From Alicyclobacillus mali NBRC 102425 (GTDB taxonomy: Bacteria > Bacillota > Bacilli > Alicyclobacillales > Alicyclobacillaceae): a stretch of DNA of 64,000 nucleotides. Where the stretch lies: NCBI RefSeq assembly GCF_001570745.1, contig NZ_BCSG01000011.1, positions 1 through 64,000 of the forward strand. Direction: 5' to 3'. The translations under genes and the position numbers were made by a program. Below, in pieces: positions 1 through 64,000 of this stretch (positions are counted from its first letter, which is position 1; every line of letters begins with the position of its first letter). A model generated the notes under the pieces. The model was given only the letters and a program-made list of their open reading frames with translations, did not search any database and was not told the DNA's origin.

Positions 1-135
1 CAGCACTTCCGTGCCGTTGTGCGCAATTCCGCAGACCTCCATATCCGGTTGTCCGGAAATGAATTCGCTCAAGATTTCCGCGAATTCATGGTGATCATCG
101 GCCAAGAGAACCTTCATGCGTATCGACACAACCAT
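1..135 (-). CDS. spo0A: Stage 0 sporulation response regulator Spo0A, N-terminal part only
   Basis: About 45 N-terminal codons are present; the rest lies beyond the left edge. The peptide begins MVVSIRMKVLLADDHHEF and continues into a CheY-like receiver fold with the acidic DD pair, closely following the known start of Spo0A. Spo0A is the master regulator of sporulation entry and is phosphorylated through Spo0F and Spo0B. Three starts are possible: ATG at 135 with GGAGG 13 nt upstream, GTG at 129 with GAGGGGG 7 nt upstream, or ATG at 117. The gene follows spoIVB, as in Bacillus, and has its own sigma-H-like promoter and 0A boxes. The effector domain cannot be checked here. Confidence 0.93.
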   Translation of the reverse strand, partial: MVVSIRMKVLLADDHHEFAEILSEFISGQPDMEVCGIAHNGTEVL

Positions 136-162
136 ACCCCCTCTGCAATCCTCCGGACATAC

Positions 163-191
163 CAATTCGACGCCAAGCCCAAGACTCCTGT
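163..191 (-). promoter_or_regulatory. Candidate sigma-H promoter of spo0A
   Basis: On the minus strand, ACAGGAGTC (183-191) and GTCGAATTG (163-171) are separated by 11 nt. They match the sigma-H pattern RnAGGAwWW / RnnGAATww with small deviations in the last bases of each element. Bacillus subtilis spo0A has a sigma-H promoter in the same intergenic position. A sigma-A-like TTGACA overlaps the -35 element. Inferred from consensus only. Confidence 0.55.
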
Positions 192-229
192 CAAAACTAT
201 GTAAAAAATTTCGCCTTTATGTCACCTTT

Positions 230-246
230 TTCGACAAAAGTCGACA
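230..246 (-). promoter_or_regulatory. Tandem 0A boxes upstream of spo0A
   Basis: A perfect 0A box TGTCGAA on the minus strand covers 230-236. A one-mismatch copy TGTCGAC covers 240-246, so the two start 10 bp apart, about one helical turn. They lie about 40 bp upstream of the candidate sigma-H -35 element. This arrangement suggests autoregulation by phosphorylated Spo0A. The distal copy overlaps the spoIVB terminator stem. Confidence 0.5.
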
Positions 247-274
247 AGGGCCGCGCGTTCGCGAGGCCCTTGTC
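236..274 (-). terminator. Intrinsic terminator of spoIVB
   Basis: A 10-bp perfect stem, gacaagggcc (243-252) with ggcccttgtc (265-274), starts 3 nt after the spoIVB stop codon. On the minus strand it is followed by GACTTTT. It separates spoIVB from spo0A and shares bases with the 0A boxes. Confidence 0.75.
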
Positions 275-276
275 CA

Positions 277-1527
277 TCAAGCCGCCTGTGCCTGCTCGGA
301 TTGCGTCGGGGCGAAGGTGAGCTCGTGTTTGTTCGGGTGCAGCATCCAATACGCGTACACCCCATAGCCGCGGACGGGATCGGACACGAACACGTGCGTG
401 ACGGCGCCCACGAGTCTTCCGTCTTGAACAATGGGACTCCCGCTCATGCCCTGGACAATGCCGCCCGCTGCTGCGAGCAGCTTCGGATCGACGACGCGGA
501 TAATCATGCTTTTGGTGGAAGGGGTCATCTGCCGAGCCGTATGCTCGATGACCACCTGAAACGCTTGGATTTTCTGCCCGCCGAGCACCGTGTACATCAC
601 GGCAGGACCGGTGTGTACCTGTCCCGGCAGCGCCACGGGAATCGGCCCAGCCAAGGGCGAGGTGCGCGTCGCAAAAGAGGCATCCATCCGCCCGAACACG
701 CCGTACGGCGTGTTTTCGTCGATCTCGCCCACCCCTTTACTTGCGCCGGTAAACACCCCCTTCTTTTCGCCCGGCAACCCAGCCTTCCCCGCCTGAATGC
801 CGGTGATGGCCGCTTCATAGAGCGAACCGCGCCCTTGAATGGGCTGACCCGTGTCCGCATCCGTCACGAGATGCCCCAGGGCCCCGAATCGGCCGGTCGC
901 CGGATCGTAAAACGTGAGTGTTCCCACGCCGACCGCCTTGTCGCGCACGTAGACACCGAGCTCTGGCGCACCGTGCACATCGCGAATTTCGACCTCGCGC
1001 AGCTTATCGCCACGCGCCACAAGCAAGCGAAATGGGGCTCGCTTTCCGCGCAGCGCGGCCTGCAAATCCTTGGCGGTGTGCACCGGGACGCCATCGACCG
1101 AGAGAATCACGTCGCCAAGCTCGATGTGATGAGCCTCGGCAAGACTGATGCCTTGGGCCGCGCGTCGGTAGCCAATCACCATCGGACCGTCGGACATCAG
1201 GCGAATGCCCACGGCCTGTCCCCCCACGATCACTCGTTCACTGGGCTGCACGTGAACCCTTGTGCGCCACGGAATGAAGCCGAAGACGCGATCCGTCACG
1301 TCAAAATCTCCCGCATCCGCCGTCACCGTGACGGCTTCCGGCAGATCGACCGGCCGGACACATGTGCGTATGGAGAAGGGATGAAACGATGGGAGGGCAA
1401 TCTCGTCGTCCGTGGAAATCTCGACCGATGTGGGTAGTTCCACCAAGTGGCGAACCGGCGGAGTCCAGAGAAGCGCTGTGGCAGCCACGAGCACGGCGAC
1501 TTTGAGCGCGCGAAGCCAACCCGCCAT
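277..1527 (-). CDS. spoIVB: SpoIVB serine peptidase (S55 family), sigma-K checkpoint signal
   Basis: The 416-residue protein has an N-terminal membrane anchor (about residues 5-25), a PDZ domain (about 110-185) and a C-terminal SpoIVB peptidase domain. Catalytic signatures are visible: the His in GALGHLV (His219) and the Ser in GMSGSP (around Ser364). In the family, SpoIVB is made in the forespore, crosses the inner membrane and cleaves SpoIVFA, which frees SpoIVFB to process pro-sigma-K. Both partners are encoded at 38961-40726. The ATG at 1527 follows GAAGGGGGATGCACC. The gene sits between recN and spo0A, the usual Bacillus order. Confidence 0.97.
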   Translation of the reverse strand: MAGWLRALKVAVLVAATALLWTPPVRHLVELPTSVEISTDDEIALPSFHPFSIRTCVRPVDLPEAVTVTADAGDFDVTDRVFGFIPWRTRVHVQPSERVIVGGQAVGIRLMSDGPMVIGYRRAAQGISLAEAHHIELGDVILSVDGVPVHTAKDLQAALRGKRAPFRLLVARGDKLREVEIRDVHGAPELGVYVRDKAVGVGTLTFYDPATGRFGALGHLVTDADTGQPIQGRGSLYEAAITGIQAGKAGLPGEKKGVFTGASKGVGEIDENTPYGVFGRMDASFATRTSPLAGPIPVALPGQVHTGPAVMYTVLGGQKIQAFQVVIEHTARQMTPSTKSMIIRVVDPKLLAAAGGIVQGMSGSPIVQDGRLVGAVTHVFVSDPVRGYGVYAYWMLHPNKHELTFAPTQSEQAQAA

Positions 1528-1569
1528 GGTGCATCCCCCTTCCCGTGAGTAACACCTCGTGCGTGCATC

Positions 1570-1599
1570 TAAGGTGCCCCCGGCGGGTGGTCGTATGAC
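1570..1599 (-). promoter_or_regulatory. Candidate sigma-G/sigma-F promoter of spoIVB
   Basis: In the recN-spoIVB gap, GTCATA (1594-1599) and CACCTTA (1570-1576) are 17 bp apart on the minus strand. They resemble the forespore pattern GnATR / CAnnnTA. spoIVB is forespore-expressed in Bacillus, so the site is where a promoter is expected. The match is modest. Confidence 0.35.
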
Positions 1600-1623
1600 C
1601 GCAAAAAGCTCCCCGAACCGCCG

Positions 1624-3297
1624 TCAGGTGGACTGTCTTCGGAAGCTTTCCAACAGGGCGCGGGCATGCACACGGGCGGTCTCGTCCGACAAATCCGAAC
1701 CCAAAAGTCGCGCGATCTCTTGAATGCGGCCATCGTCATCCAAGCGCGCAACACGGGAAATTGCGCGATCGGCCTCCGATTCCTTCGCGACGAGATAGTG
1801 AACATGCCCCGCAGCGGCCACCTGCGGCGCGTGTGTGACGCAGATGACCTGCTTGTCCTGCCCCAGTTCGCGCAGCATCTCCGCCACGCGCAGAGCCGCT
1901 TCGCCGCTCACACCCTGGTCAATCTCGTCGAAGATCAGCGTTTCCGTGCGTTCGAGGTTGGCGATCACGACCTTGACTGCAAGTAGCATGCGCGAAAGCT
2001 CGCCACCGGATGCAACTTTCTGTAAGGGCATCAAAGGTTGTCCCGGATTTGCTCGAAAGAGAAAGCGGATCTCGTCCCAGCCATGTTCGGTCGGCGCGTC
2101 CACGCGCGGGCGCACTTCGATCTCGCATTCCGCATGAGCCATGGAAAGCCGAGCGAGCGAACTGGATATTGCCTCGCCGAGCGATTTCGCCGCCCGAACC
2201 CTCGCCTCGTGAAGGCGGTCTGCAATCGCTCGGTACGCGGCTTCGCGGCCCTCCACCTCAGCCTGAAGTTGCATGAGGCGATCTTCGTGTTTCGACCACG
2301 CCTCCAGTTGCGCTCGCGCGCGTTCCAGGTGGGCGAGCATCTCTTCGGTGGTTGATCCGTATTTGCGCGAAAGACTGCGGATCATCGCCAGGCGCTCCTC
2401 GATCTCGTCCAGGCGGGCCGGATCGTGCGAAAGGCGAGACAGAAAACGGTGAAGCATGAACGACGCTTCTTCTGCATGAACGCGGGCCGTCTCGAGCAAT
2501 GTTGCGATTTCATCCGCTCGGTCACTCGACGCCGAAAGCGCCCCTGCCATCCGCTCCGCCTCATGCAGCCTCGCGATGGCGCCGCTCCTCCCGTCGTCGA
2601 GGAGGGCGGCCATTTGGGCCAGGGACTCTGCGATTTGCCGCTCGCGCTTGAGCCGATCCCGCTCCGCCCGCAGCTCCTCCTCTTCTCCGGGCCGCAGCCC
2701 AGCCTCCTCCAGTTCGCGCACCTGAAGCGCATACAGATCGATCTGCTGCGCGCGTTCGCGCTCCGATACCTGAGCCTCGCGCAACAAGCGCAGGGCCTCC
2801 TGCCATGCCCGATACGCATCTGCACACGAGGTCGCGAGTTCTTCGTGCTGTCCGTACAGATCGAGCAACCGGCGCTGATACGGCGCGGTCATGAGCGCCA
2901 CCGACTCGTGTTGATCTTGCAACTCAACCAGCGTATCCCCTAGCTCGCGGAGCATCTGGACCGTCACGGACCGGCCGTTCACGCGATTTTGCGCTCGCCC
3001 GTTCGAATGGAACGTGCGCGAGACGACGATCTCGCCGCTGTGGTCAATGCCCCAGGAGGCGAGGAGACGATCGGCCGCCTCGTTGGTCTCGATGTCGAAC
3101 ACCGCTTCCACCACCGCCGGCGAGCCGTCGGATGCCGCGTTGCCCGAGACCCGCCCGCCAAGGATGGCGCGCGTTGCGTCCAAGACGAGCGATTTCCCGG
3201 CGCCCGTCTCACCCGTCAACACGTGCAGACCTCCATCCAGTTGCAGCCGCAGCTCGTCGATCAGGACGAAGTGGCGGACGTACAATTCCTGCAGCAT
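1624..3297 (-). CDS. recN: DNA repair ATPase RecN
   Basis: This 557-residue SMC-like protein recognises double-strand breaks early in recombinational repair. It shows a Walker A motif GETGAGKS at residues 29-36, long central coiled coils rich in Arg, Glu and Ala, and a Walker B/signature region LIFDEIDQGVSG near residue 460. The frame stays open upstream to 3612, but homology begins at MLQELYVRHF. That ATG (3297) has GAGGGGGC as ribosome site, just past the nadK stop codon, so translation of the two is probably linked. Length is normal for RecN. Confidence 0.96.
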   Translation of the reverse strand: MLQELYVRHFVLIDELRLQLDGGLHVLTGETGAGKSLVLDATRAILGGRVSGNAASDGSPAVVEAVFDIETNEAADRLLASWGIDHSGEIVVSRTFHSNGRAQNRVNGRSVTVQMLRELGDTLVELQDQHESVALMTAPYQRRLLDLYGQHEELATSCADAYRAWQEALRLLREAQVSERERAQQIDLYALQVRELEEAGLRPGEEEELRAERDRLKRERQIAESLAQMAALLDDGRSGAIARLHEAERMAGALSASSDRADEIATLLETARVHAEEASFMLHRFLSRLSHDPARLDEIEERLAMIRSLSRKYGSTTEEMLAHLERARAQLEAWSKHEDRLMQLQAEVEGREAAYRAIADRLHEARVRAAKSLGEAISSSLARLSMAHAECEIEVRPRVDAPTEHGWDEIRFLFRANPGQPLMPLQKVASGGELSRMLLAVKVVIANLERTETLIFDEIDQGVSGEAALRVAEMLRELGQDKQVICVTHAPQVAAAGHVHYLVAKESEADRAISRVARLDDDGRIQEIARLLGSDLSDETARVHARALLESFRRQST

Positions 3298-3311
3298 GTC
3301 GCCACGCCCCC

Positions 3312-4160
3312 TCAGATGGAGGATGGATCTCCGTGGAGTTTGCTTCGCAGCACGCCAAAAAACTCGCGGTCCGGCAGGCGAACCAACGTCGCCTGGAAGG
3401 GAGCCCTCCGAATCAGCACCTCGTCCCCGGCGAAGAGTTGCATGCCCTCCTGTCCGTCTACCGCAATCTCCACATCGCCGTGCCGCGCGTGCACGGACAG
3501 CCTGACCCACGACGATGCGTCGATCACGCACGGCCTTGAAAACAGGGTGTGTGGGCACACGGGCGTCAAAACCATCACCTGCAGGTGCGGACTCACGATA
3601 GGACCGCCGCACGACAGCGAGTACGCAGTGGAACCCGTGGGCGTCGCGACGATCACGCCATCGCCGGTGTAGGTGTCCACGTAGACATCATCCACGTGTA
3701 CGTCGAGCGTTACCATGCGCGCAAATGAACCTTTGCCCACGCCGACGTCGTTGAGCGCCGTGTAGTGCGCGATTTCGAGAAGCTCGCGGTACACAAACGC
3801 CTCAAGCATCAGGCGAGTCTCCAAGTTGTATTCGCCCGCTACAATCCGCTCCAACGCAAGCTCCAGTTGCGAAGGTTCCGACTCCGTCAAGAAGCCTAGG
3901 TGGCCGATGTTCACACCAAACATCGGGACGTGAAACGGAGACAGCTGGCGGGCCACCCCGAGCAGCGTGCCATCTCCGCCAAGGACGATGACGAGTTCAC
4001 ACGATTTCAGTTCCGGATGCGACTCGACAATCGCCGTATCGTGATCAATCGGCACGTCGAGCACGCGAATCCCCGTATTCTCCATTTGGCGGCAAATGTC
4101 GCTACGCACCGAGCACGCTTCCTGCTTATGCACATTGTACAACAACCCTATCTGGCGCAA
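3312..4160 (-). CDS. nadK: NAD kinase
   Basis: The 282-residue protein phosphorylates NAD to NADP. The diagnostic GGDG motif is at residues 61-64 (VIVLGGDGTLL). An ALND segment and a Gly-rich GSTAYSLSCGGP segment build the nucleotide site. The start is a TTG at 4160, preceded by GGGGGAGGACG. It sits 15 bp downstream of the membrane-anchored gene (4176-4676) and just upstream of recN, a known nadK-recN arrangement in Bacillota. The arginine repressor gene that often lies near recN is absent. Confidence 0.95.
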   Translation of the reverse strand: MRQIGLLYNVHKQEACSVRSDICRQMENTGIRVLDVPIDHDTAIVESHPELKSCELVIVLGGDGTLLGVARQLSPFHVPMFGVNIGHLGFLTESEPSQLELALERIVAGEYNLETRLMLEAFVYRELLEIAHYTALNDVGVGKGSFARMVTLDVHVDDVYVDTYTGDGVIVATPTGSTAYSLSCGGPIVSPHLQVMVLTPVCPHTLFSRPCVIDASSWVRLSVHARHGDVEIAVDGQEGMQLFAGDEVLIRRAPFQATLVRLPDREFFGVLRSKLHGDPSSI

Positions 4161-4175
4161 CGTCCTCCCCCATCC

Positions 4176-4676
4176 TCAGCCGTGCTTCCAAGCGACGAGC
4201 GCCGCGAGCGCGCCCCCGAGGGCCCACATGAGGCGCCGCGCGGCTTCTCGCAGGCGAACGTGCCGCGGGCGCTTCCACTCGTACACCGCGGTCTGAACCG
4301 ATTCCTGCATCACATCGACCACGATGACCCCATTCGCTCCATGCAACAGCGCGACAAACGCATACCGCTCATGTAACTCTTGCTCCGACACCGGTTCCGT
4401 CCGAACAAAAACAGCATACTCGCGCCCTTCTTTGCGCGCAATAAAATCGGGACGTAGCAAGCCTGACCACTGACCGGATGACATGCGAGTCACATGGGTG
4501 ACCCCTTCACTGCGCTTGAGGAGTTCGTATCCGTTTGCCTCGAGCCATCTCCGCCCCATGGACTTGAGCCCGTCGACCGGAATCTGCTCGTCCCGGCGCC
4601 AAATGAATCCGACGAGCCATTGCAGAAAGACGACCAGCGCCACCAAGGCGCACACCAGCGCAAATCCCGAGATCAT
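4176..4676 (-). CDS. Membrane-anchored protein with a PD-(D/E)XK nuclease-like core (function unknown)
   Basis: This 166-residue protein has a hydrophobic N-terminal helix (residues 2-26) and a second hydrophobic stretch near the C-terminus (148-163). The soluble middle reads like a restriction-endonuclease fold: GRRWLEANGYELL, then RPDFIARKEGREYAVFVRTE. A Pro-Asp (76-77) and a following beta strand are present, but the usual (E/Q)xK appears as VFVR, so catalysis is doubtful. Start at ATG 4676 overlaps the tlyA stop codon (ATGA), implying coupling. It occupies the place where Bacillus has ahrC. The fold call is inference from pattern; I do not recognise an assigned family. Confidence 0.6.
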   Translation of the reverse strand: MISGFALVCALVALVVFLQWLVGFIWRRDEQIPVDGLKSMGRRWLEANGYELLKRSEGVTHVTRMSSGQWSGLLRPDFIARKEGREYAVFVRTEPVSEQELHERYAFVALLHGANGVIVVDVMQESVQTAVYEWKRPRHVRLREAARRLMWALGGALAALVAWKHG

Positions 4677-5512
4677 CCCGCGCCCCCATTCGGGTGCGTG
4701 CCGCTCTTCAGCGAGGCCCACGCGGACTGAACGACGCGATCGCACTCATTCATCCATCGAAGCGTCTCGTCTGGATCTGGGTGCATCCGAAACCATCCGA
4801 GGAATTCGACGTTGCCGTCGCCTCCCGTGATGGGCGAATACGTGAGCCCGCGGCAGCACCACCCCATCGACTCGATACTCTTCAGGATGTCCAGGAGCAC
4901 GGCCCGATGAACCTCTGGATGGCGCACAATGCCGCCCTTGCCCACCTTGTCCCGCCCGGCTTCGAACTGCGGCTTGATCAGCGACACGATATCCGCGTGG
5001 GGAATGCACACTTCGGACAACTTGGGGAACAGCAGGCGGATGGAGATGAAGGATACGTCCATGACAGCGAGATCCGGGCGCGGATCGAACAACGCCGCGT
5101 CCACATGCCGAAAGTTGGTACGTTCCATCACGCGTACCCTCGTATCCTGCCGCAGCCGCCAGGCGAGTTGACCATAGCCCACGTCGACCGCATACACCAA
5201 GCGAGCGCCGCGCTGCAGCAGGCAGTCGGTAAAGCCACCCGTCGATGCGCCGACGTCAATCGCGACACGGTCTGCGACCGAAATTCCAAAGGTGTCGAGT
5301 GCCCGTTCTAATTTCAGCCCGCCGCGCGACGCATATTCCTGGCTCGGCCGATCGACATGGATTTGCGCATCCTCCGCAATTCTGGCGCCCGGCTTCTCCG
5401 CGCGCAATCCGTCTACACGCACAAGCCCGGCCATGATGGCACGCCTCGCCGCCTCACGGCTCGCGTACAAACCCTTCTCCACAAGCAGGAGATCAAGCCT
5501 CATCTTGTTCAT
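4673..5512 (-). CDS. tlyA: TlyA-like 16S/23S rRNA 2'-O-methyltransferase (FtsJ fold)
   Basis: The 279-residue protein has an N-terminal S4 RNA-binding domain (MRLDLLLVEKGLYASREAAR, about residues 4-65). An FtsJ/Rossmann methyltransferase domain follows, with the SAM motif DVGASTGGFTDCL. In Bacillota the gene (yqxC) lies in the ispA-to-spo0A cluster, as here. It is likely to methylate rRNA riboses; some family members also have hemolysin-like annotations of doubtful value. ATG 5512 overlaps the oapA stop codon, so the two are translationally coupled. A second ATG at 5503 lacks a ribosome site. Confidence 0.92.
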   Translation of the reverse strand: MNKMRLDLLLVEKGLYASREAARRAIMAGLVRVDGLRAEKPGARIAEDAQIHVDRPSQEYASRGGLKLERALDTFGISVADRVAIDVGASTGGFTDCLLQRGARLVYAVDVGYGQLAWRLRQDTRVRVMERTNFRHVDAALFDPRPDLAVMDVSFISIRLLFPKLSEVCIPHADIVSLIKPQFEAGRDKVGKGGIVRHPEVHRAVLLDILKSIESMGWCCRGLTYSPITGGDGNVEFLGWFRMHPDPDETLRWMNECDRVVQSAWASLKSGTHPNGGAG

Positions 5513-6117
5513 GCGTCCCGCCCCCGATCCGCCCGCCGCATCCTGCGCTTCCGCGATCGGTCTCGCCGACCTACGAGGACGGAGAACGACTCCCACACCC
5601 GCGCCGCAAACAGGATGATGGGCGTGGGTGAGTGAATGGCGACGGTCTTTCCAATGGCTTTGCCTCCGACCGTGAGCGAGGTGATGACCGCTGTGATGCC
5701 AATGCGAAGGGCCTCAGGAGCCCATCCATGGGCCTCAATCGCCTGAATCACTTGAGCACTCACAGCAAGCGCACCTGCGCCGCTCAGAACACCTGCGATG
5801 TCGCCGATTACGTCGCTGCATACGCTCGACACCTTTTCGGCGTTGCGCACGATGACAATCGCGCGGCGAGCGCCAAACACGCGCTCTGCGGCCATGGCGT
5901 GAAACGGCGTCTCGCGCGCAGCCGCGGCCGCCATGCCGAGCATATCGAACAACGCGCCCACCAGGACGATCACGACCACAATCGACGCGCCCACGTACCA
6001 GCGCGCCGCGTTCAAAAAAATGGTCGAGGTATCGAAAACCGCACTGATGGGCAAGGTCAGTGCGGCAATCGTCAACGCAAACGCGTAATTTGCGGTTTTC
6101 GAAGTCGTCTTTCTCAC
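5509..6117 (-). CDS. oapA: OLE RNA-associated membrane protein OapA
   Basis: This 202-residue protein has about four hydrophobic helices (near 8-28, 38-62, 107-127 and 138-160). An acidic motif DVIGDIAG starts at Asp102, and the C-terminal tail (184-202) is very basic (RRDRSRKRRMRR). Weak resemblance to the DUF21 part of CorB/CNNM magnesium transporters is visible, but no CBS domains follow. Position directly after the OLE RNA and before tlyA is diagnostic of OapA, which binds OLE RNA and carries it to the membrane in extremophilic Bacillota. The start is GTG 6117 with GAGGGAG in the loop of a small GC hairpin. Confidence 0.85.
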   Translation of the reverse strand: MRKTTSKTANYAFALTIAALTLPISAVFDTSTIFLNAARWYVGASIVVVIVLVGALFDMLGMAAAAARETPFHAMAAERVFGARRAIVIVRNAEKVSSVCSDVIGDIAGVLSGAGALAVSAQVIQAIEAHGWAPEALRIGITAVITSLTVGGKAIGKTVAIHSPTPIILFAARVWESFSVLVGRRDRSRKRRMRRADRGRDA

Positions 6118-6136
6118 GCGCGCTCCCTCGGCGCGC
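6118..6136 (-). promoter_or_regulatory. Hairpin presenting the oapA ribosome-binding site
   Basis: Immediately before the GTG of oapA, the transcript reads GCGCGC-CGAGGGA-GCGCGC. The two hexamers can pair into a 6-bp GC stem with the Shine-Dalgarno sequence in the 7-nt loop. This might hold or expose the ribosome site between the OLE RNA and oapA. Confidence 0.5.
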
Positions 6137-6169
6137 CGCAGGCGCGGCAGCGCCCTTCATGCATGTATG

Positions 6170-6796
6170 TATCGATGCGTGGGTGGCAACTCCCTGAGTA
6201 AACGCTGTGGCTTAGGTCCAGTAGGTTTTCCCAAGCACTCACCGAGACGTCGCCATCCCGGCGGTTTCCCTTTCAGAGCGCCTCGGCCGCGTCGCCGACA
6301 GCCAGACTGGATTACCACTTAGTCCACACTATAATCCTCAGGGAGCCTCGCCTCGTGGCGAACAGTCTAGGCGTTTTCCGCGGCAACCGCTCCCGCGCCC
6401 TAGCCTCTTTTGCAGCACGGATTTCACCCAGCACCGGTGGTCGCGCCGTGGCCGCGGCCGACCACCTGAATTCCTGGGATCCTTCAGTACCACTCAAGGC
6501 AGGCTACGCTGCACACAGATTGCCTCCGCATGCAGGTTCATACCCCAAGCCATAGCAAAAAACCATGGTTCCAGCTACGAACTTGGGCCTCCGCGAAGGC
6601 TGGGACACGTCCCGCATGCCATTGCGGGCTGCCCAACCTTCTTAACTCCCAGCATGAGCCCAGGGCTGGGCACCCCAAGCCCACACCAGGAACTTCATCG
6701 ATGTGCCCTTCGACGGATTTTTAGCCCCGTCTTCAGGCGCGGACGGTTGACTAGAATACTGCGCCACCCGCAGGAACCTTTCGTCAGACCTCGTCA
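6170..6796 (-). ncRNA. ole: OLE (ornate, large, extremophilic) RNA
   Basis: About 750 bp between ispA and oapA hold no credible minus-strand coding frame but do contain strong RNA-like structure. One example is an 8-bp GGTGGTCG/CGACCACC helix around 6436-6466. Size (about 610-630 nt from the promoter to the oapA leader), position between ispA and oapA/tlyA, and host type all match OLE RNA. OLE is a highly conserved structured RNA that joins a membrane ribonucleoprotein with OapA and is linked to stress and magnesium responses. The 5' end is set from the -10 element; the 3' end is approximate. RNase P and tmRNA signatures were looked for and not found. Confidence 0.85.
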
Positions 6797-6802
6797 GCTG
6801 AC

Positions 6803-6811
6803 ATTATACCA
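6803..6811 (-). promoter_or_regulatory. Extended -10 promoter of OLE RNA
   Basis: The minus strand has TGGTATAAT: a perfect TATAAT at 6803-6808 with the extended TGn element. No good -35 hexamer is seen 16-18 bp upstream. Predicted start is near 6796, about 75 bp past the ispA stop, so OLE can be made independently of ispA. Confidence 0.65.
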
Positions 6812-6870
6812 CAGAAACCGCGCCGCCCGCAGAGGGAGACGCTGGAGCCGCGGCCATCGGCGCGAGTCAT

Positions 6871-7770
6871 TCAACGATCCCGGTCCACGATCAGCGACTG
6901 AAGCGCTGCGAGTGGTTCCGACTTCACACCCACGTCCGCCAGCGCTTGCTCGCCGTGGCGGATGACCTCGCGCGCCATCTGACGTGTCCTCTCCACACCG
7001 ACGAATCTCGGATAGGTCAGCTTTCCCTCTTCGACGTCCTTCCCGGCCGTTTTGCCGAGTTGCTCCGTGGAGGCCGTCACGTCCAGCACGTCATCGATCA
7101 TCTGAAACGCAAGTCCCAGACACTCGCCGTAGCGCGAAAGCGCGTCGCGCACCTCGTCGTCGAGATCGGCGAAATACCCTCCAATCTCCACACACGCCTG
7201 AATCAATCGAGCCGTTTTGTGGAGGTGAATGAATTCGACATCTTGAAGAGTGCCCTGGCCGCCCGTCCGTTCAATATCGACGGCCTGCCCACCGACCATG
7301 CCATCCACGCCGGCGCGCGACGCCAAAGCGCGGATCATCGCCAACTGTCGCTCGGCAGGGACGCCCGCGAGCGGGCGAGCCAGCAGGTGGAACGCTTCCG
7401 TTAACAACGCGTCTCCAGCCAACAAGGCCATGGCTTCGCCAAACACCACGTGATTTGTGGGCTGCCCGCGCCGCAGATCGTCGTCGTCCATGCATGGAAG
7501 GTCGTCGTGAATCAGGGAATAGCAATGGATAAGTTCGACCGCCGCAGCGGCAGGTAGCACGAGACGCCGTGCCACACCGAAGGTCTCGGCCGTCGCGATG
7601 ACAAGGGCCGGTCGGAGCCGTTTTCCATCCGCCATCAGGCTGTAAGTCATCGCTTCCTTCAGCCGAGCGTGAAGGCCCGTCGGTTCGAACAGGCGCGAGA
7701 GATAGGCGTTGACCTCCTCCTTGCACGCCTCGAGGTACGTCTGCAACGCATCCACCCCCGAATTGGACAA
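6871..7770 (-). CDS. ispA: Polyprenyl (farnesyl/geranyl) diphosphate synthase
   Basis: The 299-residue trans-prenyltransferase condenses isopentenyl diphosphate with allylic diphosphates. Both aspartate-rich motifs are present: DDLPCMDDDD (from residue 89) and DDVLD near residue 232. A substrate-binding GKRLRPAL lies near residue 49. Chain length cannot be told from sequence by eye. It follows xseB by 6 bp in the xseA-xseB-ispA order common in Bacillota. The 5' end is uncertain: TTG 7770 has a weak ribosome site, whereas an internal TTG eight codons later has GGGGGTGG correctly spaced. OLE RNA follows downstream. Confidence 0.95.
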   Translation of the reverse strand: MSNSGVDALQTYLEACKEEVNAYLSRLFEPTGLHARLKEAMTYSLMADGKRLRPALVIATAETFGVARRLVLPAAAAVELIHCYSLIHDDLPCMDDDDLRRGQPTNHVVFGEAMALLAGDALLTEAFHLLARPLAGVPAERQLAMIRALASRAGVDGMVGGQAVDIERTGGQGTLQDVEFIHLHKTARLIQACVEIGGYFADLDDEVRDALSRYGECLGLAFQMIDDVLDVTASTEQLGKTAGKDVEEGKLTYPRFVGVERTRQMAREVIRHGEQALADVGVKSEPLAALQSLIVDRDR

Positions 7771-7776
7771 GGCCGA

Positions 7777-8016
7777 TCACGGCGAAACCGATTCGTCCGC
7801 CAGTTCCTGACCGAGCTTTTCCAGTTGAAACTCTGCCTTGTCGAGTTGCTCCCGGCAAAACTTCACGAGCCGCATGGACTCCTCGTACGCCCGGATGGAC
7901 GCGTCCAGCGGCAGATCTCCCGCCTCGAGCTGGCGCACGATTTCCTCGAGCCGCCGCATGGCTTGTTCAAAGGTCCAATCGGAGCTGTTCCGCCCGGCTG
8001 CCTGCGTCTCCTCCAC
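7777..8016 (-). CDS. xseB: Exodeoxyribonuclease VII small subunit
   Basis: The 79-residue protein has the XseB signature TFEQAMRRLEEIVRQLEAG and is almost entirely helical. It binds XseA to form the single-strand-specific exonuclease VII used in mismatch and damage processing. The GTG start at 8016 lies inside the end of xseA (50-bp overlap) and has GGAGGTG 7 nt upstream. The overlap suggests coupled synthesis of the two subunits. Confidence 0.95.
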   Translation of the reverse strand: MEETQAAGRNSSDWTFEQAMRRLEEIVRQLEAGDLPLDASIRAYEESMRLVKFCREQLDKAEFQLEKLGQELADESVSP

Positions 8017-9376
8017 GCCCTTTCACCTCCGCTTCCACGGTGCCGTCGTGCATGCGGATCCCGATGCGCCTGCCCGGGACGAGCGACTGCGCCGAGGTGA
8101 TGACGGAATTTCCATCCGCGTCAAGAATCACCCCGTATCCGCGCCGCAAGACCGCCAACGGATTGAGCGCCTCAAGCTTGCCGATCACGCCTTCCAGTTT
8201 GCGACCCTGCACGAGCAACTGGCGCTCCGTGAGCGACCGCAGCTGGTGTTCGAGGCGCATCAGATCTCGTCTGCGCCCTTGAATCGTCCCGCTGAGTTCC
8301 ACACGCTGAAGCCTTCGCTCGAGATCCGCCAGGGCACGACGGCGCAAGCCGACAGGGCGGCGCTGAGCCTCGCGCACCCGCGTCTCCAGGTAGTCGACCA
8401 GCTGCCGTCTCATCGCGACCATCCTCGCTGGTTCGCGCAACACAGGCCTGCCCGCCAAATCCCGCAGCCGCTCGCGCCCCCACGCCACCTTGACCAACAC
8501 AGCCTTCCGCGCGCGAGCCGACGCCTGTTCCAAGTAGGCGCGCAGCTCTGCCTGGTGGGGACAGACCATCTCGGCCGCGGCGGTTGGCGTCGCGGCGCGC
8601 ACATCCGCCGCGAAATCGCACAGGGTCACGTCGGTCTCGTGACCGACGGCCGACACGACAGGCACGGGCGATCTCGCCACGGCCCGCACCACCATCTCCT
8701 CGTTGAAGGGCCAAAGCTCCTCAAGCGAGCCTCCGCCTCTGCCGACGATGATGACGTCCACCTTCGGTTCGAGCGCGTACAATACCTCGAGCGCGCGCAC
8801 AATCGTCGGCGCCGCGTCTGGCCCCTGCACCTGCGCCGGCGCCAGGATGACCCGCGCCAGCGGATACCGTCGTTCGATGGTCGTGCAAATGTCCCGAATG
8901 ACCGCCCCCGTCGGACTCGTGACGACACCCACGCGCAACGGAAAGCGGGGGAGCGGCCGCTTCCGCTCCGGAGCAAACAGCCCTTCCTCGGCGAGTTTGT
9001 TGCGCAGCTGCTCGTAACGGATATACAGGGCTCCCAGTCCGTCAGGCTCGAGATCCTCGACATACAACTGATATTGACCGTCTCGCTCGAACACGCCGAC
9101 TGACCCGAAGGCAATCACCCGCATGCCGTCCTCTGGCTGAAACTGCAGCCGCCGATTTCGACTGCTGAACATGACCGCGCGGACTCGGCTGGCTTCGTCC
9201 TTCAGTGTGAAGTACATGTGGCCGCTCGGATGGTGTTTGAAGTTTGAAATCTCGCCGACGACACGGCACTGAATCAGCCGCGGATCCGACTCCAAACGCT
9301 CCTTGATGCGCCGATTGAGTTCGGTGACGGTCAGCACGGCCTCCGCCTCGGCCGCCGCGCGCGTCAGCGCGTTCAT
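7967..9376 (-). CDS. xseA: Exodeoxyribonuclease VII large subunit
   Basis: The 469-residue catalytic subunit has an N-terminal OB fold (VTELNRRIKERLESDP, then VVGEISNFKHHPSGHMYFTLKDE). The central nuclease domain includes VITSPTGAVIRD and VGRGGGSLEELWPFN, and a coiled coil precedes the C-terminus. ATG 9376 overlaps the folD stop codon (ATGA). Upstream extension of the frame to 9748 is antisense to folD and lacks homology. Gene order folD-xseA-xseB-ispA is standard for the phylum. Confidence 0.96.
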   Translation of the reverse strand: MNALTRAAAEAEAVLTVTELNRRIKERLESDPRLIQCRVVGEISNFKHHPSGHMYFTLKDEASRVRAVMFSSRNRRLQFQPEDGMRVIAFGSVGVFERDGQYQLYVEDLEPDGLGALYIRYEQLRNKLAEEGLFAPERKRPLPRFPLRVGVVTSPTGAVIRDICTTIERRYPLARVILAPAQVQGPDAAPTIVRALEVLYALEPKVDVIIVGRGGGSLEELWPFNEEMVVRAVARSPVPVVSAVGHETDVTLCDFAADVRAATPTAAAEMVCPHQAELRAYLEQASARARKAVLVKVAWGRERLRDLAGRPVLREPARMVAMRRQLVDYLETRVREAQRRPVGLRRRALADLERRLQRVELSGTIQGRRRDLMRLEHQLRSLTERQLLVQGRKLEGVIGKLEALNPLAVLRRGYGVILDADGNSVITSAQSLVPGRRIGIRMHDGTVEAEVKGRGGDAGSRAEQLRLDL

Positions 9377-10227
9377 CCTCGTTCGCCCCCTCGCCGAATG
9401 GCGCACAGATCGACAGCATTTTGGGCCACCATCGCGACCGTCATGGGACCCACGCCTCCCGGAACCGGCGTGAACCACGCGGCTCGCTGCACAACGCCGG
9501 GATCGACATCTCCTCGAGGGCCGTCCGGCGTGTAGGTCAGCCCCACGTCGATCACGACCGCACCATGGCGGACCTCCTCTGGCCGAACCAGTCCCGGTAC
9601 GCCCGCCGCGCTCACCACGATGTCTGCCTGCCGAGTCCAACCTCCGATGGACGACGTCTGTCGATGACATTGTATCACGGTCGCACCACGCGCCATGAAG
9701 TACTGCGCGATGGGCCAGCCCACCAAGGCGCTTCTTCCGACGACACATACCACCTTGCCGCGGACCGGAACGTCGTATTGGTCCAAAAGCTCACCCACGC
9801 CTCGCGCCGTACACGGCCAAATGCGAGGACGCCCGTACGCCACCAAGCCCAGGTTGTCTGGGTGAAGCCCGTCTACATCCTTATCCGGACGGATGTACCG
9901 CATCATTTCGACGTCGTCCCAGCCCGCCGGAAGTGGAAGTTGAACCAGAATCGCATCCACGTCGTCCTGTTCGTTCAGACGCCCAATCGCCAATTCGAGG
10001 GATTTCACCCCATCACTTGGGTGAAAGGTGCGGATCTCGGCAGCAAGCCCCGCCCCTTCCGCAAAACGAGCCTTTCGCCGCACGTGCCCGAGCGACACCT
10101 CGTCCGCCTCGGAAACCAACATCACTAGTTTGGGCACGACACCTCGCAAGGCGAGCGCTTCAACGCGACGCCGCAAGGATTCTTGCACGCGCTTCGCAGC
10201 TCGCCTTCCGTCCAACTGCTGCGCCAT
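9373..10227 (-). CDS. folD: Bifunctional methylenetetrahydrofolate dehydrogenase/cyclohydrolase FolD, variant active site
   Basis: The 284-residue enzyme interconverts methylene-, methenyl- and formyl-tetrahydrofolate with NADP. Landmarks present are ILVQLPLP, DKDVDGLHPDNLG, VVGRSALVGWP and GGVGPMT. The usual SxxYVxxK catalytic stretch reads SLGHVRRK (residues 45-52). The Lys is kept, but the conserved Tyr is His. PCTPxG appears as PCTARG, and the usual Asn after VGRS is Ala. It is therefore a divergent FolD; activity is expected but unproven. ATG 10227 has GGAGTGAAG upstream. It is the first gene of folD-xseA-xseB-ispA. Confidence 0.9.
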   Translation of the reverse strand: MAQQLDGRRAAKRVQESLRRRVEALALRGVVPKLVMLVSEADEVSLGHVRRKARFAEGAGLAAEIRTFHPSDGVKSLELAIGRLNEQDDVDAILVQLPLPAGWDDVEMMRYIRPDKDVDGLHPDNLGLVAYGRPRIWPCTARGVGELLDQYDVPVRGKVVCVVGRSALVGWPIAQYFMARGATVIQCHRQTSSIGGWTRQADIVVSAAGVPGLVRPEEVRHGAVVIDVGLTYTPDGPRGDVDPGVVQRAAWFTPVPGGVGPMTVAMVAQNAVDLCAIRRGGERG

Positions 10228-10307
10228 CTTCACTCCACGCCTCCAACTGGAAGGCAGAAAGCGACAGGCTGTCCGCTCCACGGAGCCGAACAGCCTGTCC
10301 GCCATCC

Positions 10308-11321
10308 TCAATGCCCGAGGTTCGTCATGCTCGTGCTGTGACCCGGGAACAGTTTCGCCTTCGGGTCGATGTAGGTCTTCGCGTTGTTGACCGCCGTGGG
10401 CGCTTCACCGAAGCCCGTCGCGATGAGCTTCAGTTTGCCCGGATACGTGACGATATCCCCAGCCGCGTACACCCCGGGAATGTTCGTCTCCATCTTCGAA
10501 TTTACCACAATATCGTTCTTCTCAATCTCAAGTCCCCATTCCTTGATGGGTCCAAGCGAAGCGTGAAATCCGAGACCGCTCACAATTGCGTCGACCTCGA
10601 GCTCTTCCTGCTGCTTCGTCTGGTTGTTGACGATCACGGCCTTTTCGACCCAGTTTCCACCCTGCACATCGACCAATTCGTAGAAGGTCTTCACGTGCAC
10701 GCGAGACTCGAACAGCTTGCGCACACTGTCCTCGTGCGCCCGGAAGCCGTCGCGGCGGTGGATGAGCGTGACCGACTCCGCGACCTCCTCGAGCATCAGT
10801 GCGTAGTCAACCGCCGTATCACCGCCGCCGACGACCAACACGCGCTTACCGCGGTAGTGATCGATCTTGTCGATATAATAAGCCACACCCCGGTCCTCGA
10901 AGTGCTTGGCGGATTCTGCCGGAAGCGGTCTCGGCGTGAAGGCACCGATACCAGCGCAGATGATGACCGCCTTACCCACGTGCACCGACTGATTGGTATG
11001 AAGTTCAAACAGGCCATCCTCGCGCTTGACCAACCGCTGCACGGACTCGTTCAAATGGACACCTGGCTTGAACGCCATCGCCTGTTCCACGAGCTGATCC
11101 ACGAGCTCTCGCGCGCGAATTTTCGGAAATCCAGCGACGTCGTAAATATACTTTTCGGGGTAGAGCATGGAAAGTTGTCCTCCCAATTGAGGAAGACTAT
11201 CAATTATTTTACATGAGCAGTTGCGCATCCCCGCATAGAACGCCGCGAAAAGACCGGTCGGGCCGCCCCCGATGATCAGCATATCTGTGACATTCTCTTG
11301 GACCTGCACGTTCTCCGACAA
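10308..11321 (-). CDS. Ferredoxin/flavodoxin-NADP reductase, thioredoxin-reductase-like (YumC type)
   Basis: This 337-residue flavoprotein has an FAD-binding [14 protein letters not shown] near the N-terminus, [15 protein letters not shown], an NADPH-binding [13 protein letters not shown], and the second FAD motif [10 protein letters not shown]. The redox CxxC of thioredoxin reductases is absent, which places it with YumC-type ferredoxin-NADP reductases that feed electrons to ferredoxin or flavodoxin. Start is TTG 11321 with GGAGG 7 nt upstream; in-frame sequence further upstream has no homology. It is monocistronic, 80 bp before folD, with its own promoter. Confidence 0.92.
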
Positions 11322-11357
11322 CGCAGAACCTCCTTCATTTACGACACTACGGGCCCC

Positions 11358-11366
11358 ATTATAGCA
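11358..11366 (-). promoter_or_regulatory. Extended -10 promoter of the ferredoxin-NADP reductase gene
   Basis: Minus-strand TGCTATAAT: perfect TATAAT at 11358-11363 plus the TGn extension. The -35 region is weak. The predicted leader is about 30 nt and includes the GGAGG site. Confidence 0.55.
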
Positions 11367-11402
11367 AGATAGGTCCGAAAAGACTATCAATGCCCATGTG
11401 CT

Positions 11403-11426
11403 TTGTCGACAATTTTCTGTTCGACA
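11403..11426. promoter_or_regulatory. 0A-box-like pair upstream of the reductase promoter
   Basis: A perfect minus-strand TGTCGAA at 11420-11426 lies 9 bp from the 10-bp palindrome TTGTCGACAA (11403-11412). Both are about 40-60 bp upstream of the -10 element. They resemble Spo0A sites but could serve another regulator. Confidence 0.3.
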
Positions 11427-11439
11427 TTTTGCAGTTGCA

Positions 11440-12429
11440 TCAGCGGGCGCATTCTCGCCAATAGCCGATGGTCGCCACGCCGAGGGCGTTATCCCTCGCA
11501 AACTCCGCGGGCGCAAAGGCCACCGCGATGCCCGGCACACGGCGCTCAAGGCGAGCGCGAACGGAAGATTGAATGAACTGATTTGAAGCAACACCACCCG
11601 CAATGAGGACGTGCCGTACCGCCTGCTCGCGCCGCACGGCGTACTCCACGGCCTTCGCGACCGAGCGCGCGACACACGCCTCCACCGCCCGCGCCACTTC
11701 GTGGGCTGGCGCGCCCGCCTCCACAGCGCGCAGTGCGGCGGTGAGCGGGCCTGAAAAGCTCATGCTGGCGCCGCGAACAGGCGCCTTCAGCACCAATTCT
11801 CCGACGGATGTTCCACAATGTGAAGCGAGCTGCTCAAGATGCGGCCCTGCTGGGAATGGGAGTCCGAGCGCGACGCCGACGCGATCGACAAACTGCCCCG
11901 GGTGAAGGTCCAGCGACTCGCCGAGGCGCGCAATGGAGTACCCGAACACCGTTCGGCGGGCCATCACGACGTCGCACGTGCCGCCGGACATATGAACGGC
12001 GACAAACGGCAAAGCGGGCATGGGCACGAAATACTCCGCCGCTGCGAGATGGCCTTCCTGATGCGACGTGCGGGTGAGCGGGATGCCCAGGCTCTGCGCG
12101 AGCGACGCCGCAACAGCGAGCCCGCTTTGAAAGACGGGCATGTAAGAAGATGCCCACGGCCTTGGCCGCACAGACACGGCGACGCGCCGCCATGCGGGGC
12201 GCACACCTTGCGCAACCAACCTGTCCGCGAGCTGCGCCATCACCGCGGGAAAGTTCTGCACATGTTGAAACGCGGCCTCGCTCTGGCGCAGGCCGCGTTC
12301 TCCGCTCGGCACGCGAAGCGGTCTGCGCGCCTCGCCCACCAGGCGCCCATCCCCCGCGTCCACCGCGCAGACGGAAGTCGTATAGTTGCTGGTATCTATA
12401 CCCAGGACGAGAGGGGTTTCACGCGCCAT
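11440..12429 (-). CDS. TsaD/Kae1-like glycoprotease paralogue
   Basis: This 329-residue ASKHA-fold protein resembles TsaD, the catalytic subunit for threonylcarbamoyl-adenosine on tRNA. The metal motif HxxxH is present as HQEGH (His123, His127), with nucleotide segments [12 protein letters not shown] and LIAGGVASN. The N-terminus [11 protein letters not shown] and the block [17 protein letters not shown] fit the shorter M22 paralogues found beside nusB in some Bacillota rather than canonical TsaD. Its role is not established. ATG 12429 has GGGAGG upstream and overlaps the end of nusB by 11 bp. Confidence 0.8.
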
Positions 12430-12916
12430 CTTCCACGCCCTCCCGCCAGCCACCGGCCTCATCTCTCGGCGCCTCGCGCTTGGCTTCGAGAATGACTTCG
12501 GCGCGCTGCTGTGTCACAGCAGGCAATAGCTTCGCCAGCACGCCATTCACAAATCGGCCCGATTGTTCGGTAGCAAACGTCTTGGCAATTTGAACAGCCT
12601 CGTCAATTGCGCTGGCGATGGGGAGTTCCGGTTCGTAGAGCAGCTCGTAAGTGGCGAGACGCAGCACGTTTCGCTCCACGCGCCCGATGCGCTCGGGCGA
12701 CCACCGCTCCATGTGACGGGCGAGCAATTCGTCAATCTCGCCCAGATTGCGGCGGGTGCCATCCACGAGGGTCTCCAAGTAGGCCCCGTCTCCCGCGGCG
12801 TCCAGGCCGCGCTCGGCCAGGACCGACGCAATCGCCTCGGCAGAGCCGAGATCGGGTTGAACGTCGAGCACGCACAGAGCTTGGAGCGCGCACTCTCTCG
12901 CTTCATGTCGGGTCAA
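12419..12916 (-). CDS. nusB: Transcription antitermination factor NusB
   Basis: The 165-residue all-helical protein binds boxA RNA with NusE (S10) to promote rRNA antitermination. Visible hallmarks are the N-terminal RHEARECALQALCVLD and the later LPIASAIDEAVQIAKTF and FVNGVLAKL segments. The C-terminus carries an extra charged tail ([19 protein letters not shown]). Start is TTG 12916 with GGAGTGA correctly spaced. It follows the asp23-amaP-DUF2273 genes, a common order in the phylum (accBC, yloU/asp23, nusB). Confidence 0.95.
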   Translation of the reverse strand: MTRHEARECALQALCVLDVQPDLGSAEAIASVLAERGLDAAGDGAYLETLVDGTRRNLGEIDELLARHMERWSPERIGRVERNVLRLATYELLYEPELPIASAIDEAVQIAKTFATEQSGRFVNGVLAKLLPAVTQQRAEVILEAKREAPRDEAGGWREGVEDGA

Positions 12917-12922
12917 TCGACT

Positions 12923-13153
12923 TCACTCCGTATATCGATCTGTCAACAGGCGTTCCAAGATGCGCCGCCAGGACTGTTGTTCCTCCCACGCGCGCCCTCC
13001 CGCGTACCCGACGCCGGCGAGAACGAACAGCAGCAGCACGCGCCAAAACCCAAAGATCATCCACAAAATCCAAAACAAAACTCCCGCGGCCAATCCATGA
13101 TATCGGCGCGGACGGCCGATGAACCACTGCCACGCTCGCTCCAGGCCGTTCAT
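12923..13153 (-). CDS. DUF2273 small membrane protein
   Basis: The 76-residue protein has two adjacent hydrophobic helices (YHGLAAGVLFWILWMIFGF and the stretch after it) and a charged C-terminus. DUF2273 proteins regularly accompany amaP and asp23 and probably help anchor the Asp23 complex at the membrane. ATG 13153 overlaps the amaP stop codon (ATGA). An upstream in-frame start at 13165 is possible but would sit inside amaP. Confidence 0.85.
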   Translation of the reverse strand: MNGLERAWQWFIGRPRRYHGLAAGVLFWILWMIFGFWRVLLLFVLAGVGYAGGRAWEEQQSWRRILERLLTDRYTE

Positions 13154-13704
13154 GCACCGTTCCACGCCTTCCCGGCATGCCCGCTGGGCGATAGTTCTGT
13201 CACATGCACGATCACGCGTTCGACCTGGACACCGGCGGTCCGTTCGACATACTCCTTCACGGCCGTCTGCGCCTCACGCGTCAGCGCCGCGATATCGATG
13301 TCCGGCAACACCTGCATCTTGCAGGCAATGAGAATTCCCTCGCGCCCCTGGCGCACACGCGAGTCGAACGACTCGGCTCCTTTGAGCTGGGAACCCCGCC
13401 GGTTCGCGAGTTGGCGCAACGTCTCGTAGGAGATGCGGATTTGGCCGTGATCGCCCGCCAGAAGCACGGACTCCGCGGGGACGCCCGAGCCACGGCGGCG
13501 AGAACGGTAAAAAAGGAAGCGAATCGACAACAGCGCGCAGACCACGCCCACCACCAGGCACACGTCGTTCCACGGCTGGACCGTGAGCTGACTCGCGGCC
13601 CACGTCACCGACATCACGCCTGCGCCGAGAAGAGCGAGAAGGACGCCGAGCACCAGACCCACGAGCGACAGCACGAACAAGAGGAATCGATCGCCGACGT
13701 TCAT
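13150..13704 (-). CDS. amaP: Alkaline shock response membrane anchor protein AmaP
   Basis: The 184-residue protein has two N-terminal membrane helices (about 6-30 and 45-67) and a cytoplasmic Asp23-like C-terminal domain (RISYETLRQLAN to VIVHVTEL). In Staphylococcus, AmaP tethers Asp23 filaments to the membrane and influences the cell-envelope stress response. ATG 13704 has AGGAGGG upstream and overlaps the asp23 stop codon. The frame extends upstream to 13938, but that part is out-of-frame asp23 sequence. Confidence 0.9.
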   Translation of the reverse strand: MNVGDRFLLFVLSLVGLVLGVLLALLGAGVMSVTWAASQLTVQPWNDVCLVVGVVCALLSIRFLFYRSRRRGSGVPAESVLLAGDHGQIRISYETLRQLANRRGSQLKGAESFDSRVRQGREGILIACKMQVLPDIDIAALTREAQTAVKEYVERTAGVQVERVIVHVTELSPSGHAGKAWNGA

Positions 13705-14153
13705 CCAATCCCTCCTGTCGAGCGCGCCTCCCCGTCCATAGCTGCACCGATCTGATCGGCATCCTGCGCGCGCTCCGCATCCGTCTGGAACGCCACCCCG
13801 ACCACATGTACGTGCACCGCATGGACGCGAAGGCCTGTCATCGTCTCCACGGAGGATTTGACGTGTTCCTGAATTTGATACCCGACCTCGGGGATGCTCA
13901 CGCCGAACCGGAGCTGAACCCAAACATCCACAGTGCAAGCGCGTGACGCCTCATCAAACTGAACCTTGACACCCCTCGCCAGATTCTTCCGACCCGTGAT
14001 GGACTCGGTGATCCCGCCGGCAAATGAACCACTCGTGCCCAGGACGCCATCCACCTCGTTCACGGCTGCACCCGCGATGATCTGAACGACCTCGTCCGAA
14101 ATGTGCACCGAACCGCGTTCTGTCAACTCGTATTCCATGTCCGCCATCTCCAT
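13701..14153 (-). CDS. Asp23/YloU family envelope stress protein
   Basis: The 150-residue Asp23-domain protein carries the family core HISDEVVQIIAGAAVNEVDGV, GRKNLARGVKVQFDE and VWVQLRFGVSIPEV. The family coats the inner face of the membrane with AmaP. Several Met codons occur at the start; ATG 14153 is 3 nt after AAGGAGGAAG, while ATG 14147 has better spacing. It heads the asp23-amaP-DUF2273-nusB run, about 60 bp after accC, so accBC read-through is possible. Confidence 0.9.
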   Translation of the reverse strand: MEMADMEYELTERGSVHISDEVVQIIAGAAVNEVDGVLGTSGSFAGGITESITGRKNLARGVKVQFDEASRACTVDVWVQLRFGVSIPEVGYQIQEHVKSSVETMTGLRVHAVHVHVVGVAFQTDAERAQDADQIGAAMDGEARSTGGIG

Positions 14154-14215
14154 CTTCCTCCTTCGCCTTCGTCAGGCTTCCTGTGAGAATGGAACGGAAT
14201 GTGAACGTTCTTCGT

Positions 14216-15559
14216 TTAGAGTATTGGATTTTCCTCCAAAAATCGAGTCGACACATCCCCTTTTCGAAAACGCTCGTTCTGCAGGAGCGCCATGTGAAAC
14301 GGAATGGTCGTCTGAATGCCCTCAATCTCGTACTCGCTTAGCGCGGACACCATACGCGCGATGGCCTGATCCCGGGTCGGCGCCCACACGATGAGCTTCG
14401 CCACCATGGAGTCGTAATAGGGCGGAATGGTATAGCCAGGATAGCAGGCGGAATCCACGCGCACCCCGGGGCCTGACGGCGCCAAGTATGAGCGGATGGT
14501 GCCCGGCGACGGCGCGAACTGGCGGTAAGGATCCTCCGCATTGATCCGGCATTCAATGGCGTGTCCGCGCAGCGCAACGTCCTCTTGTTTGACGGAGAGC
14601 GGCTCCCCGGCCGCCGCCAGGATCATCTCGCGGACGAGATCGACCCCCGTCACCCACTCGGTCACCGGGTGCTCGACCTGGATGCGCGTGTTCATCTCCA
14701 TGAAGTAGAAATCGCCGTCTGGCGTATAGATGAATTCGATTGTGCCGGCGCCGACATAATCCACCGCTCGCGCGGCTCGCACAGCCGCCTCGCCCATCTC
14801 CTGCCGCTTCTCCTCTGTCATGACGGGGCAGGGCGACTCCTCGACGAGCTTCTGCAGGCGGCGCTGCACGGAACAGTCGCGTTCCCCCAGGTGAATCACG
14901 TTGCCGTGCCGATCCGCCAGGACTTGAATTTCGACGTGGCGCATGCGTTCAATATATTTCTCAATGTAAATACCCGAATTCCCGAACGAAGCCTCCGCTT
15001 CCCTGCGCGCCTGATCGTATGCTTTCCGGAGTTCCGATTCGTCTCGCACCACCCGGATGCCTCGGCCCCCGCCGCCCGCGGTGGCCTTGATGATCAGCGG
15101 GTAGCCGATGGCGTTTGCAATGCCGAGCGCCTCTTCGAGCGACTCCACCAGTCCTTCGCTGCCTGGCACCGTCGGAACGCCGGCCTTGCGCATCGTCATC
15201 TTCGCCGTCGATTTGTCGCCCATCCGTTCGATGGCCCGCGGGCTCGGGCCGATGAACGTGATGCCGCACGCCTCACACGCCTCTGCAAAGTCGCTGTTCT
15301 CCGACAGGAATCCGTATCCCGGATGAACCGCGTCCACACCACACAGCGTAGCCACCGACATCACGCTGGGGATATTGAGGTAGCTCATCTTGGCGGGCGC
15401 CGGACCAATGCAATACGCTTCGTCCGCCATGCGCACATGCAGTGCATCGCGATCCGCCGTCGAATACACCGCGACCGTCTCGATCCCCAATTCGCGGCAG
15501 GCGCGGATCACGCGCACCGCGATCTCGCCGCGATTCGCGACCAACACGCGCTTAAACAT
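14216..15559 (-). CDS. accC: Acetyl-CoA carboxylase, biotin carboxylase subunit
   Basis: The 447-residue ATP-grasp enzyme carboxylates biotin on AccB, the first step of malonyl-CoA and fatty-acid synthesis. It starts [20 protein letters not shown], has the Gly-rich ATP loop [14 protein letters not shown], and the catalytic/metal segment [15 protein letters not shown]. It lies 42 bp after accB. Carboxyltransferase genes accA and accD are not in the window. Length matches the family. Confidence 0.97.
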
Positions 15560-15601
15560 CCACGGCTCTCCTTCACCCAGTCAGTTTTCGGCCCCACGCC
15601 T

Positions 15602-16066
15602 TCAGGTGCGGCGCACCTTGAACAGCGGCTGACCGTACTCCACCAACTGCCCGTTTTCGGCCAAGATCTCCACAATCTCACCGGAAATCTCAGCTTCAAT
15701 CTCGTTCATCAACTTCATCGCTTCAATGATGCACACAACCGTCTTCGGCCCGACCTGCGAGCCGACGTCTACGAAGGGAGGGGCATCCGGGGCGGGCGCG
15801 CGATAAAACGTGCCCACCATTGGCGAAGTGATTACGTGCAGCGCCGGGTCCTCCACCGCAGGGGCTGAACTCCCCGATTGGGGCGCAGCCGATGATACAG
15901 GCGCGGCCTGCGCCACTGGCATCGCCACCTGCGGCACGGCATAAGACACGACCTCCGCCCGCTTGGCCAATCTCACCTTCCCGTCCTCAAACTCGAGTTC
16001 CAACTCGGTCAGCGAGCTATCGTCGAGCAAGCGAATCAGTTCTCGAATTTCTTCCATCGTCAGCAA
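15602..16066 (-). CDS. accB: Biotin carboxyl carrier protein of acetyl-CoA carboxylase
   Basis: The protein of about 154 residues carries the biotinyl-lysine motif EAMKLMN in a C-terminal lipoyl/biotinyl domain. An Ala/Pro/Ser-rich linker (about residues 55-80) joins it to the N-terminal helix TMEEIRELIRLLDDSSL. TTG 16066 is preferred because a GGAGAG site lies 10 nt upstream and the resulting N-terminus matches Bacillus AccB. ATG 16057 is the alternative but lacks a nearby ribosome site. It forms accBC with accC. Confidence 0.93.
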   Translation of the reverse strand: MLTMEEIRELIRLLDDSSLTELELEFEDGKVRLAKRAEVVSYAVPQVAMPVAQAAPVSSAAPQSGSSAPAVEDPALHVITSPMVGTFYRAPAPDAPPFVDVGSQVGPKTVVCIIEAMKLMNEIEAEISGEIVEILAENGQLVEYGQPLFKVRRT

Positions 16067-16121
16067 CCCATCGTCTCTCCCCGATCCGGATCTCCAAATC
16101 CATCTGAACAAGGTCTTCACG

Positions 16122-16130
16122 AGTATACCA
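16122..16130 (-). promoter_or_regulatory. Extended -10 promoter of accBC
   Basis: Minus-strand TGGTATACT: TATACT at 16122-16127 with a TGn extension. It lies about 55 bp upstream of the accB start. No strong -35 is seen, nor a FapR-type palindrome. The remaining sequence to 16289 is GC-rich with short palindromes but no clear U-tract terminator for spoIIIAH. Confidence 0.5.
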
Positions 16131-16289
16131 CAGGGACGCCTACCGTTCTAGGGAATGGAAGAACGTAGAAGGGACTGTCCCTCGTCGCCTGTACGGCGCA
16201 GGGGCAGCCCCTCCCGAGTCGGTAAATGAAACGCTGGGGGCGCTCCCTTCGCACGGCGCGTTGGGAACGCCTCCCCGCCCGATGCCGCT

Positions 16290-16850
16290 TCATGCATGCG
16301 GTTTGACTGAGATGTTGAAAATCGACGTGTCCAACTGCTGGCTGACGATGTTCATGATCTTCACCGCATCGGCTTTGGAGAGACGGTTTGTTTCCACATA
16401 CACGGTGAATGTCGTCTGGTTCTTGTCTGGAGCGATGACGGCGTTCTTGTAACCGTCTGCGATCACGGCCTGCGTCGCCTGCTGCAGGCTGTTGTACAGG
16501 GCTTCCTCTTCGCCCAGTTGCTTTTGAGCCTCGGCGATCTGCGACTGCGAGGCGTTGTTGTTCGCGATGATCGCCTGATCATTGCTGATCCGCTGGCTGA
16601 TCTCGTTGTTCACGGAAGCCTGCAGCGCGTTGTACCAATCATCCGCGCTGGACACATTCGACCCAGTGGTCGCCTGCGTCTGATTCGAGACCTGTGTCGC
16701 ATTGGTGGGACTCGTCGTCACCGTGGGTGTCGTCGAGTTCGACGGGTTCGTCGACGTGGTACTGGTCTGGTTGTTCATCGTGTAGTAGCCAATCAGCATC
16801 AGGCTCAGCACCATCATCGTGGACAACCACACCGTCTGCCGTTTCACCAT
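16290..16850 (-). CDS. spoIIIAH: Stage III sporulation protein SpoIIIAH
   Basis: The 186-residue protein has an N-terminal membrane helix (VWLSTMMVLSLMLIGYYT), a Thr/Asn/Ser-rich extracellular linker (about 28-65) and a C-terminal domain of the YscJ/FliF ring-building type, ending in the LSKADAVKIMNIVSQ region. In Bacillus it is the mother-cell half of the SpoIIQ-SpoIIIAH channel that spans the intermembrane space during engulfment. ATG 16850 is spaced correctly from AGGAGG; the ATG at 16859 would abut the site. SpoIIQ is not in the window. Confidence 0.93.
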   Translation of the reverse strand: MVKRQTVWLSTMMVLSLMLIGYYTMNNQTSTTSTNPSNSTTPTVTTSPTNATQVSNQTQATTGSNVSSADDWYNALQASVNNEISQRISNDQAIIANNNASQSQIAEAQKQLGEEEALYNSLQQATQAVIADGYKNAVIAPDKNQTTFTVYVETNRLSKADAVKIMNIVSQQLDTSIFNISVKPHA

Positions 16851-16874
16851 CGCATGCATCCTCCTAATCTCCGT

Positions 16875-17339
16875 CTATTCACCCTTTTGAGGTTCGACAG
16901 TAATCTTATATGCAGGCACGTCCAACACATTCGTAATTGCGTCCACGATTTCTGTTTTCGCTTGGAAAAAGTTTTCGGCATCCACCGTGACCAACACGCC
17001 CAGGACGCCGACGCCATTGGAACTCCCGCTCGCGAGTTGGCCGTTCTGCGCAAGCGTCACCAGCACGGACACGGCGTTCACGCCGGGCAGCTTCTCGAGC
17101 ATCGACTGCAACTCGCCTTCGTAGTACGACGAGACAGAGACCACACCTTGAGGCCCCTGGTCGGCGTTCGCGACGTTCCAAGGCCACGCCGAATTCGTGA
17201 TGCCCGCGTTTTCGGGCGACGGAGAGCTGGTCGGCTGCGAGCGAGTCCCAGGCCACAACCAGCTGAATGCCAACAAGACCACGCCGAGGGCCCCCAAGGC
17301 GACGAGCCCGCGCTGTTTGAGCAGAAGATTCCAATTCAC
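16875..17339 (-). CDS. spoIIIAG: Stage III sporulation protein SpoIIIAG (short form)
   Basis: This 154-residue protein has one N-terminal membrane helix (LVALGALGVVLLAFSWLW) and a ring-building-motif domain (YYEGELQSMLEKLPGVNAVS onward). Homologues form a large ring that is part of the feeding tube between mother cell and forespore. It is clearly shorter than the roughly 230-residue Bacillus subtilis protein, mainly in the region between membrane helix and ring domain and within the ring-domain insertion. GTG 17339 overlaps the spoIIIAF stop (GTGA). Confidence 0.9.
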   Translation of the reverse strand: MNWNLLLKQRGLVALGALGVVLLAFSWLWPGTRSQPTSSPSPENAGITNSAWPWNVANADQGPQGVVSVSSYYEGELQSMLEKLPGVNAVSVLVTLAQNGQLASGSSNGVGVLGVLVTVDAENFFQAKTEIVDAITNVLDVPAYKITVEPQKGE

Positions 17340-17869
17340 TGGGGCCCGCCTCCCTCGTCCAGGACCTCGACCTGACTCGGCTTCACGCCCAATTGGGCCG
17401 CGATGCTCTGCCGAATCTCGACAGCATCCACCACCCCGGTGGGCCGAACCCAAACCATCACCGCCATGTGATCGGCGCTCGTGGGGTGTTCGACTGACAC
17501 CTTAACCACCTCCGAGCGAAGCGGATCGGGCAACGACGCCTCGGCCCATTCCGCCAGGTACTTGGCGGCGTCCTCGTCTTCCACCTGACCGAGCGCCTGG
17601 GCATAGTCCTGTGCGGCACCTCGTCCCACGGAGGCCGTGGTCGTCGCTGCGTTGCCAAACAGCACGTCGGACGCACGGTTTGCCGCTTCGTCCGCCCATC
17701 CGCCGCGAAGCGCTGGCAGAATCGGAGAAAGAAGTGTCGCCAAAAGTGCCACCCCCACGGTCATCCGCACGTAGCGCAGCAGACCGCCGGAGGGGAGCAT
17801 CATCTCCGCGATCCCGCCGACGAGCGCGATGGCCACCACTTGCCTCAGCCACTCTTCGAGCCCGTTCAC
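17336..17869 (-). CDS. spoIIIAF: Stage III sporulation protein SpoIIIAF
   Basis: The 177-residue protein has two N-terminal membrane helices (about 10-30 and 33-55) and a soluble C-terminal ring-building-motif-like domain (SVEHPTSADHMAVMVWVRP). It belongs to the SpoIIIA secretion-like complex in the outer forespore membrane. GTG 17869 overlaps the spoIIIAE stop codon, and its own stop overlaps spoIIIAG, so it is coupled on both sides. Confidence 0.92.
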   Translation of the reverse strand: MNGLEEWLRQVVAIALVGGIAEMMLPSGGLLRYVRMTVGVALLATLLSPILPALRGGWADEAANRASDVLFGNAATTTASVGRGAAQDYAQALGQVEDEDAAKYLAEWAEASLPDPLRSEVVKVSVEHPTSADHMAVMVWVRPTGVVDAVEIRQSIAAQLGVKPSQVEVLDEGGGPQ

Positions 17870-19089
17870 GCCGTGATCACCGCCAAATTGGCCGCCGCGA
17901 GCAGGATGCAGATGGCGAAGAAGAACATCAGTGCGACCGTCGCCACCGAAGCAAACACGAGCAACATTGTCTTGCCGAGGGCTCCCAGGCAGGCGATGAT
18001 AGGCGTTTCACCAACCGGCTGCATCACGGCAGCGCCTGCCGAATACATCGCGGAAACCGCCAGGATCTTCATCGCCGGAAACGCCGCAATGAGCGCGATG
18101 ACGACAAGCCCCGCGATGCCTACGGCGTTCTTCACGAGAAGCGACGCACCGAGCACCGTTTCAGCCGCGTCGGAGATGGCCTTGCCGACCACGGGCACAA
18201 ACGTGCCGACGCCGAATTTCATGGTGCGAAGCGCCAGCCCGTCCGCGATGCCGCGTCCCGTGCCCTGTACGGTCGTCACACCCACAAACACCACCAGCGC
18301 AAAGCTCAGGACCGCGAGACCCGCTGTCCGCGCCAACGAGGCCAGCCGCGTCAGCGGATACCGCGGGGCCAGGGAGGATGCCAGTTCCAAAACGGCGGCG
18401 AGGAACACAAGCGGAAAAACAACCAGAAAGACGACGTTCGAGACGAAGTGCACACAAAAGATGAGCATCGGTTGAAAAAACGCCGCCGACGCAAACGATC
18501 CCGACCCGGCGAGCAGCGCGATGGACACCGGCATCGTGGCCAGCATGAAGTGATTCATGGACTCGATGGCCTGCCTCGCCGATCCGAATGTTTCCATAAG
18601 CGATCTCGTCACGAGCGCGGCGAGCACGAACGACACCACCATTTGCGCGACTTCGCCCACGGACTCTTCTGCGAACGACGCCTGCATCATGCGCAGAAGG
18701 GCCGCCGCCACAGAGAGGATGAGAATGCCGCCAAAAAGGCCGAGATCGTCAACCACCTCCTGGAGGAAGTAATGCATGAATCCGGACACGATGCCGTGGA
18801 ACGATGGTCCTCCGTGTTCAAGCACCGACTGAATGAGCGAAGGGCCTTGAGTGTGCGGAAGAAAGCCACCGTACTGCGTTTCAAGCTGACGCCAGTAGGC
18901 ATCAATGGACTGTGTGTCGACGTGATCGAGCTCGCTCTGTGCGGTGGATTGCAGCATCTGTTCGGCGGATTGCTCAGCCGATTGCGTCACCCCGCCGCTG
19001 GTTGGATCGCCACGCGCCAAAAGCGGAAGGCCGACCAGCACCACCAGGGCAGTCACGAGGGCGATGAACAAGCGCCAAGGGATCACCAC
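17866..19089 (-). CDS. spoIIIAE: Stage III sporulation protein SpoIIIAE
   Basis: The 407-residue polytopic protein starts with a signal-like helix and has about seven or eight hydrophobic helices, including FGGILILSVAAALLRMM and AVLSFALVVFVGVTTVQGT. It resembles a type III export-gate component and forms the membrane core of the SpoIIIA complex. GTG 19089 is followed at once by a second GTG. It lies 13 bp after spoIIIAD in the operon. Confidence 0.94.
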   Translation of the reverse strand: MVIPWRLFIALVTALVVLVGLPLLARGDPTSGGVTQSAEQSAEQMLQSTAQSELDHVDTQSIDAYWRQLETQYGGFLPHTQGPSLIQSVLEHGGPSFHGIVSGFMHYFLQEVVDDLGLFGGILILSVAAALLRMMQASFAEESVGEVAQMVVSFVLAALVTRSLMETFGSARQAIESMNHFMLATMPVSIALLAGSGSFASAAFFQPMLIFCVHFVSNVVFLVVFPLVFLAAVLELASSLAPRYPLTRLASLARTAGLAVLSFALVVFVGVTTVQGTGRGIADGLALRTMKFGVGTFVPVVGKAISDAAETVLGASLLVKNAVGIAGLVVIALIAAFPAMKILAVSAMYSAGAAVMQPVGETPIIACLGALGKTMLLVFASVATVALMFFFAICILLAAANLAVITA

Positions 19090-19102
19090 GAGCCTCGCCC
19101 CT

Positions 19103-19498
19103 TCACGGAATCATGTGAACGATCACGTCAAGCACATCCTTGAAAATGGGGAGCGCCAAGAGAACGATCCCGATCTTGCCGGCGAGCTCGATACGCCCGC
19201 CGAGCGCCGTCTCGCCAGCATCGCGCGCGACGTCGGCCGCAAACTCCACGACGTACGCGATGCCAAGGATGCGGATGAGCGTCTGGAGAAACATCGGGCT
19301 CATGTTCGCCGCCGCTGTCAGTTGCTGAAACGTGCCAAGCGCGGTCGAAATCGAACGCACCAATAGCAGCAGAATCAGGACGCCCGCAAAGAGGCTGACC
19401 AGCGTCGCAAAGGACGGCATCTGCTGCCGAAGAAGTGTCGCAAGCACCGTGGCCGTCATGCCAATGCCGATAATCTGAACGATGTGCACGACGTTCAC
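19103..19498 (-). CDS. spoIIIAD: Stage III sporulation protein SpoIIIAD
   Basis: The 131-residue hydrophobic protein has about four membrane helices (for example IVQIIGIGMTATVLATLLRQ and FATLVSLFAGVLILLLLV). It is a core membrane subunit of the SpoIIIA channel with SpoIIIAC and SpoIIIAE. The GTG start (19498) is adjacent to the spoIIIAC stop codon, so translation is probably coupled. Confidence 0.93.
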   Translation of the reverse strand: MNVVHIVQIIGIGMTATVLATLLRQQMPSFATLVSLFAGVLILLLLVRSISTALGTFQQLTAAANMSPMFLQTLIRILGIAYVVEFAADVARDAGETALGGRIELAGKIGIVLLALPIFKDVLDVIVHMIP

Positions 19499-19702
19499 CT
19501 ACTGCAGGAGAAACACGCTGGTGATTTCGTGATACAGATGATCGACGTATCCGATGACAATGGCAAACACCGCCACCAAGCCAAGGAGTGTGGCCCAGTG
19601 TGCAAAATCCTCTTTGCCACTCTGCTTCAACACGGTGTGAAAGATCGCTGCGACAAAGCCCACGGCAAATATCCGAAACAAATCCCGAATCTCGGGCGAC
19701 AT
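19499..19702 (-). CDS. spoIIIAC: Stage III sporulation protein SpoIIIAC
   Basis: The 67-residue protein has two membrane helices (IFAVGFVAAIFHTVLKQSGK and the later LLGLVAVFAIVIGYV), the standard size for SpoIIIAC. It is paralogous to the start of SpoIIIAD. ATG 19702 is preferred; GTG 19705 just upstream is also compatible with the AGAGGGG site. A long open frame upstream (to 20314) is antiphase to spoIIIAB and is not coding. Confidence 0.93.
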   Translation of the reverse strand: MSPEIRDLFRIFAVGFVAAIFHTVLKQSGKEDFAHWATLLGLVAVFAIVIGYVDHLYHEITSVFLLQ

Positions 19703-19743
19703 CACGCATCCCCTCTTTCGCGCACCATGGCAAGGCCCGCCGT

Positions 19744-20256
19744 TCACAAAAGCAATAGAACAATAAATACCCCAGCAAGAACACCCATGTATTGCCACAG
19801 GCGTGCACCTTGGTTCGCCTCGTCTTGCGCCGCTCGAATGGCCTCCTCCAGGTCCGCGCGCGCTGCCAGAAACGGCTGCTGCAGATGGTCCCGATCCGCC
19901 ACAGCGATGGAACGCAGCAAGCGGACGAACGGCTCGGCATCCGCATCGTTCAGAACACCGTCCGTCGCCGCGGCCAGCGACACGCCTTGAAGCACGAGCT
20001 CTCCTGCGTCGGTCGGGCGGCTCTGCGCGGTCGCCAGATCGATGAGCCAACCGCCGCACCATCCTCCGAGCCGCGTGCCCACGGTCCGCAGCGCCGCCGG
20101 GATCGGCGTGGCGTGGTACTCGACCTCGCCCTGGAGCTCGATGAGCGCCTGGAGCAACTTCCTGAGCGCCTTCGGGCGATCCCGATAGCCCTGGGCGACC
20201 CGAAACCCAATGAGCGCGCACGCAATGAGCACCAGGCTGGCCCCCGCAAGCTTCAT
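19744..20256 (-). CDS. spoIIIAB: Stage III sporulation protein SpoIIIAB
   Basis: The 170-residue protein has an N-terminal membrane helix (AGASLVLIACALIGFRVAQ), a central helical domain that resembles type II secretion GspF-like folds (LRKLLQALIELQGEVEYHAT), and a C-terminal membrane helix. It is thought to recruit the ATPase SpoIIIAA to the membrane. ATG 20256 overlaps the spoIIIAA stop codon. Confidence 0.93.
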   Translation of the reverse strand: MKLAGASLVLIACALIGFRVAQGYRDRPKALRKLLQALIELQGEVEYHATPIPAALRTVGTRLGGWCGGWLIDLATAQSRPTDAGELVLQGVSLAAATDGVLNDADAEPFVRLLRSIAVADRDHLQQPFLAARADLEEAIRAAQDEANQGARLWQYMGVLAGVFIVLLLL

Positions 20257-21260
20257 CTCGCCTCCACGCCTCCACGACCGATGACGCGTCCTTCCGCGTC
20301 CAGAATCGCTTCAACGGTGCCCGGCCCCTTGCGCCGGCTCAGGACGACGTAACGGTCGAACGCCCGAGCAAGGAACAATCGCTCCATCCACGGCCTGCGG
20401 CGCCACGCGTCGAGCGACGCTGCGTGCGCGGTCGCCACCACGGCCACGCCGGCGAGCGACGCCTCGAGCACCGCCTCCGCATCCTCCGTTCGGCCGATCT
20501 CGTCGGTGACGACGACATGCGGCGATAGACTCCGAATGGCCATCATCATGCCCTCCGCCTTCGGACATCCGTCGAGTACGTCCGCGCGAGGGCCGAGATC
20601 GAACTGCGGGATGCCGTCGACGCTGCCCGCAATCTCTGATCGCTCGTCGATCACGGCCACCTTCATGCCGTGATCGCCTGGTGCGAAGCCGCCATAGCTG
20701 AATCTCCGCGCGACATCGCGGACAAGCGTCGTCTTGCCGCACTGGGGCGGCGACACGATGAGCGACGACAGCGGGCGGCGCGATGCGCGATCGTACAACG
20801 CGGGCAGCACAGACGCCGCCACCCCGGGGCGATCGCGCGAGATCCGAATGTTCAGCGAAGTGACATGGCGGAAGGCCCGCACGCGCCCAGCCTCCACGAC
20901 GGCCCGGCCCGCGATACCCACCCGGTGACCGCCCGGCAAAGTGACGTACCCCTGGCGCATATCTTCTTCCACCGCATAACGAGAAAACTGGGTCAGGCGT
21001 TGCAGAACTTGCGCCAATGCGCCGGCGGAGATGCGCATCGATGCGTCCAGCGATTGAGCGAGAGTTCCATCCGAACCCAAAAAGGCAGACCGCTGGCGCA
21101 AGCACAACTCGACCGGTTGCCCGACGCGCAGGCGAATTTCCTCGAGTTCGTCCAGCCAAACGTCGCTCAGGGCTTCAAGCCATCGGGCAACTTCGAGGGG
21201 CAACACGGCGAGCACCTGCTCGATGACAACTTTCGGCCGGTTCGAATTCGCCACGGACAC
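20253..21260 (-). CDS. spoIIIAA: Stage III sporulation ATPase SpoIIIAA
   Basis: The 335-residue secretion-type ATPase heads the operon. The Walker A is SPPQCGKTT and the Walker B is VVVTDEIGR; a Sec/T2SS-ATPase-like N-terminal domain contains the block EIRLRVGQPVELCLR. It likely powers the SpoIIIA feeding tube. GTG 21260 has AGGGGGTG 6 nt upstream and gives a family-like N-terminus. Earlier in-frame codons to 21323 would overlap the promoter. Confidence 0.95.
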   Translation of the reverse strand: MSVANSNRPKVVIEQVLAVLPLEVARWLEALSDVWLDELEEIRLRVGQPVELCLRQRSAFLGSDGTLAQSLDASMRISAGALAQVLQRLTQFSRYAVEEDMRQGYVTLPGGHRVGIAGRAVVEAGRVRAFRHVTSLNIRISRDRPGVAASVLPALYDRASRRPLSSLIVSPPQCGKTTLVRDVARRFSYGGFAPGDHGMKVAVIDERSEIAGSVDGIPQFDLGPRADVLDGCPKAEGMMMAIRSLSPHVVVTDEIGRTEDAEAVLEASLAGVAVVATAHAASLDAWRRRPWMERLFLARAFDRYVVLSRRKGPGTVEAILDAEGRVIGRGGVEAR

Positions 21261-21279
21261 ACGCGCCACCCCCTGCCTA

Positions 21280-21295
21280 GTCCATGTATATGGAC
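21280..21295. repeat. Perfect 16-bp inverted repeat in the spoIIIAA upstream region
   Basis: GTCCAT-GTAT-ATGGAC reads identically on both strands. It overlaps the proposed sigma-E -10 element and lies between spoIIIAA and the divergent 33-codon ORF, so it could bind a dimeric regulator of either. Confidence 0.6.
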
Positions 21296-21313
21296 GGGCG
21301 TGCGCCTGTATGC
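21285..21313 (-). promoter_or_regulatory. Candidate sigma-E promoter of the spoIIIA operon
   Basis: Minus-strand GCATACA (21307-21313) and CATATACA (21285-21292) are 14 bp apart. They resemble the sigma-E pattern KCATATT / CATACAnT with two and one or two mismatches. The predicted start is near 21278, giving a short leader with the ribosome site. spoIIIA is sigma-E-dependent in Bacillus. Confidence 0.45.
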
Positions 21314-21382
21314 GACTTGGCAATTGGTCTGCACCGCCAGAGAGGTCTTTGCATTGAATGAGGAGAGGAGCGAGGAGGGTCG

Positions 21383-21484
21383 ATGGTGGATCTGTCTCTC
21401 TTGGTCCGATGGATCGTCGTCTTCTTGGTGATCTTTTTGCTTTTGATGGTGCTCGTGTTCAGCCTCATGCGAAAGAAGGCATGA
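21383..21484 (+). CDS. 33-residue single-pass membrane protein (unknown)
   Basis: A small plus-strand gene: ATG 21383 preceded by GAGGAGGGTCG, 33 codons, then TGA and a strong terminator. The product is MVDLSLLVRW, a continuous hydrophobic helix, and a basic RKKA end, so one membrane helix with a positive C-terminus. It is divergent from spoIIIA and convergent with efp. The good ribosome site, compact hydrophobicity and adjacent terminator support a real gene. No family recognised. Confidence 0.6.
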   Translation: MVDLSLLVRWIVVFLVIFLLLMVLVFSLMRKKA

Positions 21485-21485
21485 G

Positions 21486-21530
21486 AAGGCCCGTGCGGGA
21501 GGCGCATATCCCCTGCCGCACGGGCCTTTT
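21486..21530 (+). terminator. Strong intrinsic terminator after the small ORF
   Basis: Stem aaggcccgtgcgg (21486-21498) pairs perfectly with ccgcacgggcctt (21516-21528) and runs into TTTT on the plus strand. It starts 2 nt after the stop codon. The same hairpin may block efp transcription arriving from the right. Confidence 0.85.
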
Positions 21531-21546
21531 CGGCGCGCTCTGCGTG

Positions 21547-22104
21547 TCACGCGCGCGACACGTATTCGCCGGAACGCGTGTCGATCACGACTTTGTCTCC
21601 CACGTTGATGAAGAACGGCACCTGGAGCGTATAGCCCGTCTCAACCGTCGCGGACTTGCTCCCGCCCGTCGCCGTGTCGCCACGGATGCCCGGCTCCGTA
21701 TCGGTGACCTCAAGCTCCACGGTGTTGGGCAGGTCAATGCCGATGATCTCGCCCTGGTATTGAACGATGAAGCAATTCATGTTCTCCTTCAGGAAGTTCA
21801 ATTCGTACTCAAGCTGGGCTCGCGGAATGTTGATCTGCTCGTACGTCTCGGTGTCCATGAACGTGTAGTTCTCGCCATCGTTGTAGAGGTACTGCATCTC
21901 ACGCGTTTCAATTCGAGCGCGCGGCACTTTTTCCCCCGCGCGGAACGTCATCTCTCGAATCGCGCCCGTCTTCACGTTCTTCAGCTTGGTCCGCACGAAC
22001 GCCGAGCCCTTGCCGGGCTTCACGTGCATGAATTCGATCACGCGCCAAACCGATCCATCGTATTCAATGGTCGTCCCATTGCGAAAATCGTTGCTTGAAA
22101 TCAT
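21547..22104 (-). CDS. efp: Translation elongation factor P
   Basis: The 185-residue, three-domain tRNA-mimic relieves ribosome stalling at polyproline. The domain I loop [11 protein letters not shown] contains the lysine that is modified in many bacteria. The C-terminal signature [20 protein letters not shown] is present. It follows aroQ by 27 bp, the usual aroQ-efp neighbourhood of Bacillota. The minus-strand transcript ends at the hairpin at 21486-21530. Confidence 0.97.
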
Positions 22105-22131
22105 GCGATAAGCCCTCCAACGTTTGTCATC

Positions 22132-22572
22132 TCACGGCTTCGGCTGGCAGAGCGCGAGCGTCGCCAGCCGGTAGCCTTCGAGGCCAAGCCCCACAATCTG
22201 GCCGGTGACGACGTCACTCAGAACCAGTTGGTGCCGAAACGGCTCGCGTCGATGCACGTTGGAAATGTGCACCTCGACCGTCGGCCGATCGATGTCTTCC
22301 AGACAATCGCGCAGCGCATAACTGTAGTGCCCGAACGCCCCCGGATTGATGATGATGCCGTGCGCCCCGGGCCCGAACTGCTGCAGGAAGTCGATGAGAT
22401 CGCCTTCGTGATTCGACTGCCGGTCCATCACGTCAAAGCCGAGCGGGAGGGCCGTGCTCCGGACCAACTCTACCACGTCCGCCAGCGTGCGCTGGCCGTA
22501 TACCTCCGGCTTCCGCACGCCCAACCGATTGAGATTGGGCCCGTGAACAAGCAGGATATAGCGATCCGCCAT
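22132..22572 (-). CDS. aroQ: Type II 3-dehydroquinate dehydratase
   Basis: The 146-residue enzyme dehydrates 3-dehydroquinate to 3-dehydroshikimate in aromatic synthesis. Motifs present are VHGPNLNRLGVRKPEVYG with the catalytic Tyr, RQSNHEGDLIDFLQ, INPGAFGHYSYALRDCL and EVHISNVHRREPFRH. ATG 22572 follows GGGGGGCGCGCT. Shikimate kinase is encoded separately at 30830-31357. Confidence 0.97.
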   Translation of the reverse strand: MADRYILLVHGPNLNRLGVRKPEVYGQRTLADVVELVRSTALPLGFDVMDRQSNHEGDLIDFLQQFGPGAHGIIINPGAFGHYSYALRDCLEDIDRPTVEVHISNVHRREPFRHQLVLSDVVTGQIVGLGLEGYRLATLALCQPKP

Positions 22573-22617
22573 AGCGCGCCCCCCTTGTCCCAACCGTTCC
22601 AGCCAAAAACCGCTCCC

Positions 22618-22626
22618 ATTGTAACA
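22618..22626 (-). promoter_or_regulatory. Extended -10 promoter of aroQ-efp
   Basis: Minus-strand TGTTACAAT: TACAAT at 22618-22623 with TGn. It is back to back with the plus-strand promoter at 22646-22651, about 25 bp away, so the two divergent units share a regulatory gap. Confidence 0.45.
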
Positions 22627-22642
22627 CAGCCGCGCAAAGCCT

Positions 22643-22651
22643 TGCTATACT
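22643..22651 (+). promoter_or_regulatory. Extended -10 promoter of the histidine phosphatase gene
   Basis: Plus-strand TGCTATACT, with TATACT at 22646-22651. It is followed by GGAGG at 22660-22664 and ATG at 22673. No convincing -35. Confidence 0.5.
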
Positions 22652-22672
22652 GGTCGTGAAGGAGGCCTCACG

Positions 22673-23251
22673 ATGGAAATCTGGCTCGTTCGCCACGGAG
22701 AGACGGACTGGAACGTCGAGGGGCGCGTGCAAGGCTGGACCGACGTGCCGCTCAACGACTTCGGCAAGCGGCAGGCCGACCGGCTGGCCGCGTGGCTCCG
22801 GTCCGTCCATATCGACCGCATCTACTCGAGCGATCTCGAACGCGCGCTCGAGACCGCACGTCGCGTGAGCCGCACCACCGGCGCCCCCATCGCGGTGCGG
22901 CCATGCCTGAGGGAGCACTATTTCGGGCAAGCCGAGGGACTGCTCCGCGCGGAAAGCCTGAGGCGCTTCCCGAATGGAGCGCCGGATCGCGAGCCGCCGG
23001 ATCGCGCCACGGAACGGATCATCCGATGCCTGAAGGAGATTGCCCGCGAGCATCCGCACGGGCGCGTGCTCGTCGCCACCCACGGGGGCGTCGTGCGCTC
23101 TGTTCTACGTTTTATGGGCGTGGACTTCTCCACCATCGACAACACGAGCGTGACCCGGATCTCCGTTCTCGGAGACACGTTTCACGCTCTCGGCGTGAAC
23201 GAGACGCCCCATTTGGCCGACCTTTCCGGACTGCGTCAGTCCAATGGATGA
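22673..23251 (+). CDS. Histidine phosphatase family protein (phosphoglycerate-mutase-like)
   Basis: The 192-residue protein has the catalytic RHGETDWN at residues 7-14, the Glu region [10 protein letters not shown] and the second His in [12 protein letters not shown]. The substrate could be a sugar phosphate or alpha-ribazole phosphate; sequence alone does not decide, and no cobalamin genes are nearby. ATG follows GGAGG by 8 nt. Its 3' end overlaps the convergent gcvPB by 16 bp, so the two transcripts are partly antisense. Confidence 0.9.
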
Positions 23252-24699
23252 CGCAGTCGCGGCTGCCGTGCCGCCCTCACCTCGTCGAGCCTGCCCACGA
23301 TGGTCCGATGCGGCGCCGTTCGCACCACCTCCGGGTCCTGTTCCACCTCGCGCGCGATCTCCCGCATGATCTCCACAAAGCGGTCCAGCGTCTCCTTGCT
23401 CTCCGACTCCGTCGGCTCGATCATCATGCCCTCCTCGACAATGAGCGGGAAGTAGATGGTAGGCGGATGTACACCAAAGTCAATCAGGCGCTTCGCCATG
23501 TCGAGCGTTCGCACCCCCATGGCCTTTTGCCGTTTGCCGGAGAGCACAAACTCGTGCTTGCACGGCCCCTCATAGGGTGCCTCGAAGTCCGACTTCAACT
23601 GATGCAGCAGATAATTCGCGTTCAACACCGCCGCCTCCGAGACCTGCTTTAACCCTTCGGCTCCGAGCGTGCGAATGTACGCGTAGGCGCGCACCAGCAC
23701 CCCGAAATTGCCAAAGAAGCCCTTCACCTTGCCAATGGACTTCGGCCGATCCCAATTCCACACATACTGCTGACCGCGCTTTTCCAACACAGGCGCTGGC
23801 AGGTACGGCTCCAGGAACGCCTTGACGCCAACGGGTCCCGCACCCGGTCCTCCGCCTCCGTGCGGCGTGGAAAAGGTCTTGTGCAGATTGAGGTGAACCA
23901 CGTCAAAGCCCATGTCTCCCGGCCGCGCGTAGCCCAGGATGGCATTCATGTTAGCGCCGTCGTAATACAGGAGTCCTCCAGCATCGTGCACAATCCGCGC
24001 GATCTCGACGATGTCCCGCTCGAAAAGCCCAAGCGTATTCGGATTCGTCAACATGAGCGCGGCCGTGCGCTCGCTCACCGCCTGGCGCAGCGCCTCCAAA
24101 TCCACGCGGCCGTCAGCGCGAGACGGAATGGTGACTGCGCGCAGTCCCGCCATGCTCACGCTTGCCGGATTCGTGCCATGCGCAGAGTCTGGGACGATGA
24201 CCTCATCGCGCGCCATCTCGCCGCGGTCCACGTGGTACTTGCGGATCATCATGAGACCTGTCCACTCACCGTGCGCGCCTGCCGCGGGCTGCAGGCTAAC
24301 CGCGTCCATGCCCGTGATGGCCGCCAGGTGCGCACCCAGTTCGTGCAGCAGGGTGAGAGAACCCTGCACCAGTTCTTCCGGCATCAGGGGATGAATTCGG
24401 GCAAATCCGTCCAGCCGACTCCAGCGCTCATTCCGCTTCGGATTGTATTTCATGGTGCAGGATCCGAGCGGATAGAATCCGCTGTCCACGCCGTGATTCT
24501 TTTGCGAGAGCGCCGTGTAATGCCGCACAACATCCACCTCGCTCACCTCGGGCAGGCGAGCGGCCTCGCGGCGCACATACGGCTCGATGTCGGACATATC
24601 CGCCTCCGGAACGTCCAACTCGGGAAGTTCATACGCCCGCCTGCCAGGGCGGCTCAGCTCGAAGATCAAGGGCTCAAGACCTTCCCGCTGAATCGTCAT
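23236..24699 (-). CDS. gcvPB: Glycine dehydrogenase (decarboxylating) subunit 2
   Basis: The 487-residue PLP-binding half of the split P-protein decarboxylates glycine and passes the aminomethyl group to GcvH lipoate. The PLP lysine is in [18 protein letters not shown]; the family block [15 protein letters not shown] is near residue 80. ATG 24699 overlaps the gcvPA stop codon. gcvH is not in this cluster and must lie elsewhere. Confidence 0.97.
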
Positions 24700-26051
24700 T
24701 GCGCGAGCACCTCCTTGATGGCGGCGACGGCCTCGTCCATGTCCCCGCGTGTCCTCACCTCTGTCACCGCGACCAGCACGCCTCCTTCGAGGGAAGCATC
24801 GTCTTTCCCGAGGTCGTACCCGAACAGATAGCCGCGATCGAGCATGTCGCGCTGAACATCCGCGGTTGGACGAGAGAGGCGAACCGTGAACTCATTAAAA
24901 AAGGGGGCGTCAAACAGCGGCTCCACACCCGGAACCTCCAGCAAACGAGCGCGGAAGTAGTGGGCCTTGTGGTAATTCTGCCGGGCGAGTTCCTGCAGCC
25001 CTTCCTTTCCCATATAGGCAAGGAAGACGGTAGCTGCGATGGCGCAGAGCGACTGGTTTGTGCATATGTTCGAAGTTGCCTTTTCGCGGCGAATGTGTTG
25101 TTCGCGCGCCTGAAGGGTGAGGACAAACCCCCTCCGTCCTTGCGCGTCCGTCGTCTCGCCGACGAGGCGACCGGGAATTCTGCGCATGAGCGGTTCTTTG
25201 ACTGCCATCACGCCGAGGTACGGCCCGCCGTATGAAAGGCTGATGCCCAGGGGTTGGCCCTCCGCGACGACGATGTCCGCGCCCATCGCACCGGGTGCCT
25301 CCAGGAGACCGAGCGCAATTGGGTACGTCTGCACGACGAGGAGCGCTCCCCGGGCGTGCGCAAGCTCGGCAATCTCACGCACATCCTCGATGCCCCCAAA
25401 GAAATTGGGATACTGGATGCAGATGCATGCCGTCTCCTCGTCGACGGACGCAGCGAGCGAGGCCGTGTCGACGAGGCCGCCGTCGTGCCGAACCTCGATC
25501 ATCCGAATCGCCTGCCCGTTCGCGTACGTCTGCAACACGCGCCGAGCCTCGGGATGCAACGTCCCGGAAACCACAATTTTCTCGCGACGAGTGTGCTGAC
25601 ACGCTACGAGCGCAGCCTCCGCCAGCGCGGTCACGCCGTCGTACATGCTCGCGTTGGCGATATCGGTTCCCGTCAGTTCCGCGATCATCGTTTGGTATTC
25701 GAAAATGGCCTGGAGCAAGCCCTGGCTCATCTCCGGTTGATACGGCGTGTAGGAGGTGTAGAACTCGGATCTGGAGATAATGGCATCCACTACGCTTGGC
25801 TGGTAATGCTCGTACGCACCCGCGCCGAGGAAGGATACCAGTTGACCGAGATGCCGGTTTTTCCTGGAAAGCCCCTCCATATGCTTGCCGAGCTCGAGTT
25901 CAGGCATGGGCTTCGGCAAATCGAGCGCGGAGTTCAGTCGAAGGGAAGGCGGAATGTCTACAAATAACTCCTCAATGCGCTCCAGGCCGAGTGCCCGCAG
26001 CATCTCAGCGCGGTCCTCGTCCGTGTGAGGAAGATAGCCGAAACGCGACAA
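24696..26051 (-). CDS. gcvPA: Glycine dehydrogenase (decarboxylating) subunit 1
   Basis: The 451-residue N-terminal half of the split P-protein starts [18 protein letters not shown] and carries the block [17 protein letters not shown] and [17 protein letters not shown]. It heterodimerises with GcvPB. It lies 6 bp after gcvT and is coupled to gcvPB by ATGA, giving the Bacillus order gcvT-gcvPA-gcvPB. Confidence 0.97.
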
Positions 26052-26057
26052 CGATCA

Positions 26058-27185
26058 TCACTCCTCCTTGGCGGCTGACAAGCGCACCTTCGGGCGCCGA
26101 TAAAACGGGGTAGGCACCACACGCGCCGCATGTCGTTTGCCGCGGATTTCCACCTCGAGCGCCGCGCCGACGGCTGCGGATGTCGTTTCCACAAGCGCCA
26201 GTCCGATGGGTCGCTCCAACGTGGGCGACATGGTTCCCGAGGTCACCTCGCCTACGCTCCGTTCCCCCTGAAGTATCTTGTAACCCGTGCGGGGAATCGC
26301 GCGATCCGCCATCTCCACCCCGACGAGTCGCCGTCTTGGTCCCGCCTCCGACTGCGCAAGGAGCGCTTCGCGGCCAACGAAATCGCCTTTGTCGAATTTC
26401 ACAAATGGAGCGAGGGAAGCCTCGATGGGAGTAACGTCCCGCCTCAGTTCCTGACCATAAAGCGGAAGACAGGCCTCCAGGCGAAGGGTGTCGCGCGCCC
26501 CGAGGCCGCAAGGCTTGACGCCGAGATCGTGCAACGCTTGGAAGAGCGCACAGGCCGTATCGCCATCGGTATACAGCTCGAAGCCGTCCTCTCCTGTGTA
26601 GCCTGTGCGAGAGGCGATAACCTCTCCCTGTTGAAAGCGAGCGCTCGTAAACGAAAAGGCACGCAAAAAGTCAACTTCGATCCCCAATTGCGCAAGGCGG
26701 TCCACCGCGCGCGGGCCCTGCACGGCGACGAGCGCCACGTCATCCGACCGGTCGGTCATGGTCACGTTGACTCCTGTCATGTGATCCCGGAGCCAGGCCA
26801 CATCCGCCTCCCGGTTGGCAGCGTTGACGACGAGCATGAAGCGACTGTCTCCAAGCTGATACACCAGCAGGTCGTCCAGCGTGCCACCGCGCTCGTCGGT
26901 CATGAGCGTGTACATCGCCCGCCCGGGCTTCAGGCGAGTGAGATCATTCGTCAAAAGCCGCTGCAAGAACGAAAAGCTGTCAGGCCCGGCCACCTCGATC
27001 TCGCCCATGTGGGACACATCAAACATCCCGACATCCGTGCGAACCGCCCGGTGCTCATCCAAGATGCTCGTGTACTGCACGGGCATTTCCCATCCGGAAA
27101 ACTCCACCATTCGAGCCCCGTAACGAAGGTGGAGATCATAAAGCGGCGTTCGCTTTCCCAATATCGCCACCGTCCTTGGGCGCAA
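26058..27185 (-). CDS. gcvT: Aminomethyltransferase (glycine cleavage T protein)
   Basis: The roughly 375-residue T-protein transfers the aminomethyl carbon from GcvH to tetrahydrofolate. Hallmarks are KRTPLYDLHLRYG, GMFDVSHMGEIEV, and a C-terminal GEVTSGTMSPTLERPIGLA. The start is ambiguous: TTG 27185 has AGGTGA 9 nt upstream, while GTG 27173 gives a more usual N-terminus but its AAGGA is too close. No glycine riboswitch fits the 85 bp before the divergent SNF2 gene. Confidence 0.96.
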   Translation of the reverse strand: MRPRTVAILGKRTPLYDLHLRYGARMVEFSGWEMPVQYTSILDEHRAVRTDVGMFDVSHMGEIEVAGPDSFSFLQRLLTNDLTRLKPGRAMYTLMTDERGGTLDDLLVYQLGDSRFMLVVNAANREADVAWLRDHMTGVNVTMTDRSDDVALVAVQGPRAVDRLAQLGIEVDFLRAFSFTSARFQQGEVIASRTGYTGEDGFELYTDGDTACALFQALHDLGVKPCGLGARDTLRLEACLPLYGQELRRDVTPIEASLAPFVKFDKGDFVGREALLAQSEAGPRRRLVGVEMADRAIPRTGYKILQGERSVGEVTSGTMSPTLERPIGLALVETTSAAVGAALEVEIRGKRHAARVVPTPFYRRPKVRLSAAKEE

Positions 27186-27205
27186 GAATCGATATCACCT
27201 GTCAC

Positions 27206-27234
27206 ATACTACATGACTGCAGCGAGCAGAACAA
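27206..27234 (-). promoter_or_regulatory. Candidate sigma-A promoter of gcvT-gcvPA-gcvPB
   Basis: TTGTTC (27229-27234) and TAGTAT (27206-27211) are 17 bp apart on the minus strand. The predicted leader is only about 15 nt long, too short for a riboswitch. Confidence 0.45.
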
Positions 27235-27271
27235 GACGACATCCGCGCTCAGGTGTTAAGGAGGGGTGGAC

Positions 27272-28990
27272 GTGCGACAGAGTGCGAATGAAGCGGTAAG
27301 CACGGGTGATCGCCCGTGGTCGTTTTCCATCGTTGGGTTGGACGTGGAGGCCGAACTTGATGCACTTCTTCACATGGGCCGTGGAACCCGTGATGCCGAC
27401 TGGGAGCTCTTCCGCCTCGGCGCGATGGCGCGACAGGCATGCATTGCGCCGGCATTGGACCAACTGCTCGCTCTGGAACATGTGCAGTTTGTACCGTTGC
27501 CACACCAGGTGGAGACCGCGCTCCGTGTCGTGCGCGACTTGCGTGGCAGGGCCATCCTTGCGGACGAGGTTGGTCTCGGCAAGACCATCGAAGCAGGCCT
27601 CGTGCTCAAGGAGTACCTCGTCCGGGGGCTTGTCCGCAGGGCGCTCGTGCTTGTGCCGGCTTCCCTCGTGACACAGTGGACCAAGGAGCTGAACCAGAAG
27701 TTCCGAATTGACGCCATTCCGCAGCGAGACGAGTGGACGTGGTCCGCGGAGGGTGTCATTGTCGCGTCCCTGGACACGGCCAAACGCCCTCCCCATGTCC
27801 ATCGGGTTCGCGAGCAGTGGTGGGACTTGATTATCGTCGACGAAGCACATAAGCTGAAGAACCCGAGCACGAAAAACTGGAAACTCTTGAATCAGCTGCA
27901 ACACAAGTTCATGCTGTTGCTCACGGCCACGCCCATCCAGAATCAGCTCAAGGAACTGCACACGTTGGTCACGTTGCTCAAGCCAGGGGAACTTGGCAAT
28001 CCCGCAGAGTTCGCAGAACGTTTCGTCTCCAGCCCTAGGACGCCGAAGGACCCCGCGGTGTTACGCCAGACCATCAGCCGCGTGATGATTCGCAACCGCC
28101 GAGAGGACGGAGCTCTGGAGTTGCCCAAACGCCACGTGCGCGCTGTGCGCGTCGAGCTCACGCCGGAAGAACGCGAGTTTTATGAGGCCGTTCAGGCGTT
28201 TTTGCGGAGCCAATACGAGCGCTCGCAGACTTCCCGCACTTCTATTCTCCCGCTCATCACCTTGCAGCGGGAAATCTGTAGTTCTACCTATGCCGCGCTC
28301 CTGTCCCTCGAAAAGATGTTGAAGAAGACTCGCGATCCCGAGTTGGCACGACAACTTCAGTCGCTCCTTGAGCAAGGAACGTCCATCCCGTCCTACGCCA
28401 AGGTGGACGCAGTTCTCGAACTGTTAGACGATGCTCCGGAAAAGGTGATCATCTTCACGGAGTACCGAGCGTCTCAGGATTTCCTGATGTACACCCTGAA
28501 AAAACACGGCATCAGTTCAGTCCCTTTCCGAGGCGGCTTTCGCCGGGGCAAAAAGGATTGGATGCGAGAACTGTTCTCAAAGAAAATTCGCGTACTCGTG
28601 GCCACCGAATCCGGAGGAGAAGGAATCAACCTTCAGTTTTGCCACCACATGATCAATTACGATCTACCCTGGAATCCCATGCGGCTCGAGCAGCGCATCG
28701 GACGCATCCATCGCTTGGGCCAAACGCAGGCTTGCCATATCGTCCATTTAGTGACCCAAAACACCATCGAAGAGCATGTGATGGAAATACTGCAGGAGAA
28801 AGTGCGCATGTTTGAAGCTGTCATCGGGCAGCTCGACGATATTGTCAACGATGTCCGTCTCGATCTGTGGGAGAAACGGATTTTCGAGGCAGCCATGACA
28901 AGCCGCGACGATGAAGAGTTGGTAGAACAACTCAAGGCCATTCGAGTGGAAGATCTCGTCGCGCCGAAAGGAGGTGCACGTCGCCTTTGA
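27272..28990 (+). CDS. SNF2-family DEAD/DEAH helicase-like ATPase (YqhH type)
   Basis: The roughly 572-residue SF2 translocase has motif I DEVGLGKTIEAGL, motif II DEAH, motif III LTATPIQN and motif VI QRIGRIHRLGQ. It lacks the extra domains of RapA, so it resembles Bacillus YqhH, which sits divergent to gcvT exactly as here. Its role is unclear, probably DNA- or RNAP-linked remodelling. GTG 27272 is spaced from AAGGAGGGG; a GTG at 27266 would overlap that site. Its end overlaps yqhG. Confidence 0.93.
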   Translation: MRQSANEAVSTGDRPWSFSIVGLDVEAELDALLHMGRGTRDADWELFRLGAMARQACIAPALDQLLALEHVQFVPLPHQVETALRVVRDLRGRAILADEVGLGKTIEAGLVLKEYLVRGLVRRALVLVPASLVTQWTKELNQKFRIDAIPQRDEWTWSAEGVIVASLDTAKRPPHVHRVREQWWDLIIVDEAHKLKNPSTKNWKLLNQLQHKFMLLLTATPIQNQLKELHTLVTLLKPGELGNPAEFAERFVSSPRTPKDPAVLRQTISRVMIRNRREDGALELPKRHVRAVRVELTPEEREFYEAVQAFLRSQYERSQTSRTSILPLITLQREICSSTYAALLSLEKMLKKTRDPELARQLQSLLEQGTSIPSYAKVDAVLELLDDAPEKVIIFTEYRASQDFLMYTLKKHGISSVPFRGGFRRGKKDWMRELFSKKIRVLVATESGGEGINLQFCHHMINYDLPWNPMRLEQRIGRIHRLGQTQACHIVHLVTQNTIEEHVMEILQEKVRMFEAVIGQLDDIVNDVRLDLWEKRIFEAAMTSRDDEELVEQLKAIRVEDLVAPKGGARRL

Positions 28991-29889
28991 CCGCTACCCT
29001 CACGTCCCCAGCGCCGTTGAGGACATCAGACGAGCGGCTGTCGTTCTGCGATCGGTACTTCGCTTCGGTGGGTGCTCGCACGCTCGTCGCCCGACCCATG
29101 TACCGCGAATACGAGCTCCCCGTTGATGTGGATAAGGAACTCATCCATCGGCCCTTCTACTGGATGTGGGTCGAAACCACGAGACAACCCGTGGAACCGA
29201 CCATCCTGCGCCTAGCATTCGACGCAGAGGCACACGCGCGAGAGGAGGCCCGTTTGAACGCAGAGCAGCCCGTTGGAAGCTTCCCGTGGGCAGCCAAACG
29301 GCGCGTCGAACTGATTGACTTCGGTAGCCCTCTCTTTGACCGCGTCCTGTTGAGTGCCTCCCACCGCGGCCGGTTGGCCTGCGTTCGAGAAGAATCGCGC
29401 GGCGAGATCGTGCCATGGATGATGGTGAACGGCGTTTTTGCGTACACGGCAGATCTCAACCGCGAGGAATGGTTTTCATACGCTGTATGCCTGGACAACC
29501 TGCAGATAGTCGACCGGTTCTATGAGCGCATTCAGCACCGAGACCTCTGCGGAACGTCCGCATCAGACATTCTTCGCGACAGCCGTCACACCCTCCAAGA
29601 AGCCTGGTGCGCCCTTCAGCGCGCCCTCGCCGATCACGCGGCCGCGCAGGACGACGGCTGGGCAGAAGAAGCGATGGCTCGACTCCGCGGAGACCTCGCT
29701 CAACTGTCAGCGTACTACGAAAGCTTGCGGAATGAACTGTCGGATGACGAACGCGCGCTTATGCGACTGGAGCAGGAGCGGAAAGAGGTGGCTCTCATTC
29801 AAAAGAGCACACCACGTGTCGAGTGTCACGTGCAACAGGTGGCCCTCGTAGCTCTTCGTGTTCAACAGGTGCGCCAGCTCAGTCATTGA
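28987..29889 (+). CDS. YqhG family protein (unknown function)
   Basis: The 300-residue protein matches the YqhG family found beside the YqhH helicase in Bacillus. Visible features are RPMYREYELPVDVDKELIHR, PFYWMWVETT and a C-terminal coiled coil (about 215-285). No catalytic motif is recognised and there is no signal or membrane segment. TTG 28987 follows AGGAGGTG and overlaps the helicase stop codon, so the pair is coupled and likely works together. The 3' end is 4 bp from the convergent DnaI-like gene. Confidence 0.85.
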   Translation: MTATLTSPAPLRTSDERLSFCDRYFASVGARTLVARPMYREYELPVDVDKELIHRPFYWMWVETTRQPVEPTILRLAFDAEAHAREEARLNAEQPVGSFPWAAKRRVELIDFGSPLFDRVLLSASHRGRLACVREESRGEIVPWMMVNGVFAYTADLNREEWFSYAVCLDNLQIVDRFYERIQHRDLCGTSASDILRDSRHTLQEAWCALQRALADHAAAQDDGWAEEAMARLRGDLAQLSAYYESLRNELSDDERALMRLEQERKEVALIQKSTPRVECHVQQVALVALRVQQVRQLSH

Positions 29890-29893
29890 GCTC

Positions 29894-30814
29894 TTATACC
29901 AAGGTCCGGAGACGGCGCTGACGGGCGTCAGGGCCGTCCATCTTGACCAGGATACACATGCTCATGACGCGAGAACGAAGCGGCGCGACTGTGTCGAGCA
30001 AATCGTCGCCTCCCCGCCGATACGCATCTGGAGGACTGAAATTGCTGGTAAACCACGTCGACAGTTTGTGATGAAAGCGGTAATTGACGATCCGAAACAG
30101 CTTCTCCATGCTGAACTCATTTGCGCGCTCCTGAGCGAACTCGTCGATACCCAGAACGGGCACAGTTGAAAGCGTCTCAAGGAACGGCTCCAAGTCTTCC
30201 CCAGCGGCGATGACGTGTCGCATGTGATCGAACAGAGAATCTGAACGAACCACGAGAGAAGGCACGCCGCGCAGCTGCAACTCCCGAAATACGGCGAACA
30301 TGAGATGAGTCTTTCCGACGCCTGGAGGTCCGAACAAGTACAGCCCGGCTCTAGGAGCTTCTTGCGGACCCCAGTTCCGCGCGAATTCCTGCGCATACCG
30401 GAATACCTTCGGATACTTTTGAGCCTGCTCGTCGGGAAAGTTCTCAAAACGAAACTCGTCGCCGATTTCCGTGACGCCCGCGAGCTGCGCGTATCTTCGC
30501 ACCCGGTCTTTAACCACGTACTCCCGGAACGGCATACAGCGCCGTACTCGGGTTGCCAAGCCGCGTGGCGTGATTTCTAAAACTTGCTCAAACCCCCGCA
30601 TATCCCCCGCCTTGCCGCACCGTTCGAAGCCCTTGCACTGCTCGCAGATTCGCTTCTGGCGCAAATACTCATAAAGCAGAGCACCGTGACGCAGAATGGT
30701 CTCTTCGTCCACCGACGACTCACCGATCTCCGGAATCTCTCGAAGAAAGAAGGAAGCATCGTAGCCCTCGGCCGAGGCGTGAGGATGGGGGAGGATTCCG
30801 TCAATGTGCTGCAT
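29894..30814 (-). CDS. DnaI/DnaC-like AAA+ ATPase (helicase loader family)
   Basis: The 306-residue protein has an N-terminal domain with CEQCKGFERC, a Cys cluster like the zinc-binding region of DnaI. An AAA+ domain follows with Walker A GPPGVGKTH, Walker B VLGIDEFAQ and sensor FTSNFSP. Such proteins load the replicative helicase. It is not next to dnaB here; it follows comG and aroK, so it could be the main DnaI or a paralogue with another role. The ribosome site before ATG 30814 is weak. Confidence 0.82.
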   Translation of the reverse strand: MQHIDGILPHPHASAEGYDASFFLREIPEIGESSVDEETILRHGALLYEYLRQKRICEQCKGFERCGKAGDMRGFEQVLEITPRGLATRVRRCMPFREYVVKDRVRRYAQLAGVTEIGDEFRFENFPDEQAQKYPKVFRYAQEFARNWGPQEAPRAGLYLFGPPGVGKTHLMFAVFRELQLRGVPSLVVRSDSLFDHMRHVIAAGEDLEPFLETLSTVPVLGIDEFAQERANEFSMEKLFRIVNYRFHHKLSTWFTSNFSPPDAYRRGGDDLLDTVAPLRSRVMSMCILVKMDGPDARQRRLRTLV

Positions 30815-30829
30815 GTGGCTCTCGCCCCT

Positions 30830-31357
30830 TCAGGTCGATTTCAGGCCACACGCGATTTCTTCAGCGATGGCCTCTGGGGATTTCCCATCGACATCGACAA
30901 TTTGCGACGCCACTTCATCGTAAAACGCAGCCCGTTCCGTCATCAACCGCTCAATTCTCTCCTCAAGCGAATGCCCGCGCAGAAGGGGACGGTGTTCGGC
31001 CTCCCCACGAAGGCGCTCCGCGATGGTTGCCGGACACGCACGAAGATAGACGACGTGAAACTGATTGCGCAGCAGGCGGCGATTTTCCACCGCGATCACG
31101 ACGCCGCCGCCCGGTGCCAGCACCAAACGAGACTGATAAGCACACCTCGCCAAACACGCTGACTCAAGCGCTCGGAATGCAGCCTCGCCATCCAGCTGAA
31201 AAATCTCCGGAATGGTCCTACCAGCCGTCGCTTGAATATCTGAATCGAGATCGACAAAACCATAACCAAGTCGGCGCGCAAGGACCGGACCCACAGTCGA
31301 CTTTCCGCACCCCATAAAGCCCACCAATGCCACACGTGCCGCTTGCAACGTTCTCAT
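30830..31357 (-). CDS. aroK: Shikimate kinase
   Basis: The 175-residue P-loop kinase phosphorylates shikimate. Motifs are GFMGCGKSTVG (Walker A), DLDSDIQ for substrate binding, GGGVVI and the lid segment LRGEAEHRPLL. ATG 31357 begins 7 bp past the comGG stop codon, so it appears to be the next gene of the comG transcript. Its ribosome site GGAG is very close to the start, hinting at coupled translation. Confidence 0.94.
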   Translation of the reverse strand: MRTLQAARVALVGFMGCGKSTVGPVLARRLGYGFVDLDSDIQATAGRTIPEIFQLDGEAAFRALESACLARCAYQSRLVLAPGGGVVIAVENRRLLRNQFHVVYLRACPATIAERLRGEAEHRPLLRGHSLEERIERLMTERAAFYDEVASQIVDVDGKSPEAIAEEIACGLKST

Positions 31358-31364
31358 CACTCCA

Positions 31365-31769
31365 TCATGACCGAGGGCCGTTGTCTTGCCACGATACCAC
31401 GTCATGCGCGCTCGTGTCATACACAAAGGACATTGTATCCGACACCGTACCCTCTGTCACTCGGATGGTGACCCGAATCTGACCTCCCGACGAGGAACTT
31501 GTTACACAAACAGGATGCCTTGCCACCTGCATTTGAATGAAAGCTGGCAATTGTGCGCCTTTCGCCACCGCTGACTCCGCCGAATGAGCAAGCGCGGACG
31601 CGATGGCTCGACACTGGAGAAAGCTCAGGTTTCTCGCTTCCGAACGAAATGCGAGCGAACCGGTCGCCATTGTGGCTAGCGCAATGAGGGACAGCCCTGC
31701 GGTGCAGGCCAAGACGTACCATACCGCGAACCCTGCAGCTTCGGGCAATCCATTGCGAAGGCCCATCAC
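31365..31769 (-). CDS. comGG: ComGG-like competence pseudopilus protein
   Basis: The 134-residue protein is last of the seven comG genes. It has a hydrophobic N-terminal helix preceded by AAGFAVWYVLACTAG, similar to the prepilin pattern but lacking Glu at +5. It probably forms a minor pseudopilin tip component. GTG 31769 has GGAGG 10 nt upstream. Assigned by position and architecture, since ComGG is poorly conserved. Confidence 0.75.
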   Translation of the reverse strand: MMGLRNGLPEAAGFAVWYVLACTAGLSLIALATMATGSLAFRSEARNLSFLQCRAIASALAHSAESAVAKGAQLPAFIQMQVARHPVCVTSSSSGGQIRVTIRVTEGTVSDTMSFVYDTSAHDVVSWQDNGPRS

Positions 31770-31775
31770 ACCGCA

Positions 31776-32246
31776 TCATCCTCCATTGCCGACATCCCAA
31801 GACAGGCTGTGACCGTCCAGGGTTTGGACCGATATCGAAATCAACCAGCCCGTGGATGCGGGGCACTGAGATGTCGAGAAGGCTCGGACGCCGGTTGCAA
31901 TTACGGCCGTTCCTCCTCCCGCCCTCACGCGGACAAGTTGGTGATTCGAATTCAGATAGTATGTGTAGATTGCCCCACTCACTTCCCGAAACACAAGGCT
32001 TTGTCCCCAGGCGCTGGCGCTTGTCGCCGCATGGCCATCCTCCGTTGTCACGCGGCGCACACTATCGAGAACCGCCCAGTCCTCTGCGGCTTGGCTTACG
32101 CGACCTGCTCCACGGAGCAACGCAATGGCCGTCATCGAGCACGTCAACAGAACAAGGGATGCAATGGAAAGTGATACCATTGTCTCAAGAAGTGAAAATC
32201 CCCGGGGTGCACAAGGGAAGGATGACCGTCTGTGCGGCACTTTCAC
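31776..32246 (-). CDS. comGF: ComGF-like minor pseudopilin
   Basis: The protein of about 156 residues has a clear prepilin peptidase site RG|FSLLETM followed by a hydrophobic helix (VSLSIASLVLLTCSMTAIAL), then a soluble domain. The start is uncertain. GTG 32246 (or 32240) inside comGE keeps a short basic leader, but the ribosome site is weak and the frame is open to 32366. Likely cleaved by the ComC-type peptidase. Confidence 0.75.
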   Translation of the reverse strand: MKVPHRRSSFPCAPRGFSLLETMVSLSIASLVLLTCSMTAIALLRGAGRVSQAAEDWAVLDSVRRVTTEDGHAATSASAWGQSLVFREVSGAIYTYYLNSNHQLVRVRAGGGTAVIATGVRAFSTSQCPASTGWLISISVQTLDGHSLSWDVGNGG

Positions 32247-32523
32247 CGTCGTCCAGCGTAACCAGCTGGTCTTGACACGCGGGCGCCTGAGCGTCGGGTT
32301 TCCGCGTGACTCGGACCCCGTACACGTGACCGCCTTCCTGCACGCTCTGGGGAATCGCGCTACCATGCATCACATCCTCCATCACACGTATCTCCCCGGC
32401 TTCGACCCTCTGCATCCACAGAGTCTTCTCGAGGACGAGATAGGCGTGGGTCTGAGACAACCAGATTGCCGGGACCAGCAGGGCCAAAATGAGCGAGGCA
32501 AATAGGTTCTCCCACAGCGTCAC
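32185..32523 (-). CDS. comGE: ComGE-like minor pseudopilin
   Basis: The roughly 112-residue protein begins TLWENLFASLILALLVPAIW, a hydrophobic pilin-like helix with Glu at the usual place but without the Gly-Phe cleavage pair. GTG 32523 overlaps the comGD stop (GTGA) and has GGGAGG 9 nt upstream. The ATG at 32547 would place that ribosome site inside the gene. Function is by analogy with the Bacillus DNA-uptake pseudopilus. Confidence 0.72.
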   Translation of the reverse strand: MTLWENLFASLILALLVPAIWLSQTHAYLVLEKTLWMQRVEAGEIRVMEDVMHGSAIPQSVQEGGHVYGVRVTRKPDAQAPACQDQLVTLDDGESAAQTVILPLCTPGIFTS

Positions 32524-32996
32524 GAGAACCATCCTCCCGTTTGCCATCCTGCGCCCAGGTAGAGATTCACATCGTCTTCATGCCGCCCGTCCGTCAAGCG
32601 GATCACGCCACCGACCTGGGCGTTGCCAAGATTGTCATAGGAGATGACGTGCACCGGCAGTTGCAGGTACCCATCTACGTAGTTCACGCCGAGCGCCAAC
32701 GAGTCCCATTCGAGCGTGTTCGTACCTTGTATCAGCCGGTAACCTGTGTCGTAGGGATCCAACCAGACTTCCGCGAACACATCGCTCGTGCAAGCAAGAT
32801 TCTGCATCGCCCGCATGTCTGCCAAAAGCTGCGTGGACGTAGCGCGTAACGCCATACCTCGTTCCAGCGAAACAAGCGCGACCGTAAAAATCGAAAGAGA
32901 TATTGTGGAAATGGATACAACAACCATGACCTCCAGCAGCGAGAATCCCGCGCGCTCTGGCCGCAGGCGATATTCAGCGAATGTGCCGTCGAGCAC
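32520..32996 (-). CDS. comGD: ComGD-like pseudopilin
   Basis: The 158-residue protein has a 16-residue leader ending in a canonical prepilin site AG|FSLLEVMVVVSIS, then a helix and a C-terminal domain. It is a minor component of the competence pseudopilus. GTG 32996 begins one base after the comGC stop codon. Confidence 0.88.
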   Translation of the reverse strand: MLDGTFAEYRLRPERAGFSLLEVMVVVSISTISLSIFTVALVSLERGMALRATSTQLLADMRAMQNLACTSDVFAEVWLDPYDTGYRLIQGTNTLEWDSLALGVNYVDGYLQLPVHVISYDNLGNAQVGGVIRLTDGRHEDDVNLYLGAGWQTGGWFS

Positions 32997-32997
32997 G

Positions 32998-33390
32998 TCA
33001 CATCCCTCCAGGGGACAGACACGTCACAGAGATGTTGTTCGCGTCCGAATCCTGAATGGTGTAGTTTCCCGACAATGCGTCATTGGTGAGAAGGCCATCG
33101 GAGACGAGCGCCTGAATCTGTTGGGCCGAGTTGCCCGACGGCAGTTGACCGTGGATCAACTGGTATTCGGCCAGTGCAGCTGAAATGGTGCGCACGTTGC
33201 CTCCACATGCCGTGTTCTGAGCTCTTCCGGAGGCTCGCAACAACTGCGGCGTGATCATCACAACCAGGATGCCGATGATCACGACGGCAATCATGATCTC
33301 GATCAAACTGAATCCCGAGGTCCTACGACCGTTGCGCCGACCCACCACTCGTGCGATGTGCCACACGTTCGAACACCTCCTGCGAGTCAT
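32998..33390 (-). CDS. comGC: ComGC major competence pseudopilin
   Basis: The 130-residue protein has a basic leader (RRNGRRTSG) and the prepilin site G|FSLIEIMIAVVIIGILVVM, the strongest of the cluster, matching the main pseudopilin ComGC. Two Cys (in TACGGN and VTCLSP) may form a disulfide, as in other ComGC proteins. ATG overlaps the comGB stop codon. Confidence 0.93.
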   Translation of the reverse strand: MTRRRCSNVWHIARVVGRRNGRRTSGFSLIEIMIAVVIIGILVVMITPQLLRASGRAQNTACGGNVRTISAALAEYQLIHGQLPSGNSAQQIQALVSDGLLTNDALSGNYTIQDSDANNISVTCLSPGGM

Positions 33391-34433
33391 GAGATCCGAG
33401 CGATAGCTTGATACATCGGAACCATGATGCTATACACCAACACACCGACCACGATGCCCATCACGCCGACGGCGATGGGTTCGGCCAGTTGCGCCAAGGA
33501 TTCCAATCGGTAAGCAATATCCAACTGCATGATGCGCTGCCCTTCTCGCAGACAGTCCGCGACTTCACCTGTGACTTCTCCGACCTCGACAAGCGTCAGA
33601 AAGAGGGGGTCGAGCACCTCGCCAACGGTACGGAATGCTTCAACGAGCGAAGTGCCCTGCCGCAGTCGATGGTTCACGTGGTCCATGTGGCGCTGTAAAT
33701 CACCTTTTCGATCCGCCATCCAAGCCACGGCATCCCAGGCTCCAATGCCGGCCTCGAGTTGCGACGCGAGTTGATCCGCCAGTCGTTCTGTGCGAATGCG
33801 ACGCGTCAATCGCTCAAACGGAGGGCGGATAGGAATGGATGGCCAACGACGCTTAACGAAGTGCGCGAGCGGGATCGTCACGAGCGCCGCCGTGACCACG
33901 AACAAACAGGTACCAGAAACGATTTCAGGATTGATGCCCTGGTGCACGCCGGCCGCCGAAACCACTGACGTAAGTCTGCGCAGCGTGGGAAGAACCGCGA
34001 GCATCATAAAGACAAAGAGCCCATAGGTTCCGCACAAGAGGATGGTCGGGTAAGCCAATTGCTTCAAAAGGGCTTGACGCCAACGCACCCGCTCCATCAT
34101 CCGACTCGCGATGCGCTCCATCCCCTCCCCGAACACCCCCGCGCGCTCTGCGGCGGCCAGGCTTATCCAATCCACCTCTCGAATCCATTCGGAAAACGCG
34201 TCGACCAAAGGCTGCCCCCGCTCCACTTGCTCTTGGACGGCTTGCGACAAAAGCGCACCCATGCGAGCGCCGTTCGAACGAAGTGCGGCAGCGGCAAGGC
34301 GGACGTCCACGCCCGAGCGCAGCATCCGCGCAAACTCCGTTATCCAAAGTGCGATCTCGCGCTCCATATGCGGCAAGCGGGCCAATCTTGCCATCAGGGC
34401 GCGACGCAGTCGAATTCTAGCGCGCCGACGCAA
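33387..34433 (-). CDS. comGB: ComGB-like type II secretion membrane protein (GspF family)
   Basis: The 348-residue platform protein has two GspF domains. The first spans about 20-130 (AAERAGVFGEGMERIASRM) and the second about 220-330 (VEVGEVTGEVADCLREGQ), with membrane helices near 125-145, 170-195 and the C-terminus. It anchors pseudopilus assembly with ComGA. TTG 34433 overlaps the end of comGA by 17 bp; ATG 34394 is an alternative without a ribosome site. Confidence 0.92.
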   Translation of the reverse strand: MRRRARIRLRRALMARLARLPHMEREIALWITEFARMLRSGVDVRLAAAALRSNGARMGALLSQAVQEQVERGQPLVDAFSEWIREVDWISLAAAERAGVFGEGMERIASRMMERVRWRQALLKQLAYPTILLCGTYGLFVFMMLAVLPTLRRLTSVVSAAGVHQGINPEIVSGTCLFVVTAALVTIPLAHFVKRRWPSIPIRPPFERLTRRIRTERLADQLASQLEAGIGAWDAVAWMADRKGDLQRHMDHVNHRLRQGTSLVEAFRTVGEVLDPLFLTLVEVGEVTGEVADCLREGQRIMQLDIAYRLESLAQLAEPIAVGVMGIVVGVLVYSIMVPMYQAIARIS

Positions 34434-35376
34434 ACCCGTTCCCCGTCCCTGATCTCCTCATCACGCGCCCCGACACGACCTGTGGCCCTCTGTTACGGCG
34501 AGACAAACGGTCCATGCCCAGGGCGCGATACGTCCGAGCTCCACTCTCTTCCATCTCCACAAACACCACGCCGGTCAACACTTCCTCCAGAATCGAGACG
34601 GGAACGCCCAAATCGAGGAAACGTGCGATCACGCTCATCGGCCTGCGAGCATGCACCGTCGCTAGGACCAGCCTCCCAGCCATCGCAGCTCGGCAAGCGG
34701 CTGAGGCGGACACTTCATCGCGGACCTCTCCGATGAAGATGACATCGGGATCTTGGCGGACCATGGCTCGAAGCGCCGCACCGAAGGTCAACCCGTGTTT
34801 GTCCTGAATCTCAACCTGCCGACACCCAGGGACCCGCACCTCGACGGGATCTTCAATAGTAAAGACGGTCCTGCCCTGCCGAAGCAAGTGTTCCAGCATC
34901 GCGTAAGCGGTCGTCGATTTCCCCGCCCCAGTGCGGCCTGCGAGCGCAATGAGTCCGCCGTCTTGTTGAAGCCAACCACGAATGCGAGACAGGGATTCAC
35001 CAGACAGGCCCAGACCGTCCAGCAGATGCGATGCGAATCCCGGATGAAAGAGGCGCAGAACGAGAGATTCACCGCCAAAAATGGGAACAGACGATGCTCG
35101 AATATGAGCCATCCTGCCGTCCGCCATCCACTGAAAGCTCCCCTCCTGCGGCAGATGCTTCACCGTCACGTCCATCCTGCCGAGTGCCTTGAGGCGACGA
35201 ACGGTCTCCTCTGCAAACGCGAGTCCACTCATGAACGGCACCATCCTGCCATTGATGCGGAAGGATACCTCCAATCGTCCATTCACCAACTGGAGGTGAA
35301 TGTCACTTGCACACATGCGAATGGCAGCGCTCAGTACAGCATCCACAACCTGAACTGCGGCGAAACGGTCCATCAT
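34417..35376 (-). CDS. comGA: ComGA-like competence secretion ATPase (GspE family)
   Basis: The 319-residue ATPase drives pseudopilus assembly for DNA uptake. It shows the N-terminal ASDIHLQ motif, Walker A GRTGAGKSTT, Walker B DVIFIGEVRD and the His box ATVHARR. ATG 35376 has AAGGAG 7 nt upstream. It is the promoter-proximal gene of comGA-GB-GC-GD-GE-GF-GG. No clear ComK box (AAAA-N5-TTTT) was found upstream. Confidence 0.94.
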   Translation of the reverse strand: MMDRFAAVQVVDAVLSAAIRMCASDIHLQLVNGRLEVSFRINGRMVPFMSGLAFAEETVRRLKALGRMDVTVKHLPQEGSFQWMADGRMAHIRASSVPIFGGESLVLRLFHPGFASHLLDGLGLSGESLSRIRGWLQQDGGLIALAGRTGAGKSTTAYAMLEHLLRQGRTVFTIEDPVEVRVPGCRQVEIQDKHGLTFGAALRAMVRQDPDVIFIGEVRDEVSASAACRAAMAGRLVLATVHARRPMSVIARFLDLGVPVSILEEVLTGVVFVEMEESGARTYRALGMDRLSRRNRGPQVVSGRVMRRSGTGNGFASAR

Positions 35377-35390
35377 CTCACGCTCCTTTG

Positions 35391-35405
35391 CCCGAAGAAT
35401 TCGGG
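35391..35405. repeat. Short perfect inverted repeat just before comGA
   Basis: CCCGAA-GAA-TTCGGG lies directly upstream of the comGA ribosome site. It could fold as a 6-bp hairpin in the leader or act as a small operator. No U-tract follows, so it is not a terminator. Confidence 0.45.
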
Positions 35406-35489
35406 AAGCAAGCGCGATATCCTTTTTTCTGGAATTTAAGGAACTGATGATTTTGTAAAAGAGGAGGGTCATGAGGGATATTTTTCACG

Positions 35490-36026
35490 CTAGGGGCGCC
35501 ATTCGTATTGAGCTATGGCAATTCGCTCTCCTTCGGGGGCGAGGAGCAGAAGTCGTTCGGAAGTCCACCAAAGGACGTGATCGCGGCCGCTCGGCTGCAA
35601 GCGCCCGCTGGGATGACTGTGATAAGTGGCCCAGATTTCAACATGATGTCGTTCTAAGTTCTCGAGCGTCCTCGCCCACACACTTGGCTCGATCGCGAAT
35701 CCCTTGGTGCTCACCTTAGCAGGCAGCGCCATGGCCCACCACCTGTTGCCGGAGATTACAATTAAGCCAGCACATTCGTGCGGCAGGCATTGAATCGCAT
35801 GGGCGCGCAGCGCGGCTCTTAATTGCCCAGGCAGGGAGGACGAAACCTTTACCCACAAGGTGACCCCTCGTCTCGTTGTGATTCTCGCCAAACGATCGTC
35901 CAAGCCGTCCGTTTTCGAGTCCCGCACGCCAAGCGGGCCGGGATAGGAGAATGGGTCCATGGCGATCCCAGGCCCCATCTCCGTCTCCCAGGTGGCGTGT
36001 GGATGATGCAGGGCGATGAACTTCAA
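35490..36026 (-). CDS. JAMM/MPN-domain metalloprotease-like protein
   Basis: The 178-residue protein contains a complete JAMM zinc motif: Glu84 in HECAGL and [14 protein letters not shown] (His136, His138, Ser146, Asp149), fitting HxHP-x6-SxxD. About 60 N-terminal residues show no recognised domain. JAMM enzymes remove ubiquitin-like or other C-terminal tags, or cut cysteine-linked peptides; some process sulfur carriers. No ThiS/MoaD-like partner is adjacent. ATG 36026 overlaps the obg stop codon, so it is coupled to obg. The substrate is unknown. Confidence 0.85.
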
Positions 36027-37303
36027 TCCACAAAATCGAACACCACGTCGCCAATCCGGATGACATCGCCGTCCTTTGCACCGTGAGCCCGGAGCGCGTC
36101 GTCCACGCCTCGCAACTTCATGATACGCTGAAATCGTTTCACAGCGTCGTACTGATCGAAGTTGGTCATCTGCACAATCTTTTCGATCTCCGGATGCTCA
36201 ACCACGAAAACACCGTCTTCCTTCCGGATTTTTACGGGTTCCTCATCCGAGAGGCGATACACCTTGCGCGCAGTTGGATCCGCGAGTTCGACATCTGCCG
36301 ATACGGGGTCCGGCGCCGCCTGGATAAGGTCGTACAGCCGCTCGGCAAAGGGGCGAAGTCCTTGATGCGTCGCGCCGGAAATCGGGAACACCTCAAGATC
36401 CGGATATGTAGCCCGAAACCGCTCCAGGTTCTCGATGGCATTCGGCAAGTCCATCTTATTGGCGGCCACCACTCGGGGCCTGTCCGCAAGATCTGCGCGG
36501 TATTTTTCGAGTTCGTCTTCGATGACGCGGTAGTCTTCAACGGGATCGCGCCCGTCTACCGCAGCCATGTCAATCACGTGAACCAACACTCGGGTTCGCT
36601 CCACGTGACGCAGAAACTGATGGCCAAGCCCGCGGCCGGCATGAGCACCCTCAATGAGGCCAGGCAGATCGGCCATGACGAACGAGCGTCCGTCTGACAG
36701 TTCCACCACGCCGAGCTCAGGATGGAGCGTGGTGAACGGATACGCACCGACTTTGGGCTCGGCGCGCGTCACCGCGCGGAGCAGCGTGGATTTCCCCACA
36801 GACGGATACCCAACGAGTCCGACATCGGCCAGAACGCGGAGTTCCAATTCGATGACGCGCTCTTCTCCCGGCTCGCCCTTTTCGGCAAGCTCGGGGGCCT
36901 TGCGAACGGAGTTGGCAAAATGAGCGTTGCCCCTTCCCCCTCGGCCGCCTCTTGCCACCACCAGCCGGTCTCCAGGGTGAACGAGATCGCCGAGAAACTC
37001 ACCCGTGTCCCGGTCCCGCACCGTGGTCCCCGGAGGCACTTTGACCACCAGATCTTCGCCGTTCGCCCCGTGACGATTCGCGCTGCCTCCTGGTTCACCG
37101 GCTTTCGCCTTGAAGTGACGCTGATACCGAAAGTCGACGAGCGTGCGCAGTCCCTCTTCCACCACGAGAACCACATTGCCGCCGTGGCCTCCGTCCCCCC
37201 CGGCCGGCCCCCCTCGCGGGACATATTTTTCGCGGCGCCAAGCCACAATCCCGTTGCCGCCATTGCCGCCCTTTACATAAATCACAGCGTGATCGACAAA
37301 CAC
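36023..37303 (-). CDS. obg: GTPase Obg/CgtA
   Basis: The 426-residue GTPase has a Gly-rich Obg fold ([20 protein letters not shown]), a G domain with [22 protein letters not shown] and NKMDLPN, and a C-terminal OCT domain ([20 protein letters not shown]). It links ribosome assembly, growth and sporulation onset. It follows spo0B by 4 bp, the conserved spo0B-obg arrangement. Confidence 0.98.
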
Positions 37304-37307
37304 ATCG

Positions 37308-37766
37308 TCACCTCCTTGAGAAGCGAATTCGTGGATAACGGACTTGCAACTCTTCGACCTGTGTCAAGTCAGCGTCGCAATGTACCCACATCTGCTCCGC
37401 GTCGACGGTGAGCTTCATCCTCGGAGAATCTCCATTTACGGCAAGCCTCGCCTCAAGCTCGGTCATACACGAGATCCACTCTGCGAGTGCATCGCCATGC
37501 GGCGCGCCTTGCACGTCGATCTCGTCGACGACGATATGTGGGCACACGGCCAGCGCCCACACGATAGCTTCCGCGCCGGCGGGCACCGCTTGTTGCACGC
37601 GCCCAAGCGACTGCAGCCACGCCGCGATGCGGTCGATGGCAGCGATGGCGCGATCAGCCCGATTCATCTGAATGAGTGCCCGGACAATCTGCAACTGATT
37701 CAAGACGTCGTGCCGATGCCGGCGAAACGCCTCGAGACCCGCACCGCGCTCCAGGCCGTCCGCCAC
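37308..37766 (-). CDS. spo0B: Sporulation initiation phosphotransferase Spo0B
   Basis: The 152-residue protein has the Spo0B dimerisation helix with the phospho-accepting His in [16 protein letters not shown] (His19), followed by a degenerate ATPase-like C-terminal domain. It passes phosphate from Spo0F to Spo0A. GTG 37766 is placed by AAGGAGGAAGG upstream; in-frame codons beyond it lie in a duplicated leader. Conservation is low, but position before obg and after rpmA is diagnostic. Confidence 0.88.
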
Positions 37767-37777
37767 GAACCTTCCTC

Positions 37778-37813
37778 CTTCAACAGAAAAGAGGCCTTCA
37801 ACAGAAAAGAGGC
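37778..37813. repeat. Tandem 18-bp direct repeat upstream of spo0B
   Basis: Two perfect copies of an 18-bp unit (37778-37795 and 37796-37813), cttcaacagaaaagaggc. On the minus strand each ends in CTGTTGAAG, so the duplication copies the 3' arm base and U-rich tail of the rpmA terminator together with the region next to the spo0B ribosome site. Confidence 0.85.
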
Positions 37814-37845
37814 AATCTGCCACGCTGTTGCGCACAGACTGCCTC
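37802..37845 (-). terminator. Terminator/attenuator between rpmA and spo0B
   Basis: Minus-strand stem GAGGCAGTCTG / CAGATTGCCTC (37835-37845 and 37809-37819) has one G-U wobble, then TTTTCTGTT. It could end most rplU-prp-rpmA transcripts while letting some reach spo0B-obg. Confidence 0.7.
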
Positions 37846-37859
37846 GCCGCAGACCTTTC

Positions 37860-38168
37860 TCACTTACCGACGACTTCCGCCTCGCTCGCGACGGGATAGA
37901 CGCTCACGCGCTTCTTATCCTTGCCGAACCGCTCGAAGCGAACTTGCCCGGTGACTTTCGCAAACAGCGTGTCGTCCTTGCCGATCCCGACGTTGCGGCC
38001 CGGATGAATTTTCGTGCCGCGCTGCCGGACAAGGATGCTGCCAGCGTGCACGACTTTCCCGTCTGGCTCCTTGACGCCCAGCCGCTTGGAGATGCTGTCG
38101 CGCCCATTTCGCGTAGAGGAGGCGCCTTTCTTATGCGCAAAACGTTGCAAATCAAGTCGCAACACCAT
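37860..38168 (-). CDS. rpmA: 50S ribosomal protein L27
   Basis: The 102-residue protein carries the Bacillota-type N-terminal extension [10 protein letters not shown] before [15 protein letters not shown]. Prp protease, encoded next door, removes this extension before L27 reaches the peptidyl-transferase centre. The rplU-prp-rpmA order is typical. Confidence 0.98.
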
Positions 38169-38223
38169 GGATCATCCTTTCCCTCGTCCTTCTAACCCAT
38201 GCGGACCTTCATTCGCACTGCAA

Positions 38224-38544
38224 TCAGCGCGCTGAGCCATGAAGAATGCGCACATGCTCAGGATATTGCTCCGCGACCTGCTCGATCCCAAATAACATGC
38301 TGTCGAACAACAGTTTTGCTCGCGAATTCAAGAGCCCCGGAAAGCGGCAGGCCAACTCATCGCCGCCGTCTCGCACCGTGAGCTGCGTATCCGCGAACCG
38401 CTCCGCCGAATTAATAAAATTGTACACCAGCACGCTGACCGCGGCACAGACGATGTCTCGCCCTGCTTCCGCGTAACCCGCGTGACCGCGAACGCGAAAG
38501 CCCTCCAGTTCATTCCCGCTGAGGAGGACTTCGAACTCAATCAT
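38224..38544 (-). CDS. prp: Ribosomal-processing cysteine protease Prp
   Basis: The 106-residue protease shows the catalytic His and Cys in [18 protein letters not shown] (His21, Cys33). It cleaves the L27 N-terminal extension. ATG overlaps the rplU stop codon (ATGA), and the gene lies between rplU and rpmA as in Staphylococcus and Bacillus (ysxB). Confidence 0.95.
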
Positions 38545-38855
38545 GCCAGTTGAATCGACTCCACCGTCAGCTTGGTATACGGCTGACGATGACCTTGCTT
38601 TTTGTGATAGTTCTTCTTTGGCTTGTACTTGAATACGACAATCTTTTTCCCACGGCCGTGCTCCACGACCTTCGCGACGACCTTCGCGCCTTGAAGATAC
38701 GGAGAGCCCACTTGGACCTGGCCTTCGCCCTGAACCAGAAGCACCTTGTCCAACACAATCTCCGATCCGATTTCACCGTCGAGCTTCTCGACGACGATGG
38801 TGTCGCCCTGGCTGACCTTATACTGCTTCCCACCGGTCTCCACAATCGCGTACAT
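38541..38855 (-). CDS. rplU: 50S ribosomal protein L21
   Basis: The 104-residue protein starts [18 protein letters not shown] and ends with the RNA-binding [22 protein letters not shown] 38855 is family-standard. It is the first gene of rplU-prp-rpmA-(spo0B-obg) with a strong promoter whose -35 lies inside spoIVFB. Confidence 0.98.
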
Positions 38856-38948
38856 CCGACAACGCTCCTTCACTCAGACTCGCTGTTCCGGCAGGCTGCG
38901 ACACGCGCGCCTTTGTAAGCCGGCCACATGCGGTTACAGTGATACACT
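38856..38948 (-). promoter_or_regulatory. rplU leader, possible L21 autoregulatory leader
   Basis: The roughly 90-nt transcript leader contains a CCGGC...GCCGG pairing that encloses about 30 nt (GCTTACAAAGGCGCGC and onward). Bacillota L21 leaders form structures bound by L21. Assignment is from position and a single helix, so it is tentative. Confidence 0.35.
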
Positions 38949-38954
38949 CGCGAT

Positions 38955-38983
38955 ATTATATCACAACGTCGGGGCATCTACAA
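38955..38983 (-). promoter_or_regulatory. Promoter of rplU-prp-rpmA
   Basis: TTGTAG (38978-38983), 17 bp, then perfect TATAAT (38955-38960) with a TGn extension on the minus strand. It overlaps the last codons of spoIVFB. Confidence 0.7.
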
Positions 38984-39866
38984 CGGCCGGGTTCGACAGT
39001 TCACGCACAGGCGTATCCCATGCCCCAGAGAATACAGCCTCGATAATCTCCCGTTCTTCCACGATGTCCACCACGCGCCCCGCGTCATCCAGCACGTATA
39101 CCAGGTGGACGCGATCGGGGGCAAATTGCCGCACGACCTCGCGAATTGGGGCGTCCATCCGTGCCGCGAGCGCACGAACACGAGTGGTGGATCCCGAGCG
39201 CCCTCGCTTTCCGTCCAAGAAACGAATGATGTCAATCCGCACGTCTCTCAGTCCTTGCCACGCTGTGATGGCGAGAAACAGGCCGAGAACGAGGGCGCCG
39301 ATGTGCGGACGGCCAGCGAAAAAGGCGATGACGCCGAGCGCCATGAAAAGGGCTGAAACCACAAAGGCCATCCGGTATGCTCCTTCCGTTGCGCGCGCGT
39401 AGCCGATCGTGCGGCTCCGGTTCGCCCGCCACAGACGACCTCCATCCAAGGGAAGGCAGGGCAGCAGGTTGAACACGCCGATCCACAAGTTCAGCGTCAC
39501 CCAAGTCTGATACGCCTCGGACGACGATAGCCCGCTTGCGGCGAACGCGAGGGCCACCCAACCAAGCCCTAGGTTGACCATGGGCCCGGCGATCGCGACC
39601 ACCGCTTCGTGCCGTGGCTGACAGCCGAGATCGCCATTCAAAAGTCTCACCGCTCCACCGAATGGCAACAGTTCAATCTGATCCACCTTGTAGCCGAGCG
39701 AGCGCGCCACCGCGGCGTGACCCAATTCATGCAGGAGGACGCAGACAAACAGGATGGCGACTTGAAGGAACATATGCGCGAGACATGCGGCCAAGGCCGT
39801 CACGAGAAGGAGCGGGTGAATCTTCACCCGCACCCTTACAGCCCTCATCAACGGACCCGACGTCAT
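38961..39866 (-). CDS. spoIVFB: Stage IV sporulation intramembrane protease SpoIVFB
   Basis: The 301-residue site-2 protease releases sigma-K from its pro-form. The zinc site HELGH is near residue 45 and the third ligand is in NLLPCLPLDGGR. About six membrane helices precede a C-terminal CBS domain (VVRQFAPDRVHLVYVLDD), the usual architecture. ATG 39866 overlaps the spoIVFA stop codon. Its inhibitor is SpoIVFA and its trigger is SpoIVB, both encoded in this window. Confidence 0.95.
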   Translation of the reverse strand: MTSGPLMRAVRVRVKIHPLLLVTALAACLAHMFLQVAILFVCVLLHELGHAAVARSLGYKVDQIELLPFGGAVRLLNGDLGCQPRHEAVVAIAGPMVNLGLGWVALAFAASGLSSSEAYQTWVTLNLWIGVFNLLPCLPLDGGRLWRANRSRTIGYARATEGAYRMAFVVSALFMALGVIAFFAGRPHIGALVLGLFLAITAWQGLRDVRIDIIRFLDGKRGRSGSTTRVRALAARMDAPIREVVRQFAPDRVHLVYVLDDAGRVVDIVEEREIIEAVFSGAWDTPVRELSNPAVVDAPTL

Positions 39867-40726
39867 GCGCTGCCTCCGGAAAACGACACCCATCGCTCGG
39901 GATTCTCGAATTTCCCGCTTTTCTCAATGGAAAATCGAAACACGGGATGGGCGGGACGTTTGGGCAGCGTGCCGATTTCTTGGCCGGCGAGAACCACATC
40001 ATCCGGATGGACGGCGACGGAACCCAAGCCTCCGTAAAGCGCGATGCCGTCAGCACCGTGATCGATCTTGACCAAATACGTGTTCCCCGTCTGATACACG
40101 CCCAACACGGTGCCCGGCGCCGCCGCCTGGACGGGATCGCCCGCATCTCCTTGTACCCAGACTTCAGGATGGTCGGGGCCGAAGCTTTGAATCACGCGGC
40201 CGAACACGGGCGCACGCAAAGTGGTAGCCTGGGTCACGCCAAGGGAGAGGGGATGCAGGTGGAGAGAGGCCGACAGGCGATCCAGCTCAGGCTGCACGCG
40301 AGACGAAAAGTCCGCGTCGAACGCGTTCACAGCCTGTGCGGTGATCGCCGAAGGAATGCGCGGATCGTGTTGCAAGGTGTAGCCGGCTGCCACGAGCACG
40401 AACGCCCCAAACAGTTGCCACGTGAGACGGGACGTTCTGCGCACAGCCGCCGAGTCGCCCGATGTGTGAGGCTGAAATCCCCGGCTCTGCCGCGCAGAGC
40501 GCGACGTGAGCGGGCGGCGCCACGCCGCGCTCTCGACCTGACGAATCCCGCCATCGTCGTCCGCGTAGCCGTAGGGCGACAGCGGGGACTCTGGCCAGTC
40601 TCCGCCCTCCGGCTCGCTTGTCCACCGGCTCGGCGCTTCGCGTGCATCGGTGTTTATCCCTGTGGAATCGCCTGCCCGAGGGGGCTCCTCTCGCCTCCGC
40701 GACCAGACTCGCAAATTTCGTGGCAT
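39863..40726 (-). CDS. spoIVFA: Stage IV sporulation protein SpoIVFA (M23-like)
   Basis: The 287-residue regulator has a long charged cytoplasmic N-terminus, one membrane helix (LTWQLFGAFVLVAAGYTLQ near residue 104) and a degenerate LytM/M23 domain (APVFGRVIQSFG to VHPDDVVLAGQEIG) facing the intermembrane space. It holds SpoIVFB inactive until cut by SpoIVB. ATG 40726 has AGAGGAGG upstream. It sits downstream of minD, as in Bacillus. Confidence 0.92.
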   Translation of the reverse strand: MPRNLRVWSRRREEPPRAGDSTGINTDAREAPSRWTSEPEGGDWPESPLSPYGYADDDGGIRQVESAAWRRPLTSRSARQSRGFQPHTSGDSAAVRRTSRLTWQLFGAFVLVAAGYTLQHDPRIPSAITAQAVNAFDADFSSRVQPELDRLSASLHLHPLSLGVTQATTLRAPVFGRVIQSFGPDHPEVWVQGDAGDPVQAAAPGTVLGVYQTGNTYLVKIDHGADGIALYGGLGSVAVHPDDVVLAGQEIGTLPKRPAHPVFRFSIEKSGKFENPERWVSFSGGSA

Positions 40727-40747
40727 ACCCGTCCTCCTCTCATCACA

Positions 40748-40776
40748 TCTGTACGCCTCGAGGAGGACAGGTATGC
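40748..40776 (-). promoter_or_regulatory. Possible sigma-E promoter of spoIVFA-spoIVFB
   Basis: Minus-strand GCATACC (40770-40776) and CGTACAGA (40748-40755) are 14 bp apart, loosely matching sigma-E. The spacing equals that of the spoIIIA and spoVID candidates. The -10 match is weak. Confidence 0.3.
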
Positions 40777-40786
40777 CCATGGCTTA

Positions 40787-41590
40787 TCAACGGCCGCCAA
40801 CCCATTTGCGGAATCGTCCCCAGAGCCCCGACTTGTCCTCGAGATGCATGAGGGGAACGGATTCGCCGAGGATCCGCCTGGCGATGTTGCGATACGCTGT
40901 CGACGCAGGGACCGACGTGTCCAGCACGACCGGCTCCCCGCGGTTGCTGTTTCGTATCACTCGTTCGTCATCCGGAATCACACCGAGCAAATCACAACCC
41001 AGCACCTGAACAATCTCGTCAATATCCAACATGTCCCCGCGCTTCACCATGTCCGGTCGGATACGATTGACGATGAGCCTCGGCTCCCCGACCTTGTCCC
41101 GCTCCAACAAGCCGAGCACGCGATCCGCGTCTCGAACCGCGGTGTGCTCGGGCGTCGTCACGACAATCGCCATCTCGGCGGGCGCAACAGCCACCCGAAA
41201 CCCTTCTTCGATCCCAGCAGGACAATCGATAATCACGAAGTCGAACGACTGCTTGAGCTCGCTCACCAATTCGACCATCTTTTCAACGGAAAGCGCCCGC
41301 TTGTCCTTCGTCTGGGCGGCAGGCAGCAAGACGAGGTGTTCGAAGCGCTTGTCGCGAATGAGCGCCTGTTCAAGCCGACAATCACCGTTGGCCACATCGA
41401 CGATGTCGTAAATGATCCGATTTTCCAACCCCATCACGACGTCAAGGTTACGGAGTCCAATGTCGGCGTCCACCATGCACACCTTTTTCCCAAGAAGGGC
41501 GAGCGCCGTCGACACATTGGCCGTGGTCGTGGTCTTGCCCACGCCGCCTTTTCCAGATGTCATCACAATTGCGGTGCCCACTCGCATCAC
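40787..41590 (-). CDS. minD: Septum site-determining ATPase MinD
   Basis: The 267-residue ParA-type ATPase positions MinC to block polar division. The deviant Walker A SGKGGVGKTTTTAN, switch VDADIGLRNLD, DCPAGIEEGF, and a C-terminal amphipathic membrane-targeting helix (SGLWGRFRKWVG) are all seen. GTG 41590 overlaps the minC stop codon; ATG 41587 directly follows. Confidence 0.97.
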   Translation of the reverse strand: MMRVGTAIVMTSGKGGVGKTTTTANVSTALALLGKKVCMVDADIGLRNLDVVMGLENRIIYDIVDVANGDCRLEQALIRDKRFEHLVLLPAAQTKDKRALSVEKMVELVSELKQSFDFVIIDCPAGIEEGFRVAVAPAEMAIVVTTPEHTAVRDADRVLGLLERDKVGEPRLIVNRIRPDMVKRGDMLDIDEIVQVLGCDLLGVIPDDERVIRNSNRGEPVVLDTSVPASTAYRNIARRILGESVPLMHLEDKSGLWGRFRKWVGGR

Positions 41591-42279
41591 CTTCGCTCTT
41601 CACGCCCGGAACGTTTTCGCAGTTTATGCCACGGAAGAAAGTACTTCATCTCCGCCACGCGCATCTCACGCCCCTCTAGATACGCGTATTCCATCGTCGC
41701 CCGCATTTGCGGAGCACGACTGACCACATCCGCGATGCGGATCTGCATGGGTGCGAACTCCGCGGCCGCGACAATCGCCGATTCATCGCCCCCCGCGCCC
41801 GCGTGCGCGATGCCCAACAGGCGACCGAACACGTAAATGTCCCCTGTCGCTTCCACGACGGCGCTCGGGTTCACGTCGCCGATAATCACGACATCTCCGT
41901 CAAAGGAAACAGGCTGTCCTGACCGCACCAAGCCGTGATAGATATGTTGTGCACGCACTCCCTGTTGACGACGCGAAATCTCTCGCGCTTCTGGGGCGCT
42001 GCCCCAGGCCTTTAACAGAAAGTTGTCTCGCTTGCGGAACACATCGAGGATGCGCCACGTCTCCTGGGGGGTCAACAATCGCTTGCCGTAATCGACGTAT
42101 ACATCCACAGTCGGTCCTTCGAACAGTTTGCCGGTTTCGCCCGTGATGAGGGTCTCCAAGTACGCGCACATGCGCTCCACGTCCGCTCGCTCGTCCAACA
42201 GAAATGTCAATCCCTCGCGCGTCCCCTTCACGGTCACCGGCGGCCTATGATCCATCAGCGGCTCACTCTCTAAAATCAA
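41587..42279 (-). CDS. minC: Septum site-determining protein MinC
   Basis: The 230-residue FtsZ inhibitor has an N-terminal FtsZ-binding domain (VTVKGTREGLTFLLDE) and a C-terminal beta-helix (GDVVIIGDVNPSAVVEATGDIYVFG). TTG 42279 is chosen because GGAGGGAG precedes it by 6-7 nt; ATG 42255 is a fallback. A long hairpin separates it from mreD. Confidence 0.95.
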   Translation of the reverse strand: MILESEPLMDHRPPVTVKGTREGLTFLLDERADVERMCAYLETLITGETGKLFEGPTVDVYVDYGKRLLTPQETWRILDVFRKRDNFLLKAWGSAPEAREISRRQQGVRAQHIYHGLVRSGQPVSFDGDVVIIGDVNPSAVVEATGDIYVFGRLLGIAHAGAGGDESAIVAAAEFAPMQIRIADVVSRAPQMRATMEYAYLEGREMRVAEMKYFLPWHKLRKRSGREERR

Positions 42280-42321
42280 CGGCTGCTCCCTCCAGGATGG
42301 CGCGATCGCCCAACAGGCAAT

Positions 42322-42381
42322 ATTCGCCCTGAATTCGCCGATTTCCTTCCCGTCGGTGAAATCAGCGAGTTCAGGGCGAAT
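42322..42381 (-). repeat. 24-bp inverted repeat between mreD and minC
   Basis: Arms 42322-42345 and 42358-42381 match at 22 of 24 positions with a 12-nt loop; both mismatches become G-U pairs in one RNA orientation. The right arm covers the mreD stop codon. No U-tract follows, so it is more likely an mRNA-processing or stability hairpin than a terminator. Confidence 0.8.
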
Positions 42382-42892
42382 CCGCAGAGTGCAACGAATC
42401 GTATCGACGCCTGCGAGGGCGGTTGAACCAAGATCGGTACAGCGGATAGAGGGCGAGTGCCAACACGCCGTTTACGATCATCCCCTGTAGCGAGGCAGAT
42501 AGGGCAAACTGAATGGAGTCGCTGGTCAGCTCGAACAAGCGCATGAAACCGTACGTCAACCACGAATGCACAAAACTGAGAGCCATCGTGGTCAAAAAGG
42601 CGATGGCGAGATTTTTCTGCATGAACTGGCTGAAGACCGCCGCAGCGATATACGCCGCCAGGCCATACGCGAACGCGTTGAGCCCGATGAACGGCCCATA
42701 GCACACGTCCTGGATAAGCCCAATCGCGATCCCGAAAATCATCGCCAGATTCGGACCCCGAAACAGCGCGAGCAGGACCAGTATCACCAGCACGAAATCC
42801 GGGTGAATCGCGTTCATCGGCGGAATCTCGAACAGTGTGGCCTGGAGGATCAATCCGACCCAAAGAGACGCGAACGCGATGGCGGCCTTCAC
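42371..42892 (-). CDS. mreD: Rod shape-determining membrane protein MreD
   Basis: The 173-residue protein has five or so membrane helices and the family stretch DFVLVILVLLALFRGP, then GLIQDVCYGPFIGLNAFAYG. It is part of the elongasome with MreB and MreC. ATG overlaps the mreC stop codon. A longer frame (42276-43016) in another register covers the same DNA but lacks homology. Confidence 0.95.
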   Translation of the reverse strand: MKAAIAFASLWVGLILQATLFEIPPMNAIHPDFVLVILVLLALFRGPNLAMIFGIAIGLIQDVCYGPFIGLNAFAYGLAAYIAAAVFSQFMQKNLAIAFLTTMALSFVHSWLTYGFMRLFELTSDSIQFALSASLQGMIVNGVLALALYPLYRSWFNRPRRRRYDSLHSADSP

Positions 42893-43755
42893 GGCGAACT
42901 CCCCTGTTCACGCACGACAAACACGTCCTGCAAGAAATCCATTTGAGCCGACGGTTGCACAATGGCGGATTTGGCCGTGTTATGCGCTCCGTAGACGACC
43001 TTTGTAATGGTGCCAATCACGAGACCACGAGGAAACACGTCACCAAGCCCGGACGTCACGACTTCGTCTCCCACCAGCTGGGAAGAGGGAAGCTGAATGA
43101 TCTGCCCGAGAAAGTCCAGATCCAGCTCGCCCGGATTGGTGGTCGAGCCAGTGACGACACCAAACGGCTGCATGTGGCTCGCTTCCACAAGCGCGGACAC
43201 GCCATCGCCCAGTTCCGTGTCGGTGATGAGCACCACCCTGGCGCTGTGCGAGCTCACCGTGTCCACGCGCCCGACGAGGCTCCCGTCAGGCGCCACCACA
43301 GCCATGTTCGGCTGAACGCCGTTGGCTGTGCCCACATCAATGGTGAGCGAGGAGTTCCACTGTGAGGGCTCGCGGCCCACCACCACGGCAGGAATCTCGT
43401 GCAACTGATTGACCGTCTTCCGATAGAAATGAAGCATGGTCTGCAGGCGCTGGTTCTCCGCTTGAGCGTCCGCCAGTTCGGCGCGCAGAGCTTGGTAATT
43501 CTCCATTTCTTGCTTGAGCGCCGCGTTCTCCTCGTACATCTGACGAAGGTCGGTGAGACCCGCGAAAAACCCGGTCAGTTTGCTCACGGGCCGATATACC
43601 ACGCCAGATACGGCGCTCTGGATGTCCATCAACACGCGCTCTGGAAACGTCGCGCGGCGTCCCGTCTGCGACAGCGTCAGTCCCGCGATAATCATGAGGA
43701 CAATGAGACTCCCGAGGATCAGGAACAACCGGCGACTTGTCAAGTATCGGGACAC
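42889..43755 (-). CDS. mreC: Rod shape-determining protein MreC
   Basis: The 288-residue bitopic protein has a short N-terminus, one membrane helix (LFLILGSLIVLMIIAGLTL), a coiled coil (about 65-110) and beta domains (TIDVGTANGVQPNMAVVAPDG). It links MreB to periplasmic wall synthesis. It follows mreB by about 23 bp. Confidence 0.96.
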   Translation of the reverse strand: MSRYLTSRRLFLILGSLIVLMIIAGLTLSQTGRRATFPERVLMDIQSAVSGVVYRPVSKLTGFFAGLTDLRQMYEENAALKQEMENYQALRAELADAQAENQRLQTMLHFYRKTVNQLHEIPAVVVGREPSQWNSSLTIDVGTANGVQPNMAVVAPDGSLVGRVDTVSSHSARVVLITDTELGDGVSALVEASHMQPFGVVTGSTTNPGELDLDFLGQIIQLPSSQLVGDEVVTSGLGDVFPRGLVIGTITKVVYGAHNTAKSAIVQPSAQMDFLQDVFVVREQGSSP

Positions 43756-43778
43756 GAATATCCCTCTTCCCTGTCACC

Positions 43779-44813
<1,035 letters not shown>

Positions 44814-44829
44814 TCAACGGTGGCTCCTC

Positions 44830-45531
44830 TCATGAAGTGGAATCCATATACCCTTCCGCGCGCAAACTCACAAATCGCCCATCGCCTATCACGATGTGGT
44901 CCAGCACCTCGATGCCGAGCACCCGCCCCGCCTCGACGAGACGCCTTGTGACCGCAATATCTTCAGGGCTAGGAGATGGGTCGCCACTGGGGTGATTATG
45001 TATGCACAAGATGCTCGAAGCGCTGATGCGGATCGCACGGCGAAAGATCTCGCGCGGATGTACAATGGAAGCATCCAGGCTGCCCACAGACGACATATCC
45101 TCAGCCAGGACTCGGTGTTTCGTGTCCAGAAGAAGCGTTACAAAATGTTCCTTTTTAAGATACCTCAGTCGATCCATCACATACTTTGCGGCGTCCTCCG
45201 CAGTGCGAATCTGCCGTTTGTCACTGGGCGGCTTTCGCACCACACGTCTGCCCAACTCGACCGCCGCCGCGATTTGCACGGCCTTGGCAGGCCCGATTCC
45301 GGGAACGCTGAGCAGTTCCGCCACCTCGAGATCCGCCAACCGGTCCAGATCGCCCAAATGGCGACAAAGCGACTGGGCAATTTCGTACACGTTCTGCTTT
45401 CCGTTGCCCGACTGCATGATGCAGGCCAGCAGCTCGTCCACGCGCAACGCGCCCGGCCCAAGACGCATCAGGCGCTCGCGCGGCCCATCCTCCAACTCCG
45501 ACGCAACACAGACATCCCAATCCATGCCCAT
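44830..45531 (-). CDS. radC: RadC-family JAMM/MPN protein
   Basis: The 233-residue protein has an N-terminal helix-hairpin-helix region (LSVPGIGPAKAVQIAAAVEL) and a C-terminal JAMM domain with HNHPSGDPSPSPED (His178, His180, Asp191). Despite its name a DNA-repair role is not firmly shown. It precedes mreB as in Bacillus, but maf, which normally lies upstream, is missing here. ATG is well spaced from GAGGTGAG. Confidence 0.95.
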   Translation of the reverse strand: MGMDWDVCVASELEDGPRERLMRLGPGALRVDELLACIMQSGNGKQNVYEIAQSLCRHLGDLDRLADLEVAELLSVPGIGPAKAVQIAAAVELGRRVVRKPPSDKRQIRTAEDAAKYVMDRLRYLKKEHFVTLLLDTKHRVLAEDMSSVGSLDASIVHPREIFRRAIRISASSILCIHNHPSGDPSPSPEDIAVTRRLVEAGRVLGIEVLDHIVIGDGRFVSLRAEGYMDSTS

Positions 45532-45557
45532 CTCACCTCGTCTGCATTGATGGCATG

Positions 45558-45586
45558 AGCATACGGAAACGAGCAGGATGGGACAA
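45558..45586 (-). promoter_or_regulatory. Candidate promoter of radC-mreBCD-minCD
   Basis: TTGTCC (45581-45586), 17 bp, TATGCT (45558-45563) on the minus strand, four of six in each hexamer. It lies between the upstream terminator and radC. Confidence 0.45.
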
Positions 45587-45626
45587 ACGGCTTCGGTAAA
45601 AAGGGTGGTACGGAAGTTGAAGACCC

Positions 45627-45651
45627 AAAAAAAGGGTCCGGCGGTCCGGAC
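45627..45651 (-). terminator. Terminator downstream of the SpoIIB-like gene
   Basis: Minus strand GTCCGG-ACCG-CCGGAC, then CC and seven T. It ends transcripts arriving from 45760 and insulates radC. Between it and 45759 nothing else is seen. Confidence 0.75.
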
Positions 45652-45759
45652 GGATCGAAACAGCTACGAAACCTCGCAACAGAGCCGCAATGCGCTCCAC
45701 GTGTTTGCGACATGACCACACTGCGACGGTACTATTGTGAACATGTTCGACAGCATTCG

Positions 45760-46728
45760 TCAATGGCTCATTTTCGACAACTCGATTACACCGGGCCATC
45801 CACACAATCGGAGCCAGTCGTTCAACGCCTGCACCGCCAAGGCTTCCGAATCGCGCGCATTGCCAACGCGAACGTCCGCAAGAAGCCCCTGAAGCTTCTG
45901 ATGCAAGTCAGCCCCCACGCCGCCTTCGCCGCCCGGCCAGGCGCGCCACACGCTCGCCGGGATGGCCAGTGCGTTCTGGAGAGCTCGCTCCGCATCGACC
46001 TGCCTCCCCCCGTCAGCCGCCCAGGAGATGGCCGCCAACAGCCCGCTCTCCGCCAACCCGAGAGCGTCCTCGTCTTGGCGGATCAGCCTTTGAGGGAAGA
46101 CACCCGGAACCATCGAATCACCGGCGCGCACCTCGACTGCCTGCAGCTGGTAGTCACTCGGGCGCAGATGCTCCGCTTGCAACCAGTGCTGAATGCCGAC
46201 CAGCGTGAGCGCCAGCCACGGGGAAGCCTTCGATGATCCTCGCGGCACCGCGACCTCAACGGACAAGCCCGGATACGCGATGGGCGTGGCTGATCGCGCC
46301 TCAACAAAGGCGGATGTCCCGCGCATCTCGGTTTGAACAGTCGGCACATGATCCGGAGGCGCAGCAAACTGATGAAATCCCGCGAGCGCCACGGTTCCGA
46401 GCATCATCCCGCTCGCGAGACCGGTCTTCAGTCCCGCTCGAAAACGAGCTTCCCCTTGCGGAAGAATCCAGTCGCGGACGGCGCGCTTGACGCGGTCCCA
46501 GCCCGCAGCGGGCATCCCCGTCGATCGCGTCTCCTCAATGCGCGCGCGCATCGCGGTGAGCGTGATAGGTGCGCGCCGGCGCTCGATGCGCAGCACCGGT
46601 TCTTCGGCCTGTGGGGCCGCGGCGCCCTCGCCTGAGAGGGTCCAGCTCTGCGTCCCCATCCGGACGCGGACTGTGTGTAATGGCGGCTTGCGACTTTCGG
46701 GACCATGAATGGGGTTCGATGCGTTCAA
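45760..46728 (-). CDS. Single-pass membrane protein in the SpoIIB position (function inferred)
   Basis: The roughly 322-residue protein has a charged cytoplasmic N-terminus (about 1-100), one membrane helix (AGLKTGLASGMMLGTVALAG) and a long extracytoplasmic domain rich in Trp and Ala. In Bacillus the slot before maf-radC-mreB is occupied by spoIIB, a protein of the same size and topology that aids engulfment. No sure SPOR signature is visible, so the equivalence rests on synteny and architecture. TTG 46728 fits GGGAGG; an upstream GTG (46752) has no ribosome site. Confidence 0.55.
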   Translation of the reverse strand: MNASNPIHGPESRKPPLHTVRVRMGTQSWTLSGEGAAAPQAEEPVLRIERRRAPITLTAMRARIEETRSTGMPAAGWDRVKRAVRDWILPQGEARFRAGLKTGLASGMMLGTVALAGFHQFAAPPDHVPTVQTEMRGTSAFVEARSATPIAYPGLSVEVAVPRGSSKASPWLALTLVGIQHWLQAEHLRPSDYQLQAVEVRAGDSMVPGVFPQRLIRQDEDALGLAESGLLAAISWAADGGRQVDAERALQNALAIPASVWRAWPGGEGGVGADLHQKLQGLLADVRVGNARDSEALAVQALNDWLRLCGWPGVIELSKMSH

Positions 46729-46815
46729 CGCCTCCGCCTCCCGCCGCTTCACGTCATCATCACGGCTAGTCTATGTGCCGGCGGTCGGAGGTATGCGAGT
46801 TTTACGAGATTCAAT

Positions 46816-46868
46816 AGGGGCATGCCCCTCGGCGCGAACCCTGTGTCTTAGGGACGCCTCCGAGGGGC
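46816..46868. repeat. Overlapping palindrome and hairpin after the phosphoesterase gene
   Basis: AGGGGCATGCCCCT (46816-46829) is a perfect 14-bp palindrome. Its right half also pairs in a 9-bp stem GCCCCTCGG/CCGAGGGGC (46824-46832 with 46860-46868). The two structures exclude each other. No U-tract follows. Confidence 0.6.
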
Positions 46869-46875
46869 GAGAGGT

Positions 46876-48702
46876 TCAATCGGCTTGCTGCGGGGAAAAG
46901 AGGTAGAACGTGAGATTGCCATACGTGTACGTGTGCATCTCAGCTCCGATGAGCGGATCGATCTCGTCCACTGGCACCAACCACACACCGTTTGAGCGCA
47001 TCAGCGGCGCCTTCAAGTGAACCGGTTCACCATCGACGGAGACCTTGCCGGATCGCTCGTCAATCGCGACATCGTGTCCCTGGTACGTGAAGCGAGCCAC
47101 GCGGTTTGCCTCGCGCAGGACGACGTCCAGATTCTGCGCGTAGTGATTGAGACTGAGATAGGTCACACCGCGGACGACCTGCGGCTGCGCGTCCGGCGTC
47201 ACGGGCTCACCCGTCGTGGGATCCAGAAACACTGGCGGATTGTTCAGGTGCCAGTCGAACATGTTCATGAGCGATCCCGCCAGCGTGTCATACGACGCAG
47301 GTCCGAGCGAACCGAGGCCCCAGTTTTGTTCAATGAACTTCAATACGGAGGTCTGGTCGATCAATGTGTTGTCGACGAAGTTGTGCTTGGCGTACGGCGA
47401 AATGACCAGGAAGGGCACGCGAGGGCCATAGCCGGCACGGTCCGTGCCGTTCTGCAGCACCGGCTTCCCTCCAAGCACGTCGACAGCCGGATCGTTCGAA
47501 CCGTTGACCAGCGGCGGCATGACGTGATCGTACCAACCATCGGAATCGTCGTACGTGATGACGATGGCGGTCGAGGACCAGTCCGGCGACGCCTCAATCT
47601 GGTTGATGGTCTGGACCAACCAGCGCTGCTCGTCCAGCGGATCCGAATAACCCGCGTGGCCGTCCTCGTATTCGGGCGCCTTGAGGAAGCTCACCGCTGG
47701 CATGTTTCCGTTCTGAAGCGCCATGAAGAAGTCCGTGATGTCATACTGATGGTTCGCCTGATCTGTGTGGCCGATCATCGACACGCTGGATGGCGGCAGA
47801 TGATTGGGATTGGCAGTGGATGCGTAATACTGGAACGGCTCGTGGTGCGCGCTGTAGTCGGTTGTCTCGTCTGTGCCGGCGATGTTGTTGTCCTTCGCAT
47901 TGGGATTGGCGAAACCGCCCTGGAACCAGCCCCACGTGATACCCTTTGCGTTCAGAAGGTCCCCAATGTTTTTGCCGGACATGGCCATGGTCATACCCTT
48001 GGAGGCGCTGTCGTAATAGGGATCAATGTCACCGATATCCACGCCATTCTGGGTGACCGCATTGGTCGGGAAATTTTTGCTGCCCGGCTGTAACACTTGC
48101 GCCGTACCCGTCGTCTGATTGGACGAATACACCGTCGCCCCCGCGGTATCGCCCGAGATGAGATTGATGGCGCCAGGCGTGGACGGCCCGTACTGCGTGC
48201 AGTACGCGTTGTCGTTCAGCGCAAAGTGTTGTGCATAGTACCACAGCGCCGTGACCGTGTTTCCGTCGTAGTAGTCGAGATCGATGGGATTCCCCCGGCC
48301 CACGGTGTTGATGAAATTGTCCATGCGGCCGCCGTCGACCGATTGTTGCTCCGGCGTGTAGTTGTGATTCATGTCCTGGGTCACGGCCTGAGAACGGTCC
48401 AGGCGCTGCGGGTTCGTGCCATTCGGATTGTTGGTGAGCAGGCTGCCCGAAAGGCCATTGACACTCGGCGTGTCAGGGGCGGCGTAGAAGGGCGGCTCGC
48501 CTGCGGGATTGGCGGCATTCGGATATGTGCCAAAGTAGTGGTCGAAGGATACGTTTTCGTCGAAAATGACCACGAGGTGCTGAATCGGCGTCGCAGTCGT
48601 GGCGGTCGGCGAGACCGTGTCGCTGGCGAGCGCTTGCGGTGCCATGGCCGTCAGCATGGCCACAGACGCCGCCAAAACAGGAGACCATCGTCTGGCTTTC
48701 AC
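46876..48702 (-). CDS. Secreted phosphoesterase (phospholipase C/acid phosphatase family) with copper-amine-oxidase-like C-terminal domain
   Basis: The 608-residue protein begins with a signal peptide (MKARRWSPVLAASVAML..ALAS). The PF04185-type catalytic domain shows VIFDENVSFDHYFGTYP, an active-site Asn/His context, HNYTPEQ and YDDSDGWYDHV. The last ~110 residues (VRGVTYLSLNHYAQNLD to the end) resemble a CuAO N1-like stalk domain seen in surface proteins. It likely frees phosphate or acts on phospholipids outside the cell at low pH. GTG 48702 is spaced from GGGAGGGGG; ATG 48732 would overlap that site. Confidence 0.88.
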   Translation of the reverse strand: MKARRWSPVLAASVAMLTAMAPQALASDTVSPTATTATPIQHLVVIFDENVSFDHYFGTYPNAANPAGEPPFYAAPDTPSVNGLSGSLLTNNPNGTNPQRLDRSQAVTQDMNHNYTPEQQSVDGGRMDNFINTVGRGNPIDLDYYDGNTVTALWYYAQHFALNDNAYCTQYGPSTPGAINLISGDTAGATVYSSNQTTGTAQVLQPGSKNFPTNAVTQNGVDIGDIDPYYDSASKGMTMAMSGKNIGDLLNAKGITWGWFQGGFANPNAKDNNIAGTDETTDYSAHHEPFQYYASTANPNHLPPSSVSMIGHTDQANHQYDITDFFMALQNGNMPAVSFLKAPEYEDGHAGYSDPLDEQRWLVQTINQIEASPDWSSTAIVITYDDSDGWYDHVMPPLVNGSNDPAVDVLGGKPVLQNGTDRAGYGPRVPFLVISPYAKHNFVDNTLIDQTSVLKFIEQNWGLGSLGPASYDTLAGSLMNMFDWHLNNPPVFLDPTTGEPVTPDAQPQVVRGVTYLSLNHYAQNLDVVLREANRVARFTYQGHDVAIDERSGKVSVDGEPVHLKAPLMRSNGVWLVPVDEIDPLIGAEMHTYTYGNLTFYLFSPQQAD

Positions 48703-48755
48703 AGTGGGTGAACCCCCTCCCCTATTGGTCACACGAGCCGAATGTAACCGGGAAT

Positions 48756-48783
48756 TGTTGAAAGAATATGAATCTCACGTGAA
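48756..48783 (-). promoter_or_regulatory. Candidate Pho boxes of the phosphoesterase gene
   Basis: Three minus-strand hexamers with exact 11-bp period: TTCACG (48778-48783), TTCATA (48767-48772) and TCAACA (48756-48761). Each is close to the PhoP repeat TTNACA. They lie 55-80 bp before the start. Confidence 0.45.
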
Positions 48784-48832
48784 GAGGGAGAAAAGATTTG
48801 GTGTTCAGCAGCCATGATTGCTCCAATGACAC

Positions 48833-48859
48833 AAAAAAGAAGGGGGCACTCAGCCCCCC
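48833..48859 (-). terminator. Terminator of the YabE-like gene
   Basis: Minus-strand GGGGGC-tgagt-GCCCCC, then TTCTTTTTT, located about 32 bp after the stop codon. Confidence 0.85.
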
Positions 48860-48890
48860 GCATCACCCTTACCCCTATGCCGATTGCTTT

Positions 48891-49880
48891 TTACCCCAGA
48901 ACGTACACCGTGATGGTGCGTGCCCCCCAAGCGTCCGCTTGTGAGAGCGAGGCCATACAAATGTCGATCCGGTCGCCGACGATGGCCGATCCCGTGTCGG
49001 CGGCAATGCAGACGCCAATCCCCGGAATGTACACCCGTGAACCCAATGGAATCACGCGAGGGTCCACCGCGATGACGCCAGGCTCGGCTGGCACCCCGGT
49101 TGCCGTGGTCCCACCCGCCACGTACGCGGTGGCCATCACCGTGATGGCTTCGCGGATGAGCCCGGGGTTGGGGTTGGCCGACCTCGTGGCCAGCGTCGCC
49201 TGCACGGGCCTTGGTTCGGCCGTCCCGACCTCTACGACCGCATCGACAGGTTCCCGCACGATCCTTTTGACCACCCGTGTGGCAATGCACTTGCCATCCC
49301 GATAGACGCGCGTCGTCTGAACTTGCAGCAACCCTTTCACACCGTGCGTCACGTACTGGACATGTCCTTGCACAAGCTCGCTCGTGGTGCGACGTATGGT
49401 CTGAAACGGTATATCCTGCGTCTCGGTGGTGGTCTCGGTCACGTACCGGTGAATCTCGATGGTCTCGCCTTGCCGAATGGCGTCCGTCGCCTTGACGTTC
49501 ATCCGATCCTTCGGCGTAAGTTCGATGTGCTGGCCCTGCAAGAACTCTGCCACGGTCTTGGCGAATGTGAAGACCGTCTCCGTCTTCCCCTCGACGTCCA
49601 AAGTCACTTCTTTGGGACTTTCGATGGTCACCATCTCGCCATTGACGACTGAGCTATCGAGTGCCGGGCTGACGCGGTCCCTTTTGCCGATGTGGACTCC
49701 GTGCTGCTCCAGGAATTCTTCCAAGGTTCCGGTCGAAAACCCACGCAACACCTTGCGCTGCCCATTGTCTGACACCGTGATGGTTTTGTAGGTGCTCGCA
49801 ACGACCGTGCCCGCACCTCCGAAGCCGACGGCTGCCGCCGTCACGGCCGCCACCACGGCTTTCGACTTTGGTAGACGCAC
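48891..49880 (-). CDS. YabE/Rpf-like cell-wall protein (DUF348, G5, 3D domains)
   Basis: The 329-residue exported protein has an N-terminal membrane/signal helix (VVAAVTAAAVGFGGAGTVVA), two DUF348 repeats (about 35-135), a G5 domain (about 145-215) and a C-terminal 3D (lytic-transglycosylase-like) domain with Asp residues in AVDP, AADTG and GDRIDI. Such proteins resemble resuscitation-promoting factors and cut peptidoglycan. GTG 49880 is placed by AGAGGTGA. The short leader leaves no room for a ydaO-type riboswitch. Confidence 0.92.
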   Translation of the reverse strand: MRLPKSKAVVAAVTAAAVGFGGAGTVVASTYKTITVSDNGQRKVLRGFSTGTLEEFLEQHGVHIGKRDRVSPALDSSVVNGEMVTIESPKEVTLDVEGKTETVFTFAKTVAEFLQGQHIELTPKDRMNVKATDAIRQGETIEIHRYVTETTTETQDIPFQTIRRTTSELVQGHVQYVTHGVKGLLQVQTTRVYRDGKCIATRVVKRIVREPVDAVVEVGTAEPRPVQATLATRSANPNPGLIREAITVMATAYVAGGTTATGVPAEPGVIAVDPRVIPLGSRVYIPGIGVCIAADTGSAIVGDRIDICMASLSQADAWGARTITVYVLG

Positions 49881-49932
49881 TCCCTCACCTCTTTCCGTTT
49901 TTTTCTTACGGATAGGGGATTGGGCTGCGGAC

Positions 49933-49961
49933 AGTATAACGAGATTGCGGCGGGATTGCAA
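49933..49961 (-). promoter_or_regulatory. Sigma-A promoter of the YabE-like gene
   Basis: TTGCAA (49956-49961), 17 bp, TATACT (49933-49938) on the minus strand. Good match, with a leader of about 45 nt. Confidence 0.6.
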
Positions 49962-50089
49962 ACCACGTTCTGTAAGCGCATTCGCCGCCGCTTTCTCAGC
50001 AGCCTGAAGCTTGACTCTAGTCTATAGAAAAGGCTATGGCGGATGGACAGGAAACATGTCGACGAGGGCACAGAGATTTTCGTGCAAAA

Positions 50090-50131
50090 TCGACAAGGGC
50101 GGCGCAGCCGGCTTCGCCGACCCCGCCGCCC
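50090..50131 (-). terminator. Terminator of valS-folC-murC
   Basis: Outer stem GGGCGGCG/CGCCGCCC (50124-50131 with 50097-50104), inner GTCGGC/GCCGGC helix, then TTGTCGATTTT on the minus strand. It starts about 18 bp after the murC stop codon. Confidence 0.75.
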
Positions 50132-50148
50132 CGTCGCCCGCGCATGCC

Positions 50149-51549
50149 TCAGACGAGCGCCTGTTTTTCCGGAACCTGCAGAAGGTCCGCCAAACCCTTC
50201 GCGACCTTCCAGACGTCGCCCGCGCCCATGGTCAGGACCAAGTCGCCCGGGCGCACGTGCTGCGCCAGATACTCAATCACGTCGTCGTGCGTGGGGATGT
50301 AGCGCGTGTTGGCATTGCTCATGCAAGCGATCTCGCTCGCGAGCCTCGCCGCGGACACGCCTTCGATCTTGCGTTCGCCGGCTGGCGAGTAGATGTCACA
50401 GAGAATGACCTCGTCCGCCTCTCCGAACGCCTTCGCGAATTCCTCGAACAAGAAGAACGTGCGCGTGTACCGCTGCGGCTGAAACACCGCAACAATCCGC
50501 CTGCCCGTAGATTTCGCAGCGGCGATGGTGGCGCGGATCTCCGTCGGATGATGCGCATAGTCGTCGACAATCAGAACGCCGCCCAGGTCTGCCACCACTT
50601 GAAAGCGCCTCTTCGCGCCGTGGAAGCGCGACAGCGCAACCGCGACAACCTCGAACGATAGCCCGACCTCCATACAGACGGCGATGGCGGCAAGCGCATT
50701 TGCGACATTGTGTCTGCCCGGAAGGGCCAATTGGAGCGTTCCGACACATTCCCCGTTCACCAACACGTCGGACCGTGAGGCGCGATCGCTCAGTTCCACA
50801 TTCCGCGCGGTGATGTCGGCGTCCTCCGCAAATCCGTAGGTCACGACTCGGCACCGGGCCGCGGAGCGCAGTTCGCGGAGTTTCGCGTCGTCCGAGGACA
50901 TGACCAGCAGGCCCTCCGGCGGGATTTGGCGGATGAACGTCTCGTACGCTCGCACGAGGTTTTCAAACTTGCCGTCGTAATGCTCCAGATGATCCGCCTC
51001 CACATTCGTCACGACCGCGATGGCCGGACGATAATGGAGAAACGATCCATCGGATTCATCCGCTTCCGCCACGACAAACGGCCCCTTGCCCGCTTTCGCA
51101 TTGTCCCCGAGATCCGACACCACACCGCCGACGACAAACGTCGGGTCCAGGCCACACTGTTCCATCGCGAAGGAAATCATGGAGGTCGTGGTCGTCTTGC
51201 CGTGCGCGCCGGTGACGGCGATGCCGACGCGATCGTCCATCAAGCGGGCCAGCATTTCACTCCGGTGAATGACCGGGATGTTTTGCGACCGCGCAGCCTC
51301 GAGTTCCACGTTGTCCTGTTTGACCGCTGTGCTGTGCACGACGATGTCCGCGCCCTCCACGTGCTCCGGACGATGCCCGTAATACACCATGGCTCCGCGC
51401 GAGGCGAGCTTCTCCGTCAGCTCGTGACGAGACACATCCGACCCTGAAACCCGATATCCCAGATCCAACATCACTCTCGCGATGGCGCTCATGCCGTAGC
51501 CGCCAATCCCGACGAAGTGCACATGTTCCGAACCGCGCACGCGCCTCAC
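50149..51549 (-). CDS. murC: UDP-N-acetylmuramate-L-alanine ligase
   Basis: The 466-residue Mur ligase adds L-Ala to UDP-MurNAc. Signatures are VHFVGIGGYGMSAIARV at the N-terminus, the ATP loop AVTGAHGKTTTTSM, and VVAEADESDGSF. GTG 51549 begins 6 bp past the folC stop codon. The genomic partner set valS-folC-murC is compact, with other mur genes elsewhere. Confidence 0.97.
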   Translation of the reverse strand: MRRVRGSEHVHFVGIGGYGMSAIARVMLDLGYRVSGSDVSRHELTEKLASRGAMVYYGHRPEHVEGADIVVHSTAVKQDNVELEAARSQNIPVIHRSEMLARLMDDRVGIAVTGAHGKTTTTSMISFAMEQCGLDPTFVVGGVVSDLGDNAKAGKGPFVVAEADESDGSFLHYRPAIAVVTNVEADHLEHYDGKFENLVRAYETFIRQIPPEGLLVMSSDDAKLRELRSAARCRVVTYGFAEDADITARNVELSDRASRSDVLVNGECVGTLQLALPGRHNVANALAAIAVCMEVGLSFEVVAVALSRFHGAKRRFQVVADLGGVLIVDDYAHHPTEIRATIAAAKSTGRRIVAVFQPQRYTRTFFLFEEFAKAFGEADEVILCDIYSPAGERKIEGVSAARLASEIACMSNANTRYIPTHDDVIEYLAQHVRPGDLVLTMGAGDVWKVAKGLADLLQVPEKQALV

Positions 51550-51555
51550 CGTCCT

Positions 51556-52854
51556 TTACTGCCATTCCTCTGCTCCAAGTGCAATGATAGTGTTCCGCGC
51601 CAACTCCGTCATATACAAATTTCCCCAGATGACGATTGGTCCCTTGCCCTTCATCGCCTCTTCAATCGCGCCATCGATCGAGGGCATGACGCGAATCGTA
51701 AGATCAGGCCGAATCTCCTGTGCCACGGCGGCCAACGCCCCTGGGTCCGCGCCCCGCGGATGTGGCGAGCGCATGACGAGCGCCTCGCTCGCCAACGGCA
51801 GCATGTGCGCTAACATGCCGCGGACGTCCTTGTCGGCGAACGCCGCGAACATCATGCGCCACCCGCTGTCTCCCGTCTCACTCCCCAGGCGATGCAACGC
51901 GCGGGCGAGCGTACGAGCACCCTCTTCGTTGTGCGCGCCGTCGATCACGACAAGGCGGCCGGCCAACCGGAACACCTCGCACCGAAGCGGCCACCGCACG
52001 CTTCCAAGCGAATGGATTGCCCGCTCCCAATCGTCGCTCGCGAGCTGGCCTTCCCCGACTTCCAGCATCGCAAGACTCACCGCGGCGTTCTGCGCCTGAT
52101 GCTCACCGACGAGGCCGAGGCGAACGCTGGGCGCATCCCGGTGCAACCCGCGATAGGCGCCTTCCAGTTGAAACCCCGCCTTCACCGCGGTGAACTGCAC
52201 GTCTCGCCCGACGCTCACGAGCCGCGAACCCAGCCGTGCCGCCGTGCGCTCTATGACACGGTACGCGGCATCCGCACACGCGGTGACTACAGGCACGCCT
52301 GGCTTTACAATCCCCGCCTTTTCGCGCGCGATATCGACAAGCGTCGGGCCGAGGATGTCGACGTGATCGTAGGACACGTTGGTGATGCCTGTGACATGTG
52401 GCCACACAACGTTCGTGGCGTCCAAACGACCGCCGAGCCCCGTCTCCCAGACCACGCGCTCGACGTCCGCAGACCGAAACGCGAGCAGCGCGACCGCGGT
52501 CAGCACCTCAAACTCCGTCGGCGGATCGGAGGCGTCCGCGGCGCGCCGCACGGCGTCCACGTGCTCCGCGAACTCCTCCTCCGAAATGGGCTTGCCATCG
52601 ATAGCGACCCGCCCGTTGAAGCCGCCCAATCCCGGCGAGGTGTACAGACCGGTTCGCCGCCCGAGCGCCGTGAGCATGGCCGCAAGCATGGCGCAGACGG
52701 AGCCTTTGCCATTCGTGCCGGCGACGTGATAGAAACACAAACCGTCTTCGGGTTGATTCAGTTTCGACAAAATCCGACGCATCCGATCAAGGCCAGGCTT
52801 CATGCCGAACCGCCGGAGCGCGCCGATGTAGCGAACGGCCTCCGCGTAGTTCAT
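51556..52854 (-). CDS. folC: Folylpolyglutamate synthase/dihydrofolate synthase
   Basis: The 432-residue Mur-ligase-like enzyme adds glutamate to folates. Motifs are VAGTNGKGSVCAML (P-loop) and LDATNVVWPHVTGITNVSYDH. It starts 14 bp after valS, the conserved valS-folC pair of Bacillota, and shares the valine T-box transcript. Confidence 0.96.
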   Translation of the reverse strand: MNYAEAVRYIGALRRFGMKPGLDRMRRILSKLNQPEDGLCFYHVAGTNGKGSVCAMLAAMLTALGRRTGLYTSPGLGGFNGRVAIDGKPISEEEFAEHVDAVRRAADASDPPTEFEVLTAVALLAFRSADVERVVWETGLGGRLDATNVVWPHVTGITNVSYDHVDILGPTLVDIAREKAGIVKPGVPVVTACADAAYRVIERTAARLGSRLVSVGRDVQFTAVKAGFQLEGAYRGLHRDAPSVRLGLVGEHQAQNAAVSLAMLEVGEGQLASDDWERAIHSLGSVRWPLRCEVFRLAGRLVVIDGAHNEEGARTLARALHRLGSETGDSGWRMMFAAFADKDVRGMLAHMLPLASEALVMRSPHPRGADPGALAAVAQEIRPDLTIRVMPSIDGAIEEAMKGKGPIVIWGNLYMTELARNTIIALGAEEWQ

Positions 52855-52868
52855 GTGCGTTCCGCCCT

Positions 52869-55514
52869 TTAACCCTCAAGCGACGCCATGCGTTCCTCGA
52901 CCGTCAACAACTTTGCCCGGTAATCTGCGAGCTTCTCCCGCTCCTGGGCGACGACCTCCTGCGGCGCGCGTTGCACGAAGTTCTCATTCGCGAGCTTTTT
53001 CTCCAAGCGTTCGACCTCGCCCTTGAGGCGACCCGCTTCCTTCTTCAACCGCTCAAGCTCCGCGTCCATATCGATGAGACCTGCGAGCGGGATGTAGATC
53101 TTCGCCCCGGTGACCACCTGGACCGCGGCCTGCTTGGGCGCGTCGATCCCGGCCCCCACTTCCACGCGCTCCGCGTTGCAGAAGCGGGAAATCATCTCCG
53201 TGACCTGGTCCACCACGCCCCGAACGCGTTCCGAATCGCACGCAATGACGATGGGGACCGAGGTCTTCGGCGGAATCTGAAGCTCCGAGCGCACGTTTCG
53301 CACCGCGCGAATGACGTCCATCGCCACGCGCATCTGCTCCACGGCTGCCTGGTCCTGCGGCAGATCCGCCGCCTCTGGCCACGCGGCGTCGATCAACCTA
53401 CCTGTAGTGTTCGGCAGCGCCTGCCAGATCTCCTCCGTGATGAACGGGATGTACGGGTGAAGAAGCATCAACACGCGCGACAGGACGGTGATCAGAACCG
53501 ATTGGGTCTGTCGCTTCTTGTCCGCGCTATCGCCGTACAAATTGATTTTCGCGAATTCGATGTACCAGTCGCAGAACTCGTCCCACGTGAACTCGTAAAC
53601 CGCGCGCGCCGCTTCGCCCACGTCGTAGGCCTCAAGCGCCGAAGTCACCCGGCGGATTGTGTCGGCCAGGCGGTGCAGGATGAAGCGATCGGCGAGATCG
53701 AGCGACTGGGCGTCGAGCGGCAACGGGGAGAAGCCGTCTTCGAGATTCATCAGCACGAATCGCGCGGCGTTCCACAGCTTGTTCAGGAAGTTCCGGGCGC
53801 CCTCGACCTTCTCCCACGAAAAGCGAAGATCGTTGCCGAGGACGGTGTTGGACGCCAACATGAAGCGGAGCGCGTCCGCGCCGTACTTGTCGATCACGTC
53901 CATCGGATCGATGCCATTGCCCTTCGACTTCGACATCTTCTGGCCCTTCGCGTCCCGCAGCAGGCCGTGCAAAAGCACCGTTTGAAACGGCATCTGGCCC
54001 GTGAAGTGCACGCCCATGAAGGCCATGCGCGCCACCCAGAAGAACAGGATGTCATAGCCTGTGACGAGCAGGCTCGTCGGGTAGAAGCGCGCCAGATCGG
54101 GCGTATGCTCGGGCCATCCCATGGTCGAAAACGGCCAGAGCGCAGAGGAGAACCAGGTGTCAAGCACGTCCTCGTCCTGCGACACGTCCGCCGATCCGCA
54201 GTGGAGGCAATGGTCGAGATCGTCTCTGGACACGGACACCTGCCCGCACGACGCGCAGTACCAAGCCGGGATTCGGTGGCCCCACCACAGCTGGCGGGAG
54301 ATGCACCAGTCGCGCACGTTCGTGAGCCATTGTTCGAACACCTTCATGAATCGGTCCGGCAGGAACCGGAGCTCTCCTCGGCGCGCGCGCTCGAAGGCGT
54401 CTCGCGCGAGCGGCTCCATGCGGACGAACCACTGCTCCGACAGATAAGGCTCGACGACTGTGCCGCAGCGCTCGCAGTGACCCACGGCGTGATCGAGCGG
54501 TTCGTCCTGGACGAGGTAGCCCTCTTCGCGCAGAGCCTCGACCACCCGTTCGCGAGCCTCTTCGCGCGAGAGACCTGCGAATCGACCGGCGAGATCGGTC
54601 AGGCGACCATCCTGATCCAGGCAGACGAGCGCCGGCAGCCCATGCCGCTCGCCGACCTCGAAATCGTTCGGGTCGTGCGCGGGCGTGATCTTGAGGCAAC
54701 CGGTGCCGAAATCTCGCTCGACGTAGCTGTCCGCGATGACGGGAATGGACCGATTCGCCAGCGGAAGCCGAATGGTCTTGCCGACGAACGAAGCGTAGCG
54801 CTCGTCATCCGGATGCACGGCGACGGCCACGTCCGCAAACATGGTCTCAGGGCGAGTGGTGGCGATGACGAGATGGCCCGAGCCATCCTCGAGCGGATAA
54901 CGGACGTGATACAGGACTCCTGGCTCCTCAATGTGCTCCACCTCGATGTCGGAGAGCGCGGTGCGACAGCGAGGGCACCAGTTGATGATGCGGTTGCCGC
55001 GATAGATGAGACCTTCCTCATACAACCGCACAAACACCTCGCGAACGGCGCGCGACAGCCCTGGATCCATCGTGAACCGCTCGCGTGACCAGTCGCACGA
55101 GGCGCCGAGCGACCGGATCTGGCTCGTGATGGTACCGCCGTACTGCTCCTTCCACGCCCAGACCCGCTCCACGAACGCCTCTCGCCCCAGATCGTAACGC
55201 GACTTCCCTTCTTGCTCGCGCAGCGCCTGCTCCACGCGCGCCTGGGTGGCGATCCCGGCGTGATCCGTGCCGGGCACCCAAAGGGTCTCGTAGCCCTGCA
55301 TGCGGCGGAAACGCGTGGCGATGTCCTGGAGCGTCGTGTCGAGCGCATGGCCGAGATGGAGAACGCCTGTCACGTTCGGCGGAGGCATGACAATCGAAAA
55401 GGTCCCCCGGGTGCCTTGGCGAGGCGCGAAGTGGCCGCCGCGCTCCCACACTTCGTAAATACGCGATTCGACGGATTTGGGATCATACACCGTGGAGAGC
55501 GTTCGTTCGCTCAT
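52869..55514 (-). CDS. valS: Valyl-tRNA synthetase
   Basis: The 881-residue class I synthetase has HIGH as GVLHLGHALD, KMSKS as QKMSKSKGNG, an editing domain (about 185-345) and a C-terminal coiled-coil arm (about 815-880). ATG 55514 has GAGGAGG upstream; an in-frame run to 55613 is T-box leader. Expression is controlled by the T-box at 55515-55761. Confidence 0.98.
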   Translation of the reverse strand: MSERTLSTVYDPKSVESRIYEVWERGGHFAPRQGTRGTFSIVMPPPNVTGVLHLGHALDTTLQDIATRFRRMQGYETLWVPGTDHAGIATQARVEQALREQEGKSRYDLGREAFVERVWAWKEQYGGTITSQIRSLGASCDWSRERFTMDPGLSRAVREVFVRLYEEGLIYRGNRIINWCPRCRTALSDIEVEHIEEPGVLYHVRYPLEDGSGHLVIATTRPETMFADVAVAVHPDDERYASFVGKTIRLPLANRSIPVIADSYVERDFGTGCLKITPAHDPNDFEVGERHGLPALVCLDQDGRLTDLAGRFAGLSREEARERVVEALREEGYLVQDEPLDHAVGHCERCGTVVEPYLSEQWFVRMEPLARDAFERARRGELRFLPDRFMKVFEQWLTNVRDWCISRQLWWGHRIPAWYCASCGQVSVSRDDLDHCLHCGSADVSQDEDVLDTWFSSALWPFSTMGWPEHTPDLARFYPTSLLVTGYDILFFWVARMAFMGVHFTGQMPFQTVLLHGLLRDAKGQKMSKSKGNGIDPMDVIDKYGADALRFMLASNTVLGNDLRFSWEKVEGARNFLNKLWNAARFVLMNLEDGFSPLPLDAQSLDLADRFILHRLADTIRRVTSALEAYDVGEAARAVYEFTWDEFCDWYIEFAKINLYGDSADKKRQTQSVLITVLSRVLMLLHPYIPFITEEIWQALPNTTGRLIDAAWPEAADLPQDQAAVEQMRVAMDVIRAVRNVRSELQIPPKTSVPIVIACDSERVRGVVDQVTEMISRFCNAERVEVGAGIDAPKQAAVQVVTGAKIYIPLAGLIDMDAELERLKKEAGRLKGEVERLEKKLANENFVQRAPQEVVAQEREKLADYRAKLLTVEERMASLEG

Positions 55515-55761
55515 GTGAATCCTCCTCGTCTCATGAAAAAGAGCCCCCAGTCCTTCAGGACGGAGGGCTCCGCGATACCACCTGAATTCCCCGCGCCAAA
55601 CCGCCCGGGGCACTCGAACATCGATAACGGGATGACCGGTACGGCTCCGGGACGACCTTCAAGCGGCCGGAAGGGGCGCGGTTTCAGCACTCTGCCCGCC
55701 CTCTCTGGACAACCGGCGACGCCCTACTCCTTCCCTTCTTCGCCTTGGCGTATGGGATCTG
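55515..55761 (-). promoter_or_regulatory. Valine T-box riboswitch leader
   Basis: The leader contains the T-box core GAATTCAGGTGGTATCGCGG (55570-55589), which is exactly 20 nt. A terminator hairpin (55541-55570) followed by TTTTT comes next. A Stem I region upstream has an AGAGAGGGCGG-like distal part. The triplet GTC in GAAGGTCGTCCCGGAG fits a valine specifier. Uncharged tRNA-Val should favour the antiterminator and switch on valS-folC-murC. Confidence 0.88.
55541..55570 (-). terminator. T-box terminator hairpin before valS
   Basis: Stem gagccctccgtcc / ggactgggggctc on the minus strand, then five T (A at 55536-55540). It competes with the antiterminator that includes the T-box sequence. 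Confidence 0.85.
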
Positions 55762-55767
55762 GTACGT

Positions 55768-55797
55768 ATAGTACGCAACCTCGGAATCCGTTGTCAA
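55768..55797 (-). promoter_or_regulatory. Promoter of the valS operon
   Basis: Perfect TTGACA (55792-55797), 18 bp, TACTAT (55768-55773) on the minus strand. The -35 overlaps the last codon of the upstream membrane-protein gene. Confidence 0.6.
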
Positions 55798-56327
55798 GAT
55801 TTCGGCCGCCGGCCGCGCCCACGGCGCTTTTTCTTCCGGTGAATGCGCACACGTGGCCGCTCGTCCCCTCCCGCCCGCGTATCCGACTCTTTCTGGGCTC
55901 GCTCGGACGCCAATTGCGCTCTGCGCCGTTCCGACCAGTCCGTGCTCCAGCCGTACACCCAGGCGAAGACGAGGGCGATGGCAAAGGTCATCGCGTTCTG
56001 CAAGAGAAAAGCGCGTTCCTCTCCGTGCGCGATAATCGTGCGCGTCTCCGCGTAGCCGAGCGTGTACTGAAACAAAAAGCCCAGCAAATAGCTCACGGCG
56101 GCCACAACCAGGCCGTTCAGGCTCCGCTTCTCCTTGGCACGCTGCACCACCGCGATCACGGCGATGAGCGTGCCGAGCTCCGCCGAGAAGAAAAACGAGT
56201 ACTTGCCTCCGGACGCGTAGTACACGACGCACTCCAGCGCTGCGACCGCGGCGACCGTCAACAGGTCGAACCGCCAGTACCAACCGCGCCACACGCCCGT
56301 TTTCCAAGCGTTCGCTGTCGACTCCAA
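55794..56327 (-). CDS. Polytopic membrane protein with basic tail (unknown)
   Basis: The 177-residue protein has about four hydrophobic segments (near 22-42, 48-64, 72-92 and 105-125) and a highly basic C-terminus (RIHRKKKRRGRGRRPKS). No family is recognised. TTG 56327 follows GGAGGAAGTCGG with good spacing. It lies between the valS operon and a divergent small gene; its stop codon overlaps the valS -35 element. The basic tail might contact lipid head groups or nucleic acid, which is speculation. Confidence 0.72.
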   Translation of the reverse strand: MESTANAWKTGVWRGWYWRFDLLTVAAVAALECVVYYASGGKYSFFFSAELGTLIAVIAVVQRAKEKRSLNGLVVAAVSYLLGFLFQYTLGYAETRTIIAHGEERAFLLQNAMTFAIALVFAWVYGWSTDWSERRRAQLASERAQKESDTRAGGDERPRVRIHRKKKRRGRGRRPKS

Positions 56328-56459
56328 CCGACTTCCTCCAGACGTGCCGCGAATGTGGACGACCCTATGTTATCAAATCGGGCGGCTTCTGCATACTCGA
56401 AGACCACTCCGTCCACGGGCCGCATATACATGTATCGGCTCAGTGAGGAGGTCGACTCC

Positions 56460-56621
56460 GTGGGATTGTTCCAAAACTTGCTCCGCTTCGTGAAGCTGCT
56501 GCTCGCACTCGCGATTTTGCTTTTGTTTTTCAGGGCCATTTTCTGGCCAAGCGCGCTCGATCTCCTGATCCTCATGCTCTTGTTTCTCGTCTTTTTCCTC
56601 ATGTTCATCGGCGCCCCATGA
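56460..56621 (+). CDS. 53-residue hydrophobic membrane protein (unknown)
   Basis: A plus-strand ORF with GTG 56460 preceded by GAGGAGGTCGACTCC. The product has two hydrophobic helices (LLLALAILLLFFRAIFW and LLILMLLFLVFFLMFIG) and almost no charge. It is divergent from the membrane gene at 55794-56327 and convergent with spoVID. An ATG at 56430 in frame lacks a ribosome site. The second small plus-strand membrane ORF of the window. Confidence 0.6.
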   Translation: MGLFQNLLRFVKLLLALAILLLFFRAIFWPSALDLLILMLLFLVFFLMFIGAP

Positions 56622-56636
56622 CTGTCGAGATCGCAC

Positions 56637-56675
56637 AAAAAACGCGGGAACCGCGACTTCAGCCACGATTCCCGC
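56637..56675 (-). terminator. Terminator of spoVID
   Basis: Stem GCGGGAA / TTCCCGC (56669-56675 with 56644-56650), then GTTTTTT on the minus strand, 31 bp after the spoVID stop codon. It also lies 22 bp past the small plus-strand ORF. Confidence 0.75.
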
Positions 56676-56705
56676 CCGTTCCTTCTCACAGGTAGGGCAC
56701 TTTGC

Positions 56706-58097
56706 TCAATTGAGCTGTACAACTTTCTGAATCATCGCGCGTCGCTCGGGAACCAATAGCGCCATGCCTGGCTCCGGCTGCCCCTGCAACCACGGGTTGG
56801 CTCGCTCGAGTTCGCTCGGCAAACAGCCGCAACGCTCGGCCACCGTCTCCAGGGACTCATGTTCCAGCACGATGACGAAGCGCAGCGTATGGCGAGGCTC
56901 CGGCGCGTTGAAATCGACGAACGACCACAGCTTCTTGTCCTGCGGCTTTGGCGCCTCGCCCTCGTGCCGCTCCAGATCGTCGAGCATAGGCTCCGGGATG
57001 ACCTCCGAGGGGAGCGCGTCTCGGTCGGCTTCCTGCGAAGAAGTCGCCTCGACCGCCTCCTCTCGAGTCGACGCGAAGAACGACACCTTTGGTGTCTGAT
57101 CAGCCGCCAGCGACTGTGGCGCCTCGCTTGGCCCTTGCGCATCAGCCTGCGCATCCACTGCCTGATCGAACGGAGCCTCAACGCGCTGCTCCGGGGTGGA
57201 ATCTTCAACCCGCGAATCGCTCGCGGCGTCCACCACTGCATCGTCCACCACTGCATCGTCCACCACTGCATCGTCCACCACTGCATCGTCCACCATTGCA
57301 TCGTCCACCTGATACACGAACTCAAAGGATGCGACAGGTGTCTGGGCCGCAGGCGCGGATACGACGTCCGATCCATCCACGCCGTCCAGCTCCGCACCAA
57401 GGTTCTCCACGTCAGCAGGCCCCGTCTGGGGGAAGAAGCGATCAAACTCGGCGAGATGGTGCTGCGCGGATGGCGGAACTTCCCCCGCGCTCTCGGCGGA
57501 CCCGTCTGCGGCCTGAGCCCCGCCGCGTGCCTCGCTCACAACTTCGACCGTGGGCTTTTCCGGGACGCCAGGATCGCCTGTCTCCTCTTGCGCTTCTGCG
57601 CGCAGCGCAGGCTCGGGCGCCACGTCGGCAGCCTGAAAAGCGACGTCGCCTGCGGGGCCCGCGATTTCCTCAGCCGGAAACGTCTCCTGGACTTCCTGGG
57701 CGCCGCACCGGAACAAGTATCCCTGGGAACCGTTCAGCCCGTGCACCTCGAGCCATCCACCCAAATGGAGCCACGCTTCGCCCGACACGTCCAGCTGCAC
57801 GCCAGCGAGCCGGCTCTTGACGTTCAGCACGCCGGCCTGTTGCGCTGACGAAGGCACGCGCAAAAGGAACGGAAGCCGCTGGTGAACATGCACCACATCG
57901 CCGCTCGATGCCTTCTGCACGTAGGCCGCAAAGACAATCGCGCCCTCGAGCTGATACGTATCGCGGTCCTGATCGAACGCGACGATCTCCGTCGCGACGG
58001 TCGCATCTTGCACCACATCGCCGGAGGCGACTTGTTCGGCGTAGACTTCTTGATCGACCGGCAGCCGAATCAAGAGTTCGCGCGAAACTTCGGACAT
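56706..58097 (-). CDS. spoVID: Spore coat assembly protein SpoVID
   Basis: The 463-residue protein has an N-terminal beta-rich SpoVID domain (LLIRLPVDQEVYAEQVASGD), a very acidic low-complexity middle (about 150-400) with VDDAV repeats, and a C-terminal LysM domain (FVIVLEHESLETVAERCGC to GMALLVPE). In Bacillus it guides coat encasement with SpoIVA and SafA. It lies just downstream of hemL, as in Bacillus. ATG 58097 follows GAGGAGGGG. Confidence 0.9.
   Translation of the reverse strand: MSEVSRELLIRLPVDQEVYAEQVASGDVVQDATVATEIVAFDQDRDTYQLEGAIVFAAYVQKASSGDVVHVHQRLPFLLRVPSSAQQAGVLNVKSRLAGVQLDVSGEAWLHLGGWLEVHGLNGSQGYLFRCGAQEVQETFPAEEIAGPAGDVAFQAADVAPEPALRAEAQEETGDPGVPEKPTVEVVSEARGGAQAADGSAESAGEVPPSAQHHLAEFDRFFPQTGPADVENLGAELDGVDGSDVVSAPAAQTPVASFEFVYQVDDAMVDDAVVDDAVVDDAVVDDAVVDAASDSRVEDSTPEQRVEAPFDQAVDAQADAQGPSEAPQSLAADQTPKVSFFASTREEAVEATSSQEADRDALPSEVIPEPMLDDLERHEGEAPKPQDKKLWSFVDFNAPEPRHTLRFVIVLEHESLETVAERCGCLPSELERANPWLQGQPEPGMALLVPERRAMIQKVVQLN
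57226..57312. repeat. 15-bp coding minisatellite in spoVID
   Basis: Four perfect 15-bp copies of gcatcgtccaccact from 57238 to 57297, a fifth with a change near its end, and a partial unit before them. In spoVID they encode repeated DDAVV. Exact nucleotide identity points to recent slippage. Confidence 0.9.
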
Positions 58098-58132
58098 TCG
58101 AGCCCCTCCTCAAACCGCAGGATTCCACCACC

Positions 58133-58161
58133 AATCTATGTCCCGCGGAGGCGAGATATGT
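58133..58161 (-). promoter_or_regulatory. Sigma-E promoter of spoVID
   Basis: Minus-strand ACATATC (58155-58161) and CATAGATT (58133-58140) are 14 bp apart, a near-consensus sigma-E promoter. spoVID is sigma-E-dependent in Bacillus. The predicted leader is about 30 nt with the ribosome site. Confidence 0.65.
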
Positions 58162-58206
58162 CGATGAGGACGCGGTTCGAGAGGGCTCGGTCGCCTGGCC
58201 CGCAAC

Positions 58207-59520
58207 TCAGCGCCTGCGAGCTGCGATGCGCGGAATGGCGCGTTCCATGGCCTCGATGGTCTTTTCGATCTCGGCCTCGCCGTGCACCATCGACATAAAG
58301 CCGCTCTCCAACTGCGCGGGCGCGAACGCCACACCTTCCGCCAACATCTCGTGGAAGAAGTCCGCGTAGAGCGCTTGGTCGCAGGCTTTTGCCGTCTCGA
58401 AGTCCACGATGGGTCCGCTGTGGAAAAACAGGCCAAACATGCCGCCGATGGCATGGCCCGTCGCGGGCAAGCCGCAATGCGAGGCGGTCTGGCAGAACGC
58501 CTCCACAAGCCTGCGGCCATACGACTCGAGGCGATCGTACGCGCCTTCTGTCGCCGCCCGCTTCAGCATGCGAAGCGACGTGAGGCCTGCCGCCATCGCG
58601 AGCGGGTTTCCGGAGAGCGTACCGGCCTGGTACACCGGTCCCTCCGGCGCCACGAGCGCCATGAGGTCCTTGCGCCCGCCGTAGGCGCCCACAGGAAGAC
58701 CAGCGCCGATGACCTTGCCGAACGTCGTCAGATCCGGCAGCACGCCGAACCGCGCCTGCGCTCCGCCAAGGCCGACGCGAAAGCCCGTGATGACTTCGTC
58801 GAAGATGAGAAGGGATCCATAGCGGCGCGTGATCTCGCGCACGGCCTCCAGGTACCCCGGCAGCGGCAACACGCACCCCATGTTGCCTGCCACAGGCTCC
58901 AGGATCACGGCCGCGATCTCGTCGCCGCGATCGGCAAACAGCTTCTCCATGGCGTCGGCATCGTTGTAGGGCACCGTCAGCGTGCGCTCGGCGACGGACT
59001 GGGGGACGCCGGGCGAGTCCGGCAGGCCGAGGGCGGCCACGCCCGATCCCGCCTTGACAAGAAACGAATCGGCGTGCCCGTGATAACAGCCGATGCACTT
59101 GACAATGGCCGTCCGCCCCGTGGCGGCGCGGGCCAGGCGGATGGCGCTCATGGTCGCCTCGGTGCCGCTTGAAACCATGCGCACCTTCTCGACCGAGGGG
59201 ACGAGCTCCACAATCTCCTCCGCCATCTCGGTCTCAAGCTCGGTGGGCACGCCAAAACTCGTCCCGCGCGCTGCCGTTTCCGCAATCGCCCGGACAATAT
59301 CTGGGTGCGCGTGGCCCCAGATGAGCGGTCCCCAACTCATCAGATAGTCGATATAGCGGTGGCCGTCGATGTCGTACAAGTACGGCCCTTCGCCGCGATC
59401 GGCGAAATACGGCGTGCCGCCGACCGCGCGGAACGCCCGGACGGGCGAATTGACGCCCCCCACGAGAACCCGCTTTGCCCGTTCAAAGGCTTGCTTGGAA
59501 CGCTCCCCGACCATGTCCAC
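58207..59520 (-). CDS. hemL: Glutamate-1-semialdehyde 2,1-aminomutase
   Basis: The 437-residue PLP enzyme makes 5-aminolevulinate from glutamate semialdehyde. The PLP lysine is in [19 protein letters not shown], and the block GGVNSPVRAFRAVGG is near the start. It follows hemB by 6 bp as the last gene of hemA-X-C-D-B-L. ATG 59520 or the ATG two codons later could be used. Confidence 0.97.
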   Translation of the reverse strand: MDMVGERSKQAFERAKRVLVGGVNSPVRAFRAVGGTPYFADRGEGPYLYDIDGHRYIDYLMSWGPLIWGHAHPDIVRAIAETAARGTSFGVPTELETEMAEEIVELVPSVEKVRMVSSGTEATMSAIRLARAATGRTAIVKCIGCYHGHADSFLVKAGSGVAALGLPDSPGVPQSVAERTLTVPYNDADAMEKLFADRGDEIAAVILEPVAGNMGCVLPLPGYLEAVREITRRYGSLLIFDEVITGFRVGLGGAQARFGVLPDLTTFGKVIGAGLPVGAYGGRKDLMALVAPEGPVYQAGTLSGNPLAMAAGLTSLRMLKRAATEGAYDRLESYGRRLVEAFCQTASHCGLPATGHAIGGMFGLFFHSGPIVDFETAKACDQALYADFFHEMLAEGVAFAPAQLESGFMSMVHGEAEIEKTIEAMERAIPRIAARRR

Positions 59521-59526
59521 CCCTCC

Positions 59527-60516
59527 TCAGCGCGCCTCTTCCCGCAGCCAGCGGAGCACGTCCGGCGCGTGATACGTGAGAATCAGATCCGCGCCCGCGC
59601 GCTTGAACGACGTCATCATTTCCATGACGACCGCCTTTTCGTCGATCCACCCGTGTTGCGCCGCCGCCTTGACCATGCTGTACTCGCCGCTCACATTGTA
59701 GGTCGCGATGGGCACGTCAAACGCCGCGCGGAGGCGAGCCGTGACGTCCATGTACGAGAGCGCCGGTTTCACCATCAGCATATCGGCTCCTTCTTCAAGG
59801 TCCGATCTCGCCTCGCGCATCGCTTCGCGGCCGTTGGCAGGGTCCATCTGGTAGCTCTTGCGATCGCCAAACTGCGGCGCCGAGTCCGCCGCCTCGCGGA
59901 ACGGACCGTAAAACGACGACGCGTATTTCACCGCGTACGACAGGACAATGACGTCCTCGAAGCCTCCCGCATCGAGCGCCTCGCGGATGGCTGCGACACG
60001 GCCGTCCATCATGTCCGAGGGCGCGACGATGTCCGCACCGGCCTGCGCGTGCGACACGGCCGTCTTGGCCAACAGTTCAAGCGTCGGATCGTTCACAATT
60101 TTCCCGTCCCGGACGAGGCCGCATTGGCCCAACGGATTGTACTCGCACAGGCACACGTCCGTCATGACCACGAGATCCGGATTTTCAGCCTTGATGGCGC
60201 GAATGGCCTCCTGCACCACGCCGTGCTCATGGTACGCAGAGGAGGAGAGTTCGTCCTTCTCGCGCGGGATGCCAAAGAGGATCACCGACTTCAGGCCGAG
60301 TTCCGACAGCGACGCGATTTCCCTTCGCAGCGCGTCCAAGCCGTAGCGCGAGACGCCGGGCATCGAGTTGATGGGCGAGGTCCCGTCAAGTCCTTCTTCG
60401 ACGAACACAGGATAGACGAGATCGTCCGCGTGGACGCGATGCTCCCGGACGAGATCGCGCAGATAAGGTGTGCGGCGCAGGCGCCGGTGGCGGCGAAATT
60501 GGCTCATGTCGATCAC
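59527..60516 (-). CDS. hemB: Delta-aminolevulinic acid dehydratase (porphobilinogen synthase)
   Basis: The 329-residue enzyme joins two aminolevulinates. The zinc Cys cluster DVCLCEYNPLGQCG is present, with Schiff-base Lys in SYAVKYASSFYGPFR and VKPALSYMD. GTG 60516 overlaps the hemD stop codon (GTGA); ATG 60507 is an alternative. Confidence 0.97.
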   Translation of the reverse strand: MIDMSQFRRHRRLRRTPYLRDLVREHRVHADDLVYPVFVEEGLDGTSPINSMPGVSRYGLDALRREIASLSELGLKSVILFGIPREKDELSSSAYHEHGVVQEAIRAIKAENPDLVVMTDVCLCEYNPLGQCGLVRDGKIVNDPTLELLAKTAVSHAQAGADIVAPSDMMDGRVAAIREALDAGGFEDVIVLSYAVKYASSFYGPFREAADSAPQFGDRKSYQMDPANGREAMREARSDLEEGADMLMVKPALSYMDVTARLRAAFDVPIATYNVSGEYSMVKAAAQHGWIDEKAVVMEMMTSFKRAGADLILTYHAPDVLRWLREEAR

Positions 60517-61253
60517 GCTCCCATAGGATACAAAGTCTCAAGATGGAGAATCAGCGCTTCGTGCGAAGGCTCGGGCGGAGGCTCGAGATGACGCACGCCC
60601 AGTCGATCGAGCGCGCTCGCGGTGGTGCCGCCGAACGGCAGCCACGCGAAGCGGCCGGGCGCGAACAGGCTGCCGCTCGATGGATGCGCCGCGATGGCGG
60701 ACACGGCGGACGGGCTGAACAGGATGACGATGTCGCCTGAGCGCTCCGCCAACCGATTCGCCGCTTCTGGCCGGAGGATGGTGTCATACACAATCCACTC
60801 GGCCACGCGGCGCCCGACGCGGCGGAGTTCCTCCGGAAGCACCTCGAGGGCCAGACGCCCGCGCGGGAAGATAAAGCCGACCGGCGGCGGACACGCTTCG
60901 ACGAGACGCTTGGCGAAGTCGCCAGCGCCCCGCACGCCAGGAAACTGAGCGGCTTGGGGCGCGACAGCGATGAGCTCCTGCCACGTTCCGGCGCCGAGTG
61001 CGTACGCGGCGGGCGCCGCCTGAAGCCGCGCCACCGCCGGCGCGTGCGATGCGACGGCCCGAACGGCCGCGGCCGACGTAAACACCCAGACGTCGCTCGG
61101 CGCCACGTCCGAGAACTCCGACGCGGCCTCCGCACGCGCCACCGTGTGGATGAGCGGCACGTGTTCCGCGTGAAAACCGCGACTGCAAAGCGTCGAGGTA
61201 AGCAGCGCGCCGCGATCGCCAGCTTGGGTCACGAGGACGCCTGGTCGCGGCAT
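60513..61253 (-). CDS. hemD: Uroporphyrinogen-III synthase
   Basis: The 246-residue enzyme closes the tetrapyrrole ring with D-ring inversion. HemD is poorly conserved; assignment rests on the start PRPGVLVTQAGDRGALL, the block DVWVFTSAAAVRAVA, and position between hemC and hemB. ATG 61253 has AAGGTGAT upstream and lies 1 bp from the hemC stop. Confidence 0.92.
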   Translation of the reverse strand: MPRPGVLVTQAGDRGALLTSTLCSRGFHAEHVPLIHTVARAEAASEFSDVAPSDVWVFTSAAAVRAVASHAPAVARLQAAPAAYALGAGTWQELIAVAPQAAQFPGVRGAGDFAKRLVEACPPPVGFIFPRGRLALEVLPEELRRVGRRVAEWIVYDTILRPEAANRLAERSGDIVILFSPSAVSAIAAHPSSGSLFAPGRFAWLPFGGTTASALDRLGVRHLEPPPEPSHEALILHLETLYPMGA

Positions 61254-61254
61254 C

Positions 61255-62172
61255 TCAATCACCTTGGCCAGCTTTGAGCCAAGCGTCGGCGCCCTGGCGA
61301 AGCACCTCGTCGGCGACCGCGACGCCAAGCGCCCGCGGATGGTCCCCCGTCTGCTCGACCTGGATGTGCTGAGTGCCCGACGGATCGGCGACAAATGCGG
61401 TGAGCCGCAGCTGATGCCCCACGCGCTCGGCGTATGCGCCGATGGGCACCTGGCAGCTGCCCTCGACCCGCGACAGGAACGCGCGCTCTGCTTCCACGGC
61501 GCGGGTCGTATCGGGATCCGAGATAGCGGCGAGGTATCGCATCACCTCGTCATCGTCTGCGCGGCACTCGACGGCCAGCGCACCCTGGCCCACGGCGGGC
61601 ACGAACTGATGCACAGGGAGGTACTCCGTGATTTTGTCGTCCAACCCCAGGCGATGCAACCCGCTTACAGCAAGAACGATGGCATCGAACTGCCCCTCCG
61701 CAAGGCGGCGAAGCCTCGTGTCGATGTTGCCGCGCAGCGTGTCCACGCGCAGATCTGGGCGGAGACGCCGAATGGCCGCCTGCCGACGCAAACTGCTCGT
61801 GCCGATGCGCGCGCCTGGTGGAAGCTCGACGAGCATTTGACCCGCTCGACTTACGAGGGCATCCCTCGGGTCTTCACGGCGCGGCACGGCCCCAATGGTA
61901 AGTCCCTCGCGCAGTTCGAACGGCACGTCCTTCAGGCTGTGCACCGCGAGATCGGCCTGTCCCGTGGCAATGGCTTGCTCGATGTCCGCGACAAACAGCC
62001 CTTTGCCGCCGACTTCTGAAAGCGCGCGGTCCACGATCTCGTCGCCGCGCGTCCGGATGGGTACGAGTTCAAACTCGACGCCACGCGCTACCCGCTTCAA
62101 AAGCTCCACCACGTGGTTCGTCTGTGTGAGCGCGAGCGCGCTCCGCCTCGTTGCGACTCGTAACGTGCGCAA
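61255..62172 (-). CDS. hemC: Porphobilinogen deaminase (hydroxymethylbilane synthase)
   Basis: The 305-residue enzyme polymerises four porphobilinogens. It begins RTLRVATRRSALALTQTNHV and has HSLKDVPFELREGL and RIGTSSLRRQAAIRRLRPDL. The dipyrromethane-binding Cys lies in EGSCQVPIGAYAE. TTG 62172 is set by GGGAGG 8 nt upstream. Confidence 0.97.
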   Translation of the reverse strand: MRTLRVATRRSALALTQTNHVVELLKRVARGVEFELVPIRTRGDEIVDRALSEVGGKGLFVADIEQAIATGQADLAVHSLKDVPFELREGLTIGAVPRREDPRDALVSRAGQMLVELPPGARIGTSSLRRQAAIRRLRPDLRVDTLRGNIDTRLRRLAEGQFDAIVLAVSGLHRLGLDDKITEYLPVHQFVPAVGQGALAVECRADDDEVMRYLAAISDPDTTRAVEAERAFLSRVEGSCQVPIGAYAERVGHQLRLTAFVADPSGTQHIQVEQTGDHPRALGVAVADEVLRQGADAWLKAGQGD

Positions 62173-62191
62173 CCGTCCATCCTCCCTTGGA

Positions 62192-62989
62192 TCATGGCAG
62201 CCTTCCCCCGACAAACAACAGGTTGGAGAGCACCACGACAAAACAGATGACCTGAAACATCATCATGGCGCGCGTCGAGGCTTTTCGCCGCACGCGCCAG
62301 ATCAGATAGCTGACATACAGCATGAGGCAAAACGCAGTCACCATAAACTTGGGCCACGCCAGAAGCCACTGGTGAAGCACCCTATCTCCCCACCAGAGTC
62401 CAGTCACCATGGCCAGAAACAGCAAACCTGCCCCCGTCGCGCTCGCAAACAGCGCCAGGCTGTCGAGCGTGGCGAGCGAAGGCAGGTGCAGATACCAGCG
62501 GTCGAACAGGCGCCGGCGAAGGCGCGATTCGAGGACGAGATGCATCAGCGCAAACGAAAAGCTGAACGCGAAGGCTGTGTCGCCGAGCACGGCCAGCGCC
62601 ACATGCAACGCGAGGAGACTCGAGGCGGGAAAAAACGGCGTATTGGAACCTGCCTGCAGCCCTCCCGCCAGAAGCGCCAGGCCGAATCCCACGGCGTTCA
62701 GCAAGAGCGCCACCGGGCTGGAAGCGGCACCGCGGCCCATCGCCACCGTGACGGTGATCATGAGCCACGCGATGAATAGGGCGAGATCGCCACGAGAGTA
62801 GTCGGCCGCTTCACGCAGGGAAGCGAGGCGCGCGAGAAAGACCGTCGTAACCAGTGCGAAGGCCGCCACAAACAACCCGTAGCCGGTGCGCGGAGATGAG
62901 GGCCGCGCCTGCGCAAACGACCAGCCCGACCACACGAGCGCCAGCGCATACGCAACCATACTCAGGACATACCAAGCCCCCATGGCCAT
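62192..62989 (-). CDS. hemX: HemX cytochrome-c-assembly-like membrane protein
   Basis: The 265-residue protein has about eight membrane helices and conserved His residues (LALHVALAVLGD) like CcsA/HemX proteins. HemX lowers HemA level in Bacillus, thus adjusting heme synthesis. It sits between hemA and hemC as in Bacillus. ATG 62989 starts 9 bp after hemA. Confidence 0.93.
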   Translation of the reverse strand: MAMGAWYVLSMVAYALALVWSGWSFAQARPSSPRTGYGLFVAAFALVTTVFLARLASLREAADYSRGDLALFIAWLMITVTVAMGRGAASSPVALLLNAVGFGLALLAGGLQAGSNTPFFPASSLLALHVALAVLGDTAFAFSFSFALMHLVLESRLRRRLFDRWYLHLPSLATLDSLALFASATGAGLLFLAMVTGLWWGDRVLHQWLLAWPKFMVTAFCLMLYVSYLIWRVRRKASTRAMMMFQVICFVVVLSNLLFVGGRLP

Positions 62990-62997
62990 CGCTCACC

Positions 62998-64000
62998 CTA
63001 GGAGAGCGCCGGCCGCCGGGCAGCGTCGGCCGCGTAGGAAGAGCCCTGTCCCCATTCGACGCGAACGCGGTTGTGGCCCGTTTCAAATTCCAGGCCAAAT
63101 AGCGCGGCGAGCGTCTCCGCGTAACTTGGATCGCCCGACTGCAGCGACAACTCCTTGACGTTTTTCACCGGTTCCCTCAGCAGTTGATGAACGATGCTCA
63201 TCATGTGCTTGTGAATGACTTTCTGATCTCGCTCGCTGAGCTGGGGCAGTTTGCGCACAAGGCTCGACATGACCTCGCGCTCGATGGCCTGTCCGCGCTG
63301 ATGAAGCGCGGCAATCACCGGCACCACCTCCTGCTCGGTCAACCAGTGAGAGAAGGCGCGCACTCCCTCGTCGATCATCGCCTGGACCACGGCCTCCTGG
63401 CGAGCCCGCTCCTCGAGATTCGCGGCGACCACGCCCTCGAGGTCGTCCACGTCGTAGAGATAAACCGATGTCGAACGCGACACCTCGGGATCCACGTCGC
63501 GCGGCACAGCAATGTCCAGGATGACAAGCGGCCGACCACGGCGCGACACCATTGCGTCCGCAACCATTTCCTGGGTCACCACGTAGTGCCCACGGCCAAT
63601 TGCGGTCAGCACCACGTCCGCCTGAATCAGGGCGTGCCGGACTTCGTCCTCGTCCAGGGGGCGCGCTTGAGCTCCAACTTCGGCGGCGAGCGCCTGCGCC
63701 CTCTCCAGCGTGCGATTGAGGATGAGGAGAGACTTCGGCTGTTGTGCGGCAAAATGGCGCGCGGCAAGTCCTGCCATGTGACCGGCGCCGATCACGACAA
63801 CCTGTTGATCGCGAAGTTCCCCCAGCACCTTGCGCGCCAGTTGAACGGCCGCGTAACTCACGGAAACGGCCTCTCGCCCAATGGACGTCTCCGTCTGCGC
63901 CCGTTTGCCCACATGAATGATTTCGCGAAACAATCGGTTGAATACTGAACCTGTGGCATCCTCATCAAGCGCCAACTGATACGCATCGCGCATCTGGCCC
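62998..64000 (-). CDS. hemA: Glutamyl-tRNA reductase, C-terminal part (5' end beyond the window)
   Basis: About 334 C-terminal residues are inside the window; the N-terminal catalytic domain with the active Cys is cut off by the right edge. Seen are the end of the catalytic domain (GKRAQTETSIGREAVSVSYAA), the NADPH motif VVIGAGHMAGLAARH, and the dimerisation domain with the VIHKHMMSIVHQLLREPVK block. It makes glutamate semialdehyde from Glu-tRNA, the first committed step, and heads hemAXCDBL. Confidence 0.97.
   Translation of the reverse strand, partial: GQMRDAYQLALDEDATGSVFNRLFREIIHVGKRAQTETSIGREAVSVSYAAVQLARKVLGELRDQQVVVIGAGHMAGLAARHFAAQQPKSLLILNRTLERAQALAAEVGAQARPLDEDEVRHALIQADVVLTAIGRGHYVVTQEMVADAMVSRRGRPLVILDIAVPRDVDPEVSRSTSVYLYDVDDLEGVVAANLEERARQEAVVQAMIDEGVRAFSHWLTEQEVVPVIAALHQRGQAIEREVMSSLVRKLPQLSERDQKVIHKHMMSIVHQLLREPVKNVKELSLQSGDPSYAETLAALFGLEFETGHNRVRVEWGQGSSYAADAARRPALS

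Follow-up and report, generated by a model that had tools for sequence, protein, structure and literature searches.

A conserved gene for a predicted 33-residue membrane peptide beside spoIIIA, with a sigma-K-type promoter of its own

Does the short interval between spoIIIAA and efp in Alicyclobacillus mali NBRC 102425 hold a gene of its own and, if so, at what stage would its product be made? In the window (the whole stretch of 64,000 nucleotides that was analysed, with positions counted from its first letter), spoIIIAA occupies 20253-21260 on the minus strand, with the GTG at 21260 chosen as its start (TIGR02858, E 2.7e-107), and efp, encoding elongation factor P, occupies 21547-22104, also on the minus strand (TIGR00038, E 5.9e-82). 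A small plus-strand ORF between the two therefore diverges from spoIIIAA and converges on efp. The ORF begins with the ATG at 21383, ends at 21484 and encodes the 33 residues MVDLSLLVRWIVVFLVIFLLLMVLVFSLMRKKA; the earlier note's description of a 33-codon ORF with a good ribosome site holds, with AGGAGG at 21373-21378 in front of the start, in a region that is kept in relatives. The note's single membrane helix likewise corresponds to one helix-length hydrophobic stretch with basic residues on its flanks, from which, by sequence and alignment, a single-pass membrane peptide is predicted. Further into the spoIIIA operon, the SpoIIIAB gene at 19744-20256 matches TIGR02833 over its full length yet stays under the curated cut-off (85 versus 146.5 bits).

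That the ORF is a real, conserved protein-coding gene can be read from its relatives. When the 61 nearest genomes were searched for it, 54 of the 55 that belong to the order gave a match, each at E ≤ 2.4e-5; the sole order genome without one is 62% complete, and a 55th match, to a genome from outside the order, was weak (E 0.15) and was taken as chance. The 42 loci on named contigs include many Alicyclobacillus species as well as Sulfoacidibacillus and Ferroacidibacillus. A profile search of 398 genomes of the class gave a match at E ≤ 0.01 in 86 and at E ≤ 1e-10 in 54 (39 from the order, 15 from other families), and among 199 genomes of the phylum the window's own genome was the sole match at E ≤ 1e-5. 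Over 28 columns in 15 members of the genus, changes were found at the first, second and third codon position in 12, 2 and 25, respectively, and pN/pS was 0.10, 0.036 and 0.085 in three sub-groups (0.10 being that of the closest relatives) and 0.18 across all 15. This codon-position bias, together with the low pN/pS, indicates a protein under purifying selection, and what the earlier note called a tidy small gene can thus be considered one. Start, ribosome site and stop moreover shift together across families.

The neighbourhood is as stable as the gene itself. Taking one locus per genome (n = 54, with the extra copies L019 and L051 left out), spoIIIAA and efp both flank the small gene in 52 loci, and the other two sit on truncated contigs; within the order the gene is as persistent as its flanks. 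The earlier note had suggested looking for relatives that lose the ORF while the flanks stay; the ORF is kept together with them. Profile matches also identified CD1247-like and DUF2619 (yqhV) neighbours, and a yqhV-like gene was detected in 23 of the 54 order loci; the window's closest clade has none between the small gene and efp (21484-21547). Among 14 loci from families outside the order, spoIIIAA adjoins the small gene in 7 and efp lies on its other side in 10. One more distant family of the class (L088, L089, L090, L094 and L098) still has a CD1247-like gene, yqhV and efp adjoining the small gene, and no spoIIIAA match beside it in the stretch examined. Since the gene there keeps its place without an adjacent spoIIIAA match, linkage to spoIIIA is not essential. 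Membership in the SpoIIIA-SpoIIQ channel finds no echo in the sequence either: the gene is divergent from the operon, and none of the SpoIIIAA-AH families was found for it in the Pfam and NCBIfam scans.

The timing of expression is best approached through the upstream region, where the layout (A/C)AC-N17-CATNNNNT(A/G) precedes the small gene in 33 of the 36 loci of the window's family, with a spacer of exactly 17 in all 33. In the window it takes the form of CAC at 21332-21334, 17 nucleotides, and CATTGAATG at 21352-21360 on the plus strand. The 110 nucleotides upstream were scanned, and L037, whose look-alike site lies further out, was counted as a miss. Shuffled sequences gave a mean of 0.32 and a maximum of 3 of the 36 loci, the other strand fitted in 1 of 36, and the whole window holds 10 occurrences on its two strands; these figures should be read in the light of a regular expression written after the loci had been inspected, and of 36 loci that are related by descent and not independent. 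Promoters for sigma-K and sigma-E are described as having a common -10 and a -35 that differs in one base, C versus T (PMC517825), which makes the -35 C a pointer to sigma-K. Replacing this C by T, the sigma-E form, or by G or A left 0 of 36 matching loci in each case.

As controls we chose two genes expected to be under sigma-K, dpaA and yabG, in 15 genomes of the genus; yabG is under sigma-K in B. subtilis. CAC-N17-CATANNNTA was found in front of dpaA in 15 of 15, and 13 of the 15 genomes have a MAC-type -35 in front of yabG, the spacer there being mostly 15-16. The B. subtilis homologue of dpaA, spoVFA, is described as SigK-controlled in PMC5629000. The site of the small gene thus has the -35 C of the sigma-K regulon, rightly spaced from a -10 of the CATANNNTA type, in the weaker version CATNNNNT(A/G); the exact published -10, CATANNNTA, occurs in 0 of the 36 family loci. 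The order's second family fits the strict pattern in 1 of 18 loci, and many loci there show GATANNATA instead; 4 of the 13 loci examined from outside the order fit it. Scoring against full consensus strings for sigma-K, -E, -G, -F, -A and -H gave only a modest excess, the counts of patterns with a fixed spacer being the sharper tests. Taken together, the pattern strongly suggests that sigma-K RNA polymerase transcribes the small gene from this promoter.

The promoter of spoIIIAA itself occupies the adjoining block at 21280-21315 on the minus strand, with CATA at 21312-21309, 16 nucleotides, and CATATA at 21292-21287, within the palindrome-like GTCCATATACATGGAC. The window's family has the pattern (C/T)ATA-N16-C(A/G)TATA, directed toward spoIIIAA, in 34 of its 36 loci, and the second family has it in 16 of its 18, with a spacer of 16 in every matching locus and shuffle means of 0.01 and 0.02. 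Its spacing and form fit sigma-E, which is reported to drive spoIIIAA in B. subtilis (PMC517825). The earlier note's claim of an upstream region shared with a sigma-E-type spoIIIA promoter is therefore well founded, the block being conserved in 50 of 54 loci. Its suggestion of a link to sporulation is supported too, on a different basis: the sigma-E-type promoter points the other way, and the link would therefore run through the small gene's own, sigma-K-type promoter. The two -35 elements (21309-21312 and 21332-21334) lie about 20 nucleotides apart in the window, and the distance between the promoters differs among species. Such a back-to-back arrangement suggests that transcription here passes from sigma-E to sigma-K. 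Palindrome-like sequence, GTCCATGTATATGGAC at 21280-21295, lies over the spoIIIAA -10 and is kept in much of the order. The upstream stretch further carries GGACA(A/R)G, a motif which we take to be SpoIIID-like, in 18 of the 36 loci of one family and 9 of the other's 18.

On the other side of the gene, a 13-bp hairpin with arms at 21486-21498 and 21516-21528 lies between the convergent genes. The folding energy of the segment 21482-21535 is -39.7 kcal/mol (z -6.3), which none of 200 shuffles reached, and the stem is followed on the plus side by TT and then C, with no U-rich tail on the minus side; the hairpin is thus terminator-like toward the plus strand. A simple terminator scan did not list it because its loop exceeds the length that the scan allows. 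The stem is identical or nearly so in the six closest genomes only, and two other aligned sub-groups of the genus have no hairpin at that place. Of the dedicated terminator in the earlier note, the 13-bp stem after the stop stands and the word dedicated does not: with convergent efp ending at 21547 and a hairpin confined to one clade, the structure may not be dedicated to the small gene. A leader peptide was ruled out, as the plus strand holds no further gene ahead of the hairpin.

The peptide itself belongs to a family for which the libraries offer no model. No Pfam or NCBIfam family was found, only weak sub-threshold matches, and neither the peptide nor the one sister peptide tested had a PHROGs match at E ≤ 1. 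The core peptide strings found no match in the literature searched, and in searches on Alicyclobacillus and spoIIIA transcriptomes and on small mother-cell membrane proteins no title or abstract opening describes the small gene. The alignment has the invariant core W-I-V-x-F-L-x-x-F-x-L-x-M-x-x-V-F-S, in which W, F, F, M and F at 0, +4, +8, +12 and +16 are nearly invariant, and the variability moment over 29 distinct core sequences peaks at 100 degrees (P = 0.03). A sister family, xxYTxWAVVFLIIFVLFFLLVPxY, is present in several copies per genome and has the core W-x-V-V-F-L-I-I-F-x-L in common with it (hhalign probability 97.4%, E 1.3e-11); it differs in being multi-copy and unlinked to spoIIIA, with a Gly/Tyr-rich N-terminus, a Pro after the helix and no basic tail. 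Apart from the small gene, the window's genome has 9 other matches at E ≤ 1, and the sister-family promoters reach a mean score of 6.28 of 9, not clearly apart from the 5.88 of shuffles. In this genome and its relatives (L171-L179, L057-L068) amplified peptides of about 28-60 residues carry the core YTxWAVVFLIIFVLFFLLVP; some lie in neighbouring pairs, they have Gly/Tyr- or Cys/Thr-rich tails, and some have CATANNNTA upstream. One genome, Alicyclobacillus pomorum by contig name, has extra unlinked copies of the small gene (L051, L139), with genes of the YheC/D-like ATP-grasp and NAGPA types as neighbours, a suggestive setting.

Judging from these sequence features, the small gene probably encodes a single-pass membrane peptide of the late mother cell, under a sigma-K-type promoter and from a family that Pfam, NCBIfam and PHROGs do not cover and that has an amplified sister family. 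With sigma-K polymerase, synthesis of the peptide would fall to the mother cell at a late stage of sporulation, once the adjoining sigma-E-driven spoIIIA operon has done its work. The peptide would then insert in a mother-cell membrane, either the outer forespore membrane or the plasma membrane, presumably with its N-terminus out and its R/K-rich C-terminus in. Since the W-F-F-M-F face is conserved, we infer that the helix may dock through it on a partner that helps to assemble or mature the spore envelope at a late stage. One could also speculate, at a clearly lower probability, that the peptide serves this lineage as an obligate late factor of the mother cell, acting on the SpoIIIA-stage membrane machine or opening the mother-cell membrane at release, and that together with the sister family it replaces the Bacillus-type YjcZ set; this we regard as unlikely.

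Somewhat less likely still is a holin-like or membrane-perturbing peptide that aids mother-cell lysis and spore release, an idea invited by a short protein with one helix, a basic tail and a late mother-cell-type promoter, and by the place of lysis genes among the last mother-cell genes in PMC517825. The lysis genes of B. subtilis that are named there are GerE-dependent wall hydrolases, however, and in our data the PHROGs searches were negative for the peptide and one sister peptide, and no lysis gene adjoins the small gene. It is likewise feasible, if rather improbable, that the promoter matters more than its product: bound sigma-K polymerase would displace sigma-E polymerase and shut off spoIIIA, the peptide being secondary. 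The short distance between the -35 elements in the window would suit such a role, and turning spoIIIA off is a known need, which in B. subtilis is described as being served by SpoIIID covering the spoIIIAA -35 (PMC517825). The selection at codon level and the persistence of the gene without an adjacent spoIIIAA match in five loci nevertheless argue against a purely regulatory role, as does an inter-promoter distance that varies among species. A type I toxin-like hydrophobic peptide, which size, hydrophobicity and the few additional, unlinked copies that one genome carries (L019, L051) might bring to mind, is very improbable given the fixed syntenic place across the order, the strong purifying selection and the failure to find an antisense RNA family; a plasmid-borne family was also ruled out, there being no plasmid match. 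That there is no gene at all, as the mere 33 codons and the missing Pfam or NCBIfam family might be taken to mean, has next to no probability, a chance ORF being ruled out by the 54 of 55 order genomes and the dominance of third-position changes, with start, ribosome site and stop moving together, and a conserved RNA element by an RNA family search that gave one weak match, below the family cut-off and located elsewhere.

The preferred reading, a late mother-cell membrane peptide, bears on how sporulation genes are catalogued. Current gene lists have been built largely on Bacillus and Clostridium and on proteins long enough for annotation, and with no Pfam, NCBIfam or PHROGs model to match it this small gene is likely to have been missed. 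One promoter and one 33-residue peptide provide a precise, testable target for the study of the late steps of spore maturation in acid-loving, spore-forming bacteria.

Two known systems invite comparison. YqhV (DUF2619, PF10942) is likewise a small protein encoded between efp and spoIIIA; in B. subtilis its gene lies upstream of spoIIIA, and PMC517825 gives it as a sigma-E gene. YqhV differs from the small gene's product in its length of about 90 residues and in being encoded on the spoIIIA strand, and we saw no sequence relation. The second is YjcZ, or tiny_TM_bacill (TIGR01732), which appears as a sigma-K gene of B. subtilis in PMC517825. Homology between it and the small gene's family is not detectable (hhalign probability 4.7%), the TIGR01732 profile matched neither the peptide in NCBIfam nor anything in the window's own genome (0 of 1), and in place of the Gly-rich N-terminus and F-A-L-I-V-V-L-F-I-L-L-I-I-V-G-A core of YjcZ the small gene's core reads RWIVVFLVIFLLLMVLVFS. 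TIGR01732 was found at E ≤ 0.01 in 69 of 200 class genomes, and only one of the matches listed (G032, E 0.0068) comes from the families that carry the small gene; the two distributions are nearly complementary, a pattern that is confounded by phylogeny. The likenesses lie elsewhere. Like the predicted product of the small gene, YjcZ is a tiny membrane protein with one helix, a link to sporulation and expression of the sigma-K type; it is multi-copy as is the small gene's sister family, and to that sister family it shows a weak resemblance (79%). The small gene thus represents a protein family still without a library model, yet of a kind already known, that of the tiny sporulation membrane proteins.
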